Positions 1-64,000 of a DNA stretch of 64,000 nt are shown here, piece after piece. A program made the translations under genes and the position numbers. The notes beneath the pieces were generated by a model. The model did not search any database and was not told where the DNA came from. It saw nothing but the letters and a program-made list of their open reading frames with translations. The stretch spans positions 1 to 64,000 of the forward strand of contig CALICM010000060.1 of NCBI GenBank assembly GCA_938049225.1, given 5' to 3'. How positions within the stretch are numbered: the stretch's first letter is position 1; each line of letters starts with the position of its first letter. This DNA is from an uncultured Paracoccaceae bacterium. GTDB taxonomy: Bacteria; Pseudomonadota; Alphaproteobacteria; Rhodobacterales; Rhodobacteraceae.

Positions 1-854
1 CAGGCGATCAGGATCATGACCATCGCCGTGGTCTTGACCGCCTGCGTAACCGCGATCCGGAACGTCTGCCAACTCAAGCTGCGATAGACCAGGAGCGTCA
101 CAACGAAGGCGTAGATCGCGCCGAAGGCCCCGGATTCGGTAACGGTGAAGACGCCGGAGAGAACGCCGCCGACGATGATCACGGCGGTGAGGAGGCCAGG
201 AATGGCGCTAACGAAGCTTATGGCGAGCGACGACCAGCCTGGAAACGCTTCGGCGCTGTAGCCGCGGCGCACGGCGACGACATAGGCCGCTGCGGCCAGG
301 CAAAGGCACATGAGGACGCCGGGCGCGATGCCCGCGAGAAAGAGCTGGGAGATCGAGATGCCGCCGCCGGCTGCGATCGCGAAAATGATCATGTTGTGGC
401 TGGGCGGAATGATGATGCCGGCGAGCGACGAGGTGACCGTGACGTTCACGGCATAATCGGCGTCATAGCCCTTTTCCTTCATCACCGGGATCAGGATCGA
501 GCCGAGTGCGGAGATGTCGGCGACGGCCGAGCCCGAAATGCCGCCGAACAGCATCGAGGAAAAGACGTTGACGATGCCGAGCCCGCCGCGCACGGCGCCG
601 ACCGCGGCTGACGCGAACCGGACCAGGCGCATGGCGATGCCGCCATGGAACATCAGCTCGCCCGCGAAGATGAAGAACGGGATCGCCATCAGCGAAAAGA
701 CATTGATGCCCGAGACAATGCGCTGGAAACCGACGAAGAGCGGCAATCCTTCGAACCAGAACGCGGAAAGCGCTGCGATACCAAGCGCGAAGGCCACAGG
801 CGTCCCGATGATCACGCAAAGGGCGAACACCCCTAGGAGCAGTGCAAGTCCCAT
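1..854 (-). CDS. dctM: TRAP transporter large permease (DctM family), partial at left edge
   Basis: This is the large membrane subunit of a tripartite ATP-independent periplasmic (TRAP) transporter, which imports organic or sugar acids using an ion gradient. About 284 N-terminal residues are visible and the C-terminus lies outside the window. The chain is almost wholly hydrophobic. It contains the DctM-type stretch around FFIFAGELMFHGGIAMRLVRF and the downstream SSMLFGGISGSAVADISALG and IIPPSHNMIIFAIAAGGG segments. The ATG lies 3 bp after the small-permease stop, so the two genes are translated together. Family assignment is firm. The substrate is inferred from neighbours (uronate or aldonate type). 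Confidence 0.93.
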   Translation of the reverse strand, partial: MGLALLLGVFALCVIIGTPVAFALGIAALSAFWFEGLPLFVGFQRIVSGINVFSLMAIPFFIFAGELMFHGGIAMRLVRFASAAVGAVRGGLGIVNVFSSMLFGGISGSAVADISALGSILIPVMKEKGYDADYAVNVTVTSSLAGIIIPPSHNMIIFAIAAGGGISISQLFLAGIAPGVLMCLCLAAAAYVVAVRRGYSAEAFPGWSSLAISFVSAIPGLLTAVIIVGGVLSGVFTVTESGAFGAIYAFVVTLLVYRSLSWQTFRIAVTQAVKTTAMVMILIA

Positions 855-857
855 CCC

Positions 858-1391
858 TTATCCTTGCTCAATGCTGTCTTTGCGCTCATCCCGCCCGAGA
901 AAGACACGGAGCAAGTGACCGGCTGAGAACAGGAATAGTAGTGCTCCGCAGACAGTCAGCGGGAGAGAACGAAGACCCTCGGACAATTGGATCAGGGGGA
1001 TCTGTGTGTTCCATTTGAATTTGGTCAGTTCGAGGCCATACCAGAACATCATGCCGCCGAATATTGCCATAAGTGTATCGGAAGTGACGACAAAGGCGGT
1101 GCGTATCCAACTGGGAACAATGCCTCGGAAGATGACGACCGACAGGTGCGTGTGTTCCTTTACACCCGCCGCCGCGCCGAGGAACGCAATGACCATCACC
1201 AGCAAAAGCGACACCTGTTCGACCCAAGTCGGGGTGTCATTCATCACATAGCGGCCAAAGACCAGCCAAGCGAAAATCACCGTCATCCCGACGAGGGCCA
1301 ATCCGGCCAATAGGAAACAGAGCCGGGAAAGATGGCCGAAAGCCCAATCCATGTATCGCAGAAATGCTGGCGGCGCGCCGCGGTCGTCCAT
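858..1391 (-). CDS. dctQ: TRAP transporter small permease (DctQ family)
   Basis: This is the small four-helix membrane subunit of the TRAP transporter, and it partners with the DctM protein encoded next. The 177-residue length is normal. Hydrophobic helices are visible at about 20-48, 58-75, 95-115 and 140-165. The family pattern DTPTWVEQVSLLLVMVIAFLG appears after the second helix. The start is supported by a purine-rich GAGAGGGGAAG tract just upstream. The gap to dctP holds a hairpin that may lower permease expression relative to the binding protein. Confidence 0.9.
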   Translation of the reverse strand: MDDRGAPPAFLRYMDWAFGHLSRLCFLLAGLALVGMTVIFAWLVFGRYVMNDTPTWVEQVSLLLVMVIAFLGAAAGVKEHTHLSVVIFRGIVPSWIRTAFVVTSDTLMAIFGGMMFWYGLELTKFKWNTQIPLIQLSEGLRSLPLTVCGALLFLFSAGHLLRVFLGRDERKDSIEQG

Positions 1392-1410
1392 TCTTCTTCC
1401 CCTCTCAAAA

Positions 1411-1442
1411 ATCGCCCGGCGCCTTACATGGAGCCGGGCGAT
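1411..1442 (-). terminator. Hairpin with T-run between dctP and dctQ (leaky terminator or mRNA stabiliser)
   Basis: A perfect 10-bp inverted repeat (ATCGCCCGGC paired with GCCGGGCGAT) encloses a 12-nt loop. Read on the minus strand it is followed by TTTTT and then the dctQ ribosome binding site. It lies inside the operon, directly after the binding-protein gene. A partial terminator or 3'-end stabiliser of the dctP message is the likely role, by analogy with many binding-protein operons. Confidence 0.6.
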
Positions 1443-1466
1443 CGATCTTCGGGCTATGTTTCGCCG

Positions 1467-2447
1467 TCACTCAGTCGATTGAGCGATTTCTACCAGCTTC
1501 CGCATCTCCGGATTGGCGGCCAGGTAGTCTTCGTAAACCGACACCATCGCGTCCTGGAATGGGGACTTGTCAGCGATTTCGTTGACGACGATGCCCGCAG
1601 CCTCGACATCTTTGCGCGCCTGCTCCGTGCCGATTGCCCAGAGTTCACGCTGATACAATGCGGCTTCCTCAGCCGCGCCGCGAACCGCGGCTTGCATTTC
1701 AGGAGACAACGCATTGAACTTGGCGGTGTTTACACAGATGCATTCGGGTATGATCAGATGCTCACTGAGTGAATAATTCGTGGTCACTTCATAGTGACCG
1801 ACACTCTTGAACGATGGGAAATTGTTTTCAGCCCCGTCAACCACGCCGGTTTTCAGAGCCTGCTGAACTTCCGAAAAGGCCATCGGTGATGGGTTGCCAC
1901 CCATGGCCGAGATCATGGAAGTGTAGAGGTCGTTGTTCATCACGCGGATTTTCAGACCTTCTACGTCAGCTGGCGTGTTGATGGCTTTTTGTGCGTAGAA
2001 GGAACGAGCCCCGGCGTCGATCCAGGCCAGCGGTAGAATGCCGGCCTCGCCCATTGCCGCCGCCATAATCTCGCCGCCCTCTCCTTCGAGCACGCGGAAC
2101 ATGTGTGGCACACTTTTAAAAATGAAGGGCAGCGACACAAGGTTGGCCTCCTTCACCATCGGACCGATGGGACCAAGGTTGAAGTTGCCGATTTCGATCG
2201 CGCCGATGCGAACCTGTTCAATCGCATCCGGCTGTGACCCCAGAACGCCGCCGTGGAACACCTCAAGGGTGATTTCGCCACCTGTCGATGTGTCGATAAG
2301 TTCGGCGAACCGATCCATTGCCGCTGTATTCGGATGGCCGTCGTTGTGGATGTTCCATGCACGCCATGTTTCTGCGCTGGCCACATTGCCAAGCAGTGAC
2401 GCCGCCGCAACCGCGCCAATGAAAATTTTGCCGAGCTTCTGGTACAT
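1467..2447 (-). CDS. dctP: TRAP transporter substrate-binding protein (DctP family)
   Basis: This is the periplasmic receptor that captures the solute and delivers it to the DctQM permease. The 326-residue precursor starts with a Sec signal peptide (MYQKLGKIFIGAVAAASLLG, cleavage after ASA near residue 25). The mature part shows DctP hallmarks: the LKIRVMNND segment with the arginine that usually contacts the ligand carboxylate, the strongly conserved GGNPSPMAFSEVQQALKTG stretch, and VDGAENNFPSF. The gene is first in the operon, with AGGGAGGA before its ATG. The divergent GntR gene and the nearby ManD-like gene suggest a sugar-acid ligand, which is inference. Confidence 0.94.
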   Translation of the reverse strand: MYQKLGKIFIGAVAAASLLGNVASAETWRAWNIHNDGHPNTAAMDRFAELIDTSTGGEITLEVFHGGVLGSQPDAIEQVRIGAIEIGNFNLGPIGPMVKEANLVSLPFIFKSVPHMFRVLEGEGGEIMAAAMGEAGILPLAWIDAGARSFYAQKAINTPADVEGLKIRVMNNDLYTSMISAMGGNPSPMAFSEVQQALKTGVVDGAENNFPSFKSVGHYEVTTNYSLSEHLIIPECICVNTAKFNALSPEMQAAVRGAAEEAALYQRELWAIGTEQARKDVEAAGIVVNEIADKSPFQDAMVSVYEDYLAANPEMRKLVEIAQSTE

Positions 2448-2562
2448 GATGTCCTCCCTAAGGATCTACCAAGTCTTTGTTTGTCAGACTGAGAAGTTGG
2501 GCCGCCTGTTCGGGTCTGTGCGAGAATTGGGCGCCCAGTCTTTCTCGATACCGAGTGTGAGA

Positions 2563-2574
2563 CTAGTATCCCAG
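2563..2574. promoter_or_regulatory. Candidate GntR operator CTAGTATCCCAG in the dctP/gntR divergent region
   Basis: This 12-bp site matches, with one or two changes, the two sites CTAGTATGCTAG and CTAGTATGCCAG found before the alginate ABC operon about 4.5 kb away. It is central in the divergent region, about 115 bp from dctP and 130 bp from the regulator gene. Both regions are next to closely related FCD-type GntR genes, so a shared operator is the simplest reading. Binding is inferred. Confidence 0.5.
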
Positions 2575-2703
2575 ATAGTCAAGCATCGAGTGAGCCCCGG
2601 CCCTTCGCCAAAGCAATAAGGTGGAAATATGAAAGAGTATAAGGCATGGAGGGCATCGGCTGGAAAATAGTTCCATGATGAACAGACAACGGAGAACGAC
2701 AAA

Positions 2704-3384
2704 ATGCAGAAAATGGTCGATCTGTTGGTCACCCGCACGACGACCGACATCGTATTCGATCATTTGTACAAAGAGATCTCGTCTTTGCGTCTATTGCCCG
2801 GCGCGCGGATTTCCGAGGCGGATATTGCCAACCAAATGGGGGTGTCGCGCCAGCCCGTGCGGGACGCATTCAACCGGTTGAGCAACCTGGGCCTATTGTT
2901 GATCCGCCCTCAACGCGCCACCGAGGTGCGTGGGTTTTCGATGAAAGATATCCAAACCGCACGATTCGTTCGCCTGTCGGTCGAACTTGAGGTCGTCACA
3001 CGAGCCTGCGCCACATGGCGCAGAGAAAACGCGGAAGCATTGGGGGCGCAGATCGCACTTCAGCAAGAGGCCGTCCAATCGGGCGAGACAAGCGGGTTTC
3101 ATGACCTGGACTATGATTTCCACAGACTAATCTGCGAACTCGGCGGCCATCCTATGGCTTTCGAGACCATCGAGGGCTGTAAGCAGAAAGTCGATCGCCT
3201 TTGCGTCTTGAGCTTGCGCAAGGCCTACGAGATGGAGGCCGTGATCAAAGATCATGAAAAGATCGCCACTGCGCTCGAGACCGGCTCGGTGGATACCGCG
3301 CGGGCGGCTGTCGAGAAACACCTGAGCCGTCTGGATGCGACGATTGGCGAAATTCACAAAGCTCACGCAAACTATTTCGAATAG
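2704..3384 (+). CDS. GntR family transcriptional regulator, FCD subfamily
   Basis: This is a 226-residue DNA-binding regulator. The winged helix-turn-helix occupies about residues 10-75 (ISEADIANQMGVSRQPVRDAF is the typical HTH). An all-helical FCD ligand domain follows, with the metal or ligand histidine pattern seen around FHDLDYDFHRLICELGG and the C-terminal EHEKIA-like DHEKIA. It diverges from the TRAP operon. Its HTH is nearly the same as that of the second GntR in this window, so overlapping operator specificity is expected. The start has GGAGA at a suitable distance. The inducer is probably a sugar acid, which is inferred. Confidence 0.93.
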   Translation: MQKMVDLLVTRTTTDIVFDHLYKEISSLRLLPGARISEADIANQMGVSRQPVRDAFNRLSNLGLLLIRPQRATEVRGFSMKDIQTARFVRLSVELEVVTRACATWRRENAEALGAQIALQQEAVQSGETSGFHDLDYDFHRLICELGGHPMAFETIEGCKQKVDRLCVLSLRKAYEMEAVIKDHEKIATALETGSVDTARAAVEKHLSRLDATIGEIHKAHANYFE

Positions 3385-3406
3385 CCCCGCCATCCGTCGA
3401 CACAAT

Positions 3407-4633
3407 CTAGTAATTCCAGATTGTTCCATCCTCGAGCCTCACCACCGGATGACTGCCGGGTTTGTAGCTGTAGCGTTTTGCTTCGGCTTCGTCGAAATCC
3501 ACGCCGAGACCAGGCGCATTACTGACGTAGAAACAACCGCGTTCCATCCGATGCCCTGATGGAAAAAGCGCATCACATTCCGGCGTTCCAAGGACCAGAT
3601 ACTCCTGAATGCCGAAATTCGGCGCCCAAACGTTGAGATGCGCGTGTGCTGCCATGCAAAGCGGAGAATGGCTTGGCGGGCCGTGAAATCCGGTGCGAAC
3701 GTGATGCAGGCCGGCCAGATCGACGATGCGCTTCACATGGGTGATGCCGCCGGCATAGGTGGCTGCGACGCGGATAAAATCTATCAACTCGTTCTCGATC
3801 AGCTTGTTGCAATCCCAGATCGAGTTGAAGACTTCGCCGATGGCAATCGGAACCGTCGAATGCTGGCGGATGAGTTTCAGTGCGTCCTGATCGTCGGCCG
3901 GGGTTGGGTCTTCCATCCAAAACAGGCTCGCGGGTTCGACCGCCTTGGCAAACTCGGCGGCCTCGCGCGGCAGCAGACGATGGTGCACATCGTGCAGGAT
4001 TTTCAGCTCTGGGCCGAATTTCTCGCGGATTTCCGCAAGCGCTCCGGGCATGTAGCGCATGTACCGATCCGTGTCCCAGACTTCGACCTTGGGGCGGATG
4101 CCCGCATAGTCTGTTATATAGTTTCTGCCGCCACCCCGATCTTCTGGCACGGCATAGCTTGCGCTTGGCATGCCGGGAATGCCGCACTGGACGCGGACGG
4201 CTTCGTATCCTTCCTCGACATAGTAGGCGATCACATCCATCAGGTCGGGCAGGTCAGCGCCGGTGGCATGCGCATAGACCATCGCGCCTTCCCGACTTTT
4301 GCCACCGAACAGCTGATAAAGCGGCATGTTCGCCAGCTTGCCCTTGATGTCCCAAAGTGCCATGTCGATGGCGCCGAACGCAGCCATGGCGATCGGGCCG
4401 CGACGGTAATAGGCGCCGCGATAGAAGAACTGCCAGATATCCTCGCTATTGCGGGGGTCCATACCGATCAAATTAGGAATCAGATAGTCCTGAAGATACG
4501 CCGCAGGCAGCGTTTCGCGGTTGTTCAATGTGGCATCGCCGAGACCGTAGATGCCCTGATCTGTCATGATCTTGAGCGTGACATAGTTCTTTCCCGGCCC
4601 TCCGATAAAGACCTTTGCGTCGGTGATTTTCAT
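3407..4633 (-). CDS. manD: Mannonate dehydratase-like enolase superfamily protein (ManD/RspA type)
   Basis: This is an enolase-superfamily acid-sugar dehydratase. Characterised ManD enzymes remove water from D-mannonate to give 2-keto-3-deoxy-D-gluconate (KDG). The protein has 408 residues, the usual length. The N-terminal capping domain contains YRGAYYRRGP. The barrel carries the Mg ligands D215, E241 (WMED) and E267 (IGEVFN). H217, in LHDVHHR, is the residue typical of ManD. The C-terminus ends in EDGTIWNY, close to the family ending. It is the last gene of the leftward gntR-MATE-remnant operon. Some RspA-type relatives have weak or unknown activity, so the exact substrate is uncertain. Confidence 0.88.
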   Translation of the reverse strand: MKITDAKVFIGGPGKNYVTLKIMTDQGIYGLGDATLNNRETLPAAYLQDYLIPNLIGMDPRNSEDIWQFFYRGAYYRRGPIAMAAFGAIDMALWDIKGKLANMPLYQLFGGKSREGAMVYAHATGADLPDLMDVIAYYVEEGYEAVRVQCGIPGMPSASYAVPEDRGGGRNYITDYAGIRPKVEVWDTDRYMRYMPGALAEIREKFGPELKILHDVHHRLLPREAAEFAKAVEPASLFWMEDPTPADDQDALKLIRQHSTVPIAIGEVFNSIWDCNKLIENELIDFIRVAATYAGGITHVKRIVDLAGLHHVRTGFHGPPSHSPLCMAAHAHLNVWAPNFGIQEYLVLGTPECDALFPSGHRMERGCFYVSNAPGLGVDFDEAEAKRYSYKPGSHPVVRLEDGTIWNY

Positions 4634-4645
4634 GGAACCTCCTCT

Positions 4646-4840
4646 TCAGTTCAGGTGGGATATATCCACCCATGTGTTGGATCGCCGGATGGCATCGATG
4701 ATCTGTTGATAGCGGCCACCTTCCCGAAATGTCGGGTAGGGCGGCGCCTTCTCCCGCTGGATATCGCGGACGAAGTCGCGGGCGTGCCCTTGTCCGGTAA
4801 AACCGGTTCCCGCGACCAGAACAGTCAGTTTATGCGTCAA
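4646..4840 (-). pseudogene. Internally deleted Gfo/Idh/MocA-type oxidoreductase remnant
   Basis: The 64-residue product begins with a Rossmann nucleotide-binding start (KLTVLVAGTGFTGQGHA, a GxGxxG-like turn) and then passes directly into a sequence like the C-terminus of Gfo/Idh/MocA dehydrogenases (HARDFVRDI, PPYPTFREGGRYQQIIDAIRRS). About 280-300 central residues normally found between these parts are absent, including the catalytic lysine motif. It starts with TTG. It sits in an operon with 10-12 bp spacings on both sides. The likeliest history is an in-frame deletion at the short GGGCACGCC segment. No activity is expected. Confidence 0.65.
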
Positions 4841-4850
4841 AGGGCTCTTC

Positions 4851-6227
4851 TCATTCCGTAACCACCGCGCGTTTCCAGTCGCCGCGCCAGAGGCGGCTGT
4901 GAAATGGCCAGAATTTCACCAACTCTTCGGCCAGGATAAGCGAAAGCACCCAAAAAGCCGGAACCTCGAAGACCAGTACGGCCAGCGCCGTCGCGGGTAC
5001 GCGAAAGACCCACTGCGACCACAGGAAGATCTGCATAACGTAAATCGTATCGCCACTCGCGCGGAGCGTGTTGCCGCAGATGGCATTCGTCGCCCGTGGG
5101 AAGGATGTGATCAGCAGGATCGGCATGAAGCCCAGTAGAGTGGCGCGCGTTTCTGGCGATAGATCGGCGTAGAGAATTTCAATCGACATTGAAAGACCCA
5201 GGAATACCAAGCCCATCATCCCGGCCGCCACGAATGCCCCGCGCCAGGCTTTCGAGAGAAACGCATCGAGTGTCGCTTCATTCGCTCGGCGACCCAGCAG
5301 TTGGGCGACGATGATGCCGGTGGCTTGTGTCCACTGCATGGCGATCTGGCCCGCGACCATGTTCCAGGGTGCGATCAGCGTCATCGCGGCAAAGTCGTTA
5401 AGCGCCATCCTTGCATAGATCAGCATACAAAGGTGTGTGGCCAATGTGGCGCTGCTGAATGTAGCCGCGATAGGCAGTGTAAAGAGAAAGTAGCGCTTCA
5501 GTGTCCTTGCAAAGCTGACATGTCGCCAGCCTACAGTCCGAACGAGATGCCCCTCAATTTGCAAAAACCTTATCGCGAAGAACACAACCTGCACCGCGAC
5601 GCCGATGGCGCTGCCCATCGCGGCGCCGGTAACACCGAAACTCGGCAGGCCCCAAAGACCGTGAATGAGTGCAACGCTGCACAAAATATTGATGGGAACG
5701 GACAGCGCGTAACCATAAAGCGGTAAGCGGGTGCGTCCGCATCCGTTGAAAAAGCTCGACAAGCATTGCCCAACAGATTCCAACAGGACCACCAAGGAAA
5801 ACACCCTCAGATACAACCAGGCATTCAGCGCAACGTCACGGTTGGGCGCCATATGGTCGATGAGCGATGGGCCAAAGAGGAAGATGAACGCCAAGCCCGC
5901 CCCGCCAATTGCCATACTGATCGTCAGCCCGCACAAAAGGGTGGATTTCAAATAAACAGGATCGGCTGTGCCAAAAGCCTGGGCGGCCCGGATCTGCATG
6001 GCGTGCGAGAACGCGAAAATGATGCCCAAGATGATCCCGCCGATGGCCGCGGCAAGGCCCATGGACGCCAACGCCGCTTCACCGAGCGAGGACACCAGCC
6101 AGCCGTCAATGAGGACAGTTCCATGCAGGAATATGGCCTTGACGGCCATCGGCCAGGCCAACGAGAAAATGTGTGATGTCGTGGGTGCGCCGATACCAAC
6201 CGTTGCCTCAAGCCGTGCCTGACTCAC
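4851..6227 (-). CDS. MATE family efflux transporter
   Basis: This is a 458-residue multidrug and toxin extrusion family membrane protein, normally an ion-coupled exporter. About 12 hydrophobic helices form two MatE halves (approx. 20-230 and 240-440). Family-like features include the early SLAWPMAVKA segment and GCGRTRLPLYGYALSVPINI before the midpoint. It starts with GTG and overlaps the gntR stop by 4 bp (GTGA), so it is translationally coupled to the regulator. Its place in a sugar-acid operon is unusual. It may export a toxic intermediate or a related metabolite, which is conjecture. Confidence 0.9.
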   Translation of the reverse strand: MSQARLEATVGIGAPTTSHIFSLAWPMAVKAIFLHGTVLIDGWLVSSLGEAALASMGLAAAIGGIILGIIFAFSHAMQIRAAQAFGTADPVYLKSTLLCGLTISMAIGGAGLAFIFLFGPSLIDHMAPNRDVALNAWLYLRVFSLVVLLESVGQCLSSFFNGCGRTRLPLYGYALSVPINILCSVALIHGLWGLPSFGVTGAAMGSAIGVAVQVVFFAIRFLQIEGHLVRTVGWRHVSFARTLKRYFLFTLPIAATFSSATLATHLCMLIYARMALNDFAAMTLIAPWNMVAGQIAMQWTQATGIIVAQLLGRRANEATLDAFLSKAWRGAFVAAGMMGLVFLGLSMSIEILYADLSPETRATLLGFMPILLITSFPRATNAICGNTLRASGDTIYVMQIFLWSQWVFRVPATALAVLVFEVPAFWVLSLILAEELVKFWPFHSRLWRGDWKRAVVTE

Positions 6228-6910
6228 GCGGGCTCGAAATAATTGGCATTCGTCTCCGAAATGCGTGCGATGGTTTCGTCCAGCCGCCCAAGGTGTTTCA
6301 TGCCCGCCTCAACGGCACGTTCGGCATCATGGGCCTTGACGGCCTCTGCGATCTCGGTGTGGTCAGCGACGAGTTCGGGCATGCGGTCCTCTTTCGAGAG
6401 GCTGAGCATGCAAAGCCGGTCGACCTTTGATTTCTCCTTCATGATAACATCGAAGGCAAAGTCTGCCTTTGCAATCCGGCATAGCAACTCGTGAAACGCA
6501 TAGTCGAGTGTACCAAAGCGTTCGACATCACCGGCATCGATAGCTGCGGCTTGATCCGCCAGTGCTGCGTCCAGCATCGCGGCGCCAGACGGATTGCAAT
6601 GCTTTGCGGCAAGCGCAAGAACCTGTTTCTCGACCGCAGCGCGGACAAACCGGGACTTTTCAATCTCGCGGGCCGAAAATCGACGCACCTCGGTCGCGCG
6701 TTGTGGGCGGATCAACAGAAGGTCAAGATTGGCAAGCCGACTGAAGGCATCGCGAACGGGCTGGCGTGACACGCCAAAGCGCGAGGCAATGTCCGCCTCG
6801 GAAATGCGGTCGCCAGGTCGCAGTCGCATCGAGGCAATCTCTTCGTGCAGATGATCGAAAATATCATCCACGATCGTCCGTCGTTCGCTGAGCCGCGTAA
6901 GTTGCGCCAT
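6224..6910 (-). CDS. GntR family transcriptional regulator, FCD subfamily (paralogue of the first)
   Basis: This is a 228-residue regulator with a winged HTH at about residues 15-80 (ISEADIASRFGVSRQPVRDAF) followed by an FCD sensor domain (LDYAFHELLCRIAKADFAF, VADHTEIAEAV). The HTH and the RPQRATEVRRFS linker are almost identical to the regulator beside the TRAP genes, so the pair arose by duplication or co-transfer. It heads the operon with MATE and manD and diverges from the alginate ABC genes. The intervening 269 bp hold a 14-bp inverted repeat and tandem candidate operators. Autoregulation plus control of the ABC operon is inferred. Confidence 0.93.
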   Translation of the reverse strand: MAQLTRLSERRTIVDDIFDHLHEEIASMRLRPGDRISEADIASRFGVSRQPVRDAFSRLANLDLLLIRPQRATEVRRFSAREIEKSRFVRAAVEKQVLALAAKHCNPSGAAMLDAALADQAAAIDAGDVERFGTLDYAFHELLCRIAKADFAFDVIMKEKSKVDRLCMLSLSKEDRMPELVADHTEIAEAVKAHDAERAVEAGMKHLGRLDETIARISETNANYFEPA

Positions 6911-6972
6911 GATTGACCTCCTTCATTGCAAGTTCTGGGCAGCCGCCACGGCTAATTCAGAGCGCGGAAGAT

Positions 6973-7007
6973 AAACATCTGATTTTCCTTCACAAAATCA
7001 GATGTTT
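6973..7007. promoter_or_regulatory. Perfect 14-bp inverted repeat upstream of the second gntR
   Basis: AAACATCTGATTTT is followed, after a 7-nt spacer, by its exact reverse complement AAAATCAGATGTTT. The centre lies about 80 bp before the gntR ATG. Possible roles are a transcription-factor site, a 5'-UTR hairpin of the gntR message, or insulation between the divergent transcripts. It has no obvious relation to the CTAGTATG sites 70 bp away. Confidence 0.6.
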
Positions 7008-7076
7008 CCTTGCTTGGCGTCGCTTCGTCAGCTGTTGGCCCGCAGACTCTCACAACGTCCCTTACCGCAAAAAAAA

Positions 7077-7088
7077 CTAGTATGCTAG
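7077..7088. promoter_or_regulatory. Candidate GntR operator 1, CTAGTATGCTAG
   Basis: This is an imperfect palindrome (CTAG arms around TATG). It is repeated 20 bp downstream and found again, as CTAGTATCCCAG, in the dctP/gntR region. Its spacing of about two helical turns from operator 2 favours cooperative binding on one DNA face. It lies about 100 bp before the ABC ATPase start. Confidence 0.55.
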
Positions 7089-7096
7089 GAATTTTA

Positions 7097-7108
7097 CTAG
7101 TATGCCAG
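7097..7108. promoter_or_regulatory. Candidate GntR operator 2, CTAGTATGCCAG, next to TTGACA
   Basis: This is the second copy of the 12-bp motif. A perfect TTGACA -35-like hexamer begins 4 bp downstream, but no good -10 follows at 17 bp, so the promoter itself is uncertain. A repressor bound here would block polymerase access to such a -35. Confidence 0.5.
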
Positions 7109-7179
7109 TTGTTGACAGGATGCGAATCAAGCGCCCTGAACAGGTACGCAGAAGCCAACAGCGCACCGAGGGAGGGAAC

Positions 7180-8256
7180 ATGGCCGGCGTTAGTCTTAAC
7201 GGTATCGTCAAGCGCTATGGTGCAGTCCAGGTTGTCCACGGGATCGACCTGGAGGTGGCTGAGAAAGAGTTTGTCGTTCTCGTCGGCCCTTCCGGCTGCG
7301 GAAAATCGACAACGCTGCGGATGATCGCGGGGCTTGAAGAAATTTCCGAGGGCGAGTTGGCCATCGACGGACGATACATGAACCGTGTCGCACCGAAAGA
7401 CCGCGACTTGGCAATGGTGTTCCAGAACTATGCGCTCTATCCACATCTGAACGTCGCCGACAACATGGCCTTCGGGTTGCGCATCCGGAAGATGCCGCGC
7501 GATCAGATAAAGACGACGATTGCAGAGACGGCCCAGATTCTGGGGCTGACCAACTACCTCGAGCGGCGTCCGTCCGATCTGTCGGGCGGGCAGCGCCAGC
7601 GCGTCGCCATGGGCCGCGCCATCGTACGGCACCCCAAGGTTTTCCTGTTCGACGAACCGCTGTCGAACCTTGACGCCAAGTTGCGCACGCAAATGCGCGC
7701 CGAGATCAAGCGCCTGCACAACCGGCTAGGCGTGACATCCGTTTATGTGACCCATGATCAGGTCGAGGCAATGACACTTGCCGACAGGATCGTTGTCATG
7801 AACGATGGACGGATTGAGCAGGTTGGCACTCCGATGGAGTTGTTCAACAACCCAGCCAACACCTTCGTGGCCGGTTTTCTTGGGTCGCCGCCCATGAACC
7901 AGATGAAGGGTAAGCTGACAGAAAACGGCGCTCAGATCGGAAGTTCCGAGATCAAGTTGAATGGCGTGACGGCGCAGCAAGCGGGGCGCGACGTGATCAT
8001 AGGCATTCGGCCAGAACACGTGACGCTGGCGCCCGGGGAAGGCACCTCGCCCTTGCCCATCGCGCTCGATCTGGTGGAGCCGCTGGGGTCCGAGGCCTTG
8101 CTGCACGCGCGCTTCGGCGACGATAACTTGGTGTTCAAGGCGGATACGCAAGGCGACATCGGGCATCTCACAGGTGTTGGCGAGGTCCATATTCCGGCGC
8201 TCTTGGTCAAGATATTCGACGCCGATACCGGCCGCGCGCTGAGCGTCGGGGCCTGA
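7180..8256 (+). CDS. algS: ABC transporter ATP-binding protein for alginate oligosaccharides (AlgS/MsmK type)
   Basis: This is the nucleotide-binding subunit of a CUT1 carbohydrate importer, with 358 residues. Walker A GPSGCGKST is at 36-44, the LSGGQ signature at 134-138, Walker B VFLFDEP at 154-160 and the switch histidine in VTHDQ. The C-terminal third is the OB-fold regulatory domain of the MalK/UgpC group (IGIRPEHV). The chosen ATG has GGAGGG four bases upstream, whereas an upstream in-frame start lacks a binding site and would run through the operator region. It is first in the operon with two permeases and the binding protein. The alginate assignment rests on those neighbours. Confidence 0.93.
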   Translation: MAGVSLNGIVKRYGAVQVVHGIDLEVAEKEFVVLVGPSGCGKSTTLRMIAGLEEISEGELAIDGRYMNRVAPKDRDLAMVFQNYALYPHLNVADNMAFGLRIRKMPRDQIKTTIAETAQILGLTNYLERRPSDLSGGQRQRVAMGRAIVRHPKVFLFDEPLSNLDAKLRTQMRAEIKRLHNRLGVTSVYVTHDQVEAMTLADRIVVMNDGRIEQVGTPMELFNNPANTFVAGFLGSPPMNQMKGKLTENGAQIGSSEIKLNGVTAQQAGRDVIIGIRPEHVTLAPGEGTSPLPIALDLVEPLGSEALLHARFGDDNLVFKADTQGDIGHLTGVGEVHIPALLVKIFDADTGRALSVGA

Positions 8257-8260
8257 ACGA

Positions 8261-9262
8261 ATGGTGGAGGAACACACCACTGCGACGGGCTTGCCCATCG
8301 AGGAGGCCGTGATCGAGGCGAAGGAAGCGCAGCGGCACCAAGTAAAAAACGACCGCTGGACGCGCCTTCTCGATCACTTCCGGCGCGAGTGGCAAATCTA
8401 CGCTATGCTGCTGCCGACCATCGTCTGGTTCGTCGTGTTCCTGTACAAACCCATGTATGGCCTGCAGATCGCCTTCAAGGATTACTCGATCTTTCGCGGT
8501 GTGGCCAACAGCCCTTGGGTGGGGTTCGAGCATTTTGAAACTCTTTTCTCGAACGACCAGTTCCTTCGGGCGGTTTCGAACACAATCAAGATCTCGGCAC
8601 TGAACCTGCTGTTTGGGTTTCCAGCACCCATCATCCTGGCGCTGATGTTCAACGAGATTTTGAACGCGACCTACAAGCGAGCGGCTCAGACCATCGTCTA
8701 CCTGCCGCACTTCATCTCGTCGGTGATTATCGCGGGTATTGTCATTACAGCGTTCTCGCCAACAGCGGGCATCGTAAATACCGTCATCGGTTGGTTCGGG
8801 CTCGATCCCGTTTACTTCCTGACACAGCCCGAATGGTTCCGCCCGATTTTCGTCGGCACCGGCATTTGGCAGGAAGCAGGTTTCGGCTCCATCGTGTTCC
8901 TTGCCGCCATCGCGGGCGTAAGCCCGTCGCTCTATGAAAGCGCGGTCGTCGACGGGGCCAACCGCTGGCAGATGATGTGGAAGATCACCATCCCTTCTAT
9001 CCTGCCCACGATCCTGATCATGCTGATCATCCGCATCGGCAATATCATGGAAGTCTCGTTCGAACTGATCATCCTGCTCTATCAACCAGCGACCTATGAG
9101 ACCGCCGATGTCGTGAACACCTGGGTCTATCGTCAGGGTCTTCAGTCGGGCCAATACGATCTGGCAGCGGCCGCTGGTCTCTTCAACGCGGTCGTCGCCT
9201 TCGCGCTGGTCATGACGGCCAACAGCCTCTCGCGACGCTATTCGCGCACGTCGCTTTGGTGA
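8261..9262 (+). CDS. algM1: ABC transporter permease, LplB/AlgM1 type
   Basis: This is an inner-membrane subunit of the oligoalginate importer, with 333 residues. After a charged cytoplasmic N-terminus of about 45 residues there are six hydrophobic helices. The EAA-loop, which docks on the ATPase, is visible as ESAVVDGANRWQMMWKITIP. The sequence type (PMYGLQIAFKDYSIFRGV near the start) is that of the LplB family, to which Sphingomonas AlgM1 belongs. The gene begins 4 bp after the ATPase stop. Confidence 0.9.
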   Translation: MVEEHTTATGLPIEEAVIEAKEAQRHQVKNDRWTRLLDHFRREWQIYAMLLPTIVWFVVFLYKPMYGLQIAFKDYSIFRGVANSPWVGFEHFETLFSNDQFLRAVSNTIKISALNLLFGFPAPIILALMFNEILNATYKRAAQTIVYLPHFISSVIIAGIVITAFSPTAGIVNTVIGWFGLDPVYFLTQPEWFRPIFVGTGIWQEAGFGSIVFLAAIAGVSPSLYESAVVDGANRWQMMWKITIPSILPTILIMLIIRIGNIMEVSFELIILLYQPATYETADVVNTWVYRQGLQSGQYDLAAAAGLFNAVVAFALVMTANSLSRRYSRTSLW

Positions 9263-9275
9263 GGGGGGCGCGCAG

Positions 9276-10157
9276 ATGATGAACTGGAACCTGTATTCGC
9301 GTGGCGACAAGTTCTTCGCCATCGTGGTGTCCATCCTGATCGGAATGTTTACCGCAGCCACACTTTATCCCTTCATCTACATCGCGGCGGTTTCCTTCAG
9401 TTCCGGCTTTGCGGCAACGGCCGGCAAGGTGGTGCTGACGCCCATCGACGCGACGCTGGAAGCCTACAAATACATCCTTGCCGAACCGATGTTTTGGCTC
9501 TCGTACCGAAACACATTCATCTACACCATCGGCGGTACGTTGATGAGCCTCGCCTTCATCATCCCAGGGGCCTACGCACTGTCGCGCCCGCAGCTAAAGG
9601 GGCGTCGATTCTTCAATCTCTTCATTGCTTTCACGATGTGGTTCAATGCCGGGTTGATCCCGTTCTTCCTGAACATGCGGGACCTCGGGCTTCTCGACAG
9701 CATGTTCGGGATCATCATCGCCTTTGCCGTCAACGCCTTCAACATCATCTTATTGCGCAACTTCTTCGAGGCGATCCCACAGAGTTTCGAGGAAGCCGCG
9801 CGCATGGACGGCGCCAACGATTTCCAGGTGTTATGGAAGGTCTATGTGCCGCTGTCGAAACCCGCGATCGCCACGATCACGCTGTTCTGCATCGTGTCGC
9901 GGTGGAACGGGTTCTTCTGGGCGATGGTGCTGCTAAAGAGCGAAGAAAAAATCCCGCTGCAGGTCTTTCTCCGCCACACGATCGCGAATCTCAGTGATAC
10001 CGACGAATTCGCTTTAAACGTCCTCGACGCGGCCTACAGCGCCGAGACTGTGACAGCGGCGATCATCGTCTGTTCAATCATACCGGTGCTGATCGTCTAC
10101 CCGTTTATCCAGAAATACTTCGAGAAAGGCATCCTGCTTGGGGGTGTCAAGGAATGA
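9276..10157 (+). CDS. algM2: ABC transporter permease, LplC/AlgM2 type
   Basis: This is the second membrane subunit of the importer, with 293 residues and six helices. The EAA-loop EEAARMDGANDFQVLWKVYVP is intact and the N-terminal YPFIYIAAVSFSS segment fits the LplC family. A GAGGGGGG tract precedes the ATG. It forms the translocation pore with the AlgM1-like protein. Confidence 0.9.
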   Translation: MMNWNLYSRGDKFFAIVVSILIGMFTAATLYPFIYIAAVSFSSGFAATAGKVVLTPIDATLEAYKYILAEPMFWLSYRNTFIYTIGGTLMSLAFIIPGAYALSRPQLKGRRFFNLFIAFTMWFNAGLIPFFLNMRDLGLLDSMFGIIIAFAVNAFNIILLRNFFEAIPQSFEEAARMDGANDFQVLWKVYVPLSKPAIATITLFCIVSRWNGFFWAMVLLKSEEKIPLQVFLRHTIANLSDTDEFALNVLDAAYSAETVTAAIIVCSIIPVLIVYPFIQKYFEKGILLGGVKE

Positions 10158-10186
10158 CAAAGAACACGCAAAAGGGAGGAAAACCA

Positions 10187-11752
10187 ATGCGGAATCTCAG
10201 TCTAGTTGCGGCATTGCTGGCCGGAAGCGCCATGACAACGCCGGTTCTCGCCGACGGCCATTTGCAGATCGTCGACGGCGATCCGTTGGAATTGACAATC
10301 CAGATGAACCACCGGGCTTATCCAATCTACGAGGAGGACTGGCCGGTCGAGCAAAAAGCTCGCGAATTGACCAATGTTCATTTGGTCGACGTCACGGTCG
10401 GCGCCAACATGCGGACTGATTCCGAGAACACCGGTCGGACAGAGGCGCTGAACCTGATGCTGGCGTCGGGTGAGGTCCCCGACATCGTGGGCTCCAGCCG
10501 CATCCGAGACTTCGTAAACCAATACGGTCCCGAAGGTGCGTTCATTCCGCTGAACGACCTGATCGAAGAACATGCGCCCAACATCAAGGCGTACTACGAT
10601 CAACGTCCCGACATCGCTGCAGCTGTGAAGGCGGCCGATGGGCAGATGTATTACATCCCTTACCTGCCGGACGGAAAATACGGTCGCGCCTATTGGGTTC
10701 GCACTGACTGGTTGAACAATCTCGGCCTCGAGGTGCCGCAGACTGTCGAAGAATTTGAGGCCGTTCTGCGCGCCTTCAAAACACAGGATCCCAATGGAAA
10801 CGGCGAAGCCGATGAAATCCCGTTCTTCGCACGTCAATGGCCGGAATTGATCCGCCTCGTCACGCTTTGGGACGGTCGTGCGCACGGGTCGGACACATAC
10901 CACGATTTTCTTGTCGAGGACGGTAAGGTCTCTCACGGCTATTTCGGTGAGGGTTATCGCGAAGGAATCAAGAACCTTGCCCGCTGGTATGCCGAAGGCC
11001 TGATCGATCCCGAAGTTTTCACACGCGGCAGTTCAGCACGTGACTTCCTGTTTTCCGAGAACCTCGGTGGTGCGACGCATGACTGGTTTGCCTCGACCGG
11101 CGGCTACAACAGCCTCTCGAGCGAGATCGAAGGGTTCGAGTTGAAGGCCATGGCACCGCCAGCCTCGATCTCGGGCAAACGGGTTGAGGAGCATCGCCGC
11201 ATTCTGGTCAAGCCGGACGGCTGGGCCATCGGGCACACCAACGAGCACCCGGTCGAGACGATCAAGTATTTCGACTTCTGGTTCACCGAAGAAGGTCGCC
11301 GTCTGGCCAACTTCGGTGTCGAAGGCATGCATTACGACATGGTCGACGGCAAACCGATCTTTAAGCAGGAGTTCCTGGATGCGGGGCCGGTCAACCGCTC
11401 GCTGTACCAGAATGGCGCTCAACTTCAGGGCCGCGGCTATTTCCAAGATTACAACTACGAAATCCAGTGGACCAACGAGTTCGCGCTGGAAGGCATCGCG
11501 CTTTATGACGAGGGCGATTACCTGATCCCAGATTTCCTTGGAGTGGCCTTCGATCCCGAGGAGCAGAAAATTTATGACAAGTACTGGGGTTCGGTCCGCG
11601 ACTACATGCTAGAGCGGCAACAGGCGTGGATCCTCGGTTCGGGTGATGTCGAAGCCGAATGGGACGACTACCTGGCTCAGCTGGACTCGCTCGGCCTGCA
11701 GGAAGTGCTTGGCGTGATGCAGTCGGCCTACGAACGTCAGTACGGCGGCTGA
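10187..11752 (+). CDS. algQ: Periplasmic alginate-oligosaccharide-binding protein (AlgQ family)
   Basis: This 521-residue receptor feeds the AlgM1M2S-like importer. A signal peptide ends near VLA at residue 22. The mature protein closely follows Sphingomonas sp. A1 AlgQ1/AlgQ2 as I remember them: LELTIQMNHRAYPIYEEDWP at the start, the EF-hand-like calcium loop DPNGNGEADE at 201-210, GGATHDWFAST, and the ending QSAYERQYGG. AlgQ proteins bind short alginate oligomers. The chosen ATG has GGGAGG upstream and gives a clean signal peptide. An in-frame ATG 33 bp earlier overlaps the permease stop but would add a charged extension. A strong hairpin follows the gene. Confidence 0.93.
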   Translation: MRNLSLVAALLAGSAMTTPVLADGHLQIVDGDPLELTIQMNHRAYPIYEEDWPVEQKARELTNVHLVDVTVGANMRTDSENTGRTEALNLMLASGEVPDIVGSSRIRDFVNQYGPEGAFIPLNDLIEEHAPNIKAYYDQRPDIAAAVKAADGQMYYIPYLPDGKYGRAYWVRTDWLNNLGLEVPQTVEEFEAVLRAFKTQDPNGNGEADEIPFFARQWPELIRLVTLWDGRAHGSDTYHDFLVEDGKVSHGYFGEGYREGIKNLARWYAEGLIDPEVFTRGSSARDFLFSENLGGATHDWFASTGGYNSLSSEIEGFELKAMAPPASISGKRVEEHRRILVKPDGWAIGHTNEHPVETIKYFDFWFTEEGRRLANFGVEGMHYDMVDGKPIFKQEFLDAGPVNRSLYQNGAQLQGRGYFQDYNYEIQWTNEFALEGIALYDEGDYLIPDFLGVAFDPEEQKIYDKYWGSVRDYMLERQQAWILGSGDVEAEWDDYLAQLDSLGLQEVLGVMQSAYERQYGG

Positions 11753-11765
11753 GATCACTCTCGAT

Positions 11766-11790
11766 GCGGGCGGCGCCAGGCGCCGCCCGC
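11766..11790 (+). terminator. Strong GC hairpin after the binding-protein gene
   Basis: A 10-bp perfect stem (GCGGGCGGCG with CGCCGCCCGC) closes a 5-nt loop 13 bp after the algQ-like stop. No T-run follows. It probably protects the 3' end of the binding-protein message or partly terminates before the lyase gene, parallel to the hairpin after dctP. Confidence 0.55.
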
Positions 11791-11828
11791 GTCAAACCTT
11801 CAATTCAGTTAGTTGGACCTTTTCCACG

Positions 11829-14150
11829 ATGCCAGTCGATGCACTCCCTCTATTGGACGAACCGAAAGCGGGTAGGTTAACCATCCAGTATGCCCCGACG
11901 GCCGAGACGGAAGTTGTCGAGAACCCACCGCGGTTCACTTGGCTGCCGGTGATTGACGATGATGCACGATACGTGCTGCGCGTCTCATCGGATCCTGCCT
12001 TTCCCAAGGACAAGACACGAACCTACCAAAACCTGCCGCTCAACTTCTTCACGCCGGACACGGTTCTAAACCCGGGCGACTACCACTGGTCCTACGCTAC
12101 GTGGGAAGAAGGTAGCAGCAAACCTTCCAGCACTTGGAGCAGCGTACGCAGTTTCACCGTTGCCGATGGTCTGCCAGAAACGCCGTTGCCATCCCGCGAG
12201 AAGCGACTGCCGGCAGTCACCCGTGGCCATCCGCGCCTGTGGATGACGCCGGATCGTTTGGCCGACTTTGAGGAAGCCGTCAAAGCCGATCCGAGCCACT
12301 GCACCTGGGCCACTTTCTACGAGAAATCAGTTCTGCCTTGGATGGACCGCGAGGTGATGAAAGAGCCCGAGGGGTATCCTGGCCACAAACGCACCGCTCC
12401 GATCTGGCGGCAAACCTATATCGACCTGCAAGAGTGTTGGTACGCCATTCGCCACCTCGCAATTGGTGGCAAGGTAACGAGCAATGCCGAGATGACGTCG
12501 CGCGCCAAGGAATGGCTCTTGGAAGTCGCTTCTTGGGACCCGATGGGTGTGACGTCGCGGGCCTATACGGACGAATGGGCCTACCGCGTCTGCAACGCGC
12601 TCGCCTGGGGCTATGACTGGCTCTATGATGATTTGAGCGAGGGAGAACGCGCAACGGTCCGCAGGGCGCTTCTCGCGCGCACCCGTGACATCGCCGAACA
12701 TGCGATCCAGAACGCAAAAATTCACCTCTTTCCATATGACAGCCATGCCGTACGGTCGGTCTCTCTCACGATCGTGCCCGCCTGCATCGCCCTCCTCGGC
12801 GATGACGCCGCAGACGAAGCACGGGATTGGCTGAATTACTGCATCGAGTTTCTTTACACAGTCTACTCGCCCTGGGGCGACAGCGACGGCGGCTGGGCCG
12901 AGGGTACAAATTATTGGATGATGGGTATCGCCTATTTGATCGACGCCGCGAACCGCTTGAAGTCGTTTTCCGGGCTCGACCTTTATCAAAGGCCTTTCTT
13001 CCAAAATACTGGAGATTTCGCGCTTTACTGCAAAGCTCCGAACACGCGACGCGCCACCTTTGGCGACGACAGCACGATGGGCGATCTGCCCTGCATCAAA
13101 ACAGGCCTAAACCTGCGCCAGTTCGCTGGCGCCACCGGCAAGGGCGCGTATCAATGGTATTGCGAGGAAAACCTCAGCACCAATCCCGGCACCGAAATGG
13201 CGTTCTACAACTGGGGCTGGTGGGACACGAACTTCGACGAATTGGTCTTCCAAACCGATTTCCCCATCATCGAGGCCACACCCCCACAAGACGGGCTCCG
13301 GCATTTCAGAGGGATCGGCTGGGTCGGTGTGCAGTACGCTATGGACGACCCCGATAATCACATTCAGTTCGTATTCAAATCCTCGCCCTTCGGCTCGGTC
13401 AGCCACAGCCATGGCGATCAAAATGCTTTCTGCCTCGCCGCATATGGCGAGGATCTGGCGATCCAGTCGGGTCATTACGTCGCCTTCAACTCGTCCATGC
13501 ATCGCAACTGGCGACGGCAGACGCGATCGAAAAACGCGATCCTGATCAACGGCCGGGGTCAATACGCAGAAAAGGACAAGGTCAAGGCTATGGCCGCGTC
13601 GGGCAAAATCCTCGCCGCCGAAGAATGCGAAGACCACATCTTTATTCATGGTGACGCTACGGCAGCCTACCAAAGCCTCTCGCCCGAAGTCACCCGGGCT
13701 GAGCGCGAAGTCTACTTTGTGCGGAACAGCTACTTTGTCATCGTCGACAAGGTTGACGCCGAAACCCCAGTCACCGTCGAGTGGTTATTACACGCCAACA
13801 ACCTGTTCGAGCTTGGAAAGTCGTCGTTCCGCAACACGGGCAAACGGGCGGGCTTCTATGGCCAGGTCGTCTGGTCGGAGGCTGGCAAACCCACGATCGC
13901 CCAGGAAACTGGCTTCCCGGATGTCGATCCCGAGGATTACGAGGGCCTGCCCGTCAGCACGTTCCTGACCGCGCACTATCCCGCCGCCACCCGGCATCGG
14001 ATCGCAACACTGCTCGTGCCCCATCGCCTTGATGCGCCAAAGCGGATTTTCAACTTCATGGACGATCAGGGCTATGACGCCGATCTCTACTTCACCGATG
14101 CTGACGAGAACACCTTCAAGGTCGTTCTCAAGAAGCTCGCCAACGCATGA
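11829..14150 (+). CDS. PL15 family exo-oligoalginate lyase
   Basis: This 773-residue polysaccharide lyase releases unsaturated monouronate from the ends of alginate oligomers. It strongly resembles Agrobacterium Atu3025 (776 residues), as recalled, along its whole length: LLDEPKAGRLTIQY at the start, an (alpha/alpha) toroid in the middle and beta sheets at the end. The residues matching its reported catalytic pair are H306 (FPYDSHAVRS) and Y362 (EGTNYWM). The third conserved motif SHSHGDQN is present. No signal peptide is visible, so it should act in the cytoplasm after import, which fits an ABC importer for intact oligomers. GTG/ATG ambiguity is small. The preceding hairpin separates it from algQ. 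Confidence 0.93.
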   Translation: MPVDALPLLDEPKAGRLTIQYAPTAETEVVENPPRFTWLPVIDDDARYVLRVSSDPAFPKDKTRTYQNLPLNFFTPDTVLNPGDYHWSYATWEEGSSKPSSTWSSVRSFTVADGLPETPLPSREKRLPAVTRGHPRLWMTPDRLADFEEAVKADPSHCTWATFYEKSVLPWMDREVMKEPEGYPGHKRTAPIWRQTYIDLQECWYAIRHLAIGGKVTSNAEMTSRAKEWLLEVASWDPMGVTSRAYTDEWAYRVCNALAWGYDWLYDDLSEGERATVRRALLARTRDIAEHAIQNAKIHLFPYDSHAVRSVSLTIVPACIALLGDDAADEARDWLNYCIEFLYTVYSPWGDSDGGWAEGTNYWMMGIAYLIDAANRLKSFSGLDLYQRPFFQNTGDFALYCKAPNTRRATFGDDSTMGDLPCIKTGLNLRQFAGATGKGAYQWYCEENLSTNPGTEMAFYNWGWWDTNFDELVFQTDFPIIEATPPQDGLRHFRGIGWVGVQYAMDDPDNHIQFVFKSSPFGSVSHSHGDQNAFCLAAYGEDLAIQSGHYVAFNSSMHRNWRRQTRSKNAILINGRGQYAEKDKVKAMAASGKILAAEECEDHIFIHGDATAAYQSLSPEVTRAEREVYFVRNSYFVIVDKVDAETPVTVEWLLHANNLFELGKSSFRNTGKRAGFYGQVVWSEAGKPTIAQETGFPDVDPEDYEGLPVSTFLTAHYPAATRHRIATLLVPHRLDAPKRIFNFMDDQGYDADLYFTDADENTFKVVLKKLANA

Positions 14151-14194
14151 AATCCGGGCGCGGACCCGACCAAAACTGACAGAGAAGGAACACC

Positions 14195-14938
14195 ATGAAA
14201 CTTGCAGGACAAAGAGCCATCGTCACCGGCGGCGGGCGTGACATTGGTCTAGCCGTTGCGCTTGAGCTGGCCTCGGAAGGGGCCAGCGTGGCAATCAACT
14301 ACTTCTCAAGCAGCGCGGGCGCGGATGAAGCCGTCGCCAAGATCACCGGAAACGGCGGCAAGGCCTTTGCGATGCAGGGCGACTTGACCAAGCAGGCGGA
14401 CGTTGACGCGCTGGTGGCAAAGACCGTGGCCGACTTCGGGGGCCTGGACGTTCTGGTGAACAACGCTGGCGGGCTGGTCGAACGCAAGAAGATCGCCGAG
14501 ATGTCCGACGACCTTTGGCACACGGTCATGGACCTCAACCTGACCAGCACATTCATGATGACCCGGGCCGCGCTCGCCCACATGACGTCGGGCGCAATTA
14601 TCAATCTTGCAAGTCAGGCCGCGCGCGATGGCGGTGGGCCGGGCGCAGTCGCCTATGCAACCTCGAAGGGCGCGGTCATGACAATGACGCGCGGGCTGGC
14701 GAAAGAGCTTGGCCCCAACATCCGGGTCAACGCGCTTTGCCCGGGCATGATCGACACCGATTTCCACAACCTTCACACGCCCGACGCAGGCCGACGCGGG
14801 TTCGAAGCCGCAGCGCCCATGAAACGGCAGGGCAACACGGAAGACACGGCAAACCTCGTCCTGTTCCTCGCGTGTGACGACAGCGCCTTCATTACCGGCG
14901 CCAACATCGACATCAATGGCGGCATGCTGTTCTCGTAG
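14195..14938 (+). CDS. SDR oxidoreductase, probable DEH reductase
   Basis: This is a 247-residue short-chain dehydrogenase with the cofactor turn TGGGRDIG at 11-18, NNAGG, the catalytic serine in NLASQ, and the YATSK catalytic tyrosine-lysine pair. In Agrobacterium the gene after the PL15 lyase (Atu3026) encodes a reductase that converts 4-deoxy-L-erythro-5-hexoseulose uronate (DEH) to 2-keto-3-deoxy-D-gluconate. The same position here, 44 bp after the lyase with AGAAGGA before the ATG, supports that role. It would meet the ManD pathway at KDG. The substrate is inferred from context. Confidence 0.85.
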   Translation: MKLAGQRAIVTGGGRDIGLAVALELASEGASVAINYFSSSAGADEAVAKITGNGGKAFAMQGDLTKQADVDALVAKTVADFGGLDVLVNNAGGLVERKKIAEMSDDLWHTVMDLNLTSTFMMTRAALAHMTSGAIINLASQAARDGGGPGAVAYATSKGAVMTMTRGLAKELGPNIRVNALCPGMIDTDFHNLHTPDAGRRGFEAAAPMKRQGNTEDTANLVLFLACDDSAFITGANIDINGGMLFS

Positions 14939-14971
14939 GTGCAGGTCTCAATGTCGGAACTCTAAATTGCT

Positions 14972-15097
14972 TCAGCAGAGGCGCCGCCAACTCCAGCGAT
15001 CAAACCGATTGTGGATGGTGGTGTGCGGGCCATAGACTGCAGGGTAATCCTTCCCAAAGACTTCTGCGTAATGAGCCAATTTCCAGATTGGATGCGT
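14972..15097 (-). pseudogene. IS5-superfamily transposase N-terminal fragment
   Basis: About 40 residues (IWKLAHYAEVFGKDYPAVYG then PHTTIHNRFDRWS) match the conserved N-terminal region of IS5/IS427-type transposases, where YGPxTTxYNRFxRW is typical. No start, DDE domain or terminal repeats remain. It lies beside a separate C-terminal transposase fragment, so this is insertion-sequence debris at the edge of the alginate island. Confidence 0.6.
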
Positions 15098-15159
15098 GAT
15101 CAGTCGAGTTGCTTTGTCCGCTGCGGTTTCAGCGGGCAGATTGGTTTTGCAGGTTTTGG

Positions 15160-15596
15160 TTATGCGATTGCGGTGGTTTGTGCGGTTAAGGTGATTTTGT
15201 TCGCGGCCTTCAGGAGGTTCTGCGCGATGGCGGCCATGACCATCTGCGCGTGGGTTCTGACCAAGCCGAAGTCGCGGGCACGGTGAACGCCGAAGAGCCG
15301 TTTCATGTGCCAAAGCATTGCTCGACGCGGAAGCGGCGTTTGGAGATCAGCTTGTTGAAGCGTTTTTCTGATGGCCGCAGAGGGCGGTTTCGGGCGGTCT
15401 TGCGCATAATCCCGTCCTGGTATTTGCTATTCAACTCGGCCCGATTGGCTTTGCTTGCGTAGGCCTTGTCCGCCAGGACCCGTTGCGCAGACGCACCGCT
15501 CACCATGTGCCCGAACTGCGGGCTCTCGGCGGCATTGGCGGGGGTGACGTGGATCTTGTCGACAAAGCCGTCCTCGTCGGTGCTGATCAGCCCCAC
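15160..15596 (-). pseudogene. IS5-family DDE transposase C-terminal half, frameshifted
   Basis: The segment reads STDEDGFVDKIHVTPANAAE, VLADKAYASKANRAEL and RRFRVEQCFGT, the C-terminal DDE part of an IS5-type transposase. The frame is lost after CFGT. One base appears to be missing (GGCACATGAAACGG where the family needs a codon for L before KRLFG). The restored frame continues KRLFGVHRARDFGLVRTHAQ to a TAA. The N-terminal half is absent. Three lesions (5' truncation, frameshift, no inverted repeats) mark it as dead. Confidence 0.8.
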
Positions 15597-16008
15597 TTGA
15601 GTGGTCCAATTTGATTGTTAGTGCATGACTGGCCTCTGGTCCATCTGGACGATGGTTTCTGGGGCTGTGTCTGCAGCATCAAGCAATTTTGGGGGATGTC
15701 GGCCCACATGTGGCCGAGACATTCTTAATGTTTGGCGTTGTCGCTGCGCTGGCCACTGCCGTGACGAGCAATCGAGTAGAGCTCATGGGCGAGGATTGCT
15801 CTTGGGGTAGCGAAAATAACTGGATCGCAGAACCATCACTGACCGCCGATATAACGGTTCTTCTTGTACACAGAACGGAAAGCTCGGTCAGGGGGTCGAA
15901 CTCACCCGGTCCCGAAGACGGACAACGGGATTGCCCCTGCAATACTTGTCTCCGCCAAGAGCTTCGGCGGAGACAACGACACCGACCCACTTAGGGCCGC
16001 TATCGCGC
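15597..16008. other. Intergenic stretch without a supported gene, possible mobile-element scar
   Basis: No reading frame here resembles a known protein. The start holds the palindromic CCACTTGAGTGG beside GTCCAATTTG at the broken end of the transposase fragment, which could be a leftover insertion-sequence end. The remainder is of mixed composition. Nothing else was recognised. Confidence 0.5.
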
Positions 16009-18885
16009 TCAGGCGATCTGGGTCAGCGGGTCGTCCAGCACGCGGAACTCGAACCCATCCAGCTTAAACGCCGTGTCGCCAATCGCCGACACATCGACCC
16101 GGTCGAACCCGTCGCCGATCAGCCCTGTATCCAGCGTGTCGCCGGTCCCGACCAACTCGGTGAGCGTTTCAACGAGCACGCCGTCCAGATAGAAGGCCAG
16201 TTCGACCTCACCATCGCCGCGCACGCTTGAGAAGTCGAACTCCGCCTCTACACCCAAGCCAAACTTGCTGGGGTCCAGATCGAACTGCAGCGCCTCGTCC
16301 CCATCGACCGCGCGGCGCTCAAAGGCATCGCCCCGGTCGTCGGGCGAACGGACGCCCAACTCCCCGCCCCGGAACGACAGTTTCTCGACGTTCGTCGGAT
16401 CCACCGCATCCAACGTGATCCCCAGGGCATCGAATGCGGCCTTCTTCGACTGCGCCCGGAAGACATCGGCGTCCACCACTTCGCCATCGATCAAGCTGAC
16501 TGGAATGCTGCCGTTCAGGAACGGCACCAAATCCACCGCCAATTGGAAACTGGGCGCGGGGATCGTGAAGCTGGCCACCACGGGGTCATGGTCCGACCCA
16601 CGGTCCGGCGTCTCGCCAAACTCGGTGTTCACATGCACGATGTCGATCGCCGCGGTGTCGAACAAGTCGCCGGTGGCGAGGATATGGTCCAGCGACTGGC
16701 TGTTGCCCTGGAAGATGAAGCTATACAGCTCGTCCTCGGGCAGTTCGTTGACGAGGTTCGCCAGGATCGCAACACCACCAGGTGCGGTGCTTTCACCCGC
16801 ATTGGTCGAGATAACGGTGCCCTCAAGAATGGCAAGCGGGCTGACGAACTCAAACTCGTTCATATCGCCCAGCACGACGACATTCGCATCCGGATCAGTG
16901 TCCAAAATCCCGTCGACAAAGTCGTTGACCGCCTGCGCTTGCACACGGCGTTCATCCAGCGAGCCGTTGACGTTCGGATCCTCTTGCAGATCTTCGAACG
17001 GCTGGGTTGTGCCCAGGATCGGCGACGAGCCGCCTTTCGAGGAGAAGTGGTTGTTGACCACCGTCACCGCCTCGCCGTTGAATTCAAACGTCGCCGACAG
17101 CGGCAAACGGGCCCCATCAAACGCCTCGCCCGGGGCCTGGCTGCCCACCGGTTGGACCGAGCCTTCGACCAGATCGACCCGCGTGGGATCATAAAGAAAC
17201 GCCGTGCGGATATTGCCGCCTGGCTGGCCGCCGCTTTGCCCATCGATGATCGCGGTGTTGTCGATAAACGCGTATTGCGGCCCGCCCGCCTCGACGATGG
17301 CATCGGCCAGCGCCTGCAGCGTCTCGCTGGCCGAGGTTGTCCCGTCGTCCACAGACCCCGAGTTATCCTGGATCTCTTGCAAACCGATGATATCGGGACT
17401 GCCAAGGTTGCCCACGATCTGCTCGGCAATGGTCTCGAACCGGCCGTTGGCCACATCCGTATCGCCATCGGCATCATTGGTTTCCAGGTTCAGCACATTG
17501 TAACTGGCAACGGTCAACTCGTCGACGCTGCCCTTCAGCGCGGTTGCCTCCGCCGTCAGCCCGCTTGCGGTCACATTGGCGGTGAAATCCACCGTTGGGA
17601 TGATCTCGAAGTTCCCAAAACCATAGCCGACCACGCCGGTCACATCGCCCAGGGTGTCGCCCACATTGACCAGCGGCGCATCGAACCCCGAGACATCGAA
17701 ATCCGGATCGATCTGGATCTTCTCGGGGTTGAAATCCCCTGGGGCGATGTTCAGCGTGCCGCGCTCGGAAATCCCGGTCGCATTGTCGCCCCCATCGGCC
17801 ACGGCAAAGATCTCGCCAAAGCGGTTCGTGCCGTTGACCACCACCAAATCCGGTGCGGTCACAAACATCCCCTCTACGCTTTCGAAGAAATCGATGCCGT
17901 CGTTGACCGGGTCGAAATTGCTCAGCGGGTCATTGTCGATCCGGGTGTTCGGGGCCACCCGCCCGCCCTTGCCCAGGATCACCGCCGCCGGTAGCGGATT
18001 GCCGCTGCTGACCACGGTAATGACATCACCGCCGATCTGCGTTGTCGACAAGTTCCCCGAGGCCGCCCCCCCGGGCGTGAACTCGCTGACCGCCCCCTCA
18101 ACCGTGATCGCGTCGCCAACGGTCACTGTCGGCGCGCCGCCAGTAAAAACAAAAATTGCGTCCGAGGTGGCGATATCCCCATCACCAACCGCGTCCTGCA
18201 GATAGAACCCGTTGCCATCCAGCGCCGTGACAATCCCACTTGTCGCCACGACCGCGCCCACCAGAGCCGAGACATGGTCCGCGCCTTGGATCTCCATGAT
18301 CGTCGCGGGGGTGGCGACCGGTGGTGGCGCGACATCCGCATTCGGTGCGCCCGGTGTTTCTTCGCCGGTGCCGAAAGAGCCGATCTGAAACACGCCCGTG
18401 CCATCCACATCGCGGAAGACATACCCTGGAACGAACGTCCCATCGGGCCCCACAGTCGTGGTGGAATAGACCTGCTCGCCACTGCCGACCGTCTCGATCA
18501 GCGCCACACTGTCCACCACGGCTGTCCAGGGCATCACATCCAGCACGCCGTCATCGTTGTTGTCCAAATCATCGCCGAGGGACCCTGAGAAATCCTGCAC
18601 CAACAAATGGGTCACGTTGTCCGAATTCTCGAACGTCAGTGTCGCCGTCAGATCTGCCACACCCAGTGTAAAGGCGCTGTTGGCCGCGACGAAAAAACCG
18701 TTCTCGTCCAGTGTCAACCCATCCAGGTTGGTCACGCTTTCGATCACGCCAGACCCACCGGCCCCGTCTCCGAGAACAATATAACTCAGCCCGCCAAGCG
18801 AGGCATTGGGATCCCCAAACAATTCGAAAAACTCGTCGTTATCCGCGCCAGGTTGGTCGATACGCAATTCATTGATGGTGATCAT
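16009..18885 (-). CDS. Large extracellular nuclease: lamin-tail domain plus endonuclease/exonuclease/phosphatase domain
   Basis: This 958-residue acidic protein resembles ExeM/NucH-type secreted nucleases. Residues 1-180 look like a lamin-tail domain (ITINELRIDQPGADNDEFFE). An OB-like region follows from about 210 to 440 (GFYLQDAVGDGD). Then comes an endonuclease/exonuclease/phosphatase domain from about 465 to 775, with VASYNVLNL, IIGLQEIQDN, VVVLGDMNEF and the catalytic RGSDHDPVVASF. The last ~170 residues are an uncharacterised acidic tail. There is no N-terminal signal peptide, so type I secretion through a C-terminal signal is likely, though no RTX nonapeptides are seen. AAGGGG precedes the ATG. 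Extracellular DNA scavenging is the probable role. Confidence 0.85.
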   Translation of the reverse strand: MITINELRIDQPGADNDEFFELFGDPNASLGGLSYIVLGDGAGGSGVIESVTNLDGLTLDENGFFVAANSAFTLGVADLTATLTFENSDNVTHLLVQDFSGSLGDDLDNNDDGVLDVMPWTAVVDSVALIETVGSGEQVYSTTTVGPDGTFVPGYVFRDVDGTGVFQIGSFGTGEETPGAPNADVAPPPVATPATIMEIQGADHVSALVGAVVATSGIVTALDGNGFYLQDAVGDGDIATSDAIFVFTGGAPTVTVGDAITVEGAVSEFTPGGAASGNLSTTQIGGDVITVVSSGNPLPAAVILGKGGRVAPNTRIDNDPLSNFDPVNDGIDFFESVEGMFVTAPDLVVVNGTNRFGEIFAVADGGDNATGISERGTLNIAPGDFNPEKIQIDPDFDVSGFDAPLVNVGDTLGDVTGVVGYGFGNFEIIPTVDFTANVTASGLTAEATALKGSVDELTVASYNVLNLETNDADGDTDVANGRFETIAEQIVGNLGSPDIIGLQEIQDNSGSVDDGTTSASETLQALADAIVEAGGPQYAFIDNTAIIDGQSGGQPGGNIRTAFLYDPTRVDLVEGSVQPVGSQAPGEAFDGARLPLSATFEFNGEAVTVVNNHFSSKGGSSPILGTTQPFEDLQEDPNVNGSLDERRVQAQAVNDFVDGILDTDPDANVVVLGDMNEFEFVSPLAILEGTVISTNAGESTAPGGVAILANLVNELPEDELYSFIFQGNSQSLDHILATGDLFDTAAIDIVHVNTEFGETPDRGSDHDPVVASFTIPAPSFQLAVDLVPFLNGSIPVSLIDGEVVDADVFRAQSKKAAFDALGITLDAVDPTNVEKLSFRGGELGVRSPDDRGDAFERRAVDGDEALQFDLDPSKFGLGVEAEFDFSSVRGDGEVELAFYLDGVLVETLTELVGTGDTLDTGLIGDGFDRVDVSAIGDTAFKLDGFEFRVLDDPLTQIA

Positions 18886-19324
18886 GGTCGAATGCCCCTT
18901 ATGGATCGTGGAAAATCGGCGCTGGATAGCGTGTTCGCAAGAATGTGATTCTTCCGTGACCCAGCCCCGTTAACCATACCGATCCGCCAGCGCGCCTTAA
19001 GCGAAATTTTTATAACCCTGGCGCTGACCTTGCGGCAGCTGTTTGGATTGCAGCCATGCGCCCGCTGGGATACCACCCTTGTAAGCCTGGCGCGGACCGC
19101 TGGGCGATGGAGATTTTATGTCGACGATTGCGGGCAACCGCTAATCTCACTCAGTGGGAGGCGAATTGGTACAAGGCCGCTGAGGGATCAGCCCGGCCTT
19201 ACTTTTTGTGGCCTGAGCGAACGTGCTGCATTCAGCAAAAAACGCATGTAAGCGACAGGCTTTACGCCGATCGCGGCAAGCCTGAACCGCTTGCGCGATG
19301 GCAATTGTGAAAGACGAACCCGTT
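18886..19324. other. Intergenic region between the nuclease and a GNAT gene
   Basis: These 439 bp hold the leftward nuclease promoter and leader. A TTAACC half-site and an AT-rich TTTTTATAA run lie about 90-130 bp from its start. The frames present on the plus strand code for cysteine- and arginine-rich peptides with no resemblance to known proteins. No RNA gene was recognised. Confidence 0.5.
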
Positions 19325-19786
19325 ATGAATATTCGACCAACAAAGCCCCAGGATATCCCCGCTTTGAGAAGCGTGCTGGATGGTACCGAGCTGTTCCCAA
19401 GCGAGATGCTGCCAGACATGCTCAGCGACTTCCTGTCCAGCAGTGAGGGCACCGACATCTGGCTAACCTATGAAGCGGACGGTGTGCCCATTGGCTTCTG
19501 CTATGCTGCGCCCGAGGCTTTGACCGAGGGTACATGGAACATGCTGGCCATCGCTGTTCTGCCGTCAAAGCAGGGTCTGGGTGCGGGTGGCGCAATCGTT
19601 GCGCATCTTGAGGACACCCTGCGCAAACAAGGGCACAGGGTTCTGATCGCCGACACATCGGGGGCCGAGGCTTTCTCGCAGACCCGCGCCTTCTACCGCA
19701 AAGCGGGCTATACCCAGGAGGCCCGCATCCGGGACTTCTGGGCCCAGGGCGACGATAAGGTCGTTTTCTGGAAGGCGCTTTCGTAG
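19325..19786 (+). CDS. GNAT family N-acetyltransferase
   Basis: This is an acetyl-CoA-dependent N-acetyltransferase of about 153 residues. The fold is shown by MNIRPTKPQDIPALRSVL at the start, the acetyl-CoA loop GLGAGGAIVAHLE, and the closing ARAFYRKAGY-like TRAFYRKAGYTQEARIRDFW. The chosen start (MNIRP) is typical. An ATG nine codons earlier is possible but has no better ribosome site. The substrate is unknown, and the FWxxxDDKVVFWK ending suggests a small-molecule or amino-acid acceptor family. It is the first of eight GNAT genes in the window. Confidence 0.85.
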   Translation: MNIRPTKPQDIPALRSVLDGTELFPSEMLPDMLSDFLSSSEGTDIWLTYEADGVPIGFCYAAPEALTEGTWNMLAIAVLPSKQGLGAGGAIVAHLEDTLRKQGHRVLIADTSGAEAFSQTRAFYRKAGYTQEARIRDFWAQGDDKVVFWKALS

Positions 19787-19863
19787 CACTCACCCCCAGA
19801 AAGCCGGCCGGGGGCCGTCCATATTGACAGGCCTCGGCCACCGGCGTATGCCCTGCGCAATCT

Positions 19864-19944
19864 CCGGAAGCGTGAAACCTTCCGGTCCTGTGCTTATGTC
19901 AGGATCGACACCCGTCAGCGCGTTGCGCCCACGGGTGCGTTTTT
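19864..19944 (+). promoter_or_regulatory. ffh leader: hairpin CCGGAAG/CTTCCGG and terminator-like hairpin with T5
   Basis: A perfect 7-bp hairpin with an 8-nt loop is followed by a smaller hairpin (GCGCC/GGTGC) ending in GTTTTTGG, 27 bp before the ffh ATG. The second structure looks like a Rho-independent terminator of the upstream GNAT gene or an attenuator of ffh. No SRP RNA sequence was found here. Confidence 0.45.
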
Positions 19945-19971
19945 GGTTTGGCCAACGTCGCGAGGGTGCGC

Positions 19972-21474
19972 ATGTTTGAAAATTTGTCCGAACGTCTTTC
20001 TGGCGTCTTTGACAAGCTCACCAAACAGGGGGCACTGTCCGACGCCGATGTGTCCACCGCCTTGCGCGAAGTCCGCGTGGCTCTGCTCGAGGCGGATGTC
20101 TCGCTGCCGGTCGCGCGGGACTTCGTCAAAGCCGTACAGGACAAGGCGACCGGCCAAGCGGTGACCAAATCGGTCACCCCCGGTCAGCAGGTCGTGAAGA
20201 TTGTCCATGACGAGCTGGTGCATGTCCTGGCTGGCGATGCGGGTGATATCGGCACCCTCAAGATCGGCAGCCCCCCTGCCCCGGTGCTGATGGTCGGCCT
20301 CCAGGGCTCGGGCAAGACCACCACCACAGCCAAGCTCGCCAAGCGCCTGACCGAACGGGACGGCAAACGCATCCTTATGGCCAGCTTAGACACCCGTCGC
20401 CCGGCGGCGATGGAGCAACTCGCGGTCCTCGGCACGCAGATCGGCGTCGACACGCTGCCCATCGTGCCCGGCCAGGATGCAGTGCAGATCGCCAAACGCG
20501 CCAAACAACAGGCAACCTTGGGCGGCTACGACGTCTTCATGCTGGACACCGCGGGCCGCCTGAGCATCGATGACGAACTGATGGCCGAGGTCGAAGCGGT
20601 CCGCGAGGCCACCAAACCCCACGAGACCTTGCTGGTTGTCGATGGCCTGACGGGCCAAGACGCGGTGCACACCGCCGAGAACTTCGACGGTCGTATCGGC
20701 ATCTCGGGCGTTGTGCTGACCCGGATGGATGGCGACGGGCGCGGCGGCGCGGCGCTTTCCATGCGCGCGGTCACCGGCAAACCGATCAAATTCGTGGGCC
20801 TTGGCGAGAAAATGGACGCCCTTGAGGAGTTCCATGCCGAGCGTGTCGCGGGCCGCATCCTGGGCATGGGCGACATCGTCAGCCTGGTCGAAAAGGCGCA
20901 GGAGACGATCGAGGCTGAGCAAGCCGAACGCATGATGAAGCGCTTTCAGAAGGGTCAGTTCAATATGAACGACCTGAAGATGCAGCTTGAACAGATGATG
21001 AAGATGGGCGGCATGCAAGGCGTCATGGGCATGATGCCCGGCATGGGCAAGATGGCCAAGCAGATCGAGGAGGCGGGTTTTGACGATAGCGTCATCAAAC
21101 GCCAGGTCGCCTTGATCCAATCGATGACCAAGAAGGAACGCGCTAATCCCCAGCTGCTGCAGGCCAGCCGCAAAAAGCGGATCGCGGCAGGGGCGGGGCA
21201 AGAGGTCAGCGATCTGAATAAGCTTCTGAAAATGCACCGGCAGATGTCCGACATGATGAAGAAAATGGGCAAGATGGGCAAAAAAGGCCTGATGCGTGGG
21301 GCCCTGGGCCAGATGTTTGGCAAGGGCGGGGGCATGCCACCCGGCATGCCCGGCGGCGCGCCGGGCGGTCCCGGCCTGCCCGGGGCCCCCGGCGCGCCGC
21401 TTCCCCCAGGGTTGCCCGGTCTCGGTGGTCCCGCGCTGCCCCCCGGGCTCAGTGGATTTGGCAAAAAGAAGTGA
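19972..21474 (+). CDS. ffh: Signal recognition particle protein Ffh
   Basis: This GTPase binds 4.5S RNA and signal sequences of nascent membrane proteins and works with FtsY. The 500 residues show the N domain, the GTPase G1 loop GLQGSGKTTTTAKLA, DTAGR, TRMDGDGRGGAAL, and the methionine-rich M domain (QMMKMGGMQGVMGMMPGMGK). The C-terminal tail of about 50 residues is a Pro-Gly-rich collagen-like run ending GFGKKK, longer than in E. coli but common in Rhodobacteraceae. MFENLSERLSG is the normal start. A TTG eight codons upstream is not needed. GAGGGT is the ribosome site. Downstream genes overlap it by 4 bp. Confidence 0.98.
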   Translation: MFENLSERLSGVFDKLTKQGALSDADVSTALREVRVALLEADVSLPVARDFVKAVQDKATGQAVTKSVTPGQQVVKIVHDELVHVLAGDAGDIGTLKIGSPPAPVLMVGLQGSGKTTTTAKLAKRLTERDGKRILMASLDTRRPAAMEQLAVLGTQIGVDTLPIVPGQDAVQIAKRAKQQATLGGYDVFMLDTAGRLSIDDELMAEVEAVREATKPHETLLVVDGLTGQDAVHTAENFDGRIGISGVVLTRMDGDGRGGAALSMRAVTGKPIKFVGLGEKMDALEEFHAERVAGRILGMGDIVSLVEKAQETIEAEQAERMMKRFQKGQFNMNDLKMQLEQMMKMGGMQGVMGMMPGMGKMAKQIEEAGFDDSVIKRQVALIQSMTKKERANPQLLQASRKKRIAAGAGQEVSDLNKLLKMHRQMSDMMKKMGKMGKKGLMRGALGQMFGKGGGMPPGMPGGAPGGPGLPGAPGAPLPPGLPGLGGPALPPGLSGFGKKK

Positions 21475-21809
21475 TCACCTGCAGCCTGACATATGTGATC
21501 GACCCGTCCAAACTTGACGCGTTCGAAGCCTATGCACGGGCATGGATCCATCTGGTCAACCGGATGGGCGGCACGCATCATGGCTATTGGCTGCCGCACG
21601 AAGGCGCCAGCGACATCGCCTATGCGCAGTTCTCTTTCCCCTCGCTGGCCGCTTACGAGGATTACCGCCACCGCATGGCGGGCGACCCCGAATGCCAGGC
21701 CGCCTATGCCCATGCGCAGGCCACCGGCTGCATCCGGCGCTATGACCGCAGCTTCACCCGTCCGGTGCTCGAGGGCGCAGCGCCCGCCGATCTCGGCATG
21801 ATGCCATGA
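21471..21809 (+). CDS. NIPSNAP family protein
   Basis: This 112-residue ferredoxin-like-fold protein of the NIPSNAP family has an unclear molecular role. The typical ITCSLTYVIDPSKLDAFEAY start and the GGTHHGYWLP pattern are present. It begins with GTG overlapping the ffh stop (GTGA) and ends overlapping the next acetyltransferase (ATGA), so it belongs to a tightly coupled cistron chain. Confidence 0.85.
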   Translation: MITCSLTYVIDPSKLDAFEAYARAWIHLVNRMGGTHHGYWLPHEGASDIAYAQFSFPSLAAYEDYRHRMAGDPECQAAYAHAQATGCIRRYDRSFTRPVLEGAAPADLGMMP

Positions 21810-22339
21810 TCGAAACCCAGATTTCCATCCCCACACTGACGACCGCACGCTTGATCCTGCGTGCGCCACGCTACGAGGATTATCCGGCCTTCGAGGCTTT
21901 CCTCGCCTCGGATCGCGCGCGGTTCGTCGGGGGGCCGGGCTTGGATGCCAAGGCCAGCTGGCGCGCTTTTACCCATGTGGCCGGCCTGTGGGTTTTGCGC
22001 CCGCCTAGCTCGTTCATCATAACCTTGAAGGGCAGCGACACGCCACTGGGCCTGGCTGGCCCCTGGTTCCCGCATAATTGGCCCGAGCCTGAGCTTGGCT
22101 GGTCCCTCTGGACCGACACGCATGTTGGCACCGGTATTGCTTTCGAGGCCGCGACTGCCGCTCGCGACTACGCTTTCAGTGGGGCAGGTTGGACCACCGC
22201 CGTCAGCTATATCGATCCCGCGAACAAGCGGTCAATCGCCCTGGCCGAGCGCCTGGGCGCGACCCTGGACGCAGGCGCACCCTCGCCCGATGGCACCGAC
22301 CTGGTCTACCGTCACCCGGCACCGGGGACGCTGCAATGA
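21806..22339 (+). CDS. GNAT acetyltransferase 1 of a five-gene tandem array (RimJ/RimL type)
   Basis: This 177-residue acetyltransferase has a RimJ/RimL-like start (TLTTARLILRAPRYEDYPAF), the conserved NWPEPELGWSLW strand, acetyl-CoA-binding GTGIAFEAATAARDYAF and YIDPANKRSIALAERLGAT. The same blocks recur in the four following genes. It overlaps neighbours by ATGA on both sides. RimJ/RimL relatives acetylate protein N-termini or small amines, and the actual target here is unknown. Confidence 0.88.
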   Translation: MIETQISIPTLTTARLILRAPRYEDYPAFEAFLASDRARFVGGPGLDAKASWRAFTHVAGLWVLRPPSSFIITLKGSDTPLGLAGPWFPHNWPEPELGWSLWTDTHVGTGIAFEAATAARDYAFSGAGWTTAVSYIDPANKRSIALAERLGATLDAGAPSPDGTDLVYRHPAPGTLQ

Positions 22340-22845
22340 TCCCCACCCTACACACCGATCGACTGACCCTGCGCGCGCCCGAGATGCGCGACTTCGACGC
22401 CTATGCGGAATTCCGCGCCTCGGACCGCGCCCACTTCGTCGGCGGGCCGTTCACCCGGGCCGAGAGCTTTCAGGCCCTCTCCGCCATTGTCGGGCAATGG
22501 CATCTCAGAGGCTATGGTCGCTGGCTGGTGGCAGACCGCACGACCGACACCGCCCTGGGTGTTGTGGGCATCTTTCACCCCGACGATTGGCCCGAGCCTG
22601 AGATCGCCTGGTCGGTTTTCGCCGAAGGCGAGGGACGCGGGGTCGCCTTCGAGGCCGCCTTGGCCGCTCGGGCCTACGCCTATGACACGCTCGGGATGCT
22701 CCCCATAATCAGCATGGTCGACCCGGGGAACACCCGTTCGGTCACCCTCGCCCTACGTCTGGGCGCCGCTCCCGAAGGCGATTTCAGCCACCCAACCTAT
22801 GGCGAGATGCACATCTGGCGCCACCCAGCACCGGGGATGGCGTAA
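22336..22845 (+). CDS. GNAT acetyltransferase 2 of the array
   Basis: This is a 169-residue paralogue starting MIPTLHTDRLTLRAPEMRDF, with DWPEPEIAWSVF, GRGVAFEAALAARAYAY and MVDPGNTRSVTLALRLGA. The ATG overlaps the previous stop by 4 bp. A longer in-frame extension upstream is only read-through of the preceding gene in another frame. The function is unknown beyond the family. Confidence 0.88.
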   Translation: MIPTLHTDRLTLRAPEMRDFDAYAEFRASDRAHFVGGPFTRAESFQALSAIVGQWHLRGYGRWLVADRTTDTALGVVGIFHPDDWPEPEIAWSVFAEGEGRGVAFEAALAARAYAYDTLGMLPIISMVDPGNTRSVTLALRLGAAPEGDFSHPTYGEMHIWRHPAPGMA

Positions 22846-23345
22846 TGATCCCCACTCTCCAAACCGACCGACTAACCCCACGCGGTCCCGGGATGCGTGA
22901 CTTCGACGCGTTCGCCGCCTTCTATGCCTCGTCCCGTTCCGCCGACGCGGGCGGGCCGCTTAGCCGTCGCGAAGCGTTTCGCCACTTCGCCGCGATGCCG
23001 GGGCATTGGCTTTTGAAGGGGTTCGGTTGGTGGATGATCGACCGGGACGGGTCCGCCATCGGCTTTGCTGGGCTGCATAACCCCCTGAACCGACCTGACC
23101 CCGAATTGGGCTGGGCGCTGTTCGAGGGGGCCGAGGGCCAGGGCTATGCAATCGAAGCCGCCCAAGCCTGCCTCTTCTATGCGCGTCTCTGCCTGCGCCC
23201 CGCGCGCTTGATCAGCTATATCGTTGCCGGTAACGCGGCCTCTGAGCGGCTGGCCCGCCGGCTGGGTGCCGCGCCCACCGATACCCCCGCCTCTGAGCAT
23301 CCAGACCTGACAACCTGGCTCCACGACCTGAGGGGATCCGAATGA
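22845..23345 (+). CDS. GNAT acetyltransferase 3 of the array
   Basis: This is a 166-residue paralogue beginning MIPTLQTDRLTPRGPGMRDF. Conserved blocks are weaker but present: RPDPELGWALF, GQGYAIEAAQACLFYA and IVAGNAASERLARRLGA. The ATG shares one base with the preceding TAA. The usual LTLR is altered to LTPR and the conserved asparagine block is shifted, so this copy may be diverging in substrate. Confidence 0.85.
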   Translation: MIPTLQTDRLTPRGPGMRDFDAFAAFYASSRSADAGGPLSRREAFRHFAAMPGHWLLKGFGWWMIDRDGSAIGFAGLHNPLNRPDPELGWALFEGAEGQGYAIEAAQACLFYARLCLRPARLISYIVAGNAASERLARRLGAAPTDTPASEHPDLTTWLHDLRGSE

Positions 23346-23866
23346 CCCCCATCCTCGAAACCCCGCGCCTGATCCTGCGCCGCCCCGACGCGCGCGATGC
23401 TGAGGGGTATATCGGCTTTCTGGGGCACGAACGCTCGGCCATGGCGGGCGGGGTCAAAGACCGCCCAGACGCCTGGCGCGCCTATGCCGCGATGCTGGGC
23501 CATTGGGACCTGCTGGGCTTCGGTCTCTTTGCCGTGACGCTGCGCGACACCGGCGAAAGCATCGGCCTGATCGGCAACTATGGCCCCGACAGCTGGCCCG
23601 AGCGCGAAATCGGCTGGGTGCTGTTCACCGACGCCCACGAGGGCACCGGCCTGGCCTTCGAAGCCGCGCGCGCCGCGCACCGCCACACGTTTCAGACGCT
23701 GCGCTGGGACACCGCCGTCAGCTATATCGCCCATGGCAACGACCGCTCGGTCGCGTTGGCCAAGCGACTGGGCGCGGTCGAGGATTTGACCGCCGCCACG
23801 CCTCGGAACAAGCCCTGCCATGTCTTCCGCCACAGCGCGGTCGGCCACACCGGGGATGCCGAATGA
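23342..23866 (+). CDS. GNAT acetyltransferase 4 of the array
   Basis: This is a 174-residue paralogue: TPILETPRLILRRPDARD, SWPEREIGWVLF, GTGLAFEAARAAHRHTF, YIAHGNDRSVALAKRLGA. It overlaps the previous gene by ATGA and the next gene by ATGA. It is arginine- and histidine-rich at the end. The substrate is unknown. Confidence 0.87.
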   Translation: MTPILETPRLILRRPDARDAEGYIGFLGHERSAMAGGVKDRPDAWRAYAAMLGHWDLLGFGLFAVTLRDTGESIGLIGNYGPDSWPEREIGWVLFTDAHEGTGLAFEAARAAHRHTFQTLRWDTAVSYIAHGNDRSVALAKRLGAVEDLTAATPRNKPCHVFRHSAVGHTGDAE

Positions 23867-24372
23867 TCCCGACCCTGGAAACCGAACGCTTGACCCTGCG
23901 CGCGCCCGTCGCGGCTGATTTCGGGGCCTATGCCCAAACCCTCGCCTCGCCCCGCGCGATCCATATCGGCGGCCCCTGCGACCGGCGCGAAGCTTGGCTG
24001 GACTTCTGCCAGGACATCGCCAGTTGGCACCTCTATGGCCACGGCAGCTGGACCGTTACCGAAACCGGGGCCGACACCACGCTGGGCACCGTCATGCTGC
24101 ATCACGAACTCGGCGACCCCGAGCGCGAGTTGGGCTGGATCCTGCACAAAGGGTCCGAGGGCCGCGGCATCGCGACCGAGGCCGCCACGGCCGCGCGCGA
24201 CTTTGCCTTCGACACCCTGGAATGGGACACATTCGTCAGCTACATCGCCCCCGAAAACGACCGCTCGATCCGCGTCGCCGAACGGTTGAGCGCCACCCTG
24301 GACCCGGACGCGGCCAAACCCGCGGGCTTTCCCGAATGTCTGATCTATCGTCACACAGCAGGTGCCGCATGA
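23863..24372 (+). CDS. GNAT acetyltransferase 5 of the array
   Basis: This is a 169-residue paralogue with MIPTLETERLTLRAPVAADF, GDPERELGWILH, GRGIATEAATAARDFAF and YIAPENDRSIRVAERLSAT. The start overlaps the previous stop. A longer frame begins inside copy 4 but is out of register with its coding frame and is rejected. It is the last array member before chorismate mutase. Confidence 0.87.
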   Translation: MIPTLETERLTLRAPVAADFGAYAQTLASPRAIHIGGPCDRREAWLDFCQDIASWHLYGHGSWTVTETGADTTLGTVMLHHELGDPERELGWILHKGSEGRGIATEAATAARDFAFDTLEWDTFVSYIAPENDRSIRVAERLSATLDPDAAKPAGFPECLIYRHTAGAA

Positions 24373-24467
24373 CCCGAATTTTGCCGCGCATCCTGCCTGG
24401 CGCTTGCTATTCGTCTGCCAGATCCACGATGGCCAACGTTTCCGCCCCAATCGGAGGGTTCGAATGA
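24369..24467 (+). CDS. Possible 32-residue ORF coupled to neighbours on both sides
   Basis: ATG here overlaps the stop of the fifth acetyltransferase (ATGA), and its own TGA overlaps the chorismate mutase ATG (ATGA). This gives a perfect coupled chain. The peptide (MTRILPRILPGACYSSARST plus 12 more residues) has no recognised motif. It may be a coupling leader that carries ribosomes across the 91-bp gap, or may simply be chance. Confidence 0.3.
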   Translation: MTRILPRILPGACYSSARSTMANVSAPIGGFE

Positions 24468-24766
24468 CCGACGCCGCGCGCGCCGCCACCCTGCTCAAGG
24501 ATCATCGCGACAGCATAGACCGGCTGGACGCGATCCTGATCTATACCCTGGCCGAGCGCTTCAAACACACCCAGGCCGTGGGCCAGCTTAAGGCCACCCA
24601 CGCCCTGCCGCCCAGCGATCCAGATCGCGAGGCCAAACAAATCGCCCGGCTCGAGGACCTTGCGTCCCGTGCCGATCTCGACCCGGAGTTTGCTAAGAAA
24701 TTCCTCAACTTCGTGATCTCGGAAGTGATCCGTCATCACGAGCAAATCCGCGACGGGGTTGCCTGA
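24464..24766 (+). CDS. Chorismate mutase, AroQ type
   Basis: This 100-residue all-helical mutase converts chorismate to prephenate for phenylalanine and tyrosine synthesis. The AroQ pattern is visible: HRDSIDRLDAILIYTLAERF, TQAVGQLKATHALP, DPDREAKQIARLEDLA and the C-terminal ISEVIRHHEQIR. CGGAGGG precedes the ATG. The placement just before rpsP is usual in Rhodobacteraceae. Confidence 0.9.
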   Translation: MTDAARAATLLKDHRDSIDRLDAILIYTLAERFKHTQAVGQLKATHALPPSDPDREAKQIARLEDLASRADLDPEFAKKFLNFVISEVIRHHEQIRDGVA

Positions 24767-24806
24767 AAGCACACCGCCGCATCCGCCATGAACAGGAGAA
24801 ACATCA

Positions 24807-25235
24807 ATGGCCATCAAAATTCGTCTCGCCCGTGGGGGCTCTAAGAAACGCCCGTTTTATCGGATCGTTGCCGCCGACAGCCGCATGCCCCGTGACGGGC
24901 GTTTCGTGGAAAAACTGGGCACGTATAATCCGTTGCTGGCCAAAGACGATGAGAACCGCGTCAAAATGGATCTTGAGCGGGTCCAGCATTGGCTGAGTGA
25001 GGGCGCTCAGGTGACCGACCGCGTCAGCCGTATGCTGGAAGCCGCAGGCATTCTGCCCAAGAAAGAGCGCGCCAATATGAAAAAGGCCGAGCCCGGCAAA
25101 AAAGCCACCGAGCGAGCGGAAGAGAAGGCCGCCAAAGTCGCCGCCGCTGCCGAAGCCGCTGCCGCCCCGGTTGAGGCACCCGCCGAGGAGGCCCCGGCCG
25201 AGGACGCCGCCAAAGAAGAAGCCGCGGCCGAGTAA
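24807..25235 (+). CDS. rpsP: 30S ribosomal protein S16 with Ala/Glu-rich tail
   Basis: This is a small-subunit assembly protein. The core ([20 protein letters not shown], then [11 protein letters not shown]) occupies about 80 residues. A 60-residue tail made mostly of Ala, Glu, Lys and Pro extends it to 142, as in many alphaproteobacteria. AACAGGAGAA is a strong ribosome site. It starts the rpsP-rimM-trmD-rplS operon. Confidence 0.98.
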
Positions 25236-25288
25236 GCGCCGAACGGGTCTTGGGCATATGCCCAGGACCTCTCGCGCGGAGGGGGTCG

Positions 25289-25819
25289 ATGGCAACAGAA
25301 CCCAAGGGCATGATTTGCGTCGGCGCGATTGCCGGCTCGTTTGGCGTGCGCGGCGAGGCGCGGATCAAGTCTTTTTGCGCCGACCCCGCGGCGATTGCCG
25401 ATTACGCCCCCCTCACGTTGGAGGACGGGCGCAGCTTCGATCTGCAAATCACACGCCCGGTCAAGGGCGGCTACGCGGCCCGGCTCACCGGGATCGCCAG
25501 CAAGGAAGCTGCGGATGCGCTGCGTGGCCAACGTTTGCATGCGCCCCGCGAACGGCTACCCAGCCTGCCGGATGATGAATTCTACCATGCGGATCTGATT
25601 GGACTTGCCGTCGTTGACACCGGTGGCAAACCCCTGGGACGGGTGCATGAGATCCACGATCATGGTGCCGGTGATGTCCTAGAAGTCACGGGTCCAGGGT
25701 TGAAGGGGGGGGCAATGCTGCCGTTCACCCGCGCGGTGGTGCCAACGGTTGACCTGGCCGCTGGCCGTCTGATCGTTGACGCGCCCGAGGGCATTTTCCC
25801 GCAGGCCGACGATGCCTAG
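25289..25819 (+). CDS. rimM: Ribosome maturation factor RimM
   Basis: RimM helps mature the 30S head by binding S19 and 16S rRNA. The 176 residues have the N-terminal beta-barrel ([20 protein letters not shown]) and the PRC-barrel ([33 protein letters not shown]). The chosen ATG follows GGAGGGGG. An in-frame ATG 39 bp earlier lacks this. Confidence 0.97.
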
Positions 25820-26672
25820 TCCGACCCGTTCCCACGGGCGCCTGTCGATCCGCGAGAGCCACACACCGCGCGATCTGATGGCCGAGCCGCCACGCCAGAA
25901 AGACGCTTGGACCGCAAGGGTCATCACCTTGTTCCCCGAAGCATTCCCAGGGGTTCTTGGGCATTCGCTAACAGGCAAAGCGCTGGCCGAAGGGCTGTGG
26001 TCATTGGAAACCCTACAACTTCGGGATTTCGCGACAGGCAAGCATCGCAACGTTGACGATACCCCCGCAGGTGGTGGCGCCGGGATGGTCCTGCGGGCGG
26101 ACGTCGTGGCCCGCGCGCTGGATGCCGCCCGGCGCGGCACCACACAAAACTGGCCCGTCATCTATCTTTCGCCCCGTGGCACCCCCTTCGACCAGGCGAT
26201 GGCCCAGCGCCTGGCCCAAACTGATGGCGTCACCCTGCTTTGCGGTCGGTTCGAGGGCGTCGACCAGCGCGTACTGGACGCCCGCGATGTCATCGAAGTC
26301 TCGATAGGGGACTATGTCTTGTCCGGGGGCGAGATCGCGGCACAGGCCTTGATTGATGCGACCGTCCGCCTTATACCCCGCGTGCTTGGGAACGCCGAGT
26401 CGACCGTCGAGGAAAGCTTTTCCACAGGTCTCCTGGAACACCCGCAATATACACGGCCGACGGAATGGGAAGGTCATGTGATCCCCGAGGTCCTCCTCTC
26501 GGGTCATCACGGCAAAATCGCCGCATGGCGAAAGTCCCGCTCTGAGAAGCTGACACAGGAACGTCGTCCCGATCTCTGGCGGGCTTATCTGGAAACGGAT
26601 GGGGACCCGGTGGAAGGCCAAGAGCGCTCGGACGCGCACACCATCGCCGGTAAAGGCGAGCAGAAGGACTGA
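25812..26672 (+). CDS. trmD: tRNA (guanine-N1)-methyltransferase TrmD
   Basis: TrmD methylates G37 next to the anticodon using SAM, preventing frameshifts. The 286 residues contain the SPOUT knot motifs [14 protein letters not shown] and GDYVLSGGE. The start overlapping the rimM stop gives the N-terminal extension [18 protein letters not shown] believe this extension is shared by Rhodobacteraceae homologues, so it is preferred over the later ATG at MAEPPRQ. Confidence 0.96.
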
Positions 26673-26677
26673 TGACG

Positions 26678-27064
26678 ATGAACATGATCGAAACGCTCGA
26701 AGCCGAGCAGATCGCGGAACTGGGCAAGGACGTCCCCGATTTCGCCGCCGGCGATACCATCCGCGTCGGCTATAAGGTGACCGAAGGCACCCGGACCCGG
26801 GTGCAGAACTACGAGGGTGTGTGCATCGCCCGCAAAGGCGGCCAGGGCATCGGCGCCGCGTTCACCGTGCGCAAAATCTCCTTCGGCGAAGGTGTCGAGC
26901 GTGTCTTCCCGCTCCACTCGCCCAATATCGACAACATCACGGTGGTGCGCCGCGGCAAGGTCCGCCGCGCCAAGCTGTACTATCTGCGCACCCGGCGCGG
27001 CAAGTCGGCGCGGATCGCCGAAAAGACCAACTACCGCCCCAAATCGACCGGCGCGAGCGCATAA
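26678..27064 (+). CDS. rplS: 50S ribosomal protein L19
   Basis: This is a large-subunit protein at the 30S-50S interface, 128 residues from [17 protein letters not shown]. The conserved [19 protein letters not shown] and [18 protein letters not shown] are present. An ATG two codons earlier overlaps the trmD stop. The AAGGA element is nine bases from the chosen start and only three from the other. A strong terminator follows. Confidence 0.97.
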
Positions 27065-27089
27065 ACCAACGCTCTTGATTGGCTCCATC

Positions 27090-27117
27090 GGGCGACCCGC
27101 GACGGTCGCCCTTTTCT
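27090..27117 (+). terminator. Rho-independent terminator after rplS
   Basis: An 8-bp perfect stem (GGGCGACC with GGTCGCCC), a 6-nt loop and then TTTTCTTT end the rpsP-rplS operon. Confidence 0.85.
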
Positions 27118-27175
27118 TTGCGTCAATTCCGACCGTTTGTCTTCTTTTTGCCATGATATTGCATAAGCTGCATTT

Positions 27176-28186
27176 ATGAGCTTTTTCACTTTCATTCTGC
27201 GGGCCTATGCGCTGTCGCCCTTCGTGTTTCTGCGCTATCTGCCAGCGCTGATCACCTTTGGGTTGATCCTGGTCGGAATCATCCTTTCGACCGACAACAT
27301 CTGGGTGATAGGGCTGGTCGGCTTTGTCATGGGTACCTTTGGCGCGGCCTTCATGGTCTTAAATGGCATCCGCGCCGGTCTGGGCACCATCGGCGCGACC
27401 GACGCTGGCACCGCCGAAGGCTACATGCATGTCATCCCACGGCTTTTGTTCGCGCATCTTCTGCTGCAGTTCATCTTTGCCATGGCGATGGCGGGTATTG
27501 CCTATTTGATCGTCGACGCCACCCTTCTTTCAACCGCCGCCCCTGGTGTCTTTGCCGAGTACCGCGAGGTTTTCGGCGCATACCAGTCAGGTAAGGCCAG
27601 CGCGATCGCGAACGTCGAACCCCTGATCGCCGGATTCGAGTCGGACCCAGGCCCGTTTCGTTTGGTCGCCTTGGTGGTCAATGGCGGGCTCTATGTAATT
27701 TTCGCCATTTGCGTGGGTGTCTTTGGGGTGCCTATGGCCGCCCTTTCGGCCAATGCCGTGCAATACACTCCCCGCAACGATCTGATTTACGGTTTGGGGC
27801 GATATTTCCCGCATCAATTTGTCCTATATCTTTTGGCCATGGCACTCCCGGTGATCCTTATTACTATGCTGCTACCAGTGCGGTATCAGTTCGATATGTT
27901 GATAGGGGTCACGAGTTCGGGTGTGTCCCCCGTGATCAGCATCGCGATTGGGATCTATTTTCTCTACGCCCCATGTATTTCCTATGCGGGTATGGCCATT
28001 GGCTATGAACAGGTACGCGGTCGGGTGATGCAAGCGCGACAGGCCGAAAGCCGCCCCCAATTCGATATGGTGGCCGAGCGTGAAAATCTTTCATCCCTGC
28101 GCAAGCAGCGCACCGCCGGGCGCACTGGCGCCAATGTCTATGACCCCTTGGCCGAGGCGCGCGCCAGGCGGCAACGCGACGAATAG
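27176..28186 (+). CDS. Polytopic membrane protein of unknown function
   Basis: This 336-residue protein has about six hydrophobic segments (near 15-37, 42-65, 90-112, 165-190, 215-238, 250-275) and a charged cytoplasmic tail rich in Arg (ENLSSLRKQRTAGRTGANVYD). I do not recognise the family. It stands alone after the rplS terminator and before rpmE. Related proteins of unknown role appear near these genes in Rhodobacteraceae. No catalytic motif is seen. Confidence 0.75.
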   Translation: MSFFTFILRAYALSPFVFLRYLPALITFGLILVGIILSTDNIWVIGLVGFVMGTFGAAFMVLNGIRAGLGTIGATDAGTAEGYMHVIPRLLFAHLLLQFIFAMAMAGIAYLIVDATLLSTAAPGVFAEYREVFGAYQSGKASAIANVEPLIAGFESDPGPFRLVALVVNGGLYVIFAICVGVFGVPMAALSANAVQYTPRNDLIYGLGRYFPHQFVLYLLAMALPVILITMLLPVRYQFDMLIGVTSSGVSPVISIAIGIYFLYAPCISYAGMAIGYEQVRGRVMQARQAESRPQFDMVAERENLSSLRKQRTAGRTGANVYDPLAEARARRQRDE

Positions 28187-28318
28187 GTGATCCACACTTG
28201 CAGGGGTCGGGCAGGTTTGCTATGGCCCCGCCATCCCATTCATAGGGTGGCGACCATCATCCGGCGTGCGAACAGTGCGGCCGCTGGGGGCTTAGTCATC
28301 CGGCAAAGGACCGAAACG

Positions 28319-28540
28319 ATGAAAAAAGACCTTCACCCAGACTATCACATGATTGATGTGAAGATGACCGATGGCACCGTCGTGCAAATGCGCTCGACCT
28401 TTGGGGCCGAGGGCGACACGCTGACGCTCGACATCGATCCCAGCGTTCATCCCGCATGGACCGGTGGCAATACGCGTCTGATGGACACCGGCGGGCGGGT
28501 CTCGAAGTTCAAGAAGAAATACGAAGGTCTGGGCTTCTAA
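28319..28540 (+). CDS. rpmE: 50S ribosomal protein L31
   Basis: This 73-residue protein bridges the ribosomal subunits. It starts [20 protein letters not shown] and ends with the conserved [15 protein letters not shown]. The zinc-binding cysteines of the C+ form are absent, so this is the zinc-independent form. AAAGGA is eight bases upstream. Confidence 0.96.
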
Positions 28541-28578
28541 ACCGATCTTTCAGCGCGCCCACGGCGCATGACAACAAT

Positions 28579-28607
28579 GGCGCTGCCCCCCGGGGTCGGC
28601 GCCTTTT
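28579..28607 (+). terminator. Terminator after rpmE
   Basis: GGCGC pairs with GCGCC, with an inner CCCC/GGGG helix, and TTTT follows. It lies 38 bp after the rpmE stop and just before mipZ. Confidence 0.65.
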
Positions 28608-28625
28608 CTACCTTTGGCGGGCGGC

Positions 28626-29435
28626 ATGGCGCATATCATCGTTCTGGGCAATGAGAAGGGTGGTTCGGGCAAGTCGACCACCGCGATGCATGTCATCACC
28701 GCCCTTTTGCGCGCCGGGGCACCCGTCGGGGTCATCGATCTGGATCTGCGCCAACAAAGCCTGCTGGGCTACGTTCGCAACCGCGCCGCTTTTGTTGCGC
28801 GCGAAGGCATCCCACTGCCCCTGCCCGAAACCTTTGAACTCGCCCTAAGCACCGCCGACAGCCTGCGCGACGCCCAGACTGAAGAGGAAGGACGTTTCGC
28901 CGACGCCCTCACCACGCTGGATGCACGCACGGATTTCGTCGTCATCGATTGCCCCGGCGCCCATACCCGCTTCGCGCAGATGGCACATTCCGCCGCGGAT
29001 ACGCTGATCACACCGATGAATGACAGCCTGATCGACTTCGACCTGCTGGCGCGGCTGGAGCCCGCGACCGGCAAAGTACAAGGCCCCAGCATCTACTCCG
29101 AAATGGTCTGGGCCGCGCGGCAACTGCGCGCCTCGGCCGGGCTGCCGCCGTTGGACTGGGTCGTGCTGCGCAACCGCATGGCCACCACCGATGCCCACAA
29201 TAAACGCAAAGTCGGCAAAGCCCTGGGCGAGTTGCAGCGGCGCATTGGCTTTCGTCTGGTACCGGGCTTTTCCGAACGCGTGGTCTTCCGCGAGCTCTAC
29301 CTGCAAGGCCTGACTTTGTTGGACCTGGGGGACACGGGCGGTGGGCGACTCACCATGTCGAATATCGCGGCGCGCCAAGAACTGCGGGAGTTGATGCGCG
29401 CTTTGGAGTTACCCGGGATGCCACAATCGGTGTGA
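28626..29435 (+). CDS. mipZ: Division-plane positioning ATPase MipZ
   Basis: MipZ is a ParA/MinD-like ATPase that forms a gradient from ParB-bound origins and inhibits FtsZ away from midcell in alphaproteobacteria. The 269 residues show the deviant Walker A KGGSGKSTT at 11-19 and a sequence that tracks Caulobacter MipZ (VIDLDLRQQSLLGYVRNRAA, TPMNDSLIDFDLLARLEP, DWVVLRNRMATTDAHNKRK, GLTLLDLGDTG). The start at MAHIIVLGNEKGG is preferred to a TTG four codons earlier. Confidence 0.95.
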   Translation: MAHIIVLGNEKGGSGKSTTAMHVITALLRAGAPVGVIDLDLRQQSLLGYVRNRAAFVAREGIPLPLPETFELALSTADSLRDAQTEEEGRFADALTTLDARTDFVVIDCPGAHTRFAQMAHSAADTLITPMNDSLIDFDLLARLEPATGKVQGPSIYSEMVWAARQLRASAGLPPLDWVVLRNRMATTDAHNKRKVGKALGELQRRIGFRLVPGFSERVVFRELYLQGLTLLDLGDTGGGRLTMSNIAARQELRELMRALELPGMPQSV

Positions 29436-29458
29436 CCCGCGCGGGGCTGGGCGGCGGG

Positions 29459-29520
29459 CCCCGTCCCCGCCTGCGGGGATGGGGAGACAAGACTTGGCAC
29501 CGCGCCAGCGGTGCCGCCTT
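29459..29520 (+). terminator. Paired-hairpin element, copy 1 (after mipZ)
   Basis: Hairpin A pairs CCCCGTCCCCG with CGGGGATGGGG (one G-T pair, 4-nt loop). Hairpin B pairs GGCACCGC with GCGGTGCC around GCCA and ends in GCCTTTGG. The linker is CAAGACTTGG. A second copy with different stem sequences but the same linker and tail follows accA. It probably ends the mipZ transcript. It lies between convergent genes. Confidence 0.7.
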
Positions 29521-29524
29521 TGGA

Positions 29525-30313
29525 TTAAAGACACTGCGCGACGAAAGTTATCAGGTGTTCGGCCACCACCCCCGGCGCCTCGACACAGGGCAGATGCCCC
29601 GCGCCGCGTATCACATGAAACCCGGCGCCCGGGATCAAATCGGCGGTTTCCCGCACCAGATCCGGCGGCGTCGATCCATCCTCACTGCCCGCCACAGCCA
29701 GTGCGGGCAGTCGCAGCCGCGACGTGCTTTCCATCAGATCCGTCTGCGCGATCGCCCGCGCGCAGCCTATATACCCCTCTGGGGGCGTGCGGGTCAGCAT
29801 ATGCCGCCACAGGGCCAGATCCTCGGGCGCCTCGTTGCGAAAGCGGGCCGAGAACCAGCGTTCCAAGATACGTTCCTCCAAAGCGGCGATCCCACCCCGC
29901 TCAATCGCGGCGATCCGTTCGCCCCACATCGCCTCGGTCCCGATCTTTGCCGCCGTATCCATCAACACCATCGCGCGCAATAGATCCGGCCGCTCGGCCG
30001 CCAGCCCCTGGGCAATCATCCCGCCAATAGACAGGCCCACGAACACCGCACCGCGCACCTCTAGGGCGTCTAACACACCCGCCGCGTCAGCGACCAATTC
30101 GCCCATACCATAGGGCGGCGGCGGGCAGGCACTCAGCCCATGTCCACGGGTGTCATAGCGGATCAAGCGCCAGTCCAAGGGCAGCAGTGGCACCAGCCGG
30201 TCCCAAACCCGCAGATCCGTGCCCAGCGAGTTTGAAAAGACCACCGGCAACCCATCTGGCGGCCCGGCCAGGGTCACATGGGTCAGCACATCATGCGCGC
30301 GGATCATCTGCAT
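29525..30313 (-). CDS. Alpha/beta hydrolase, 3-oxoadipate enol-lactonase (PcaD) type
   Basis: This 262-residue alpha/beta hydrolase resembles PcaD, which opens 3-oxoadipate enol-lactone in the beta-ketoadipate pathway. The nucleophile elbow GLSIGG is at 93-98 with S95. The oxyanion region FSNSLGTDLRVWD and the catalytic histidine in GAGHLPCVE are visible. No other pca genes are nearby, so a related lactonase or esterase role remains possible. Confidence 0.8.
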   Translation of the reverse strand: MQMIRAHDVLTHVTLAGPPDGLPVVFSNSLGTDLRVWDRLVPLLPLDWRLIRYDTRGHGLSACPPPPYGMGELVADAAGVLDALEVRGAVFVGLSIGGMIAQGLAAERPDLLRAMVLMDTAAKIGTEAMWGERIAAIERGGIAALEERILERWFSARFRNEAPEDLALWRHMLTRTPPEGYIGCARAIAQTDLMESTSRLRLPALAVAGSEDGSTPPDLVRETADLIPGAGFHVIRGAGHLPCVEAPGVVAEHLITFVAQCL

Positions 30314-30359
30314 ACCGCCTTATTGACCGCAAGCACCTCAGCGGTCAAACCCTGCGACC

Positions 30360-31261
30360 ATGACCAACGCCGCATCAACCCTGTCCGAAGGCACACGTGG
30401 CCATTTGGCAATGCTGTTGTTTTCAGCCCTGGTGGCGGGATCCTTCTCGTTGGGCAGCTTGGCCGCACCACATATCGATCCGTTTGCCTTGACCACGGTG
30501 CGCTTTGGGCTGGCCGCCCTGATAATCGGCGCAATCGTTTTGGCCAAACGGCAAATGCAACGCAAACATCTCGCCTCGCCTTGGCGGTACCTGGTGCTGG
30601 GCGGGTTGTTCGCGATCTATTTCACGCTGATGTTCGAGGGGTTGAAAACCGCGCCGCCGGTCTCGACCGCCGCCGTGTTCACCCTCACACCCGTCATGGC
30701 CGCTGGCTTTGGTTGGCTGCTGCTGCGCCAAGTGACGACCCCGCGCATGGCGCTGGCGCTGGGCTTGGCCGCGGCGGGCGCCTTGTGGGTCATCTTTGAC
30801 GCCAGTTGGGCGGCCTTGATAGCGCTGCAGTTGGACCGGGGCGAAGCCATCTTTTTCGTCGGTTGCATCGCGCACGCGCTCTATACCCCCATGGTGCCCA
30901 AGTTGCGCCGTGCCGAGCCGGTCTTGGTGCTGACCTTTGGCACGCTGCTGGCCGGGTTTCTGCTGCTCAGCATCGCGGGCGCGCCCGCGCTGATCGCCAC
31001 ACATTGGGCCGCCCTTCCCGCAATCGTCTGGATCACGCTGCTCTATTTGGCGATCTTTGCCAGCGCCGTGACCTTCTTCCTGGTTCAATACGCCGCTTTG
31101 CGCCTGCCCAGCGCCAAGGTGATGGCCTATACCTATCTGGTGCCGGTTTGGGCGATCGCTGGCCCGCCACCGCGATCCTTGCGGGCGTGATCCTGGTCCT
31201 CTGCGGCCTGTGGCTCTTGCTCAAAGACGAGAGTCAATCCGCGAAAGGGTCCTCGGCATAG
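30360..31261 (+). pseudogene. EamA/DMT family transporter with C-terminal frameshift
   Basis: This is a drug/metabolite-type permease with about ten helices. The first 265 residues are intact, with two EamA halves (KTAPPVSTAAVFTLTPVMAAG in the first). Near VPVWAIAG the frame breaks and the annotated frame stops at PPPRSLRA. Another frame resumes with ATAILAGVILVLCGLWLLLK and ends at the normal place. The usual loop and start of the last helix (about ten residues) are missing as well, so a small deletion that is not a multiple of three is likely. A sequencing error cannot be excluded. The product may retain nine helices. Confidence 0.65.
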
Positions 31262-32004
31262 CCAACCCCCGCCAAATAAAGCCCCTGTGGCGGGCAAACC
31301 GGCCCGCAGGCGGCGCGGTCGCGGGCTTGTAAGGCGTCCAGAACATCCTCCGGCGCCCAAGCCCCCGCGCCAACCCGTTCCAGCGTGCCGACAAAGCTGC
31401 GCACTTGATTGTGCAGAAAACTGCGGGCGCGCACATCAAAGCGGGTTTCGATCCCGTCCGGGCGCTGCACCTGGCTGATATCCAACCGATCCAGCGTGCG
31501 GATCGGGCTGTCCGCTTGGCAAATCGACGAGCGGAAGGTGGTGAAATCATGCTTGCCCAGCAGATGCCGCGCCCCCACCTGCATCGCGGCCAAGTCCAGT
31601 GTGGGGCGCACGCGCCACAGCCGCCCGGCCTCAACCGTCAACGGCGCACGGCGCGAGATCAGGCGGAACACATACCGCCGCTCAACCGCCGAAAACCGCG
31701 CATGAAAGTCCTCGGCCACTCGGGCGACCGAGAGCACGGCCACCGGATGCGGCCGCAAGTGGTGATTCAATGCCTCGGACAGGCGGAACGGCGTCCAGTC
31801 GCGCGGCAAATCCACGGTTGCCACCTGACCCAGTGCATGCACACCCGCGTCGGTACGTCCCGCACCCGCGACCTGCGGCCCCTCGGGCTCCAACCGCGCC
31901 AAAGCCGCCTCAAGCACCCCTTGAACGGTCGTTTGCCGCGATTGCCGCTGCCAGCCCGCGAATGGGCCCCCATCGTATTCGATCAATAGCGCATAGCGTA
32001 GCAT
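31234..32004 (-). CDS. truA: tRNA pseudouridine(38-40) synthase TruA
   Basis: TruA makes pseudouridine at positions 38-40 of tRNA anticodon stems. The 256 residues start [20 protein letters not shown]. The catalytic aspartate is D52 in [15 protein letters not shown] longer frame upstream is not supported because family members begin at this methionine. The gene converges on and slightly overlaps the EamA reading frame. Confidence 0.95.
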
Positions 32005-32105
32005 AGGCCAGCCTCTAGGCTGTGCGGGCGGTTTTGTGAAGTCCCCTGTAAAACATCTCAGCGCGCGTCTATATGGAACATGCCCCACTGGGCGAAGGGA
32101 CTTTC

Positions 32106-33536
32106 ATGGCCATTCTTGGCGACATCACCGACAGCGTGGCCCGCACGTTAGAGGGCGTCCAGATCCGGACCGAGGAGTTTCTGTTCGAGCCGGTGATCCG
32201 CCTTGGCGTCACCGGGCTCAGCCGGTCCGGCAAAACCGTTTTCATCACCTCGTTGGTCGCGAACCTGTTGGCCTGGGGGCGGATGCCCCAGCTACGCGCG
32301 GCGGCTGATGGGCGCCTTTTGCTGACCTTTTTACAGCCCCAACCCAATGATGCCGTGGCGCGTTTCGCCTTCGAGGATCATATGGCGGCACTGACCGGAC
32401 CCGATCCGATCTGGCCGCAAAGCACCCGCTCGATCAGCCAGCTGCGCCTGTCGATCCGGGTGCGGCCCACCGGGTTTCTGACCGGGCTGACGGGGCCGCG
32501 GACAGTGCATTTGGACATCGTGGACTACCCCGGCGAATGGTTGTTGGACCTGCCGCTGCTGTCGCAGTCCTATTCCGAATGGTCCGCTCAAGCGCTCGAT
32601 TTGGCACAAAGCGACGGACGGGCCGAGACGGCCGTGGGGTTCACCGATCTGCTGGCTCAGACAGATGCAGGTACCGATCTGAACGAGCCACAAGCCCAAG
32701 CCCTGGCGCGGGCCTTTACCGCTTATTTGCGTGCAGCACGCGAGGCGGGGTTCTCGGGCTGTGCACCCGGTCGGTTCTTGATGCCCGGGGATCTTGAGGG
32801 GTCGCCCGCGCTCACCTTTGCCCCCCTGCCGGCGCCCACAGGACGGGTGAACAACACCTCACTTTATGCCGCCTTCGAGCGGCGCTTCGAGGCCTATAAG
32901 CGCATCGTCGTCAAACCCTTTTTCCAAGACCATTTCGCCCGGATTGATCGCCAGATCGTGCTGGTCGATGCGCTGGGTGCGATCAACGCCGGCCCGCGCG
33001 CGGTCGAGGATTTGCGGGTCGCGATGGCCGATATCCTGCAGGCCTTTCGCCCGGGGCGGAACAGCTGGCTGAGCCAAATCATGGGGCGGCGGGTCGAAAA
33101 GATCGCCTTTGCCGCGACCAAAGCCGATCACTTGCATCACAGCCAGCACGCGGCCCTGGGTGCGATCATGGAGGCGCTGGTGGCCGATGCCCGCGCCCGG
33201 GCGGCTTATCGCGGGGCGGCCACGCAAAGCTTCGCCCTGGCCGCCCTGCGCGCCACGATCGAAGAAACCGTCACGCATGACGGCCAAACGCTGGACTGTG
33301 TGCGCGGCACCCTGGCCGAAACTGGTCGCGAAGCCGCCCTTTACCCAGGTGAGCTGCCCAGCGATCCCGCCACGTTGCTGGCCCCAGCCCGCAAAGGTGC
33401 GGCGCGCTGGCTGGACGCGGACTACGCCGTTATGGGGTTCGCACCACCGCGACTGACCCTTAGGCCGGGCGACGGGCCGCCGCACATCCGTATGGATCGT
33501 GCCTTGGAGTTTCTGATCGGGGACCGGCTGTTGTGA
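32106..33536 (+). CDS. ycjX: YcjX family P-loop NTPase
   Basis: This is a GTPase-like protein of the YcjX/DUF463 family, stress- or phage-shock-linked in other proteobacteria. The 476 residues have the P-loop GLSRSGKT at 37-44, VHLDIVDYPGEWLLDLPLL (a Walker B or switch-like region) and VEKIAFAATKADHLHHSQH (a TKAD nucleotide motif). GAAGGGA precedes the chosen ATG. It is coupled to a GNAT gene and then ycjF. Confidence 0.92.
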   Translation: MAILGDITDSVARTLEGVQIRTEEFLFEPVIRLGVTGLSRSGKTVFITSLVANLLAWGRMPQLRAAADGRLLLTFLQPQPNDAVARFAFEDHMAALTGPDPIWPQSTRSISQLRLSIRVRPTGFLTGLTGPRTVHLDIVDYPGEWLLDLPLLSQSYSEWSAQALDLAQSDGRAETAVGFTDLLAQTDAGTDLNEPQAQALARAFTAYLRAAREAGFSGCAPGRFLMPGDLEGSPALTFAPLPAPTGRVNNTSLYAAFERRFEAYKRIVVKPFFQDHFARIDRQIVLVDALGAINAGPRAVEDLRVAMADILQAFRPGRNSWLSQIMGRRVEKIAFAATKADHLHHSQHAALGAIMEALVADARARAAYRGAATQSFALAALRATIEETVTHDGQTLDCVRGTLAETGREAALYPGELPSDPATLLAPARKGAARWLDADYAVMGFAPPRLTLRPGDGPPHIRMDRALEFLIGDRLL

Positions 33537-33970
33537 CCCTGCGCCCCGCTCAACCCGACGATGCGGCCGCTTGCGCGGCGATCTTGCAAGAATGGATCGA
33601 GGAAACCCCTTGGTTCCCCCGCCTGCATCCCCCAGCGGCAGACGTGCGCTTCATCGCCGCAAAGATCGCCGCCAATCAAGTCACCGTCGCGGGCGCCCGG
33701 CCACGCGGGTTTCTCGCACTTGAGGAGACATATATCAGCTGCCTCTACATCGCCCGCCCCTATCGCGGCGCGGGGCTGGGGGCCGCATTCCTGGATTATG
33801 CGAAATCCCAGACAAGTGAGCTTCGATTGTGGACGTTTCAAGCCAACACGCGCGCCCAGGCCTTTTACCTGCGCGAGGGCTTTGTCGAGGGCCAACGTAC
33901 CGAGGGCGACAACGAAGAAAAGCTGCCGGACGTTGAGTTTGTTTGGACCGCAAGGAGGGGTACGTTATGA
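33533..33970 (+). CDS. GNAT acetyltransferase between ycjX and ycjF
   Basis: This is a 145-residue acetyltransferase beginning with GTG inside the ycjX stop (TGTGA) and ending with ATGA inside the ycjF start. The acetyl-CoA loop region YRGAGLGAAFLDYAK and the QANTRAQAFYLREGFVEGQR segment fit the family. The overlaps imply stoichiometric translation with YcjX and YcjF, so a protein of that system is a possible substrate (inference). Confidence 0.87.
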   Translation: MTLRPAQPDDAAACAAILQEWIEETPWFPRLHPPAADVRFIAAKIAANQVTVAGARPRGFLALEETYISCLYIARPYRGAGLGAAFLDYAKSQTSELRLWTFQANTRAQAFYLREGFVEGQRTEGDNEEKLPDVEFVWTARRGTL

Positions 33971-34956
33971 AAAAACCCATCGTCATCGACGCGGACGATC
34001 TGGCCCCAGCCGCCGAAACCGTTGCCGAGGCCGCGCCGATCCCCGAACCGAACCTGCCACAGACCGCCGCGATGCAGCGCGCCACGCAGATGGCCGCAGC
34101 CCGGCCCGGTCCGCTGATGCGTCTGACCCTTTGGGCGCTGGGCGGCTTGGTGGCCATGGTCCTCAGCCTGGCCATCTGGGATTTCGTGACCGGCCTGTTC
34201 GCACGCAACTGGCTTTTGGGCCAGGTTGCCTTGGGCCTGACTGTGATTTGTGGCTTTGCCCTGGTTGTTTGGATCCTGCGTGAGGCCGCGGCGATCATCC
34301 GGCTTGGCCGGATCGACAAGTTGCAAGCCCGCGCTGCCGACCCCCTTGCGCTGACGGAACGCACGGCAGCACTCAAAATTTCGACCCAGGTCCTAACCCT
34401 CTATGCCAGCCGCGACGATCTGCGTCTGCCCGCCGAAACCCTGCGCACCCAGCAGTCAGACATCTTGGACGCTGATGCCCTGCTGGCCCAAACCGAGAGC
34501 GCGCTGATGGCGCCGCTGGACGCGCAAGCCCGGCGCGAGATCGAGGCGGCGGCCCGCCAAGTTGCCGCCGCCACCGCGCTGGTGCCCCTGGCCCTTGCGG
34601 ATGTGGTGGTGGCGCTGGTGTCGAATGTCCGCATGATCCGGCGGATCGCCACGATCTATGCCGGGCGGTCCGGTCTGCTGGGCTCGTGGCGCTTGCTGCG
34701 CGCGGTGGCCAGCCATCTGGTGGCGACCGGTGCTGTCGCGGTCGGCGACGACATGATCAGCTCGGTCGCGGGGGGTGGGGCTTTATCCAAAATCTCGCGC
34801 CGATTTGGCGAAGGCGTCATCAATGGCGCGCTGACCGCACGCGTGGGCATCGCCGCGATCGAGGTCTGCCGCCCCATGCCCTTTCGCGCCCTGAAAAAAC
34901 CGCGCGTGACCAGCCTGATCAAGCGCGCGCTGACCGGGCTGTTTTCCTCAGGCTGA
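33967..34956 (+). CDS. ycjF: YcjF family membrane protein (TIGR01620/DUF697)
   Basis: This 329-residue partner of YcjX has two transmembrane helices at about 53-75 and 82-104, followed by a DUF697-like helical domain (ATALVPLALADVVVALVSNV). The ribosome site AAGGAGGGG is very strong. The N-terminal 45 residues are Ala/Pro-rich and probably disordered. The role is inner-membrane, and its biochemical activity is not established. Confidence 0.9.
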   Translation: MKKPIVIDADDLAPAAETVAEAAPIPEPNLPQTAAMQRATQMAAARPGPLMRLTLWALGGLVAMVLSLAIWDFVTGLFARNWLLGQVALGLTVICGFALVVWILREAAAIIRLGRIDKLQARAADPLALTERTAALKISTQVLTLYASRDDLRLPAETLRTQQSDILDADALLAQTESALMAPLDAQARREIEAAARQVAAATALVPLALADVVVALVSNVRMIRRIATIYAGRSGLLGSWRLLRAVASHLVATGAVAVGDDMISSVAGGGALSKISRRFGEGVINGALTARVGIAAIEVCRPMPFRALKKPRVTSLIKRALTGLFSSG

Positions 34957-35004
34957 TGCGGGCCTGCGGTTGCAACGCGCCTTACGTCATGCTTTGTCGG
35001 CCAA

Positions 35005-35505
35005 ATGGCAATGATGATCCGACCGGCACAACCCTCTGACGCACCGGCGATGTGCGATTTGATCAACCCAATTATCGCCAAGGGCGGGACAACCGCACAT
35101 CGCGAACCTTTCGACGAGGCGCGCATGATTGCCTATAATGTCTCGCACCCGCGTGGGATCAGCTGCTTTGTCGCCGATGACGGGGGCCAGATCGCCGGGT
35201 TTCAATCCCTCGAATGGGCGGACCCTGATCCGAATGGGGCCTATCACCTGCCCGCGGGTTGGGCGATCATCGCCAGTTTCGTTGCTTTGACCCATCACGG
35301 GCACGGGGTCGGGCGGCAGTTGTTCGCGCACACCCTCGCAGCGGCGCGGCAAGCAGGCGTGCGCTGCATAGACGCGACCATTCGCCTTGAGAACACCGGC
35401 GGGCGGGCGTTCTACGCCCGCATGGGCTTTGCGGAGTACAAAACCAGCGCAACAACGGTCTCAAAGAAACTTGAACTTGCCGAAACACCGGCAGGCCAGC
35501 GCTAG
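35005..35505 (+). CDS. GNAT acetyltransferase, phosphinothricin-acetyltransferase-like
   Basis: This 166-residue acetyltransferase has MIRPAQPSDAPAMCDLI at the start, HGHGVGRQLFAHTLAAARQ as the acetyl-CoA loop and ENTGGRAFYARMGFAEY at the end, like the PAT/Bar subgroup. Three closely spaced ATGs are possible starts. Its stop overlaps the convergent monooxygenase stop by 4 bp. Confidence 0.85.
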   Translation: MAMMIRPAQPSDAPAMCDLINPIIAKGGTTAHREPFDEARMIAYNVSHPRGISCFVADDGGQIAGFQSLEWADPDPNGAYHLPAGWAIIASFVALTHHGHGVGRQLFAHTLAAARQAGVRCIDATIRLENTGGRAFYARMGFAEYKTSATTVSKKLELAETPAGQR

Positions 35506-36749
35506 CCGTCCACTTTCTTCCGCGCAGGCACATCCCATCCGCCCGCCGTGGGTGCGGTATTCGCCACCCCCCGCATCGGGGCGACGAGATCGCCGCAGAC
35601 CAGACGGGTCAGCACCCGCGGCGCGGGCGGGATCCGGCTGAGTGGCATCAACACCCGATCCCGCAGGACGGGCAACACCAGGCTATCGGACTGAAATTGC
35701 GGCGTGAAAGCCGCGCTCAGCGCCTGATAGATCGCGACATGTCGGCGCCGCGCGGCGGCATAGGTTTGCAGGGCCTGTGGCAGCGGAGCCGCGCGCAGTG
35801 CCAAAGTCAACGCCCAGACGTCCAACAGCGCCATATTCGCGCCCTGCCCCAGTTGCGGACTGGCACGGTGCGCCGCGTCGCCCACAAAGGCGATACCCGG
35901 CGCAAAGGGCCGCGCAAGGGTGCCGTGGCTATAGCGCGCCATGGTCAGATCTTGCTGGGTTTGAATTGTTTGCAAAAAAGGGCCAAAGGCAGGCCACAGG
36001 CTGATCGCCTCGGCCTTCCACACCGCCAAGGGGCGGGTGCGAAAGGCAGCTTCGCCGGCGGCGGGCAGCGACCAAAAAATTGCGGCGCGAGGAGTCGCAT
36101 CGCCGGGCAAGGTGCCGATCGGCAATACCCCCATCATCCGAAACGCCATCCGATACCGCTGGGTCAGTTGATCGGGCGGCAAATCGGTCCCTGCAGGCCA
36201 AGGCACCGTCCCCCACAATGCACCATAGGACAGCGTGCGACCCTTAAGCGGCGACAGGACCGAGCCAGCCCCGCTGGCATCGACCACCAGATCGAACGGC
36301 CCCAACCGGCGGCCATCGGCCAGAACCACCGTCCGCCCCGCGCCGTTCGCGGGCGCACCCACGACCCGCGCACCGGTGATGGGGGCAACCCCCTGGCGCA
36401 GGGCGGCGTCGAGCAGGGTTTGAAACAACGCGGCCCGGTGGATCCCCAGCCCGGTGTGCGGGCGTTTGGGTGTCCCATAAGACACATCCAGCACCCGCGC
36501 GCCGGTCTTGGCCTCGTGCCCCAGCATCCGGGTGATCGGGACGCCCAAAGCCCGCGCCGCTGACCCCGCACCGCAGGCCGCCAGCACCGCCTGCCCTACC
36601 GGCTGGATCACCAGACCCGAGCCGACCGGCGCTGGCGCCTCGAATTGATCAAGCAGAGTAACGTGGTGGCCGTCGCGCGCCAAAAGGGCCGCCGCAGCGA
36701 GCCCGCCAATCCCAGCGCCGACGATCGCAATGTTGAGCATCTTGGTCAT
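35502..36749 (-). CDS. FAD-dependent monooxygenase (UbiH/salicylate hydroxylase fold)
   Basis: This 415-residue flavoprotein has the dinucleotide fold GAGIGGLAAAALLARDG near the start, the middle DLVVDASGAGS (DG-like motif) and the second FAD motif GIAFVGDAAHRASPQLGQGANMALLDVW. It hydroxylates an aromatic or related substrate with NAD(P)H, and the substrate is unknown. The gene stands alone, with the DUF2339 gene diverging. Confidence 0.88.
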   Translation of the reverse strand: MTKMLNIAIVGAGIGGLAAAALLARDGHHVTLLDQFEAPAPVGSGLVIQPVGQAVLAACGAGSAARALGVPITRMLGHEAKTGARVLDVSYGTPKRPHTGLGIHRAALFQTLLDAALRQGVAPITGARVVGAPANGAGRTVVLADGRRLGPFDLVVDASGAGSVLSPLKGRTLSYGALWGTVPWPAGTDLPPDQLTQRYRMAFRMMGVLPIGTLPGDATPRAAIFWSLPAAGEAAFRTRPLAVWKAEAISLWPAFGPFLQTIQTQQDLTMARYSHGTLARPFAPGIAFVGDAAHRASPQLGQGANMALLDVWALTLALRAAPLPQALQTYAAARRRHVAIYQALSAAFTPQFQSDSLVLPVLRDRVLMPLSRIPPAPRVLTRLVCGDLVAPMRGVANTAPTAGGWDVPARKKVDG

Positions 36750-36863
36750 AACACCGCCACCCTGCTGAGAATTTGCGCCCCAAACCAGGGGCGTAAGGGT
36801 CGCAGACTGCTAATTTTGTCGGCCTGTCGCGCGAAACCCATTGCATGCCGCCCCCTTCTGCGC

Positions 36864-39578
36864 ATGGATCGTCAAATGGGATTGTTGTTTGTCGTGGCAG
36901 CTATTGCCGTCCTTTCGGTGCCGGTGTGTACGGTCTATCTGCTGATCAGCCATGCGTCGCTGAAAGAGAAGGTGCGCCAGCTTGAGAAACACCTGAGGGA
37001 CCAGACACCCACAGATGCCGCGCCTGAGACGCAGTCCCGCCGCGACCTCGGCGCGCCGCCGCCGGATAAGCCGTTCGACCCGGTCAACCCCCCGATCCCA
37101 CAGCAAGCGGAAAGCCCCCGGGCCGCGCCCCCGCCCGACCCTAAACCACCCAGTGACCCATCCTCACCCCCGCCCGCAGTCGTCCTGACGCCAGCGCGCG
37201 TCGCCGCCCTGACAGCCTGGATGCGTGAAAACTGGTTCTTTGCCGTCGCAGGGCTGTCCCTGGCGCTGGCGGGCGTGTTCTTGGTGCAATACGGCATCGA
37301 AACCGGCCTTTTGACGCCCACCGCACGGGTTATGGCGGCTTTGGCGCTTGGCGCTGTACTGATTGCGGCGGCCGAATGGATCCGACGCCGGGGGGGCGAT
37401 GCGGATGGCGAACTGACCGCCTTTGTACCCTCGACCTTTGCTGGGGCCGGTTTGATCTCGATCTGGGCGGGGATCCTCTCCGCGCGCCAGCTTTACGGCC
37501 TGATCGGCCCCGAGGTTGCCTTCGCGGGCCTAGGCGCGTCCGCCGCCCTGGCGGTTCTGCTGGGGTGGTACTATGGGCCGCTGCTGGCCGCGATCGGGAT
37601 CTTGGGCGCTTTGGCGGCACCTTTCCTGGTTGGTGGCACGGCCGAGGATCCGGTATGGCTTTTTGGCTATTTCGCCCTGATCGCCGTGGTGGGCTTGGCA
37701 ATTGACGCGGGGCGCCGCTGGGCCTGGGTCTCGACCCTGACACTGGTGGGCGGCTTCTGCGCCGCCGCCGTGCTCTACCTCGGTATTGGCGGGGCTGTTT
37801 GGTACATGAGCTTCGCCGTGGCGACCGTCGTGGCCAGCGCCGCCGTTCCGCTTTGGAGCCTAACTCCCCGGCACCAGGGCGCGATGATCGGCGAGACCCT
37901 GGTTCAGGGGCTGCTCAGACACAAGCCCCTGATCTGGCCCGAGTTTCCAACCCGCTTAGTTGGCGGCACGGTCCTGGCCGCGACCGCCGTGGCGATCCAG
38001 GTCCTGCAAGCGGGCCCTGAGGGGTTGTGGATCGCCACCGGCGGCCTGGCCGTCTTGGGCCTGTTGACCCTGTTGTGGATGGCGCCCGCACGGGCGCTGA
38101 CCGACATGGCCATCCTCCCCGCCACGGGCTTTCTGGGCCTGATCGTTTGGGCCGCCATCAGCAATGCGCCCGGTTTTGCCGCCTATCGCCGCTGGGTACC
38201 GCCGGACCCTGAAACAGACCCGCCCCTTACCGCGGCGATCCTTTTGGCGGGGGCTGTGACGGCTACGGCCCTGGCAGCCCTGCGCGGCCTTCGGGGCGCG
38301 CCTTATCCTGCGGTTTGGACCGCCGGGGCGGCCTTGCTCGCCCCGCTGAGTGCGATTGGGTTAGAGCTGTTCTGGACACCCGGGGCCCTGTTGGGACAGG
38401 GAAACTGGGCCCTTATGGTGATGGGGGTCGCCGCACTTATGACCCTTCTGGCGCAGCAGCATGCGCGGGTGACCGAAAACCGCGCGCTGCGCATCGCCCT
38501 GCTTATCCTGGGCGCGCTCAGCATGATCAGCCTTGCGCTGTTCCTGACCCTGTCAAAGGATCCGCTGACCGTCGCCCTCAGCATAACCATCTTGGCCGCA
38601 GCACTGCTGGACAGGCGGTTCGACCTGCCCGTGCTGGGCGCTTATGTGCAGGCCGGTTGCGCCGTGATCCTGTACCGTGCATTGGCCGACCCCGGGATCT
38701 TTTGGGCTTTTGATACCTCGCTCGGCCAGCTGTTGCTCAGCCACCTTGGGCCATTGGTCGTGCTCGCCCTCACCTGGATCAGCCTGAGGCAACGCGCGCG
38801 GCTGCGCGTGCAGGTGAGCGTCGAGAGCACAATGTGGGTGCTCGGCACAGTACTTGTCTGCGTCTTGCTCGAGCGTCTTGACGGCAGGCTAACCGATCAC
38901 GCGCTGATATCGCTTTTGGGAAGCGCGCTGATGCTCAGCGCCCTGGGTCAGCTCTACCGCCTCAAGATACGCGGGGTTTGGAGGGTTCCGCGCATTGTGT
39001 TGGCCTGCGGTTTTGGGCTTTTGTCGGTTCTGTGCTTTGTTGCGCTCTACACATACGGCAACCCACTCACGCATGAAACTGTGGCGGGCGTCTGGCTGAT
39101 CAACTCGCTGCTGGTGGCCTTTGGCCTGCCTGGACTGGTACTGCTGGTTGCGGCCCGTTGGCTGGGACATCTGCCACTTTGGTTGCGGCGGGGGTTCCTT
39201 ATCCTGGGCTGCGGCTTCGCGACGACTTATGTCATCTTGGCGATCCGGCACATCTGGCGGGGGCCGGACATTAGCCTGCCCGGTTTGGGGGACGGCGAGC
39301 TTTACAGCTATACCCTCGCCCTTCTACTGACCGCCGCGGTCCTGCTGATGGCGGCTTGGGCGCGCCGCGCGCCCATGCTCAGGCGTCTTGCGATCCTGAC
39401 GGTGGGGATAGCGATCGCCAAGGTCTTCTTGGTGGATATGAGCGGGCTGACCGGTTTGATCCGCGTGTTTTCGTTCCTGGCCCTTGGGCTGTCATTGGCC
39501 GGCTTGGCGCTGGTGAACCGCTGGCTGACCCAAGCGCTCGAGGCGCCCGATAAGCCGCTGGACGAGGGGCAGACCTAG
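36864..39578 (+). CDS. DUF2339 giant multi-pass membrane protein
   Basis: This protein of about 904 residues has a short N-terminal membrane anchor, a predicted coiled coil (HASLKEKVRQLEKHLRDQT), a 90-residue Pro-rich linker and then more than 20 hydrophobic helices, as in DUF2339 proteins. The function is unknown, and cell-envelope roles have been suggested for relatives. An upstream in-frame extension overlaps the divergent monooxygenase and is not convincing. MDRQMGLLF is taken as the start, with a second ATG four codons later. Confidence 0.85.
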   Translation: MDRQMGLLFVVAAIAVLSVPVCTVYLLISHASLKEKVRQLEKHLRDQTPTDAAPETQSRRDLGAPPPDKPFDPVNPPIPQQAESPRAAPPPDPKPPSDPSSPPPAVVLTPARVAALTAWMRENWFFAVAGLSLALAGVFLVQYGIETGLLTPTARVMAALALGAVLIAAAEWIRRRGGDADGELTAFVPSTFAGAGLISIWAGILSARQLYGLIGPEVAFAGLGASAALAVLLGWYYGPLLAAIGILGALAAPFLVGGTAEDPVWLFGYFALIAVVGLAIDAGRRWAWVSTLTLVGGFCAAAVLYLGIGGAVWYMSFAVATVVASAAVPLWSLTPRHQGAMIGETLVQGLLRHKPLIWPEFPTRLVGGTVLAATAVAIQVLQAGPEGLWIATGGLAVLGLLTLLWMAPARALTDMAILPATGFLGLIVWAAISNAPGFAAYRRWVPPDPETDPPLTAAILLAGAVTATALAALRGLRGAPYPAVWTAGAALLAPLSAIGLELFWTPGALLGQGNWALMVMGVAALMTLLAQQHARVTENRALRIALLILGALSMISLALFLTLSKDPLTVALSITILAAALLDRRFDLPVLGAYVQAGCAVILYRALADPGIFWAFDTSLGQLLLSHLGPLVVLALTWISLRQRARLRVQVSVESTMWVLGTVLVCVLLERLDGRLTDHALISLLGSALMLSALGQLYRLKIRGVWRVPRIVLACGFGLLSVLCFVALYTYGNPLTHETVAGVWLINSLLVAFGLPGLVLLVAARWLGHLPLWLRRGFLILGCGFATTYVILAIRHIWRGPDISLPGLGDGELYSYTLALLLTAAVLLMAAWARRAPMLRRLAILTVGIAIAKVFLVDMSGLTGLIRVFSFLALGLSLAGLALVNRWLTQALEAPDKPLDEGQT

Positions 39579-39730
39579 AGATATACAACGCGCCATGTGG
39601 ACCCGGTTCGAAAGCATTGATCGAATTAGCGGCCCGGCGCTCAACGCCTGAGCTGCCGGGACAAGGCGCATGGACCCCTGCCCGCGCCGCCCCCACCCCC
39701 TTATGCCTGATTTGACGGAAAGTGCCCAAG

Positions 39731-42700
39731 ATGTGCGCCGACACGCCCGACTATAAAGACACCCTGACCCTGCCGCAGACCGATTTTCCGATGCGCGCGG
39801 GCCTGCCGAAGCGCGAGCCGGAGTGGCTGGACCGCTGGGCGCGGATCGGCATCTATGACCGGCTGCGCGAAAAAGAAGGGCGCGAACCCTTCGTCCTGCA
39901 TGACGGCCCACCCTATGCGAACGGCCATCTGCACATCGGCCATGCGCTGAACAAAGTGCTCAAGGATATGGTCGTGCGCAGCCAGCAGATGATGGGCAAA
40001 GACAGCCGCTATGTGCCCGGCTGGGACTGCCACGGCCTGCCCATCGAATGGAAGATCGAAGAGCAATACCGCGCCAAGGGCAAAGACAAAGACGACGTGC
40101 CCCTGGTCGAGCTGCGCCAAGAGTGTCGCAAATTCGCTGAGGGCTGGATCGACATCCAGCGTGAAGAGTTCAAGCGCCTGGGCGTGACCGGCAATTGGGC
40201 CGACCCGTACCTGACGATGAACTATGACGCCGAGGCCGTGATCGCCGAAGAGTTCATGAAATTCGTCATGAACGGCGCGCTCTATCAGGGCTCGAAACCC
40301 GTGCTCTGGTCGCCGATCGAACGGACCGCTTTGGCCGAGGCCGAGGTGGAGTATCACGACAAGGAAAGCTTCACGATCTGGGTTAAATTCAAGGTAATTG
40401 AAGCCGATGACAGCTTAAGGCCAGAACAGTTTGATTCAGATTTTGACGATAACATCCGTCGGCAAGTCACAGATCGGAGTGACACGTCAGATTTGGTTGG
40501 GCTGAGGGCGAGTCTCAAGAACGCCTATATTGTTATCTGGACGACGACGCCGTGGACTATCCCCTCAAATCGCGGAGTAGTGTTCAACGAAAGCATCAAC
40601 TACGCGCTCTACGAGGTAATCAATACTCCCGAAGAGTGCTGGGCCAAGGTCGGGGAAAAGTATGTAATTGCGGAAGCTTTGGCAGAGGAGGTCTTCGCGC
40701 AGGCGCGACTTGACAGCTCTATGTGGAAGAGGTTGGGCATGGTGCACGACGAAGAACTTGCGGAGGTTAGCCTCTCCCATCCTTTTGCGGGCAGCGAGGC
40801 AAGCGGTGAGTGGGACCGCCCACGTGACTTCCGGCACGCTGACTTCGTGACCGAAGACGAGGGGACAGGATTCGTCCATTGCGCGCCGAGCCACGGAATG
40901 GAGGAGTTTGAGCTGTATCGCGATGCGGGCATGCTGGGCGAAGTGATCACCTACAATGTGCTTGAGGACGGGCGGTTCCGCGACGATCTGCCTTTCTTTG
41001 GCGGCAAGCGAATCTTAAAACCAAACGGCAAGGAGGGCGACGCGAACGCTACCGTGATCGACAAACTGAAAGAGGTTCACGGCCTGTTGGCGCGTGGCAA
41101 GATCAACCACTCTTATCCACATTCCTGGCGCTCAAAAGCCCCGCTGATCTATCGGAACACGCCGCAGTGGTTCGCGGCCGTCGACAAACCCCTGGGCGAC
41201 GGAATGGACACCTATGGCACGACGATCCGCGAGCGGGCGTTGAACTCCATCGACCAATTGGTCACCTGGACCCCACAAACCGGACGCAACCGGCTTTATT
41301 CGATGATCGAGACGCGGCCCGATTGGGTGCTCAGCCGCCAGCGCGCCTGGGGCGTGCCCTTGACGTGCTTTGTCAAAAAGGGCGTGCAGCCCACCGATCC
41401 CGATTACATCCTGCGCGATCCGGCAGTGAACGCGCGTATTGCCGAGGCGTTCCGGGCCGAGGGCGCGGACGCCTGGTATATGGACAGTGCGAAAGCGCGG
41501 TTTCTGGGCAACGACCACGACCATGATGCGTGGGAGCAGGTTTTTGACATCCTGGATGTCTGGTTCGATTCAGGTTCCACCCACGCCTTTGTGCTGCGCG
41601 ACCGGCCGGATGGGACCGAGGACGGGATCGCGGATCTGTATCTGGAGGGGACCGATCAGCACCGCGGCTGGTTCCATTCCTCAATGCTGCAGGCCTGCGG
41701 CACCAAAGGCCGCGCGCCCTATAAGGGCGTGCTGACACATGGGTTTACCCTGGATGAGAAGGGCATGAAAATGTCCAAATCCCTGGGCAACACCATCGTC
41801 CCCGAGACCATTGTCAAGCAATACGGCGCCGATATCCTGCGCCTATGGGTGGCCCAAACCGACTATACCGCCGACCAGCGCATCGGCCCCGAGATCCTTA
41901 AGGGTACCGCCGACAGTTACCGACGATTGCGCAACACAATGCGCTTCATGCTGGGCAATTTGGCCGGGTATTCGGACAGCGAAGCCGTGGACCCAGCCGA
42001 GATGCCCGAGTTGGAACGTTGGGTCCTGCACCGGTTGGCCGATTTGGACGACACGGTCCGCCAGGGATACGCCAAATACGACTTCCAAGGTGTATTTCAG
42101 TCGCTGTTCCAGTTTGCCACAGTGGACCTGAGCGCCTTCTACTTCGACGTCCGTAAGGACGTGCTCTATTGCGACGGCGCCGACAGCGCGCGCCGCCGGG
42201 CGGCACGCACGGTGCTTGATCTGCTGTTCCACCGGCTGACCACTTGGCTGGCCCCGGTACTGGTCTTCACCATGGAGGACGTCTGGTTGGACCGCTTCCC
42301 AGGCGAAGACGGTTCGGTGCATTTGCAGGATTTTCCTCAAACGCCCGAGGCTTGGCGCAATGACGCGCTGGCCGCGAAATGGACTAAGATCCGCGCGGCA
42401 CGGCGCGTGGTGACCGGCGCGTTAGAGTTGCGGCGTCAGGAGAAAGAAATCGGCGCCAGCCTTGAGGCCGCGCCCCTATTGCAACTGGCCGACCCCGATC
42501 TGGCCGCGGCCGTGCGCTCGGTCGATATGGCGGACCTGTGCATCACAAGCGGCCTAACGATCACCGAAGTTGAGCCGCAGGCCGATGCCTTCCGCCTCGA
42601 AGATCCGGCCATTGGGGTCGTGTTCCAGCGCGCCGATGGAACCAAATGCCAGCGCTGCTGGAAGATCCTGCCGGATGTGGGCACCCACACCCACCCAGAA

Positions 42701-42733
42701 ACCTGTCAACGGTGCAACGACGCACTGGGATGA
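39731..42733 (+). CDS. ileS: Isoleucyl-tRNA synthetase, with compositionally distinct editing domain
   Basis: IleRS charges tRNA-Ile and hydrolyses misformed Val-tRNA. The protein of about 1000 residues has HLHIGHALNK (HIGH), GMKMSKSLGN (KMSKS), the CP1 editing motifs WTTTPWTIPSN and GTGFVHCAPSHGMEEF, and a C-terminal zinc site (CQRCW then CQRC). The start MCADTPDY matches family usage. From about 40385 to 40910 the DNA becomes AT-richer, with codons such as TTA, AAT and ATT that are rare in the flanks, and about 20 extra residues precede the WTTTPW motif. This suggests replacement of the editing domain by recombination. Confidence 0.96.
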   Translation: MCADTPDYKDTLTLPQTDFPMRAGLPKREPEWLDRWARIGIYDRLREKEGREPFVLHDGPPYANGHLHIGHALNKVLKDMVVRSQQMMGKDSRYVPGWDCHGLPIEWKIEEQYRAKGKDKDDVPLVELRQECRKFAEGWIDIQREEFKRLGVTGNWADPYLTMNYDAEAVIAEEFMKFVMNGALYQGSKPVLWSPIERTALAEAEVEYHDKESFTIWVKFKVIEADDSLRPEQFDSDFDDNIRRQVTDRSDTSDLVGLRASLKNAYIVIWTTTPWTIPSNRGVVFNESINYALYEVINTPEECWAKVGEKYVIAEALAEEVFAQARLDSSMWKRLGMVHDEELAEVSLSHPFAGSEASGEWDRPRDFRHADFVTEDEGTGFVHCAPSHGMEEFELYRDAGMLGEVITYNVLEDGRFRDDLPFFGGKRILKPNGKEGDANATVIDKLKEVHGLLARGKINHSYPHSWRSKAPLIYRNTPQWFAAVDKPLGDGMDTYGTTIRERALNSIDQLVTWTPQTGRNRLYSMIETRPDWVLSRQRAWGVPLTCFVKKGVQPTDPDYILRDPAVNARIAEAFRAEGADAWYMDSAKARFLGNDHDHDAWEQVFDILDVWFDSGSTHAFVLRDRPDGTEDGIADLYLEGTDQHRGWFHSSMLQACGTKGRAPYKGVLTHGFTLDEKGMKMSKSLGNTIVPETIVKQYGADILRLWVAQTDYTADQRIGPEILKGTADSYRRLRNTMRFMLGNLAGYSDSEAVDPAEMPELERWVLHRLADLDDTVRQGYAKYDFQGVFQSLFQFATVDLSAFYFDVRKDVLYCDGADSARRRAARTVLDLLFHRLTTWLAPVLVFTMEDVWLDRFPGEDGSVHLQDFPQTPEAWRNDALAAKWTKIRAARRVVTGALELRRQEKEIGASLEAAPLLQLADPDLAAAVRSVDMADLCITSGLTITEVEPQADAFRLEDPAIGVVFQRADGTKCQRCWKILPDVGTHTHPETCQRCNDALG

Positions 42734-43088
42734 CCTAGGATCAGATCTGGAAAGCCCCGCTTGACCTGGTGGTCGCGCGGGAGCCAGGTTCGTCGTTTCG
42801 TCCGCCAAGCGGTCCATGGATCTGGTACGCCAGGCAAATCCATTCAATTGCCGTTAGTGCCACCCTGGCGTGCTGTGCGTCATGTCCGACGACAGAAGAT
42901 CACTGCCCACCCAAGGAAAACCCCGTCTCAAGCTAAGCAGGCTGGCCAATAAAATTGGCACTTCCAGGCAGAATAGGGGCGCAAGGATACACTACAGAAT
43001 TCATTGATTCCTAACAATAAATATCTGCCTGAAGGTAAACCTTCGCGGCAAAACTGGCCTTGGGCGAAAGAAACTCTACATCTCCGAC
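42734..43088. other. Intergenic region after ileS, no gene recognised
   Basis: GC content falls across this stretch. It holds a short inverted repeat (GCCAAT-AAA-ATTGGC) and a GAAGGT/ACCTTC hairpin but no T-run terminator and no protein-like frame. Together with the next 500 bp it looks like decayed or acquired DNA. Confidence 0.5.
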
Positions 43089-43550
43089 ATGCAAAGGGGA
43101 AAGAGTATATCGCCGTTTTCTGCGACCTACGGCAGCCATGCCGACACACCCAAATCAAACTCTAACTTGTCCGGTGCATATGACAGGCTAAACGACCGCT
43201 TCCCGCAACGATATTGCGTCGTCAGCGCGTCTTCGATGACGTTAAATGACGTGGACCAAGACACGCATGAGGCCGTTGATTCTTGTGTTGACGAGATCGT
43301 CTCTCGTCTCATTACAGATGGGCCACTTCGGTCCTCCAACGTGGATTGTGGCAATGGGCGCAAAACACTTTCCAGGCGTAGTAGCAGCTTATATCTTGCC
43401 CTAACGAACGCAGGTGCTGATTGGCGTGGTCAAGGTGCCCACAGGTTGCTAATGCTCACAATGCCCGAAACACGCATGCGCGAAATCCTGGACACTTTGC
43501 TGTCTGGGGATCAGAAGACCCACCGCGTGCGCTCTATTGGCGCGACATAA
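43089..43550 (+). CDS. Hypothetical protein, low-GC, weak support
   Basis: This is a 153-residue frame, serine-, aspartate- and asparagine-rich, with no recognised motif. Codon use and base composition differ from the surrounding genes. AAAGGGGAAAG lies near the start, so translation is plausible. It could be an acquired gene or a remnant, and I would not assign a role. Confidence 0.35.
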   Translation: MQRGKSISPFSATYGSHADTPKSNSNLSGAYDRLNDRFPQRYCVVSASSMTLNDVDQDTHEAVDSCVDEIVSRLITDGPLRSSNVDCGNGRKTLSRRSSSLYLALTNAGADWRGQGAHRLLMLTMPETRMREILDTLLSGDQKTHRVRSIGAT

Positions 43551-43641
43551 TGAATCCAATTCTACAAAACTTTATAAAAAATGCTGGCATAAGGGCAGAA
43601 TAAATGGAAGCGCATCATCACTTAAAGTCGACGGTCTATTC

Positions 43642-44052
43642 ATGGCGCTTTTGAGCACTATTGCAGGAACTGATACCAATAGAGCAGCACGCAAAACCAA
43701 AGGCGAAAGTGCGCCGCTTGATGCACGCCGCCTGGCCAATGTCACTGGCCACATAGACACGCATATAAGCCGACCGATCACGATCGAGGAACTCGCGAAC
43801 GTCGCCGGTTTGTCGATGTATCATTTCTCGCGTTGCTTCAGGGTGGCGGTCGGCAGTTCACCACATGCATTCGTTATGGCGCGTCGGATTGAGGCCAGCC
43901 GCCATTTGCTGGCCGAAAACACCCAGTCATTGGCAGAAATCGCGTATGTCTGTGGGTTTTCAAGCCAGTCGCATTTCACAACAAAATTCAAAGAACATAT
44001 CGGTACGACCCCTGGCGCTTACCGGAGGGGCGTCAACCGACAGGGGACGTGA
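43642..44052 (+). CDS. AraC family regulator consisting of the DNA-binding domain only
   Basis: The 136-residue product covers the double HTH of AraC/XylS proteins (ISRPITIEELANVAGLSMYH for HTH1, SLAEIAYVCGFSSQSHFTTKF for HTH2, then IGTTPGAYRRG). The usual N-terminal sensor domain is absent, giving a MarA/SoxS-like size. Upstream in-frame codons (from a TTG) give an unlikely leader. It could be a natural single-domain regulator or the surviving end of a truncated gene in a degenerate patch. It converges with the pirin gene. Confidence 0.8.
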   Translation: MALLSTIAGTDTNRAARKTKGESAPLDARRLANVTGHIDTHISRPITIEELANVAGLSMYHFSRCFRVAVGSSPHAFVMARRIEASRHLLAENTQSLAEIAYVCGFSSQSHFTTKFKEHIGTTPGAYRRGVNRQGT

Positions 44053-44057
44053 GTGGT

Positions 44058-45002
44058 TCATCTGCCCCCTTCAGGTAGCGGGATGTGCTCTTTGTCGTCC
44101 GTTGGCGGCAGGTGGAACCGACCGTTCTGCCAATCACCCTCGCGCCAAGCCTGCTTTGCTTCTTCGATCCGCTCTTTCGACGAGGCGACGAAGTTCCACC
44201 AGATATAGCGTGGCCCGTTGAACGTCTCGCCGCCCAGCAACAACAGCCGCGCGCCCCGAGGGCCCGCGTGAACCGAGACCTTGTCGCCTGGCCGGAAGAT
44301 CATCATCTGCCCAGCTTCGAAATCCTGTCCGCCAACCGTGATGGACCCGGTCGAGATATAAAGCCCGCGATCCTCGTGATCGTCTGTCAGGGGCAAGCCA
44401 GCGCCAGGGGCAAGCACCGCATCGGCGTAGAACATATCGGAATAGGTGTGGACCAGCGCGCGTTCGCCGTAAGCATGGCCCATGATCAGACGGACCTCCT
44501 TGCCCTCGTCCTGCAAAAACGGCAGCGCGTCCTTGCCATGGTGGTGAAAGGCCGCATCCACATCCTCGGCCTCGTCCGGAAGGGCCACCCAGGTCTGGAT
44601 CCCGAACAGGCTTTGCGGCGCACGCCGCCGTTCAGCAGACGAGCGTTCGGAATGGGTGATCCCCCGCCCCGCTACCATCCAGTTGACCGCCCCAGGCTCG
44701 ATCTCCAACTCGTAACCCAGGCTGTCGCGGTGCATGATGCCGCCTTGGTACAAATAAGTGACAGTACCCAAGCCGATGTGCGGATGCGGGCGCACGTCGA
44801 TGCCCTGATCTGTCAGCAGCTCAGCGGGACCCATCTGATCGAAGAAGATGAAAGGCCCCACCATTTGCCGTTTGGCCGAAGGCAAGGCCCGGCGTACCTC
44901 GAACGCACCAATGTCGCGGGCCCGGGGAATGATCAGCGTTTCAATGCTGTCCACTTCGTCACCGGTGGGGCAATGCGGGTCCAGGGCTGGGTTCCAACTC
45001 AT
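44058..45002 (-). CDS. Pirin family protein
   Basis: This 314-residue bicupin contains the pirin metal-site pattern near DVRPHPHIGLGTVTYLYQGG and MHRDSLGYELEIEPGAVNWM, followed by GRGITHSER. Pirins bind Fe and act as quercetinase or redox regulators in some species. AGGAGGCCCCG precedes the ATG. The gene is convergent with the AraC-like regulator. Confidence 0.93.
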   Translation of the reverse strand: MSWNPALDPHCPTGDEVDSIETLIIPRARDIGAFEVRRALPSAKRQMVGPFIFFDQMGPAELLTDQGIDVRPHPHIGLGTVTYLYQGGIMHRDSLGYELEIEPGAVNWMVAGRGITHSERSSAERRRAPQSLFGIQTWVALPDEAEDVDAAFHHHGKDALPFLQDEGKEVRLIMGHAYGERALVHTYSDMFYADAVLAPGAGLPLTDDHEDRGLYISTGSITVGGQDFEAGQMMIFRPGDKVSVHAGPRGARLLLLGGETFNGPRYIWWNFVASSKERIEEAKQAWREGDWQNGRFHLPPTDDKEHIPLPEGGR

Positions 45003-45065
45003 CGGGGCCTCCTATTGTTGCACTGCCACATATAGCGCCCGGCTGCCGTTACGGAAACCAACCCG

Positions 45066-46349
45066 TCATAACGTTTCCGCGTCCGGCCCGGGTCCCGAAG
45101 CCGGATCCGGCAGTTCCTCGGGGGTGGGTGCCAGGCCATAGGGTCTGACCAAGGCCCAAACATGCGCAGCGATCATCCATTTCATCCGCCGCGGGGCTTG
45201 GTTGCGCAAATGTAGAACGGACTCTGCCGCCTTCATCTCAAGCCTGGTGCGGGCAAACTCAAGCCCCCGGGGCCCGGTTCGCGGCTGCAACCAGGCAATG
45301 ATCGGGCGCACCCAATTGGGCATCCGACGCAACGGCAGACCGCCTGCCGCCCTTGCCGTGTTCGCAATGAAGCCTTTCACCGCTCCCGCGCGTCTGCCCG
45401 CACTGGTCACGGGGTTCAGCACCACGCTGTCCCCCATCGCCGCCAGCACCTCGGCTCCGCGGGCGTTGCGCACAATCAACCACTGCTCACCCCGCCCCGC
45501 CATATAGCCGACGGTGATATCGGCCAGACTGTTGGTATAATCCACACAAGTGCGGCAGGTCAGCGGGAAAAAATCGCTTGGCAGGTCCGCCAAGGGCAAT
45601 TTCAGGAATGGGATCTCGCGCTGTTTGCCATTTTGAAAGCGCAACTCCACCTTGTAGTCAGCGCGAAACTCCAAATAAGTGACGGTGTCCGGCGCATCGG
45701 TCAGCAGCGCCAAAAACCGGTGAAAATTCTCGGTCGTTGTGTTGTCCGAACACGGTGTTCCGATCACTGTGATCTGGTCAAACCCCAGTTCCCTTTCAAG
45801 CACCCGCAGCGCATAGATCTGGCAGGGGATGCCGATCACGGCGATCCGTCGATGCCCTGCCGCCCGTGCCGGTTCCAGGGCCGCCAGCAGCGGGGCATAG
45901 CCCATGCGCATGCCGCGCGCCTGTGCCATACCTGCAGGATCGGTGATGATCAGTGGTTGCGGCCGCCATCGATCCTTGGGGTCCGGCCCCATGCAGATCA
46001 CCGCGTCGACAGTACCCGTTTCTAACAGCCTTTGGCCAAGGCCGGTGGTCAGGCCGGTCCATTGCGCGCCTGGGGCGGGCGTCGCCATACGGGCGCGATG
46101 CATAGCCAGGTAGGGCCCGAAGAACCGTTCGTCCCCGCGCGCTGGATCGCGGGGGCGTCCATGCACCTGACGCTCCATCGTGGGGTAGTCGGGGCGGATA
46201 AACTGGCAGGCGCGCCCGCAGTCACCCGGTGTCGCCGTGCGCGAGATCCCACAGTCGGTGCACAGCTTACGTGTCACAGCGGGCCCCGCCACCACAGGGG
46301 TAACCCCCGGCACAGAAACCGCCGGTCGAAGCTGTGGGATGTCTCGCAT
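45066..46349 (-). CDS. FrhB/BciB-like FeS-flavoprotein (coenzyme F420 hydrogenase beta-subunit family)
   Basis: This protein of about 427 residues shows the FrhB family pattern: a CTDCG cluster motif and further cysteines (GDCGRACQF) near the N-terminus, a conserved RRIAVIGIPCQIYALR segment, IGTPCSDNTT, and CRTCVDYTNSLADITVGYM. BciB relatives reduce the 8-vinyl group of divinyl (proto)chlorophyllide, and others act on F420. No bch genes are in the window, so the substrate is open. The chosen ATG (MRDIPQLRP) gives a normal length. Confidence 0.82.
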   Translation of the reverse strand: MRDIPQLRPAVSVPGVTPVVAGPAVTRKLCTDCGISRTATPGDCGRACQFIRPDYPTMERQVHGRPRDPARGDERFFGPYLAMHRARMATPAPGAQWTGLTTGLGQRLLETGTVDAVICMGPDPKDRWRPQPLIITDPAGMAQARGMRMGYAPLLAALEPARAAGHRRIAVIGIPCQIYALRVLERELGFDQITVIGTPCSDNTTTENFHRFLALLTDAPDTVTYLEFRADYKVELRFQNGKQREIPFLKLPLADLPSDFFPLTCRTCVDYTNSLADITVGYMAGRGEQWLIVRNARGAEVLAAMGDSVVLNPVTSAGRRAGAVKGFIANTARAAGGLPLRRMPNWVRPIIAWLQPRTGPRGLEFARTRLEMKAAESVLHLRNQAPRRMKWMIAAHVWALVRPYGLAPTPEELPDPASGPGPDAETL

Positions 46350-46444
46350 ACCAAACAGTGAGCCGAAAAGCACACTGGCGGTCAACCCCTTCAAACTGCC
46401 GGGCAGCGCTTGCAGCGGCCACCCGAACCCCCTACATCCCGGCC

Positions 46445-47245
46445 ATGGCCCGTTTAACCCGCCTTCTGTCGAACAAACCCTTTGTGGCTGTGATCCGGCT
46501 GGAAGGTGTGATCGCCGCCAGTGCCCGGCCAGGTGGCAGCGCGATGTCGGACGCCACACTGGCGCCGGCGATCGAGCGTGCGTTTCGCAGCAAGCCTGAA
46601 GCGGTGGCGCTGCAGATCAATTCGCCCGGCGGCTCGCCCACGCAATCGGCCTTGATCGCCGCGCGCATTCGGCGCCTGGCCGAGGAACACAAGCTGCGGG
46701 TCTATGCGTTTTGCGAGGATGTCGCCGCCTCGGGCGGCTATTGGCTGGCGACAGCCGCGGACGAGATCTATGTAGATGCGAACTCGATCCTGGGCTCGAT
46801 TGGGGTGATCTCGGCCAGTTTCGGGCTGCACGAGTTCATCAACCGCTATGGGATCGAGCGGCGCGTGTATACGGCGGGCGAGGACAAATCGATGCTCGAC
46901 CCTTTCCGGCCCGAGCGCGAGCGCGACATTGAGCGGCTGAAGGATTTGCAGAAAATCATCCACGAGAATTTTATCACCCAGGTCAAAACCCGCCGCGCTG
47001 GTAAGTTGGCGGAGGCGGATTTGTTCACCGGGGATATCTTTGTCGGTCAGCAAGCCGTCGACATGGGGCTGGCCGATGGGCTGGGGCATTTGGTCCCGAT
47101 GATGAAGCATAAATACGGTGAAAAGACCCAGTTCACCATCTCGAAGCCCCGGCGCGGTCTGCTGTCACGCTTTGGCCTGCCGGGCGTGGGGGACGTTCTG
47201 GGCGCTGCCGAGGATCGTGCCGTCTGGGCACGCTACGGGTTGTAG
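46445..47245 (+). CDS. S49 family signal-peptide-peptidase-like protease
   Basis: This 266-residue SppA/SohB-type serine protease uses a Ser-Lys dyad. The serine lies in AASGGYWLATAADEIY and the lysine in AGEDKSMLDPF, where SppA homologues have GxYKSxxxPF. The INSPGGSP oxyanion motif is present. An N-terminal anchor is weak, so it could be cytosolic or membrane-associated. The chosen ATG (MARLTRLL) matches the family start. Confidence 0.9.
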   Translation: MARLTRLLSNKPFVAVIRLEGVIAASARPGGSAMSDATLAPAIERAFRSKPEAVALQINSPGGSPTQSALIAARIRRLAEEHKLRVYAFCEDVAASGGYWLATAADEIYVDANSILGSIGVISASFGLHEFINRYGIERRVYTAGEDKSMLDPFRPERERDIERLKDLQKIIHENFITQVKTRRAGKLAEADLFTGDIFVGQQAVDMGLADGLGHLVPMMKHKYGEKTQFTISKPRRGLLSRFGLPGVGDVLGAAEDRAVWARYGL

Positions 47246-47249
47246 CGGC

Positions 47250-47435
47250 GTGCTGGTCAAAGCCGTCACCCTGTTTCTGATCGCCATGCTGGTGCTGGGC
47301 ATGTTCGGGAAACTGCGCATGCCAAAAGTGCCGCGCCCGGGCGCGAAACCAAAAGTCGCCAAGCCGGGGAAATGCTCTAAGTGCGGGAACTACGTCATCG
47401 GGTCGGGCCCTTGTTCTTGTAGGACGCGCACATGA
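47250..47435 (+). CDS. Small membrane protein with zinc-ribbon cysteines
   Basis: The 61 residues begin with GTG, form one transmembrane helix (VTLFLIAMLVLGMFG), a Pro/Lys-rich linker, and then CSKCGNYVIGSGPCSC, a four-cysteine zinc-ribbon pattern. It starts 4 bp after the peptidase stop, so it is likely co-translated with it. The function is unknown. Confidence 0.7.
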   Translation: MLVKAVTLFLIAMLVLGMFGKLRMPKVPRPGAKPKVAKPGKCSKCGNYVIGSGPCSCRTRT

Positions 47436-47465
47436 CCCTTAGACCAGCGAAGGCCTGATCGCCGC

Positions 47466-48419
47466 ATGATGCTAGGGGATTTTTTGTTCGCCGTCGCGGG
47501 GCTGGTCATTCTGCTGTTGGCAGGCGACATGTTGGTGCGGGGCGCTGTGGCGGTCAGCCTGCGTCTGGGGATCCCCGCTTTGATTGTTAGCCTGACGATC
47601 GTTGCCTTTGGCACCTCCGCCCCCGAATTGCTCATCGCGGTCAAGGCCGCGCTTGAGGGCGCGCCGGGCCTGGCGCTGGGCAATGTCATTGGCTCGAACA
47701 CGGCAAACATTTTGCTGGTACTCGGCGTGCCCGCGCTGCTGACCGGCCTCGATACGTCCAACTGCGATACCCGCAGCAGCTATGTGCAGATGATCGCGGC
47801 CTCGCTGATTTTTATTGTGCTGCTCTTTATGGGCCCGCTGGACGTCTGGCACGGGGTCATTCTGCTGATCCTTTTGTGCGCGATGCTGGCCCGGGCGATG
47901 ATGGATGCGCAATCCGCCCGCCGCCAAGGCGCCATGGCGCTGAGCGAAGAAGTGGCCGAGGCCGAGGCCAGCCCCCTGCCGGTTTGGCGCGCGGTTCTAT
48001 ATTTGGTTCTGGGGCTGATGGGCCTGCCGCTGGGCGCGGATCTGTTGGTCGACGCCGCCCAAGGCTTGGCCCGGGATTTCGGCGTCTCGGACGAGGTTAT
48101 TGGGCTGACGCTGGTGGCCATCGGAACCTCTCTGCCGGAACTTGCGACCACCGTGATGGCAGCCCTCCGGCGGCAGGCCGATGTGGCGCTGGGCAATGTC
48201 ATCGGCTCGAACCTTTTGAACATATTGGCAATTATGGGCGTGACCAGCCTGTTTGGCCCCCTGATTTTCGATGACAAACTGCTATACGTGGACATCTGGG
48301 TCATGCTGGCCGCCAGCCTTCTGTTGATCCCCTTTGTGTTTGCCAGATGGAAACTCTCGCGCCCGGTCGGGGTTGCCTTCCTTATGGCCTATGGCGTTTA
48401 TATGGTGTCGCTGTTTTAG
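47466..48419 (+). CDS. Calcium/sodium antiporter (YrbG type)
   Basis: This 317-residue member of the Ca2+:cation antiporter family has two inverted repeats, each with an alpha motif: FGTSAPELLIAVKAAL and GNVIGSNTANILLVLG in the first, IGTSLPELATTVMAAL and GNVIGSNLLNILAIMG in the second. It has about ten helices. It exchanges Ca2+ for Na+ or H+ across the inner membrane. Confidence 0.94.
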   Translation: MMLGDFLFAVAGLVILLLAGDMLVRGAVAVSLRLGIPALIVSLTIVAFGTSAPELLIAVKAALEGAPGLALGNVIGSNTANILLVLGVPALLTGLDTSNCDTRSSYVQMIAASLIFIVLLFMGPLDVWHGVILLILLCAMLARAMMDAQSARRQGAMALSEEVAEAEASPLPVWRAVLYLVLGLMGLPLGADLLVDAAQGLARDFGVSDEVIGLTLVAIGTSLPELATTVMAALRRQADVALGNVIGSNLLNILAIMGVTSLFGPLIFDDKLLYVDIWVMLAASLLLIPFVFARWKLSRPVGVAFLMAYGVYMVSLF

Positions 48420-48428
48420 GGGGTCCGC

Positions 48429-49211
48429 ATGGCTGAAGCCGCTTTGGTAACTGGGGCTGGGCGCCGCCTTGGGCGCGCGATGGTGTTGCGCCTGGCGCAG
48501 CGTGGGGCGGATGTCGCCATCCATTACAGTTCCAGTGCGACCGAGGCTGAGGATGTTGCAGCCCAGGCGCGCGCGATGGGTGTGCGGGCGGTCACCGTGC
48601 AGGCCGATCTAATGGACCCAACGCAGGTCGATCAACTGGTCCCACAGGCTGTAGCAGGCCTGGGCAAGCCGCTGACGGTGCTGGTCAACAACGCCTCGAC
48701 CTTTGAGCATGACACCGTACAAACCGCGACGGCAGAAAGTTGGGATCGGGCGATGGCCTCGAACCTGCGCGCGCCGATGTTCCTGATACAGGCTTTCGCA
48801 GCGCAATGCCCCACCGGCGCTGTCGATCACAATGGGGAGCCCATGGCCAGCGGCGTGATCGTGAACATGATCGACCAAAGGGTGCGCAAGCTGACGCCCG
48901 ACTTCTCAAGTTATACGGTCGCCAAGATGGGGCTTTGGGCGCTGACCCGTACAGCGGCGCGGGGCCTGGCCCCAGATATCCGCGTGAACGGCATAGGCCC
49001 GGGACCAACGATGCAAGGCGCCCGCCAAAGCCCCGAGCATTTCGCCGATCAGCGCGCCGCGACTATTTTGAACCGTGGTTCTGACCCCAATGAAATCTGC
49101 CAAGCGCTTGATTTTATTCTGGATGCAAACGGCCTAACCGGCCAACTTTTGTGCATGGATGGGGGGCAGCACCTGGCCTGGCAGACACCCGATGTTCTGG
49201 GCGTAGAGTGA
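48429..49211 (+). CDS. SDR family oxidoreductase (pteridine-reductase-like)
   Basis: This 260-residue short-chain dehydrogenase has the cofactor motif TGAGRRLG (the Arg-Arg favours NADPH), NNASTF in place of NNAG, and the catalytic YTVAK. The C-terminus closes with GQLLCMDGGQHLAW. Relatives include FolM/pteridine reductases. The start lies 9 bp after the antiporter stop. Confidence 0.88.
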   Translation: MAEAALVTGAGRRLGRAMVLRLAQRGADVAIHYSSSATEAEDVAAQARAMGVRAVTVQADLMDPTQVDQLVPQAVAGLGKPLTVLVNNASTFEHDTVQTATAESWDRAMASNLRAPMFLIQAFAAQCPTGAVDHNGEPMASGVIVNMIDQRVRKLTPDFSSYTVAKMGLWALTRTAARGLAPDIRVNGIGPGPTMQGARQSPEHFADQRAATILNRGSDPNEICQALDFILDANGLTGQLLCMDGGQHLAWQTPDVLGVE

Positions 49212-49219
49212 GGATTTGA

Positions 49220-49234
49220 TTAACAAAAAGTTAA
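49220..49234 (+). promoter_or_regulatory. Perfect CtrA box TTAA-N7-TTAA
   Basis: TTAA, seven bases (CAAAAAG), then TTAA lies 9 bp after the SDR stop. It matches the consensus for the alphaproteobacterial cell-cycle regulator CtrA. The nearest downstream gene in the reading direction is uvrC, 300 bp away. Function is inferred from the match. Confidence 0.55.
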
Positions 49235-49369
49235 GGCTCGCGCCCGCTGCTACACCAGTTTGTCCACCGCTTGGTGGGTTTCGTTAAGAATGTCATAAAT
49301 TCTTTAATGATTTCATATTCGTGCGACAATCTCATTTTTTTCCTTTTTATTTTCAAAGCTTTACATATT

Positions 49370-49386
49370 TGCCTAAATTTTAGGCA
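49370..49386. promoter_or_regulatory. 17-bp palindrome TGCCTAAA-T-TTTAGGCA
   Basis: Two exact 8-bp arms surround one central base, about 150 bp before uvrC. Such symmetry is typical of a dimeric regulator site. It matches neither the alphaproteobacterial LexA box nor FNR, and I do not know the binding protein. Confidence 0.5.
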
Positions 49387-49447
49387 GATTAATACAGGAC
49401 CTTATTTTGCGGGAGGATACGCTATGTGGGGCGGCTTATGCCCAGAC

Positions 49448-49456
49448 TTATCCACA
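49448..49456 (+). promoter_or_regulatory. Perfect DnaA box TTATCCACA
   Basis: This nonamer is identical to the high-affinity DnaA box and lies 78 bp before the uvrC ATG. A single box favours promoter regulation by DnaA rather than an origin. Confidence 0.5.
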
Positions 49457-49533
49457 GGATCCGTGGACAGCTTTAGGCTTGAAATCGCCGGTTTCAAGTT
49501 GCAGCCGTTGCAAGAATCACAGAATCGTGAGCC

Positions 49534-51444
49534 ATGACCAGCACGCCAGAGAACACCGATACCTTTGACGAGGAAGGGGCGCCGCAAACCGCCGGTATCC
49601 AGCCGCGCGGACATCAGGTCATCGCCGGTTATGTGAAACGGCTCGGCCCCGGTCCTGGGGTTTACCGCATGCTCGATGCCCAAGGCGCGGTGCTTTACGT
49701 CGGCAAGGCCCGCAAGTTGAAAAAGCGCGTGGCATCCTACGCCAAACCCACCGGGCATTCAGCGCGGATAGGACGGATGATCGCCAACACATCCTCAATG
49801 ATGTTCCTGTCGACCGAGACCGAAACCGAGGCACTGCTGCTCGAACAAAATCTAATCAAACAGCTCAAACCGCGCTACAATGTGCTGCTGCGCGACGACA
49901 AAAGCTTTCCCAATATCCTGATCCCCCGCGATCATGAGTTCCCGGCAATCCAGAAGCATCGTGGGATGAAACGGACCAAGGGCGACTATTTTGGGCCCTT
50001 TGCCAGCGCCGGCGCTGTGAACCGCACGCTGAACCAGCTGCAGAAAGCCTTCCTGCTGCGCAACTGCTCGGACTCGATGTTCGAAAGCCGCACACGCCCC
50101 TGCCTGCTGCACCAGATCAAGCGCTGTTCAGCGCCCTGCGTCGGCCGGATCTCGGCACAGGACTATGCGCAGGATTTGGGCGATGCCCGCAAGTTTCTTG
50201 AGGGACGCACGACCAAAGTGCAGGCGAAACTCGCCGAAGAGATGCAAATCGCATCCAACGCCATGGAATTCGAACGCGCGGCCGCCCTGCGTGACCGGAT
50301 CAGGGCGCTGACCCAAGTGCAATCGACCCAGGGCATCAACCCACAGTCGGTGGCCGAGGCGGATGTCATCGCGCTGCATCAGGACCAGGGCCAAGCCTGC
50401 GTCGAGGTCTTCTTCTTCCGCGCCAACCAGAACTGGGGCAACCGGGCCTATTTCCCGCGCCTCAGCGCGGGCACCGAACCGGGCGAGGTGCTGGAAGCCT
50501 TCATCGCACAGTTCTACGGCAACAAAACCCCGCCACGCCTGCTCCTCCTCAGCCATGCCGTCGACAACGCGGACTTGCTGACCGAAGCGCTGACGGCGGC
50601 TTTAGGTCGCAAGGTCGAGATCCTGGTGCCGCAGCGGGGAGAAAAGGCCACGCTGGTCGAGCATGCCGCGCGCAACGCCCGCGAGGCTTTGGCCCGCAAG
50701 ATGGCCGAGAGCGCTAGCCAGGCTCGGTTGCTCGAGGGGCTGGCCACGGCCTTCGATCTGGAGGCCCCACCGCAACGGATCGAGGTTTATGACAACTCAC
50801 ATATCCAAGGCACCAATGCCGTCGGCGGCATGATCGTCGCGGGGCCGGATGGGTTTCTGAAATCCAGCTACCGCAAGTTCAACATCAAATCCAAAGACCT
50901 GACGCCGGGCGACGACTTCGGCATGATGCGCGAGGTGCTGGAGCGCCGCTTTACCCGCCTACTGAAAGAGGATCCGGACCGCGAAACGGAAAACTGGCCC
51001 GACCTGTTGCTCATTGACGGTGGTGCGGGGCAAATCTCGGCCGTGGCCGAGGTGATGGCCGAGATGGGCGTCGAGGATATCGACGTGATCGGTGTAGCCA
51101 AAGGCGTCGACCGCGATGCGGGCAAAGAGGAATTCTATCGCCCAGGCCAACCGGTGAAAGCCCTGCCCCACCGCGACCCTGTGCTTTATTTCATCCAGCG
51201 CCTGCGCGACGAGGCGCACCGCTTTGCCATCGGCGCCCACCGCGCGAAACGGGCCAAAGCCGTGACCGCGACCCCGTTGGACGATGTCGCGGGCGTCGGC
51301 GCGGCGCGGAAACGCGCGCTGCTCGCGCACTTTGGGTCGGCCAAAGCGGTGGGGCGCGCGGGGCTGGCGGATCTAAAAGCCGTCGAGGGGATCTCGGACA
51401 CGATTGCCGAGACGATCTATGCCCATTTTAACGGGGACGGATGA
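49534..51444 (+). CDS. uvrC: Excinuclease ABC subunit C
   Basis: UvrC makes the two incisions around DNA lesions in nucleotide excision repair. The 636 residues have the GIY-YIG domain (GPGVYRML at 40-47, LYVGKAR at 54-60), a UVR motif ([19 protein letters not shown]), the RNase H-like second nuclease domain ([27 protein letters not shown]), and C-terminal helix-hairpin-helix motifs ([19 protein letters not shown]). Confidence 0.97.
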
Positions 51445-51466
51445 GGGCGTTTCAGCATGAAACCCC

Positions 51467-51489
51467 AGGGCTTCAAATGGAAGCCCTTT
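51467..51489. terminator. Hairpin after uvrC
   Basis: AGGGCTTC pairs with GAAGCCCT around a 5-nt loop 22 bp after the uvrC stop, followed by a short TTT. It may serve uvrC and, in reverse, the opposing small ORF. Confidence 0.55.
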
Positions 51490-51714
51490 GTAAGGCTCTG
51501 AAATTACTATGGAAACCTCTGTCAACACGGCGCTAACGCACCGGATTGCCAAGATAGGCCGTGTTGTCAAGCAGTGCGGCAGAATAAACGCTCGGTATCT
51601 TGCAAATAGCGCGAACCGGGTGCCGGTTGCGGTGACCCTTAATGAACGCGAACCCCGCTTTGCACCCTTGTCGAAAATCGTCATCTGGGCAGCCACCGGG
51701 TTGCCAGGGAAAGG

Positions 51715-51969
51715 CTAGGCGACGATCAGGGACGACATCTTCGCGATGGCTCCTGGGCACAGATCTTCGATGTGCATGCGCGTCAACGGGTCACCCTGGG
51801 GCGTGAGTGCCGTTATGCGTTCGCCGCGCGAGACCAGCAGGGCGATCGGCGTCCTGTCGCCAGTTACCGCGACGTGTCGCTCTGATTGACGTTGGCTGAT
51901 GGAAGTCCGGACCAACGCCGCAACCACGGTTTCCCCCATTACAACCGGATTCTCTAGCGTGACCGTCAT
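51715..51969 (-). CDS. Small protein, third gene of the GerW-DUF2953 operon
   Basis: This 84-residue protein starts MTVTLENPVVMGETVVAALV and has no recognised domain. Its ATG overlaps the TGA of the DUF2953 gene (ATGA) and AAGG lies upstream, which argues that it is real and translationally coupled. Composition is normal for this genome. The GERITALTPQG stretch gives no family clue. Confidence 0.55.
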   Translation of the reverse strand: MTVTLENPVVMGETVVAALVRTSISQRQSERHVAVTGDRTPIALLVSRGERITALTPQGDPLTRMHIEDLCPGAIAKMSSLIVA

Positions 51970-52529
51970 AGCCTTGGACCGAATACGCGCCAGGCAAATC
52001 GCAGGGCCGGAGGCAAGAGCGACGCTGCCCTGGTGCGAAGGCTTGCATCAACGTCGCCCCAAAAGCACGCGCGTTCGAAGTTTGGCCGCAGCGACATCAC
52101 TATGTTTCGCGGCAAGGGCGCGCCGTATTGAAGCGACGCCAAGCGCCCATAGAGCTGACCGGTTTCGGCCGGATCCTGCAGTCCAAACTCGGCATCAAGT
52201 TCGAGATACTCAAGACGAACAGCCTGAAGGACCCCGACGAAAAGCCTGGGCAGTTCGAGCGCCAGACGGGCGCCGCGCGAGAACCGACTTTTGCCCTTGT
52301 CCTGGGCTTTCTTCTTCCGTTTCTTTATTTTGGGTTTCCCAGAGCGCGCGCTATCCACAATGCGCAGGCCGCGCATCAGGCCGCCGAACACGCTGACCTC
52401 GACCCGATATGTCAGTTTCGGTGAGGTTTGCAACTGCACGCGCAGCCTGATGGGGGCCAAAAGCGCGACCGCCAGAATGAAGACTAAGGCCAAGAGAAGC
52501 CAAAACAGAATGGCGGATGCGGTGAACAT
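51966..52529 (-). CDS. DUF2953 domain membrane protein
   Basis: This 187-residue protein has an N-terminal transmembrane helix (SAILFWLLLALVFILAVALL), a membrane-proximal domain (PIRLRVQLQTSPKLTYRVEV, VFGGLMRGLRIVD), a very basic KPKIKKRKKK stretch, and a conserved LDAEFGLQDPAETGQLYGRL block near the end, as in DUF2953. In Bacillus the relative YtfI is encoded beside the GerW homologue YtfJ, the same pairing as here. The function is unknown. Confidence 0.75.
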   Translation of the reverse strand: MFTASAILFWLLLALVFILAVALLAPIRLRVQLQTSPKLTYRVEVSVFGGLMRGLRIVDSARSGKPKIKKRKKKAQDKGKSRFSRGARLALELPRLFVGVLQAVRLEYLELDAEFGLQDPAETGQLYGRLASLQYGAPLPRNIVMSLRPNFERACFWGDVDASLRTRAASLLPPALRFAWRVFGPRL

Positions 52530-52535
52530 AGCAGA

Positions 52536-52889
52536 TCAGCCTTCGGTTCCTTCCTTACCCGAGGGCGATTTGTCCATGACGCGCGCCGCCGTTTCCCCGA
52601 TGATCTCGGCCATATTGGTGACAGCACCCTTCACGGCTTCGACGCGCGCGCCGTCCTGATCGAAAATGATCGCCCCGAGGGGCTTGATGCCGCCGCCCCC
52701 GCCGGTTCCAGCGCCGGTACCGGCCTTTGCCCCGGCATTGCCGCCAGCGCCAAAGCCGAAACCATAGCTGACAATTGGAATAACCGTGGCGCCTTCTCGT
52801 TCAATCGGATCGCCCAAGACATTCTTTGCGCTTAGCAACCGGTCCAACTCTTCGACCGTGCCCTTCAGCAGTTTCTCTACATTCTCCAT
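52536..52889 (-). CDS. GerW/YtfJ family protein
   Basis: This 117-residue protein has the conserved start VEKLLKGTVEELDRLLSAKN, VLGDPIEREGATVIPIVSYG, a glycine-rich loop (FGFGAGGNAGAKAG) and GIKPLGAIIF. In Bacillus YtfJ affects spore germination, but this lineage does not sporulate, so another envelope or stress role is likely. It is first in the operon. An FNR box lies 60-73 bp before its ATG, and GGAGAG precedes the ATG. Confidence 0.85.
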   Translation of the reverse strand: MENVEKLLKGTVEELDRLLSAKNVLGDPIEREGATVIPIVSYGFGFGAGGNAGAKAGTGAGTGGGGGIKPLGAIIFDQDGARVEAVKGAVTNMAEIIGETAARVMDKSPSGKEGTEG

Positions 52890-52948
52890 GTCGCTCTCCT
52901 TCCATTGGCGGACAGCTGCAAGCGTTAAACCTATATCGGAAACCCGAG

Positions 52949-52962
52949 TTGATCTTAATCAA
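52949..52962. promoter_or_regulatory. Perfect FNR box TTGAT-N4-ATCAA upstream of gerW
   Basis: TTGAT, CTTA, then ATCAA matches the FNR/FnrL consensus at all ten positions. The centre is about 66 bp before the gerW start codon on the minus strand, compatible with activation by an FnrL- or Dnr-type regulator under low oxygen. No other perfect match was noticed in the window. Confidence 0.65.
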
Positions 52963-53228
52963 CGGCTTGCTTCGAAGAGCGTTGCTGAAAAGGGGGGACA
53001 AATTTCGCCCGGCCTAATACGGAGCCATGAGCGCCATACTCATCCCGCCGACATGCCGACTTCGGCAAGGTCGGTGCTGTGGTTCCAGTGAACCATTCCA
53101 GGGTCTTGGCGCGAAACCGGCTTCGGCTTAGAGACGCAACTTTGCGCCCTGTAGCCTTTCGACTTAACCCAGAATCGGCTTGAACACAGAAACCGATCAA
53201 CGATGCTTCAAGGTAAAATCGAAACGGG
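52963..53228. other. Intergenic region between gshA and the gerW operon
   Basis: It contains several small hairpins (CCGAC/GTCGG near 53058 and GGTTCCAGTGAACC near 53078) but no T-run terminator and no protein-like frame. A small RNA cannot be excluded. Nothing was recognised. Confidence 0.45.
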
Positions 53229-54599
53229 TCAGTAACTATACTCTGGATAAATCCGCGTCAGATCCCCACCCCAAGCCCCGTGATATTTCTCGAGCAGCTC
53301 ATCTGCAGGGGTCATGCCGCTCTCCACCGTTTCGTGCAGCGCGTTCAGGAAATGCGTTTCGTCCGCGATCATGCCCCCCGCGCCGGGTTTGGCCCGGGCG
53401 GCCAGTCCAGCCTGAGAGACCGCTAATACATCGCGGGCGACGTCTCGCAGCGAACGACCTTGGATTTGCGCGCGCAGACCCAGTTTTCCGGCATCGATAC
53501 GAAGTTGATCACGCTCCTCCGCCGTCCAGCCTTTGGCGATATCCCATGCGGCGTCCAAGGCCGATTGGTCGTACATCAGTCCGACCCAAAAGGCAGGCAG
53601 CGCACACAGCCGCCGCCAGGGACCGCCATCCGCACCGCGCATTTCCATGAACTTCTTGATCCGTGCCTCCGGGAAGATCGTGGTCAGATGATCCGCCCAA
53701 TCGCTTAAGGTCGGCTTTTCGCCCGGCAACGCGGGGAGTTCACCGTCCAGGAAGTCGCGAAACGATTGGCCCAGCGCGTCTATATAGGCCCCATCGCGAT
53801 AGACAAAATACATCGGCACATCCAAGGCGTAGTCCACATAGCGCTGAAACCCCATGCCCTCTTCGAACACGAAGGGCAGCATGCCGGTGCGATCCGCGTC
53901 CAGATCCCGCCAAATCCGCGCCCGCCAACTTTGAAACCCGTTCGGCTTGCCCTCGAAGAACGGCGAATTGGCGAACAACGCGGTCGCCACGGGCTGCAGC
54001 GCCAGCGCCACACGGAATTTTTGCACCATGTCCGCCTCGGAAGCGAAATCCAGGTTCACCTGCACCGTGCACGTACGCCGCATCATCTGCGTGCCCAGGG
54101 TGCCGACTTTTTGCATATAAGCATCCATCAGCTTGTAGCGGCCCTTTGGCATCAGCGGCATCTGCTCGTGGGTCCAAATCGGGGCAGCGCCTAAGCCAAT
54201 GAAGCCCGCGCCGATCTGATCGGCGACCTCTTTGACCTCGCGCAAATGTTCGTTCACCTCGTCGCAGGTCTCGTGGATCGTCTCCAGCGGCGCCCCGGAC
54301 AGCTCTAATTGCCCGCCCGGCTCAAGGCTGACATTGGCGCCATCCTTGACCAATCCGATCAGCTTGCCACCCTCTGTCACCGGCGCCCAATGAAACCGCT
54401 CCGACAAACCCCTGAGCATGGCGTGGATCGAGCAGTCCCCGTCATAGGGCAACGGCAATGTCTTGGCATAGCAATAGCCGAATTTCTCATGCTCGGTGCC
54501 GATGCGCCAATCGGACTTGGGCTTACATCCATCCTCAAGATAGCCCGCAAGCTGTGCGAAATACTCGATCGGGCCGCCGCCGGACTGGGGAATGGACAT
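53229..54599 (-). CDS. gshA: Glutamate-cysteine ligase, plant/alphaproteobacterial type
   Basis: GshA joins glutamate and cysteine, the first step of glutathione synthesis. The 456 residues match the class shared by plants and alphaproteobacteria: SDWRIGTEHEKFGY, GQLELSGAPLETIHET, TCTVQVNLDFASEADM and MRGADGGPWRRLCALPAFWVGLMYD. The start MSIPQSGGG is preceded by GGAG. A longer frame upstream is of low quality. Confidence 0.95.
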   Translation of the reverse strand: MSIPQSGGGPIEYFAQLAGYLEDGCKPKSDWRIGTEHEKFGYCYAKTLPLPYDGDCSIHAMLRGLSERFHWAPVTEGGKLIGLVKDGANVSLEPGGQLELSGAPLETIHETCDEVNEHLREVKEVADQIGAGFIGLGAAPIWTHEQMPLMPKGRYKLMDAYMQKVGTLGTQMMRRTCTVQVNLDFASEADMVQKFRVALALQPVATALFANSPFFEGKPNGFQSWRARIWRDLDADRTGMLPFVFEEGMGFQRYVDYALDVPMYFVYRDGAYIDALGQSFRDFLDGELPALPGEKPTLSDWADHLTTIFPEARIKKFMEMRGADGGPWRRLCALPAFWVGLMYDQSALDAAWDIAKGWTAEERDQLRIDAGKLGLRAQIQGRSLRDVARDVLAVSQAGLAARAKPGAGGMIADETHFLNALHETVESGMTPADELLEKYHGAWGGDLTRIYPEYSY

Positions 54600-54781
54600 T
54601 GGCGTTGCGCTCCGTTCTGATTGCCGTTCCTTCGGCTTAGTTGGATACGCCAATGCGTGCAAGTCGGCGCCCCCCGCGCCGCACTTTGGCCATGGGACCA
54701 GGGATTTTGCCAAAACCCGTTGCAATCCCCCCCGTGCCATCACCATATAGCGCCAAACGCGCAGGCAGCACGGGGATCCGG

Positions 54782-55744
54782 ATGCACAGCTACTTGGAGT
54801 TTGAAAAGGGCCTGGCCGAAATCGAGGGCAAAGCCGAGGAGTTGCGCGCCCTGGCCCGCGGCAATGCCGAGATGGATGTCGAGGACGAGGCTGCGGCCCT
54901 GGACCGCAAAGCCGCCGACTTGCTGGTCGAGCTTTACAAAGACCTAAGCCCTTGGCGCAAGTGCCTGGTGGCGCGGCACGAAAATCGCCCGCATTGCAAG
55001 GACTATATCACCGCGCTTTTCACCGAATACACGCCCCTTGCCGGGGATCGCAATTTCGCCGATGACCATGCGGTGATGGGGGGCCTGGCCCGGTTCGAGG
55101 ACCAGCCCGTGGTCGTGATCGGCCATGAAAAGGGCAATGACACCAAATCGCGGATCGAGCGGAACTTCGGCATGGCGCGCCCTGAAGGCTATCGCAAAGC
55201 GATCCGTCTGATGGATATGGCCGACCGCTTTGGCCTGCCGGTGATCACGCTGATCGACACACCGGGCGCCTATCCGGGCAAAGGCGCCGAAGAACGGGGT
55301 CAGGCCGAGGCGATCGCGCGCTCGACCGAGAAATGCTTGGCCATCGGCACGCCACTGCTGGCAGTCATCACCGGCGAGGGGGGGTCCGGCGGGGCCGTGG
55401 CCTTTGCGACTGCGGACCGTTTGGCGATGCTGGAACATTCGATTTATTCGGTGATCTCGCCTGAGGGCTGCGCCTCGATTTTGTGGAAAGACGCCGAGAA
55501 AATGCGCGAAGCGGCCGAGGCACTGCGCCTCACGGCCCAGGACCTGGCGCAGCTTGGCGTTATCGACAAGATCATCCCCGAACCGATGGGGGGCGCCCAA
55601 CGTGGGCCCGAAGCGGCCTTCGAAGCGGTCCGTGTGGCACTCACCGCGATGCTTTCCGAGGTTGCCGGGCAGTCGCCAGACCAGCTACGTGTCGCACGAC
55701 GGCGGAAGTATTTGGCGATGGGATCGAAGGCGCTGGTGGCCTGA
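54782..55744 (+). CDS. accA: Acetyl-CoA carboxylase carboxyltransferase subunit alpha
   Basis: AccA, with AccD, transfers carboxyl from biotin to acetyl-CoA to start fatty-acid synthesis. The 320 residues start [20 protein letters not shown] and contain the crotonase-fold motifs [53 protein letters not shown] and [16 protein letters not shown]. The gene stands alone with a paired-hairpin element after it. Confidence 0.97.
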
Positions 55745-55858
55745 TAGTCACCAGGCTTTTACCGCGATAAAGCTCCCAAAACACAAAGTCCTCCGACGGA
55801 ACGTTTTTGAAAAGACAACCGCTGGGGTTATGCAAAGGCGGCGAAGCCAGGCGTCGGG

Positions 55859-55921
55859 CCCCGGCCCCGCGACTGCGGGGGTGGGGTTTGCAAAGACTTG
55901 GCCCGGAACGGGCCGCCTTTT
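55859..55921 (+). terminator. Paired-hairpin element, copy 2 (between accA and carB)
   Basis: Hairpin A pairs CCCCG-GCCCCGC with GCGGGGG-TGGGG around GACT (one internal mismatch). Hairpin B pairs GGCCCG with CGGGCC around GAA and ends GCCTTTT. The linker CAAAGACTTGG and tail match the copy after mipZ, while the hairpin B stem bases differ in a pairing-preserving way. It lies 115 bp after accA and 83 bp before carB. It is probably the accA terminator. Confidence 0.7.
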
Positions 55922-56003
55922 GACAGCTGGTCCCCCTTGCACCGCTTCCGCATCCCCCGTACACCACGGCGAATTTGTCAGCACGCCGCATCTTGGGGGC
56001 CCC

Positions 56004-59000
56004 ATGCCAAAACGCACTGATATCAACTCGATCATGATCATCGGCGCCGGACCCATCGTCATCGGTCAAGCCTGCGAATTCGACTATTCCGGTGCCCAAG
56101 CCTGCAAAGCCCTGCGCGAAGAGGGCTATCGTGTCATCCTGGTCAACTCGAACCCAGCCACAATCATGACCGACCCCGCCCTGGCCGATGCAACTTACGT
56201 CGAACCGATCACGCCCGAAATGGTTGCCAAGATCATCGAAAAGGAACGCCCCGACGCCCTGCTGCCCACCATGGGCGGACAAACCGGGCTGAACACCGCG
56301 CTGGCGCTCGACGACCAAGGCGTGCTTGAGGAGTTCGGCGTCGAGTTGATCGGCGCCAAACGCGAAGCCATCGAGATGGCCGAGGACCGAAAGCTGTTCC
56401 GCGAAGCCATGGATCGGCTGGGCATCGAAAACCCCAAAGCCACCATCGCCAACACCCTCGAAGAGTGCATGGAGGCGCTGCCCCATATCGGCTTGCCCGC
56501 CATCATCCGCCCCGCCTTTACCCTGGGCGGGACCGGCGGCGGCGTGGCCTATAACCGCGACGATTACGAGAAGATCTGCAAAGGCGGTCTCGATGCGTCG
56601 CCCGTCAACCAGATCCTGATCGACGAAAGCCTACTGGGCTGGAAGGAGTACGAGATGGAGGTGGTGCGCGACACCGCCGACAACGCGATCATCGTCTGTT
56701 CCATCGAAAACGTCGATCCCATGGGCGTGCACACCGGCGACAGCATCACCGTGGCCCCAGCGCTGACGCTCACGGACAAGGAATATCAGTTGATGCGCAG
56801 CCTCTCGATCGCTGTGCTGCGCGAGATCGGGGTCGAAACCGGCGGCTCCAACGTGCAATGGGCTGTGAACCCCGCCGATGGCCGCATGGTGGTGATCGAG
56901 ATGAACCCCCGGGTCAGCCGCTCGTCCGCACTGGCCTCCAAAGCGACCGGCTTTCCGATCGCCAAGGTCGCCGCGAAACTTGCCGTGGGCTATACGCTGG
57001 ACGAACTCGACAACGACATCACCGGCGTCACACCTGCCAGTTTCGAGCCCACCATCGACTATGTCGTCACCAAGATCCCCCGTTTCGCCTTCGAGAAATT
57101 CCCAGGCGCAGAGCCCAACCTGACCACCGCGATGAAATCGGTGGGCGAGGCGATGGCCATCGGCCGCGGAATTCACGAAAGCCTGCAAAAGGCACTCGCC
57201 AGCCTCGAAACCGGACTGACCGGCTTTGACGAGATCGCCGTGGACGGCATGCCAGCGGGCGACGCAATCACCACAGGACCCGCCGCCGACCCGCTGCGCC
57301 CACGCATCCGGATCGGCACGGACGCCGAAGCGCAGCAAGCCATCGACAAAGCCATGACCAAGGCGCTGGCCCTGCAAACCCCCGACCGCCTGCGGGTGAT
57401 CGCCGAGGCGATGCGCTTCGGGTTCTCCGACGAGGAAATCCACGACATCACCCGATTCGATCCATGGTTCCTGGCCCGCATTCGCGAGATCATCGACACC
57501 GAAGAGCGGATACGCGCACACGGCCTGCCGGTCACCGAACAAGGCCTGCGGAACATCAAGTCGATGGGCTTCACCGACGCCCGCCTCGCCCGGCTGACCG
57601 GCCGGGACGAGGGACAAATCCGCCGCGCCCGCCGCAACCTGGGCGTCGCAGCCGTCTTCAAACGCATCGACACCTGCGCCGCCGAATTCGAGGCGCAGAC
57701 ACCCTATATGTACTCCACCTACGAGGCCGACGCCGGCGGTCAGGTCGAATGCGAGGCCCGCCCCAGCAACGCCGAAAAGATCGTTATCCTGGGTGGCGGA
57801 CCGAACCGTATCGGCCAGGGGATCGAGTTCGACTATTGCTGCTGTCACGCATGCTACGCCCTAACCGAGGCGGGCTACGAGACGATCATGGTCAATTGCA
57901 ACCCCGAAACCGTCTCGACCGACTACGACACCTCGGACCGCCTGTACTTCGAGCCGCTGACGATCGAGCACACCCTCGAAATTCTGCTCAAGGAACAGGA
58001 GAACGGCACGCTCAAAGGCGTGGTTGTTCAATACGGCGGCCAAACCCCGCTCAAACTCGCCCGCGCGCTCGAGGCCGAGGGCATCCCGATCCTCGGCACC
58101 ACCCCAGACGCCATCGACCTGGCCGAAGACCGCGAACGCTTCCAGCAACTCCTGAAACGCCTTGGCCTCAAACAACCCACCAACGCGCTAGCCCGCACCG
58201 ATGCCGAGGCCCGCCAAAAGGCCGAGGAAATAGGTTATCCCTTGGTCATCCGCCCGTCTTACGTCCTGGGCGGCCGCGCGATGGAGATCGTCCGCGACAC
58301 GGCCCATCTGGAACGCTATATCCGCGATGCGGTGATCGTCTCGGGCGACAGCCCCGTCCTGCTCGACAGCTATCTCGCGGGCGCTGTGGAAGTCGACGTC
58401 GACGCGATCTGCGACGGCACGCAGGTTCATGTGGCCGGCGTGATGGAACATATCGAAGAAGCGGGCGTCCATTCTGGCGACAGTGCCTGTTCGCTGCCTC
58501 CCTACTCACTCGACGCCGCCACGGTGGCTGAACTCAAACGCCAGACCGAGGTGATGGCCAAGGCGCTGAACGTCGTCGGCCTGATGAACGTCCAATTCGC
58601 GGTCAAAGACGGCGAGATCTTTGTGATCGAGGTCAACCCAAGAGCCTCCCGCACCGTCCCCTTCGTCGCCAAGGCCACAGGTTCCCCCATCGCCGCCATT
58701 GCGGCCCGCGTCATGGCGGGCGAACGCTTGGGCACCTTCCCCCTGGTCGACCCCGCCACCACCGGCACCTTCGCCGTGAAAGAGGCTGTCCTACCATTTG
58801 CCCGCTTCCCCGGCGTCGACACGCTGCTAGGCCCCGAGATGCGGAGCACGGGCGAGGTTATGGGGCTGGACACCACCTTCTCGCGCGCTTTTCTGAAATC
58901 GCAACTGGGCGCGGGCACCGATCTGCCCGCCACGGGCACCGTGTTCCTCTCGATCAAAGACGCCGATAAGAACCGGATCATGGCCGAAGCCGCCCAGACC

Positions 59001-59336
59001 GTCGCTGACCTGGGCTTTCACCTGCTGGCCACGCGCGGCACCGCCAAATGGCTCGCAACCCTTGGCCTGAAGGCCGAGACCATCAACAAGGTTTACGAAG
59101 GCCGCCCCGACATCGTAGACCGCCTCAAGGACGGTGGCGTGCAACTGATCTTCAACACCACCGAAGGCGCACAAGCCATCGAAGACAGTCGCGAGATCCG
59201 CTCCGTCGCCCTCTACGACAAGATCCCATACTACACGACAGCGGCCGGTTCACGCGCAGCCGCGCGCGCGATGAAGGACCGGGTCGAAGGGGGACTAGGG
59301 GTTATGGCGTTGCAGAAGTCAGATGCTGAGATTTGA
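56004..59336 (+). CDS. carB: Carbamoyl-phosphate synthase large subunit
   Basis: CarB makes carbamoyl phosphate for arginine and pyrimidines from bicarbonate, ammonia (from CarA) and two ATP. The 1110 residues start [20 protein letters not shown]. They contain two ATP-grasp halves ([13 protein letters not shown], then [14 protein letters not shown]), the oligomerisation region and a C-terminal MGS allosteric domain ([25 protein letters not shown]-like). It is slightly longer than E. coli CarB. An upstream in-frame extension overlaps accA and is rejected. Its end overlaps the next gene by 14 bp. Confidence 0.97.
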
Positions 59337-59910
59337 CGAACAGCAAGATGTAATACTATCGGTGGATCTGTTGCTGTTCGCTTTAAACCAGCAGAACTTC
59401 GAGGCATTTGAAGCCAAGTGGGCTGTTGTTGCACTTCACAGCGCACTTCATGGGGCTCTGGTTTGTCTTCTTTCTGGGACGACAAAAATTGGCTCGTTGG
59501 AAGAACAACATGCTGAGAAAATGCTGGACTTTCTTAGAACGGAACCGCCCCAAACCACAGTATCTAGGGAAGCGCCGAAAACACATATAGCTCCTTTTAA
59601 TACTCTAATTGATCGCGCCACAGATCCGGCCAAACGGCTTGAAACAGGCGGCGGAATACTGGATTTGGAAAAAGGCGACCGTACCGCTATCCAAAAGCTG
59701 CATGACCTTCGCTGCAATTTCATGCATTTCTCGCCAATGTATGATTGTATCACGCGCCGCAAGTTGTTCTCGATATTAGAACCTTCGGCACGCACCCTTC
59801 TTCAAATTGCAGCTGATGATTGGGCGTTTCGTCGCATAGACCACCTATGTCTACGGCAAAAAATCGAAAAAGCAGTCACAAGATTGGGGGGTCTTTCCGA
59901 TCAAGGATAA
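59323..59910 (+). CDS. HEPN-like protein, low-GC accessory gene
   Basis: This 195-residue mostly helical protein has a candidate HEPN RNase motif R-x4-H at 130-135 (LRCNFMHF; many HEPN proteins have LRNxFxHF). An earlier helix, [20 protein letters not shown], is typical of HEPN helix 2. AT-rich codons set it apart from carB, which it overlaps, so it was probably acquired. No partner nucleotidyltransferase or antitoxin gene is adjacent. HEPN proteins often act as RNases in toxin-antitoxin or defence systems, and this assignment is by motif only. Confidence 0.55.
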
Positions 59911-60195
59911 CCAATTAGGTCGTTCAGTACATCCCCACCATGGGTGGAATTAGCAGGCTGCGCATTCATTGCGTATCGAACTCCGTCAGCAAACACCCCA
60001 AAATCCCGACCAACCTTTTATCAACACTCGTTTCACCTTTAATATCATAAGGCTACATAGAGATTCACGGTGAAACCCTCGCGCTTCGTCGTGAGGCACA
60101 CCCCCGCGCCCCGCCAAATACGGCCCCGATCCCGCCCAATTTCTCCCTCAATCATTAACCATGATCGCCTCGAACGCCCATTTCGGAGGCCCCTT

Positions 60196-60816
60196 ATGCT
60201 GACCCCATTGCTGACCACCTTGACCCAATCCCCGCATTTGGTGATCTTCCCTTCGATGATGATCACCTCGTTGATCGGCGCCTTGCTGATCGCCCGGCTG
60301 AGCCGTCCTGCTGCAGTACGGCCTGCGTTCTTCAACGCCGTTCCACAACCAAGCCAGGTCGACTACGTCAGCCGCGTCAACTTTAAAACCCGGCCCGTGA
60401 TGAGCCGACTGGACGCCCAGGCCCTGGACCGCTTGCAGCGCATCCTGGCCGATGCCGACGGCACCTTCCGCGCCCAGGCTAATATCAGTCTGGCCGAGGT
60501 CCTGCGCCCCGATCCCACCAGCGCCCTGCGCAACGACGTCGCCTTCGCCCAGCGCAGCTTGCGTGGCAAACGGGTGGATCTGGCGGTGTTCGACGCCAAG
60601 CACACCCTGTGCCTTGCGATCTTGTACCAGGGGGCCTAGGATCCGATTTTGCGCCAGGCCCTGGCCAACGCCAATGTGCCGGTCCTGGAAATCAAGCGCA
60701 GCGCAACGGCCCCGGTTCTGCGCAAAGGCGTGCTGCAGTACCTTGGCCGCGCCCCACAGCAACCCGAGCCACGCCTAACCGCCGCCGCGCCGCAATTGCA
60801 GGTCGTCTCGGCCTGA
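60196..60816 (+). pseudogene. DUF2726 family gene interrupted by an in-frame amber codon
   Basis: The frame has an N-terminal transmembrane helix (MITSLIGALLIARLS) and a DUF2726-like nuclease-fold domain (VMSRLDAQALDRLQRIL, FRAQANISLAEVLRPDP, GKRVDLAVFDAKHTLCLAIL). Codon 148 is TAG, directly after ILYQGA. The same frame then continues in good register (DPILRQALANANVPVLEIKR) for 58 more codons to TGA. A single C-to-T change (CAG to TAG) explains it. GGAGG is six bases before the chosen start. The truncated product would lose the last conserved strand. Confidence 0.75.
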
Positions 60817-60902
60817 GGCGCAAACAGGGGGCCGAACGCGGCCACTATCCTTGCCCGCCGAAACCAGCTATCCCTTTGCCAGAGCAGCCGTCGGAGAGCC
60901 TA

Positions 60903-60977
60903 ATGCGCCCCATTATAGTCCTTGCCACCTTGTTGATGCTGTCTGCCTGCGACGTACCGCTGGTCCCCCTTATCTAG
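60903..60977 (+). CDS. 24-residue lipoprotein
   Basis: The ATG is preceded by CGGAGAG. The product is MRPIIVLATLLMLSACDVPL plus VPLI, which is a complete lipoprotein signal peptide with lipobox LSAC and only nine residues after the cysteine start. It would be lipidated and left in the membrane as a tiny peptide. It lies 12 bp before the glycosyltransferase gene and may be co-expressed. Similar tiny lipoproteins are easily missed. Confidence 0.6.
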   Translation: MRPIIVLATLLMLSACDVPLVPLI

Positions 60978-60989
60978 GCTAACCCGCTG

Positions 60990-62393
60990 ATGTCTTGGCG
61001 AAACCAAGCGGTTCCGGGGTTCCTTCTGGCCGTTCTGCTGGTCCATGCCTTCTATATTTTCAGCACCGCATATCTGAACATCAACGGCGCTTATGCGTGG
61101 CGTCAAGCTGATGTCTTGAGCCATATCTTGGGGTTTCTTCCCAATAGCGGCTTCGCGCCCCATGAGCGCTTCGTGCAGGGCGCGTTTCAGGTCTATGACA
61201 TTCCCATATATCAATGGATCATCGCCAAATTCGCGTACCTGTATCAAGCCCCGCCGCTGGTGGTGGCGCGCCTTTTCAACGCCTTTCTGCTTGTGCTCTG
61301 CCTCGCCGCCACTGCCCGTCTAATCGACCAGCGGGCTGGCCGCGCTGCGGCACTTATTTTCTTGTTCCTAAGTCTCTTCTCGCCGCTCTTGGTGCACTAC
61401 ACCTCGACCCCGCTTCCGGATCTGCTGGCGATGGCATTGGCGGCGACGGGCGCGGCCGCGCTGCTGTCCTCAAACTCGGGCTGGCGCAACACTCTTTTGG
61501 CCCTCGTCACCCTTCAGGTCGCAACCCTTGTCAAATCCCCCGTCCCCTTTGCCTTCGCCGCCTTCACGGCCACGCTGATCGTGACCACCCGGCCGCCCAT
61601 CGGATGTCGTACCGCGGGCTTGGTGCTCTTGAGCCTGGCTCCAACGGCGCTGCTGGCCGAGGCGCTGCGGTCGGTCCTGCTGGAACGCCCCTTTGGCCTG
61701 CTCGCCCAAGACCCCGGTTGGTACTTCGGGACGCTTGAGCAGCGCCTTTCGCCCGAGGTTTGGACAATCATCCTTGAGCGTTTTCTGGGTTGGTGGCAGG
61801 TCGACTATTTGCCGATGTATGCGGGCGCGCTGGCGCTATCGATGCTTACAGCACAGGGGCGCCGGATCTGGCCCTTGCATTTGGCCTTCGTCGCCAGTTT
61901 TTTGGCCACATGGTTGGTGTTCACCAATGTTAATTTCATCCATGACTACTACCAACTGCCGATCTGCCTGCTGGGTCTTGCGGCCTTGGCGGGCGCCCTT
62001 GGCAACCTGGTCACCGGCGGGGCGGCGCGTGCACCTGCCTTAGCTGCGCTGCTGACACTGCTGATCCCCGCCTTTTTGCTGCCCGGCCTCAGCACCAAAA
62101 CGCTGAGCGATAAGAACCCAAACGCGATCACCGCCGCGATGGCCGAAGCTTTGGCGCAGGAGGATATCTTTCTGATCGTCGGCCAACCCAAGCCCAGCCC
62201 GACCGTGGCCGGTGCGGTGGCGACCCGGTTCGCAGGTGCGACCAAGGCCGGGTTCGAGGCCGACTGTACTGGCTATTTAGCACAGTATCGTGCCGTTCTT
62301 GTGTTGGGCACTTCGGAATGCCTGAGCACCCGGCGGGGGGCGTTCGACACCTATATCGAGCGGCCAGGCATGGTCTTCGTGCGGCAACGCTGA
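60990..62393 (+). CDS. GT39/ArnT-like membrane glycosyltransferase
   Basis: This 467-residue integral membrane protein has about ten helices and a GT-C-fold appearance. NINGAYAWRQADVLSHILGF near the start contains the acidic residue typical of the first periplasmic loop, and a C-terminal soluble part follows. Such enzymes transfer sugars from polyprenyl-phosphate donors to lipid or protein. The acceptor is unknown. Confidence 0.75.
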   Translation: MSWRNQAVPGFLLAVLLVHAFYIFSTAYLNINGAYAWRQADVLSHILGFLPNSGFAPHERFVQGAFQVYDIPIYQWIIAKFAYLYQAPPLVVARLFNAFLLVLCLAATARLIDQRAGRAAALIFLFLSLFSPLLVHYTSTPLPDLLAMALAATGAAALLSSNSGWRNTLLALVTLQVATLVKSPVPFAFAAFTATLIVTTRPPIGCRTAGLVLLSLAPTALLAEALRSVLLERPFGLLAQDPGWYFGTLEQRLSPEVWTIILERFLGWWQVDYLPMYAGALALSMLTAQGRRIWPLHLAFVASFLATWLVFTNVNFIHDYYQLPICLLGLAALAGALGNLVTGGAARAPALAALLTLLIPAFLLPGLSTKTLSDKNPNAITAAMAEALAQEDIFLIVGQPKPSPTVAGAVATRFAGATKAGFEADCTGYLAQYRAVLVLGTSECLSTRRGAFDTYIERPGMVFVRQR

Positions 62394-62435
62394 GCGCTTG
62401 ACCCCACGCCCGCGCGGCGGCACAACGGCCCGGAT

Positions 62436-63011
62436 ATGGCCAAGCTCTACTTCAATTACTCAACGATGAACGCGGGCAAAAGCACGGTGCTTTTGCAAGC
62501 GTCGTACAACTATAACGAACGCGGGATGGAGACCTATCTGCTCGCAGCAAGCTTCGATCACCGTTCGGGCCCGGGTCGGATCGCCAGCCGACTTGGGATC
62601 GCGGCCGAGGCAGATACGTTTTCCCAAGACACTGACCTATATCAGAAAATAGAGGGCCGTCTGGCCCAGGGTCCCGTTGCCTGTGTCCTGCTGGACGAAG
62701 CGCACTGGCTGACCGAGGCACAGGTGTGGCAATTGGCCGAGGCTGTGGATGCGCTGAATGTGCCAATCATGACCTATGGGCTGCGGGTGGACTTTCGGGG
62801 CAAATTATTTCCGGGCTCGGCCACGTTGTTAGCGATTGCTGACGAGCTGCGCGAGGTGCGCACGATCTGCCATTGCGGCAAAAAAGCCACCATGGTGATC
62901 CGTACAGATGACCAGGGGAATGTGCTGACCACAGGCCCGCAGATCCAGGTGGGCGGAAACGAGACCTATGTCTCGCTGTGCCGTAAACACTGGCGCGAAG
63001 CCGTGTCTTGA
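62436..63011 (+). CDS. tdk: Thymidine kinase
   Basis: This 191-residue class II thymidine kinase of the salvage pathway has the P-loop STMNAGKST at 9-17, the Walker B region VACVLLDEAHWL, the lasso region and the zinc site CHCG plus CRKHW. The thymidine-binding QVGGNETYVSLCRKHW ending is conserved. Confidence 0.95.
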   Translation: MAKLYFNYSTMNAGKSTVLLQASYNYNERGMETYLLAASFDHRSGPGRIASRLGIAAEADTFSQDTDLYQKIEGRLAQGPVACVLLDEAHWLTEAQVWQLAEAVDALNVPIMTYGLRVDFRGKLFPGSATLLAIADELREVRTICHCGKKATMVIRTDDQGNVLTTGPQIQVGGNETYVSLCRKHWREAVS

Positions 63012-63061
63012 AAGATGTCGTGGTGAATTGCATTCACCCGACGACTCAAACACGACACGCT

Positions 63062-64000
63062 TTAGACAACGCGGGAGAGATAGGGCCGTCCCGCGAAATG
63101 CGCCTCAAGATTGTCGACCGCCAGCATGCCCATCGACGTGCGCGTCTCAATCGTGGCCGAACCGATGTGGGGCAGCAGGCTGACGTTGTCCAGATGGATC
63201 AGGGCTTGCGGCACCTGGGGCTCGTCATAGAAAACGTCCAGGCCCGCACCCGCGATCCGGCCTGCTTGCAGCGCTGCGATCAACGCGGCCTCGTCCACCA
63301 CATCGCCGCGCGCGGTATTGATCAGATAGGCCGTTGGCTTCATCAGCCCGATCCGCGCCGCCGAGATCACCTTGTCATTCGCAGCCCCGCCCGGCAGATG
63401 TAGCGAGACGATGTCGGCGGATTGCATCACCGCCTCGATACTGTCCAGCGCCGTGGCGGGCACGCCAGGCTCGGCCACCGGCGAGCGGTTGAAATAGACG
63501 ACATCCATCCCGAACCCGTGGTGACAGCGGCGTGCCACCGCCTGACCGATGCGGCCCATGCCGATGATGCCCAGCGTCTTGCCCTGCAAGCCGATGCCCA
63601 GAAGAAGCGTCGGCGCAAAGCCGGGCCACGTACCGGTGCGCAGCATCCGCTCGCTTTCCCAAGTCCGGCGGGTGACATTCAGCATCAATGTAACGGCGAT
63701 GTCGGCGGTCGCATCGGTCAACACACCCGGGGTGTTGGTCACAACGAGGCCAGCGGCACGGGCCGCGTCCAAGTCGATATTGTTCACCCCAACCGCGAAG
63801 TTGGCGATGATCTGCGCGCGGCGGTTTTCGGTGGCTAAAAGGGCGGCGTCAAACCGGTCAGTCACCGTCCCCAGGATACCATCCGCCGATTGTAGCGCAT
63901 CGCGCAGGGCATCTGTCGGCAGCGGTGTATCGTCAGCGTTCAGGTGAACATCGAACCCCTTGTTCAGGCGATCCTCGACCGCCTGGGGCAGTTTGCGGGT
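63062..64000 (-). CDS. D-2-hydroxyacid dehydrogenase (glyoxylate/hydroxypyruvate reductase type), partial
   Basis: The C-terminal 312 residues or so are present and the N-terminus lies beyond the right edge. The NAD(P) motif is IIGMGRIGQAVARR. The active-site arginine, glutamate and histidine lie in INTARGDVVDE, DVFYDEPQVP and LLPHIGSATIETR. The substrate is most likely glyoxylate or hydroxypyruvate, which the sequence alone does not settle. Confidence 0.9.
   Translation of the reverse strand, partial: TRKLPQAVEDRLNKGFDVHLNADDTPLPTDALRDALQSADGILGTVTDRFDAALLATENRRAQIIANFAVGVNNIDLDAARAAGLVVTNTPGVLTDATADIAVTLMLNVTRRTWESERMLRTGTWPGFAPTLLLGIGLQGKTLGIIGMGRIGQAVARRCHHGFGMDVVYFNRSPVAEPGVPATALDSIEAVMQSADIVSLHLPGGAANDKVISAARIGLMKPTAYLINTARGDVVDEAALIAALQAGRIAGAGLDVFYDEPQVPQALIHLDNVSLLPHIGSATIETRTSMGMLAVDNLEAHFAGRPYLSRVV

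Follow-up and report, generated by a model that had tools for sequence, protein, structure and literature searches.

What is the cluster of regulatory motifs that crowds the short gap before uvrC in this stretch of DNA? The window, i.e. the whole 64,000-nucleotide stretch analysed, carries there what a preliminary description read as a sign that excision repair is tied to CtrA, DnaA and CcrM, or that the site has an origin-like role. Read directly from the sequence, the gap measures 322 bp, from the stop of an SDR gene (49211) to the start of uvrC (49534). All motifs listed in that description were found where it had placed them, inside the gap: TTAA-N7-TTAA at 49220-49234 (its single occurrence in the 64-kb window), TTATCCACA at 49448-49456 (two occurrences in the window, 11 in the 4.0-Mb genome), the palindrome TGCCTAAA-T-TTTAGGCA at 49370-49386 and GAATC sites at 49514 and 49522. 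The AT-richness is borne out as well, with a G+C content of 0.425 in the gap against 0.611 in the window, and 0.298 across 49280-49420. TTAA-N7-TTAA and TTATCCACA occurred together in 31 of 20,000 random 322-bp pieces of the window, and these 31 can only be pieces covering the uvrC gap. A scan for promoter and terminator consensus sequences found 0 of them. Elsewhere in the window, 19894-19945 matches the Rfam family ffh sRNA (RF01793).

As the alignments described below indicate, the motif cluster is part of a deeply conserved non-coding DNA element, and this element is probably a DARS-type site, i.e. a DnaA-reactivating sequence. Its sites, their spacing, their conservation and the match in layout are read from sequence; the reactivating activity is what they would predict. 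Its parts and surroundings are as follows.

48429-49211, plus strand: SDR gene, the conserved upstream neighbour, missing from only one of the 30 best loci (L009-L038, own genome counted)
49260-49268, plus strand: extra DnaA-like box TTGTCCACC, 188 bp before box II
49325-49491, plus strand: whole element, as far as the match of model R1 extends; the sequence is itself one of the 39 model rows
49351-49363, plus strand: IHF-like site TTTCAAAGCTTTA, located at -97 relative to box II and differing from WATCAANNNNTTA by one mismatch
49370-49386, no strand assigned: palindrome TGCCTAAATTTTAGGCA, 17 bp, starting 78 bp before box II
49436-49444, plus strand: DnaA box III TTATGCCCA, one mismatch to TTWTNCACA, 12 bp before box II
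49448-49456, plus strand: DnaA box II TTATCCACA, perfect
49462-49470, minus strand: DnaA box I CTGTCCACG, facing box II, three mismatches with the TCCAC core kept
49514-49518, no strand assigned: GANTC site, at +66 from box II
49534-51444, plus strand: uvrC, open reading frame of 636 aa

uvrC was matched in 57 of 60 genomes (own genome counted), and the family alignment comprises 29 of the gaps before it; L037 was dropped since the SDR gene was not found there. These 29 gaps are nearly free of indels from the DnaA-like box at -188 through the uvrC promoter region. A TTnTnCAC box without mismatches stands at -186 to -190 in 27 of them, and the outer 12 bases of the palindrome are exact in 8, with one to three mismatches in 19 more; by this outer-12-base score, L019 and L034 have no good palindrome. 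After the -188 box, the family gaps share a pair of GTTAC(A)AAA-like repeats with a spacing of about 11 bp (49260-49301), which are degenerate in the window itself. The conservation of the sites that had been proposed to form one circuit is divided: the DnaA box TTATCCACA is kept in 26/29 gaps and GAATC in 28/29 (64-68 bp after box II in 27, 53 bp in one), whereas the CtrA-type box TTAA-N7-TTAA is kept in 2/29. The CtrA part is thus not supported, and a CtrA-controlled promoter was rejected on this ground. Conserved CTTG and TTGCAGCC stretches precede the steady GAATC site in the family gaps. Together, the three are probably a uvrC promoter region with a CcrM-type site, and the GANTC site at +66 probably belongs to this putative promoter region and not to the element. 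An effect of CcrM on the uvrC promoter is possible because the GANTC site is steady in 28 of the 29 gaps, and a CcrM-responsive promoter is expected to keep such a site at a constant position upstream of its gene.

Twenty further uvrC upstream regions were added, of which 5 belong to the family and 15 to other families. In 8 of these 15 (L115, L116, L117, L120, L121, L124, L125 and L126), the element was clear enough to be aligned, and all 8 carry the palindrome or a worn form of it 78 or 79 bp before box II. The resulting alignment A1 has 39 rows taken from 49 loci (29 + 20); L034, L111, L112, L114, L118, L119, L122, L123, L127 and L128 stayed outside it, having no clear element or box start. 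Across the 39 rows, box II has no mismatch in 32 and one in the remaining 7, while box III has one to four. Box I is poor, with two to three mismatches in all rows and three in the window, and its core GTGGA is present in 35. The best IHF-like site of each row has at most one mismatch in 23 rows and lies at -97 to -99 in 33. The palindrome takes the form TGCCTA-N5-TAGGCA with a step of 78-79 bp to box II. In the window, 49371-49385 fits the Fis consensus GnnYAnnnnnTRnnC, as do 33 of the 39 rows without mismatch; over all rows, the offset is -77 in 31 and -78 in 8.

As to the proteins that might read these sites, the genome encodes DnaA and three proteins of the HU/IHF family. A Fis-sized HTH_8 protein was not seen in it, the seven HTH_8 matches lying in frames of 195-482 aa. 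The perfect palindrome is single-copy in the genome, the next best site having two mismatches, and near sites number 10, against 10 in a reversed-pattern control. One perfect site with no excess of near sites speaks against an ordinary transcription factor with many sites.

A model, R1, was built from the A1 sequences alone and searched more widely. Within the class, it matches 274 of 385 genomes at E <= 0.01, where about 4 matches are expected by chance if the rough E-values are exact. Nine of the 385 had themselves supplied model rows, and 111 of them have no match. In a sample of the phylum, 227 of 299 genomes match, 198 of these outside the class, many of the matches being weak or partial. 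The match in G477, a genome outside the class, covers R1 positions 6-156 with an E-value of 1e-15. An exact pattern, TGCCTA-N5-TAGGCA-N60..63-TTATCCACA, searched in named genomes, occurs in at least 118 stretches, and some of the listed matches without uvrC in the stretch come from records whose titles name Nitrospira, Mariprofundus, Conchiformibius or Arenicellales. In four genomes of family f51 (G086, G210, G306 and G383), 4 to 8 element matches each were seen at E <= 0.1, several of them strong and away from uvrC.

The element was next compared with the DnaA-regulating sites of E. coli. DARS1 is taken by us to lie between bioD and uvrB and DARS2 near mutH, and the datA stretch is where we presume datA to be; the position of the oriC stretch comes from the annotation. 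In DARS1, boxes III, II and the facing box I read TAATACACA, TTATCCACA and TTATCCACT, in DARS2 TTCTTCACA, CTATCCACA and TTATTCACC, and in the window TTATGCCCA, TTATCCACA and CTGTCCACG, with distances equal to those in both DARS. Thus boxes II and III of the window point in the same direction 12 bp apart, and box I stands, as far as geometry goes, head to head with box II at the DARS distance. A layout scan with the three boxes alone (box II within one mismatch) was run on 337 kb of E. coli, made up of the stretches that hold DARS1, DARS2, datA and oriC plus six others of 50 kb each, selected by place only. DARS1 came first with 2 mismatches in all and DARS2 second with 3. The best other sites, one in L336 and a second one in L318, have 5 mismatches, and the best scores in the datA and oriC stretches are 6 and 8. 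In the 64-kb window, the site before uvrC is the best with 4 mismatches and the next has 8. Among the 8 of 11 genomic TTATCCACA sites that were viewed, the window site alone combines a box III of at most one mismatch with GTGGA at box I; one other, in L002, has a box III within two mismatches.

R1 ranks the same 337 kb differently from the layout scan. DARS1 is first with 25.1 bits, while DARS2 (11.6 bits) is outscored by datA (16.8), oriC (16.8) and a site before rrsE (16.6). R1 alone was therefore rejected as proof of a DARS, and it is the box layout that separates these sites. In datA (model positions 70-144) and oriC (to 142), the R1 match stops before box I; in DARS1 and DARS2, it extends across this box. 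In the purH-rrsE region of E. coli (L337, 7742-7797), boxes TTACGCACA and TTATCCACA stand 12 bp apart before the ribosomal RNA operon rrsE, without a facing box.

Between the two DARS, the window element shares features with each. Like DARS1, it has three DnaA boxes of equal order, direction and spacing and an adjacent uvr gene; unlike it, it lies beside uvrC instead of uvrB. The stretch searched around DARS1 showed neither an IHF site of at most one mismatch nor, at the corresponding position, a site fitting the Fis consensus. Box I is better in E. coli, with one mismatch in both DARS against three in the window. With DARS2, it shares the same three-box core, an IHF-like site on the box III side (one mismatch at -97; one-mismatch sites at -99 and -83 in DARS2) and a Fis-consensus site on the same side as the window palindrome. 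It differs from DARS2 in that the window genome showed no protein of Fis size and in that its palindrome is kept more sharply than the Fis consensus. The DARS anatomy used here is drawn from passages of PMC10380432, PMC4245941, PMC4585315 and PMC8682772. According to one of these passages, boxes I and II are crucial. According to the passages on DARS2 in PMC4245941, its order is core-IHF-Fis, whereas the window has core-palindrome-IHF; DARS2 depends on IHF bound to IBS1-2 and on Fis bound to FBS2-3, and displacing these sites by 5 bp harms it. The one-mismatch IHF sites found in E. coli DARS2 are 3 bp apart, in agreement with IBS1/IBS2 as given there.

The genes next to the element were also recorded. 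Of the 34 family genomes with uvrC (own genome left out), 32 carry it upstream of this gene and in the same orientation; 30 of the 32 had supplied R1 rows, and G010 and G016 match R1 weakly. The exceptions are G019, without the element, and G031, with a match on another contig. In other alphaproteobacterial families, uvrC was found in 22 of 24 genomes and the element adjoins it in 15 of these 22 (8 had supplied R1 rows and G044 matches weakly). Four have the match elsewhere (G041, G045, G055 and G058, that in G045 being weak) and three have no R1 match (G039, G047 and G056). Genomes whose loci had been dropped from the alignments are included in these counts, misses and all.

Among the listed matches to the exact pattern, uvrC follows next on the same strand in 86 of the 118 stretches and was not found within the stretch in the remaining 32. 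At least three of these 32 (L274, L305 and L314) lie within 300 bp of the stretch end with the SDR gene behind them, so that uvrC was probably cut off. The exact pattern required only the palindrome, the 77-80 bp step and box II, and in the 32 listed sites without uvrC, boxes III (TTnTnCACA) and I (TGTGGA) nevertheless emerge in the consensus, while an IHF site was not evident in them. In 7 of the 118 listed stretches, uvrB precedes the element in the same orientation. In L210, L214, L227 and L315, it starts 2.2-2.4 kb before the palindrome and is therefore probably the next gene. The order uvrB-element-uvrC in these four recalls E. coli DARS1 beside uvrB. Other copies stand directly before priA, a replication-restart gene (L292, PriA domains by Pfam), before a priA-like frame (L212, by reading of the sequence), before a peptidase M20 gene (L193) and before a release factor 3 gene (L194). 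In L166 (G232), the SDR gene and the element are followed by a convergent gene for a pyridoxal-dependent decarboxylase, with no uvrC seen within 1.5 kb. G168 has one copy between convergent pnp and glycosyltransferase genes (L190) and a second one after uvrB, facing a 245-aa frame without Pfam match (L191). Copies without uvrC in view and between convergent genes mean that control of uvrC is not the general role of the element. Sitting before uvrC is a conserved trait of where the element lies and does not define what it does in general.

These neighbourhoods bear on the reading in which the boxes are the operator of a uvrC promoter controlled by DnaA and IHF, tying excision repair to the replication cycle. 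The 86 listed exact-pattern sites directly before uvrC on the same strand, the 32 of 34 family genomes and the conserved CTTG, TTGCAGCC and GAATC stretches downstream in the family all fit such an operator. Yet the copies in L166, L190 and, after uvrB, L191 have no uvrC near them, and the promoter-like stretches are absent from the rows of other families, where the element is present; we therefore consider this reading rather unlikely. A datA-like site, which would bind DnaA or, with IHF, speed ATP hydrolysis and so restrain initiation, is an unlikely explanation too. It would share DnaA boxes with IHF, the extra DnaA-like box at -188 fits it, and R1 does match the datA stretch. However, datA, which was compared by R1 and by the DARS layout, has no good facing box at the DARS distance: its best DARS-layout score is 6 against 2-3 for the two DARS, and the R1 match ends before box I. 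For the DARS-type reading itself, the 39-locus alignment with fixed spacing, the three-box layout shared with both DARS, the ranks in the layout scan, the wide R1 matches in the class, boxes III and I in the 32 listed sites without uvrC and the copies between convergent genes speak in favour. The weak box I, the ranking of datA and oriC over DARS2 by R1, the absence of a Fis-sized protein from the HTH_8 matches, the opposite order of palindrome and IHF site, the lack of an evident IHF site in those 32 listed sites and the 111 of 385 class genomes without a match speak against it.

A structured RNA or a leader peptide before uvrC is a very improbable reading. There are two inverted repeats in the gap and a possible 37-codon frame (49423-49537), with GGGAGGA before its ATG and ending in ATGA over the uvrC start. 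However, the start of this frame was not seen in the aligned relatives. The gap has no Rfam match at gathering score and the consensus fold reaches -0.81 kcal/mol with 0 compensatory pairs, and on these two results a structured RNA was rejected. A chromosome replication origin is just as improbable, in spite of the AT-rich stretch, the DnaA boxes, the IHF-like site and a weak R1 match (E 8e-4) to the likely oriC of G001, a genome of the same genus. GC skew was followed in 20 samples of 20 kb in each of three relatives. It switches at 2.69-2.85 Mb in G011 (uvrC at 1.87 Mb, parS at 2.91 Mb) and at about 1.10-1.30 Mb in G015 (uvrC at 1.61 Mb, parS at 1.18 Mb); in G005, where uvrC is at 3.07 Mb, the skew is weak and its switch falls somewhere between 3.40 Mb and, across the start of the sequence, 0.53 Mb. 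The switch is thus separated from uvrC by some 0.8-1.0 Mb in G011, by 0.3-0.5 Mb in G015 and by no less than about 0.3 Mb in G005. In the first two genomes, parS is close to the switch and lies 1.04 Mb (G011) and 0.42 Mb (G015) from uvrC. With uvrC neither at the skew minimum in these three relatives nor close to parS in these two, the chromosomal oriC was rejected, and the origin role put forward earlier finds no support; what stands of that proposal is that this control site is linked to DnaA and resembles an origin. In G001, the likely oriC is the gap from hemJ to a Kinase-PPPase gene, near parAB, gidAB, trmE and rho (names other than those assigned by Pfam were read from translations). It has DnaA boxes 12 bp apart as well, but it is at a different place and no TGCCTA palindrome was present in the gap viewed; with only DnaA boxes in common, it was discarded as a close relative of the element. 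In a passage of PMC6699656, closeness to parAB is one oriC criterion for 101 Rhodobacteraceae.

DARS1 and DARS2 turn ADP-DnaA into ATP-DnaA, as worked out in E. coli, and we know of no established route by which alphaproteobacteria regain ATP-DnaA. If the element is a DARS-type site, two ADP-DnaA molecules would sit head to head on boxes I and II, which face each other, and a third DnaA would occupy box III. By analogy with published E. coli work, IHF would bend the DNA at a distance of about 100 bp, the palindrome at 78 bp may carry a dimeric protein that helps the complex to fold, and the facing DnaA pair, once in contact, would drop its ADP. The ADP-free DnaA could then rebind ATP for the next replication round.

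No report of DARS in alphaproteobacteria was found in the literature searched, which covers few subscription papers, so that a report elsewhere is possible. The DARS passage in the review PMC6090056 concerns Vibrio. In the part of PMC4245941 that deals with it, Fis and the DARS2 core are called specific to the gammaproteobacterial relatives of E. coli, while a passage in the review PMC10380432 says that similar sequences occur in many proteobacterial species. Most likely, the element is a known kind of site, and what is new is its setting, at uvrC and in alphaproteobacteria, and its accessory layout. This suggests that the DnaA-recharging system reaches beyond the close relatives of E. coli. 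A wider view is conceivable, though we hold it only tentatively: DARS reactivation might be an old system of Pseudomonadota and, given the exact-pattern sites in records titled Nitrospira, of lineages beyond them, not a gammaproteobacterial speciality. Its full form might combine the core with an IHF site and, at a nearly fixed step, with a palindrome TGCCTA-N5-TAGGCA of its own, which another factor would recognise where Fis is absent, and its link to uvr genes might be ancient (uvrC in alphaproteobacteria, uvrB in E. coli and uvrB-element-uvrC in some lineages).

On this wider view, if true, the element would supply alphaproteobacteria with the step so far missing, the recharging of DnaA from one round of replication to the next. 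Being conserved and mappable, the site would make the recovery of ATP-DnaA in alphaproteobacteria testable by deletion. It also raises a sharp question, namely which protein reads a palindrome that is kept at a nearly fixed distance across the class.
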